Positions 1 through 7,023 of a stretch of DNA of 7,023 bases are shown here, one piece after another. A program made the translations under genes and the position numbers. The notes beneath the pieces were generated by a model that was given only the letters and a program-made list of their open reading frames with translations, did not search any database and was not told the DNA's origin. The DNA is from Candidatus Cloacimonadota bacterium (GTDB taxonomy: Bacteria > Cloacimonadota > Cloacimonadia > Cloacimonadales > TCS61): the NCBI GenBank assembly GCA_030596265.1, contig JAUVKM010000107.1, positions 1 to 7,023 of the forward strand, given 5' to 3'. The stretch's first letter is position 1. Each line of letters begins with the position of its first letter.

Positions 1-1681
1 TGATTTTTAAAAGAACATAATCTACCGGATCTCCGGTTATGGGATTGTAAGTATAACCCTCAATACCACCAAAAGATGGTGAATTATACTCATAAGGTCC
101 GATATCGATAATTGCAGTTCCGTTATTATCTCCATCCCAGATTCTGTGTTTGTAATCCATATCGAAAGGATAATAGTAACCCAGAGTATCAAATCCGGCA
201 TCTATTGCCAGGCTGCCTTCAATTAGATGAAAATCACCGTTTTGGATATTCTCGAAAAGCTGCTGTACTTGAGTAGGATCCACCCAGATATTGCCGCCGC
301 CGTCGATACATTCCGGTGGTAGTTCAAAATCTAAAATGCAGTTGCGAAATATGGGATTACCATATAAATAATTACTGAATAATTCATTATTATATAAAAA
401 TACTATGTTTTCGATAATGTGATTATCAGTTACAGAGGAGAAGATGTATTCATTTTGAATGAATATATTATTACTAAATAAATCATTTCCGCAACCGGAT
501 AAACCTATTATGCTATTCGTAATAATATTATCTGAAATGACACTTATATTGCCAGAAAGAGCATTATTATTTGCTTCATTAATATTGTTTCTCATAAAAA
601 TGCTATTTCCATCACATCCTGTAATATTTGCTTTACATCCCTCAAAATAATTATCTGAAACTTCCACATAAGCATCATAAATATAAATACCATCTCCATT
701 GGTAGCAAAATAATTGTTTTTTATATAGATTGAATCTTCTTCAGAAAATAATGAAAATATACCCTTATCACAACTGCCAAATTCATTATTATAAATGTAA
801 TTACAATTATGAGGATGAGATAAATGCATTCCATCACGATCGTAGGGTACAGAATTAATTGCATTATCTATAAAATATACTGATTTATTTGATAAATAAA
901 GTGAACTACCATTATTAAATAGATTACCTGCTATTAATGGAATTCCCGTATCTATATTGGATACATAACGTATTCGGAAAAAGAAGGATCCTGATACATT
1001 TTGAATAGTGGGATGCGGAAATTCAACATAATCAAAGTAACTATTTATTACCGATATTTCGATTATATTACGTTCAATGCTGACAGCTGTGTCGTTATCA
1101 ATAAATGAACAATGATCTATTAATGCTTTACCATTCCATACTGCAACAGCAGCCCGAACTTGTTCAAATAATGAAAAACCAGTAACGGCGGCATACTCAA
1201 AAACACAATGTTTAAAAAAACTTGTTTCAGCTCCATCTGGCAGATAAATAGTACCCCAATGGTAATATTGTTCATCCTGCATTCGCGTAAAAATGATGCT
1301 GTCTTGTTCAGTACCCTCTGCAATAATTTTACCTTCACAGCGAATAAACTTAGCTTCCGGTTCTTCTCCACCACTGAAATAAAATCCATCATCTCCTAAA
1401 TCATCGTAAAAATCAGAATTGAATTTAACTATTGTACCTGGAAGAATTATTAAAGTAACATCTGCATCTACATAGAGACCGGAAGTTACTATATATGGGT
1501 TGCTCTCCGGTGACCATGTTGTGTCTTCGGTGAGGTGACCACCTACTTCAATTGCATATGCAATTGAAGAATTAGAAATTAGGAATCCGGCTACGCAAAG
1601 AAAAACAAGGAGAATATTGCTACGGCGTGACCAGGGTGTGAAATTTGAAATGAAAAGAATAAAGATTAATCTTATCTTCAT
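1..1681 (-). CDS. Secreted right-handed beta-helix protein with start of a carboxypeptidase-regulatory-like domain (3' end off window)
   Basis: The frame is open from an ATG at 1681-1679 to the left edge, giving 560 codons without a stop, so the C-terminus is missing. The start has a GAGGA ribosome site (1690-1686) and no in-frame alternative ATG/GTG/TTG nearby. Residues 1-43 form an unusual leader: a first hydrophobic stretch, then T-P-W-S-R-R-S-N, then a second stretch ending S-I-A-Y-A, a good signal-peptidase I site. After that come the usual beta-helix opening (hydrophobic strand then I-L-P-G-T-I-V-K-F), G-K-I-I-A-E-G-T-E and I-I-F-T, and many short strands rich in Asn ladders (N-N-Y-F, N-I-I-T-N, N-N-I-F). 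At about 493-535 lies a cap of the I-D-A-G ... R-I-W-D-G-D ... I-D-I-G-P-Y-E-Y type. From about 538, G-G-I-E-G-Y-T-Y-N-P-I-T-G-D-P-V matches the beginning of a carboxypeptidase-regulatory-like (CarboxypepD_reg) domain. A T9SS tail beyond the window is expected but not seen. Substrate or ligand is unknown; the fold is shared by polysaccharide lyases, adhesins and many uncharacterised surface proteins, and no catalytic site could be assigned. Confidence 0.88.
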   Translation of the reverse strand, partial: MKIRLIFILFISNFTPWSRRSNILLVFLCVAGFLISNSSIAYAIEVGGHLTEDTTWSPESNPYIVTSGLYVDADVTLIILPGTIVKFNSDFYDDLGDDGFYFSGGEEPEAKFIRCEGKIIAEGTEQDSIIFTRMQDEQYYHWGTIYLPDGAETSFFKHCVFEYAAVTGFSLFEQVRAAVAVWNGKALIDHCSFIDNDTAVSIERNIIEISVINSYFDYVEFPHPTIQNVSGSFFFRIRYVSNIDTGIPLIAGNLFNNGSSLYLSNKSVYFIDNAINSVPYDRDGMHLSHPHNCNYIYNNEFGSCDKGIFSLFSEEDSIYIKNNYFATNGDGIYIYDAYVEVSDNYFEGCKANITGCDGNSIFMRNNINEANNNALSGNISVISDNIITNSIIGLSGCGNDLFSNNIFIQNEYIFSSVTDNHIIENIVFLYNNELFSNYLYGNPIFRNCILDFELPPECIDGGGNIWVDPTQVQQLFENIQNGDFHLIEGSLAIDAGFDTLGYYYPFDMDYKHRIWDGDNNGTAIIDIGPYEYNSPSFGGIEGYTYNPITGDPVDYVLLKI

Positions 1682-1685
1682 AGAA

Positions 1686-1690
1686 TCCTC
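1686..1690 (-). promoter_or_regulatory. Ribosome binding site GAGGA
   Basis: On the minus strand GAGGA lies 4 bases upstream of the ATG at 1681. The spacing is short but acceptable. It supports keeping the full 43-residue leader, since no later in-frame start codon exists before the second hydrophobic stretch. Confidence 0.6.
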
Positions 1691-1700
1691 ATAAAATTTT

Positions 1701-1740
1701 TTATACTGTCAAATCTCTATATCCGAAATTATACGGTCAA
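1701..1740 (-). repeat. Pair of near-identical 12-mers upstream of the partial beta-helix gene
   Basis: On the plus strand ttatactgtcaa (1701-1712) and ttatacggtcaa (1729-1740) agree at 11 of 12 positions and start 28 bp apart. Read on the minus strand each is TTGAC(A/C)GTATAA, so a -35-like TTGAC sits directly against a TATAA. Their placement just upstream of the ATG at 1681 suggests an operator or a duplicated promoter element. No standard 16-18 bp sigma-70 spacing could be made from them, so no promoter is called. Confidence 0.35.
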
Positions 1741-1754
1741 GCCAAAATAGATGC

Positions 1755-1806
1755 AGATTGAGAATACTGGTCTCCAAGCCGGAACTTGAAGACCAGATAT
1801 CAATCT
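1755..1806. repeat. Long imperfect inverted repeat (hairpin A)
   Basis: Nested arms face each other: agattga (1755-1761) with tcaatct (1800-1806), ctggtct (1767-1773) with agaccag (1790-1796), and caag (1775-1778) with cttg (1785-1788) around the loop ccggaa. One mismatched pair (1774/1789) separates the two inner stems, and an asymmetric internal loop separates the outer stem. No T-run follows on either strand, so it does not look like a standard intrinsic terminator. It may be part of a REP-like interspersed repeat. Confidence 0.5.
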
Positions 1807-1810
1807 CAAC

Positions 1811-1836
1811 CTCTGAATGTGCGAAGCTCTTCAGAG
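1811..1836. repeat. Short inverted repeat (hairpin B)
   Basis: ctctga (1811-1816) pairs with tcagag (1831-1836) across a 14-base loop. The same stretch overlaps a degenerate direct repeat, gaatgtgcgaagctcttca (1815-1833) against gagtgtcgaactttcaaa (1834-1851). This suggests the region grew by duplication. Stability is modest. Confidence 0.35.
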
Positions 1837-1847
1837 TGTCGAACTTT

Positions 1848-1893
1848 CAAACATTCGGATGATCCCGATGAATCGGGAGCAATCCGAAGTTTG
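1848..1893. repeat. Long inverted repeat just after the beta-helix gene stop (hairpin C)
   Basis: The outer arms caaac+ttcggat (1848-1852, 1854-1860) and atccgaa+gtttg (1882-1893) pair over 12 bp with a single bulged A at 1853. A second stem, cccga (1864-1868) with tcggg (1873-1877), closes a four-base loop. It starts 3 bases after the TAA of the upstream gene (1899-1897) in the direction of transcription. It could end or protect that transcript, but the minus strand after it reads AAAGTTCG, with no U-tract, so a Rho-independent terminator is not clear-cut. Confidence 0.55.
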
Positions 1894-1896
1894 GTT

Positions 1897-4140
1897 TTAC
1901 TTAAGAAGCAACATTTTTTTCATTGCTGATGAATTGCCAGTAGAAATTTTGTAGAAATAAATTCCAGATGATACTGATTTGTTGTTAGCATCTTTACCGT
2001 TCCATTCTATGGAATGCTGACCTGCTGAAAGCTGGTCATTAACAAGCTGTTTTACTTTTTGACCCTTAACATTATAGATTGACAATTCTACATCACCATC
2101 TTCCGGTAAGGAGAAGCTGATTGTTGTAGTCGGGTTAAATGGATTTGGATAGTTGGATAATGTAAACTTTGTAATATCTATTTCATTATCAATAAAATTG
2201 ACACCCTGCCATTCAAATGCTCCCATATCAATGGTCGCACCGTAAATTCGTTGATTTCCAGCAAGATCATATTCTGGAAATTCAATACCATCTGGTAAAA
2301 TATTTGTTCCGTTATCTATACAAGGAGATGTAGAAAGATAATTATAAGGATATTCAGCACCTTCACCTTGAAACTCTGGATTTCCACTTAAATTCCCCTC
2401 TAACCAATTTATTGTAGGATCACCGACCGTATATATATCATCAATTCCATTAGTTAATAAGCAATGATCAACTGTTAATTCAGCTTCATCTCCATCCAAA
2501 TAAACAGGTAAACCTTCATTATTATGTACAACTGAATTTACTAAAGTCAACTGACTTTCATCATCAACTCTGATAATACCACTATTACCACCATATATTG
2601 CATTATCCGCAAAAGTACCATTTATTACATAAGCTTCAGCACCAGCAGCAACAAAGAAGCATAATGGTGGAAAAAACAAATCACCAATACCTGCATTGTT
2701 ATTTAAGAGTAAGTTTTTTAAGATTACAGGATTATCATTCGGGAAAAACGTATTATGACGAACAATAGTCAAAGCCCAGCCATAACAATGTTCTGAACCA
2801 CTTAAATATTGATTGTTTCTAATTATTAGATTTTCAGCTTCTAAATTCGTTGTCCAAAAGCTAGCAGTTCTACCGCAAATATTATCCTCAATTGTTATAT
2901 TTTTCATTATAATGCTATCGCCATCAATAAATGAAATTGCATTGGGAGCATCATCAGAAGTTCTGGGTGTTGCATTTTTTATTGTAATATTCTCAAGATC
3001 AACAGTAAATCTATGCCAAATACTATCAATAGTTGTATAGCAAAATCGAAGTGGAGCACGATGATGCGATTTTAACTGCGAATTTTGGAAAGTGAAATTC
3101 TTAATCACTACTTCTCTTTCTCCATCCATGCCTGTCATAATTGGATAGTATTCATCACCATCGATGATTGTGTTTTCTTCACTTTCTCCAATAATGGAAA
3201 CATAACTTTTAAGGTTAATTGGCAGATTTTCACCAGTAGAATTTGTCGAATACAAACCATCTGCTACATAAATTGAACGAGGATTTAGGCTATCAGCTTT
3301 TACCAGAAGGTTGGCATAAGCAATTGTTTTTAGAGGATTATTCGGTGTTAAACCGCTGTTACCATTACTACCGTTTGGATTTACATACAGATCATTTTGA
3401 ATTTGTTCAATTACTGCTTGTTGGCAGGAAAAAGTATAAGATGCTTCATAGCTACCAATAAATTCATAATCAGGATTGTTAACTGTAAATTTATCGAGAA
3501 TAATATCCACATTTGAAGATAACCAGATATCATTTGCTCTACCTCCAGTATTCAAATAGATACTATTAAGATTATCATTGTCAAACGTAATAAATGCCTC
3601 AACACCAATACACAAACCACCACCGATAAGAATTGCATGATTATTTACAATTTTATTATCTGATAAATTTACTGTTGAATAATAAAGTAGACATCCACCT
3701 CCAATATCTGCTGTGTTATTAATAATATTACAGAATAATATATCCATAACTGAATTGCTAATAAATATACCACCTCCCAAAACATAATTATTTTCTGTTC
3801 CGCTACCATTCTGGATTGTAAATCCTCGCAGAGTTCCATTCTCAACGTTATCAGCATAAACGCAGCTTCCGTTTTGGTTACCATCAATTATTGTATTTTC
3901 GATATAGATGGAGTCACCTGTAATCATTTCAAAACTGGTTAAGACGATAGATTTGTTTTCAATTATTATATTTTCAGTGTAAGTTCCCGGATGTACTAAT
4001 ACAGTATCTCCATCCACAGAAACATCTATTCCCGATTGTATCAACTGAAAAGGAGTAGAACCATTAATATCAACTTCAATAATTAAAGAGAATAAACCCG
4101 TGATTATAAATAAAAATAACATTGCAATTATTGATTTCAT
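1897..4140 (-). CDS. Secreted protein with two beta-helix segments (DUF1565-like) and a T9SS type A sorting tail
   Basis: A 747-residue protein. The start ATG has GAGG 8 bases upstream (4152-4149), and the N-terminus is a short K then a hydrophobic core (residues 4-21), a Sec signal peptide; the exact cleavage site is unclear. Residues about 24-235 form a first parallel beta-helix, with G-D-T-V-L-V-H-P-G-T-Y then strands such as G-G-G-I-F-I and N-I-I-N-N. A second unit begins at about 260 with L-Y-V-N-P-N-G-S-N-G-N-S-G ... P-L-K-T-I and I-Y-V-A-D-G-L-Y, the DUF1565 pattern, and runs to about 600. A cap S-P-C-I-D-N-G ... D-M-G-A-F-E lies at 614-653. From 663 come N-Y-P-N-P-F-N-P, W-N-G-K and S-S-G-I-Y-F-Y-K, the T9SS sorting module that directs export across the outer membrane and attachment or release. 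Beta-helix surface proteins often bind or cleave polysaccharide; no active-site residues could be assigned here, so adhesion or structure is equally possible. It lies 68 bp downstream of the amidotransferase gene, with a strong hairpin between them. Confidence 0.92.
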   Translation of the reverse strand: MKSIIAMLFLFIITGLFSLIIEVDINGSTPFQLIQSGIDVSVDGDTVLVHPGTYTENIIIENKSIVLTSFEMITGDSIYIENTIIDGNQNGSCVYADNVENGTLRGFTIQNGSGTENNYVLGGGIFISNSVMDILFCNIINNTADIGGGCLLYYSTVNLSDNKIVNNHAILIGGGLCIGVEAFITFDNDNLNSIYLNTGGRANDIWLSSNVDIILDKFTVNNPDYEFIGSYEASYTFSCQQAVIEQIQNDLYVNPNGSNGNSGLTPNNPLKTIAYANLLVKADSLNPRSIYVADGLYSTNSTGENLPINLKSYVSIIGESEENTIIDGDEYYPIMTGMDGEREVVIKNFTFQNSQLKSHHRAPLRFCYTTIDSIWHRFTVDLENITIKNATPRTSDDAPNAISFIDGDSIIMKNITIEDNICGRTASFWTTNLEAENLIIRNNQYLSGSEHCYGWALTIVRHNTFFPNDNPVILKNLLLNNNAGIGDLFFPPLCFFVAAGAEAYVINGTFADNAIYGGNSGIIRVDDESQLTLVNSVVHNNEGLPVYLDGDEAELTVDHCLLTNGIDDIYTVGDPTINWLEGNLSGNPEFQGEGAEYPYNYLSTSPCIDNGTNILPDGIEFPEYDLAGNQRIYGATIDMGAFEWQGVNFIDNEIDITKFTLSNYPNPFNPTTTISFSLPEDGDVELSIYNVKGQKVKQLVNDQLSAGQHSIEWNGKDANNKSVSSGIYFYKISTGNSSAMKKMLLLK

Positions 4141-4148
4141 TTTGCCAA

Positions 4149-4152
4149 CCTC
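4149..4152 (-). promoter_or_regulatory. Ribosome binding site GAGG
   Basis: GAGG on the minus strand lies 8 bases before the ATG at 4140 and supports that start. It is only 15 bases from the foot of the hairpin at 4168-4200, so the hairpin and translation initiation could influence one another. Confidence 0.55.
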
Positions 4153-4167
4153 GTTAAAACTAAATTA

Positions 4168-4200
4168 GGAGTTGTAACCTGAAAATCAGGTTACAACTCC
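4168..4200 (-). terminator. Perfect 15-bp intergenic hairpin, probable terminator or attenuator
   Basis: ggagttgtaacctga (4168-4182) and tcaggttacaactcc (4186-4200) are exact complements around a three-base loop. On the minus strand it begins 8 bases after the TAA of the amidotransferase gene (4211-4209) and is followed by TAATTTAGTTTT, a U-rich but interrupted tail. This fits a Rho-independent terminator. Only 27 bases remain between it and the next ATG, leaving little room for a promoter of the beta-helix gene. Partial read-through, RNA processing or a promoter overlapping the hairpin are therefore all possible. Confidence 0.65.
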
Positions 4201-4208
4201 ATCAGTGA

Positions 4209-6344
4209 TTATTTGAGCATTATCATTCGCTTAGTAACTACAGAATTCTTGGTGGTTAATTTATAGAAATATATTCCTGAAGAAACTATTTTTTCATTTT
4301 CGCCTTTTCCATTCCATACTACAGAATGTTTACCTGCTGTGAATTCTTCGCTGACGAGTGTCTTAACAAGTTGTCCTTTTGTGTTGTAAATTGTTAATTC
4401 TGCTTTACCTGATTCCGGTATTGAGAATGATATTGTTGTAGTTGGATTGAATGGATTAGGGTAATTATCAAGATTCAGTGCATAATTTTGAGGTTTTTCA
4501 ATATCAATTAACTTACCCATCATTACAATAGCATATTCTGTATCACGAGGAGAGATGAACCCTTTCTGCATTTCTCCGCTTTTTAAATCCATAATCTGAT
4601 AATTGCTAACTTGTTGTAACGATCTTGAGCCGTTGTAAACTTCAAACGTTATTTCACCTCCGTTTGGATCGACAAAGGCTTGCAATTGTACTGGCAATTC
4701 AATTACACCAACTGCACCAATACATTCACCATCTTGAAAAGCCCCAATTTCAAGTATTTCTTCTCGGTTGCCGTTATCAATAATATCAATTGATAGATAA
4801 TCAGCTTTTTCTTCGAAAGCAAATGTTTCTGCTTTTCTTGAATGATGGATATCATCGGGTAAGTAGTGACGGTAATCCCACGTGAAGGAAGATATATTTT
4901 GAAAGAATGATACCATATATCCTTTACCAAATTCAAGATATTTTCCTTCTGCCGACCAACAAGGTATTTCAGGTTCTGGTCGTCCTCTTTCTTGACGACT
5001 AAAATACCAATCCTCTGCTTTTACTGAACGTACATTTGACCATTCCTCACCAAAAGCATCATCAATTCGTTGTGAAGGCATTAAATCATATCCAATCCAG
5101 TAATACTGATAACCTTGAATGTTTTCTAAGATTGGTTCACTGGATTCACGCATCTCTCCAATTGTGTTAAAACAATCATTATAATGGACAGGGTTTGTAT
5201 TTGATGTCATATTAAGCTTGTACAAAGATTTATCATCAAATTGAAAATAGGAAGGAATCCAGGAGCCAGAAAAGGAATTATAAATTGGATTACCAATGCT
5301 TAAACCTTCAACTTCTGTAATTCCACCGTTTGTTTCTAAGTAGTCAAGGATATCAGCACCATTATTGGTTGTAGTTGGAAAAATTGGAAAACCTTCCCAA
5401 TTCCATCCTGCATAAAGTGTTCGATTATGTTGGATTTCGTCATTTTGATCACTACAATTCCTGATCGATACTTTTTGCTTGGTAGGAGATAAATACAATA
5501 ACTCATCATTAACCATAGCAGTAATGAGTGTACCTGGATCATCAGGAAACTTACTCATAACTGCCCAATAATAATCCGGAGCTATCCAAGTGTAATACAG
5601 ATCGTGATCAACCACAGCATCATAACTGTTCTTATAACAATAAAGATCAATACCATCTGTTAGAATGAACGTTCTGTCCTCAGTACCTAATGACCCCATA
5701 CCTTTAATAGCATCAATAAGACCCTCAAAAACATTATAATCATTCAATTCGATGTTAAGCATAATCCACGAAAACAAATATTCAGAATCAATATAGTGAG
5801 GAGGTTGGGCATAATATGTTATTGGATGATTAATGAGCCAAGATGGATCCAAAGCATTTATTAAACCTTCAAAATACGTTGGATTTACACTACCATTATG
5901 CATAAATGCGTAATCTGCATTTGCAGAACTGAAAATGAATGGATGTGGATTGTTTATCCCTGTAACATTTGTTGAGCGTCTTACGTGACCTAAAATTACT
6001 TGAGCATTTGCATCTTCTACTATTCCTTGCTGTGTGTTGTATGTAGCTGAATTATGTGCTTGATCTTCATCTCTGTAAATATAATCAATTAACATATCAC
6101 CTTTTAGATAATAGGCAAGACTCCATCCATGAATATTATAATATGGATGGCCACCACTTGAACCACCTTGTAATTGTAATTCCTCAAGGTAATTATGAAC
6201 ATAATATTCTGAATCTGTGAGATTATAACCCATATGAGCACTCATAGCCATCATTCGGCAATCTGCACTTAACACAACTGAACTTAAACTAATCGTAATT
6301 AACATTAATATTATCAATATTGACTTAATGTTTTTGGAAAACAT
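4209..6344 (-). CDS. Exported class II glutamine amidotransferase (YafJ-like, Ntn-hydrolase fold) with T9SS sorting tail
   Basis: I start this gene at the ATG at 6344 (711 residues) because AAGGAG lies 7 bases before it and the product then opens with a clean signal peptide. An ATG at 6398 would add 18 residues before the basic region and has no comparable ribosome site. Residues 1-27 are K-N-I-K then a hydrophobic core ending V-L-S-A. Cys29 begins C-R-M-M-A-M-S-A, matching the YafJ start C-R-L-L-G-M-R-A. Other matches to class II amidotransferases are H-G-W-S-L-A-Y-Y (72-79), G-H-V-R-R-S-T (119-125), N-P-H-P-F (132-136), H-N-G (149-151), D-S-E (186-188) and I-L-T-D-G (227-231). In this family the N-terminal Cys attacks the glutamine amide and the N-G pair helps form the oxyanion hole. 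The fold ends near 290. Residues about 309-510 (G-W-N-W-E-G-F-P at 313-320) and about 525-605 (beta-rich, containing G-E-C-I-G-A) were not assigned to a family. N-Y-P-N-P-F-N-P at 627 starts the T9SS tail. No synthase or ammonia-acceptor domain is present, so a stand-alone amidohydrolase acting outside the cytoplasm is a reasonable inference; substrate unknown. Confidence 0.85.
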   Translation of the reverse strand: MFSKNIKSILIILMLITISLSSVVLSADCRMMAMSAHMGYNLTDSEYYVHNYLEELQLQGGSSGGHPYYNIHGWSLAYYLKGDMLIDYIYRDEDQAHNSATYNTQQGIVEDANAQVILGHVRRSTNVTGINNPHPFIFSSANADYAFMHNGSVNPTYFEGLINALDPSWLINHPITYYAQPPHYIDSEYLFSWIMLNIELNDYNVFEGLIDAIKGMGSLGTEDRTFILTDGIDLYCYKNSYDAVVDHDLYYTWIAPDYYWAVMSKFPDDPGTLITAMVNDELLYLSPTKQKVSIRNCSDQNDEIQHNRTLYAGWNWEGFPIFPTTTNNGADILDYLETNGGITEVEGLSIGNPIYNSFSGSWIPSYFQFDDKSLYKLNMTSNTNPVHYNDCFNTIGEMRESSEPILENIQGYQYYWIGYDLMPSQRIDDAFGEEWSNVRSVKAEDWYFSRQERGRPEPEIPCWSAEGKYLEFGKGYMVSFFQNISSFTWDYRHYLPDDIHHSRKAETFAFEEKADYLSIDIIDNGNREEILEIGAFQDGECIGAVGVIELPVQLQAFVDPNGGEITFEVYNGSRSLQQVSNYQIMDLKSGEMQKGFISPRDTEYAIVMMGKLIDIEKPQNYALNLDNYPNPFNPTTTISFSIPESGKAELTIYNTKGQLVKTLVSEEFTAGKHSVVWNGKGENEKIVSSGIYFYKLTTKNSVVTKRMIMLK

Positions 6345-6351
6345 AATAAAA

Positions 6352-6357
6352 CTCCTT
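6352..6357 (-). promoter_or_regulatory. Strong ribosome binding site AAGGAG that sets the start of the amidotransferase gene
   Basis: AAGGAG on the minus strand is 7 bases before the ATG at 6344. This is the best Shine-Dalgarno match in the window. It selects 6344 over the upstream in-frame ATG at 6398, which would bury the signal peptide behind 18 extra residues. Confidence 0.75.
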
Positions 6358-6385
6358 TTTAATTTATTTCTTATCGGATAGAGTA

Positions 6386-6393
6386 CAAAATTA
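6386..6393 (-). promoter_or_regulatory. Possible -7 promoter element TAATTTTG (Bacteroidetes-type)
   Basis: The minus strand reads TAATTTTG, fitting the TAnnTTTG -7 box described for Bacteroidetes primary sigma factors. It would place transcription start roughly 35 bases before the ATG at 6344. No good TTTG -33 partner was found upstream. A sigma-70 reading (TTGCAT, 17 bp, GATAAG) in the same stretch is equally weak. The assignment is tentative, and also depends on whether this lineage uses that promoter type. Confidence 0.25.
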
Positions 6394-6588
6394 TGCAAGT
6401 TATTTTTCTAATAAGAAGGATTAACAGTCTATTGTCAGAAAAAATTGACAGAGTTTGATTATTGAAATGAACGTTTTCTTTTCAAATAATAATATTTCTA
6501 CATTATACAACTTGCTTATTTACTGTTATGGATCACACATATTTCGGTCTCCATCTTCGTATCTTTTTGAGTTACATATAACACAGAT

Positions 6589-6611
6589 AGCCACTAAAAA
6601 AATTAGTGGCT
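6589..6611 (-). terminator. Perfect 9-bp hairpin downstream of the response-regulator gene
   Basis: agccactaa (6589-6597) pairs exactly with ttagtggct (6603-6611) around a five-A loop (five U in the minus-strand RNA). It sits 22 bases past the TAA at 6636-6634. Position and stem favour a terminator for the regulator gene, but the minus strand after it reads ATCTGTGTTATATG with no U-run, so termination may be weak or need Rho. The rest of the 6345-6633 gap shows only AT-rich sequence, the tentative promoter and minor weak hairpins. Confidence 0.45.
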
Positions 6612-6633
6612 TCAACAAATGAATATATCGTTA

Positions 6634-7023
6634 TTAATTTGTATTATAATTCAATATCAAATTTGTATTAGTACTTTGTCCTATAAAATCACTTAATGCT
6701 CTTTGAAGCTTCAATTCTTCAACAGGTTTAGAGATAAAGATTCCCGATTTTATCTGAGAAGTCTCTCGTTTAGTTACTCTATCTATATAAGCAGAACAAA
6801 ATACTATCGGTATTTCATGCTTCTCTCCAATTTTTATAGCGGCATTAATTCCATTTAGCTCACCATCCAGATTAATATCCATGAAAATAACATCCGGTGT
6901 TAAACTGTCCGCAAAGGCAATTGCTTTCTCACCTGAAGATACCATGGCAATTACTTCATGACCAAAACTCTGTAAGGTTAATTTTAAATCTTCTGCTATT
7001 ATCAATTCATCTTCAACTATCAA
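6634..7023 (-). CDS. Response regulator receiver (CheY-like) domain, N-terminus cut by window edge
   Basis: Within the window 130 codons (129 residues plus stop) are visible. The first visible codon, TTG, is probably an internal leucine: receiver domains usually open with a few residues then I-L-I-V-E-D-E, so the true start lies beyond 7023. Counting from this codon, the acidic pocket is E4-D5-E6, the phospho-acceptor is D49 in V-I-F-M-D-I-N-L, the switch Ser is S77 in V-F-C-S-A-Y, and the invariant Lys-Pro is K99-P100. All key residues of a working two-component receiver are therefore present. After the domain only a short Asn-rich tail follows, so no DNA-binding or enzymatic output domain is attached on the C-terminal side. 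It is either a stand-alone single-domain regulator passing phosphate to a partner or the last domain of a hybrid histidine kinase; the missing upstream sequence would decide. It is 289 bp from the amidotransferase gene with a hairpin between, so co-regulation is not implied. The I-I-A-E-D-L and D-G-E-L-N-G-I-N-A-A motifs are typical of receivers paired with PAS-type sensor kinases. Confidence 0.9.
   Translation of the reverse strand: MIVEDELIIAEDLKLTLQSFGHEVIAMVSSGEKAIAFADSLTPDVIFMDINLDGELNGINAAIKIGEKHEIPIVFCSAYIDRVTKRETSQIKSGIFISKPVEELKLQRALSDFIGQSTNTNLILNYNTN

Follow-up and report, generated by a model that had tools for sequence, protein, structure and literature searches.

Class II glutamine amidotransferases (GATases) act inside the cell as ammonia donors to synthases, and most true amidotransferases carry a synthase domain in the same chain, although the fold family does not require one. 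EgtC, an Ntn hydrolase of ergothioneine biosynthesis, is such a stand-alone hydrolase, cytoplasmic and lacking a signal peptide, a T9SS tail and the chassis module described below, and DUG3, which acts together with DUG1 and DUG2, has neither T9SS tail nor chassis module. Exported enzymes with the Ntn Cys immediately after a signal peptide are found among penicillin V acylases, bile salt hydrolases and C69 dipeptidases, which are other Ntn families and not class II GATases. Fungal DUG3 is presented, in the relevant passages of PMC12653102 and PMC9012958, as a class II GATase and part of the DUG1/DUG2/DUG3 breakdown of glutathione, and a passage of PMC2739207 states that all functional Ntn hydrolases known in 2009 were activated by autocatalytic cleavage. 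Bacteroidota T9SS cargo such as the gingipains combine a signal peptide with a type A sorting domain, as is predicted for the protein studied here, but have another catalytic domain, and the chassis module and beta-helix partner gene belong to the present system. A search of open-licence PMC articles for exported class II GATases, a T9SS form, exported Ntn enzymes, Ser variants and Cloacimonadota T9SS did not find this family described, which is weak evidence of absence, and the available part of PMC7073777, on T9SS-linked polymorphic toxins, does not describe it. What we report is a large and apparently unstudied family of class II GATase-type proteins that are predicted to be exported.

Layout of the locus and fold of the catalytic domain

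The window, by which we mean the whole 7,023-nt stretch of Candidatus Cloacimonadota DNA that was analysed, carries the following features, all on the minus strand:

6634-7023 (-), truncated gene with a response-regulator receiver domain, interrupted where the window ends and lying upstream of the GATase gene
6352..6356 (-), ribosome-binding site AGGAG, 7 nt 5' of the ATG, read from the sequence
6264..6344 (-), predicted signal peptide formed by residues 1-27, an h-region followed by L-S-A, placed by eye with the -3/-1 rule
6258..6263 (-), Asp28-Cys29, a one-residue spacer and the presumed N-terminal nucleophile, from alignments and conservation in relatives
5418..6260 (-), catalytic domain of the class II GATase (Ntn-hydrolase) kind, residues 29-309, from Pfam GATase_4 and structure match
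4812..5420 (-), repeat part of the chassis module, with one repeat at residues 309-403 and the other at 404-511, from hhalign of the halves and the model
4503..4811 (-), beta-sandwich part of the chassis module, residues 512-614
4212..4481 (-), T9SS type A sorting domain, residues 622-711, from profile matches
1897..4140 (-), gene 68 nt downstream of the GATase gene for the partner, a protein of 747 aa that combines a hydrophobic N-terminus with a right-handed beta-helix and a T9SS tail
2-1681 (-), third gene, downstream of the partner, with a hydrophobic N-terminus, running off the window

The third gene had no match in a Pfam search and probably encodes another beta-helix protein. A choice-of-anchor Q match to it is weak (17.7 bits, under the cut-off of 25), and several T9SS-tailed ORFs of relatives begin with the same A|IEVGGH.

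Membership of the window protein in the class II GATase fold family is firm. It matches PF13230 (GATase_4) at 31.8 bits against a curated cut-off of 23, structure comparison of the predicted catalytic domain gives an Ntn-hydrolase fold of the class II GATase type, and YafJ-like class II GATases (PA 1te5, SPO2029 3mdn) are its top profile matches among solved chains. Alignments with EgtC (at its residue 2) and with GlmS/PurF (at residue 1) start at model residue 29, which places Cys29 in the register of the nucleophile, and R122, H149-N150-G151 and D186 of the active site are all present. With EgtC (PDB 4zfj/4zfk/4zfl), whose chains are about 230 residues long, the window protein shares the Ntn fold and the Cys register at 16-17% identity over the aligned part. 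The sequence-only reading had proposed a signal peptide, a YafJ-like core and a T9SS sorting tail in one chain, and had suggested a profile search against GATase_4 and a structure prediction as checks; both came out in its favour, and the three parts are indeed found together, the signal peptide being judged by inspection. In YafJ-like class II GATases a Met precedes the Cys, whereas the window protein has a predicted signal peptide in that place; M|C is also seen in two cytosolic-looking Neomarinimicrobiota proteins (L200 and L201, ORFs of 274 and 296 aa). A Pfam search found no synthase domain in the chain, the remainder of which is a module without a Pfam match and the T9SS tail, so that a synthase-linked amidotransferase function is not supported, and judging from its sequence the protein is probably a hydrolase rather than a transferase.

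Family size and conservation of the active site

The protein database contains 11 homologs of nearly full length, and both GATase_4 and a T9SS tail are present in 11/11. Two of them (P0007 and P0009) have called starts just past the Cys that are probably wrong, so automatic annotation probably loses their signal peptide and nucleophile. Database homologs number 1025 in all; in the 120 of these that were listed, R122, H134, H149, G151, D186, S187 and E188 are present in 120/120, N150 in 119/120 and C29 in 119, the one other row lacking its N-terminus, and the residue before the Cys in those 119 is Ala in 112 and Gly in seven. With the single window protein as query a search of genome contigs gave no confirmed relative; with an alignment as query it gave four. 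A scan of 124 Cloacimonadota genomes with the catalytic domain matched 63 at E<=0.001, with a strong match (E<=1e-14) in 51/124 and only a weak best match (E >1e-7), mostly to ORFs of PurF/GlmS size, in 12/63; the richest genome (G096) has 10 matches, corresponding to about eight separate family ORFs. In Neomarinimicrobiota 127/245 genomes were matched, 57 of them at E<=2.3e-14.

For closer comparison 80 Cloacimonadota loci yielded 80 domain ORFs (L056 and L073 contributed two apiece, and no such ORF was detected in L118 or L122) and Neomarinimicrobiota yielded 68 distinct ORFs, samples that leave out a few partial matches and one match with an internal stop. Across 81 Cloacimonadota rows (the 80 ORFs and the window) residue 29 is Cys in 72, a gap in five truncated ORFs, Ser in two, Ala in one and Thr in one, and R122 is kept in 80, H149 in 76, N150 in 74, G151 in 80 and D186 in 75. 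The 68 Neomarinimicrobiota rows, which include three that look cytosolic (L200-L202), have Cys in 61 and Ser in seven, with H120, H134, H149, G151, D186 and S187 in 68/68, R122 in 67 (one X), N150 in 66 and E188 in 65. Members that are otherwise complete show HHG (L044, L096, L169), HGG (L188), ANG (L062) or QNG (L055, L097) in place of HNG. The sequence-only reading hung on Cys29 and H-N-G not being commonly lost, and we observe the opposite of such loss, both being kept in the great majority of both phyla.

The four Cloacimonadota rows that have neither Cys nor a gap (L077, L113, L116 and L119) lack parts of HNG and DSE as well and for this reason look like dead copies. Such heads with a clearly missing active site, and the beta-helix heads that the same chassis bears elsewhere, are what one would expect if the exported GATase domain were a non-catalytic head that serves a surface chassis as amino-acid sensor or as adhesin; we regard this as quite doubtful, since Cys or Ser together with R, HNG and DSE is retained by the great majority across very divergent sequences, and since the nucleophile lies at or beside the signal-peptide junction. 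In two Cloacimonadota ORFs the GATase domain is embedded in a longer protein, from about residue 336 in L053:240-3410, which retains a Cys after Glu, and from about residue 701 in L077:618-4856, which lacks the Cys and other site residues. Shortened GATase relics (L057:3806-4285 and L103:5040-5789, ORFs of 160 and 250 aa) adjoin a full-length partner ORF.

The presumed nucleophile and the signal-peptide junction

Signal peptides were scored by hydrophobicity and the -3/-1 rule, not by SignalP, and by inspection the window protein has a hydrophobic N-terminus with Ala at -1; database homologs that have an N-terminus keep Ala ahead of Asp/Glu or immediately ahead of the Cys. The Cys is present in 71/80 Cloacimonadota ORFs, 68 of which have a hydrophobic stretch ahead of it (all except L053, L057 and L070), and in these 68 the preceding residue is A in 25, D in 19, E in 12, N in four, G in three, S in three, T in one and C in one, two of the Glu cases (L054 and L055) having two acidic residues before the Cys. 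The hydrophobic test was passed by 62/68 Neomarinimicrobiota ORFs, the failing six being three that look cytosolic, one cut by a contig end and two just below the threshold, and the 62 junctions are A|C 35, P|C 14, A|S 6, G|C 3, S|C 1, E|C 1, D|C 1 and G|S 1. Pooling both phyla (n=130), the residue is a usual signal-peptidase one (A, G, S, T or C) in 79, D/E/N in 37 and P in 14, and nothing else occurs. From this pattern we infer that removal of the signal peptide would expose, or nearly expose, the nucleophile. Asp is not expected as a residue after which signal peptidase I cuts, and we therefore assume a second processing step for the window protein, where Asp28 would be left in front of Cys29. 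Pro before the cleavage point is likewise a poor site under the -3/-1 rule, and for that reason the P|C junctions (L144-L149, L151, L155-L157, L159, L163, L168 and L171) hint at self-cleavage or another peptidase.

As a control, 96 other T9SS-tailed ORFs were taken from these loci, and a Cys stands in a comparable stretch of 10 of them, one of which (L122) is a missed family member; the comparison is loose because the profile used to choose the family ORFs itself contains the Cys. Crude +1 sites of this other cargo are mixed, with Thr commonest and D/E/N in 18/57, and 39/96 ORFs gave no site. The PurF propeptide ends E|C, and we considered whether D/E before the Cys mirrors it; this was not seen in 20 PurF-type loci of both phyla, 19 of which start M|C (18 as a printed junction, L233 from its start), the other (L234) having a short propeptide that ends in K.

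A Cys near a signal-peptide junction might also be the lipidation site of a lipobox rather than a nucleophile, and 19/128 Cys junctions do fit the strict lipobox [LVI][ASTVI][GAS]C. We find this reading highly improbable, as the other 109 fall outside it, many with D, E, N or P before the Cys, the window junction S-A-D-C does not fit, seven Ser members have an intact active site, and a lipidated Cys would leave the conservation of R/HNG/DSE unexplained. Points against our preferred reading, that of a catalytic N-terminal nucleophile, are the Asp and Pro junctions, the HNG variants among otherwise complete members, and the chance that an exposed N-terminal thiol may be prone to oxidation outside the cell.

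The relevant part of a review (PMC9140057) gives Cys as the nucleophile of class II GATases and Ser as that of penicillin G acylases. In Neomarinimicrobiota Ser stands at the junction of seven ORFs (L162, L184, one of the two in L191, L195, L196, L198 and L214, with codons AGT, AGT, TCC, TCC, TCA, AGC and TCA in that order), and all seven retain R, H, HNG and DSE. A quick FastTree tree of 148 rows, with residues 29-30 left out and 41/145 inner branches open, places eight changes between Cys and Ser, two of them on the degenerate Cloacimonadota rows L077 and L113, and gives no direction; among intact forms there are six, or five if L162 and L184, which share a codon and sit at an open fork, have a common origin.

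Secretion, the chassis and a proposed function

The sorting tail proposed from sequence scores over cut-off with both PF18962 (Por_Secre_tail, 34.7/27) and TIGR04183 (46.3/23), and relatives encode the matching machinery, SprA being over cut-off in 17/17 and PorU in 14/17 of the chosen relatives' genomes and each in 0/14 controls. Cloacimonadota are also named among FCB phyla possibly having T9SS in a passage of PMC11285876. The window protein is predicted to be exported from the bacterium.

Between catalytic domain and tail lies the chassis module, which has no Pfam match in any of 41 members (0/41). Its two repeat halves (309-403 and 404-511) match each other with an hhalign probability of 91.7%, and because the whole-protein model falls mostly under pLDDT 60 across the module, residues 300-620 were folded alone, with a mean pLDDT of 88.4. 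Foldseek gave no solved-structure match at E<=0.001, which is no proof of a new fold, and VIA gave weak rows only, nearly all over the beta-sandwich. The module is present in 103/124 Cloacimonadota genomes, with at least 18 matches in one of them (G088), and elsewhere, loci L245-L264 included, bears other heads, among them secreted C10 and C25 cysteine peptidases, beta-helices and unknown heads. A homologous partner lies immediately downstream in 43/44 testable ORFs elsewhere that combine GATase and module. We propose that the module (about 309-615) and tail form a reusable T9SS chassis, with the beta-helix protein encoded downstream as its partner at the surface.

Taken together, we cautiously favour, at somewhat better than even confidence, an exported and catalytically competent class II glutamine-amidotransferase-type Ntn amidohydrolase that is matured at Cys29, delivered by T9SS and carried on the chassis with its partner. 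The protein would leave the cytoplasm by Sec through its signal peptide and be cut by signal peptidase I after Ala27, Asp28 would then be removed by self-processing or an aminopeptidase to leave Cys29 as N-terminal nucleophile, and for many relatives removal of the signal peptide would by itself be sufficient. T9SS would transfer the folded protein to the cell surface or outside, where the site of Arg122, His149-Asn150-Gly151 and Asp186 would hydrolyse glutamine or gamma-glutamyl amides with free alpha-amino and alpha-carboxyl groups, giving glutamate and ammonia or an amine with no need of a synthase partner. The intact glutamine-type site argues for this substrate class, and the C10/C25 peptidases on the same chassis argue for a degradative role. 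The earlier suggestion of an extracellular amidase, acting for instance on glutamine or gamma-glutamyl peptides, is supported, the activity itself being predicted.

In class II GATases an Asp and an Arg hold the alpha-amino and alpha-carboxyl groups of free glutamine, and their retention here favours free glutamine or N-terminal gamma-glutamyl groups over another target for the same exported fold, such as deamidation of protein-bound glutamine or cleavage of a surface polymer, for example poly-gamma-glutamate. We consider such a target unlikely, although proteases occur among the chassis-mates, and three Cloacimonadota genera are reported, in a passage of PMC8542988, to synthesise poly-gamma-glutamate.

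More tentatively still than our preferred reading of an exported amidohydrolase, we offer the wider possibility, about which we are more doubtful than confident, that in two FCB phyla a large lineage exported the class II GATase fold with signal peptidase as its maturation enzyme, so that secretion would activate the enzyme. No longer bound to Met-Cys processing, this lineage may have exchanged Cys for Ser on about five or six occasions, which would make these the first class II GATase-type hydrolases with a Ser nucleophile, and some of its members may have come to ride a two-gene T9SS chassis with exchangeable heads in most Cloacimonadota.

Since the chassis module has no Pfam model and yet is so widespread in Cloacimonadota, its characterisation would aid the annotation of many secreted proteins. 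The junctions A|C, A|D-C, P|C and A|S, a series provided by nature, could be used to probe the requirements of an Ntn site, and the family would offer a clear test of signal peptidase as the activator of an Ntn enzyme. A class II GATase family built for export would add a type of extracellular amidase to bacterial nitrogen and peptide turnover, in bacteria known mainly from sequence.
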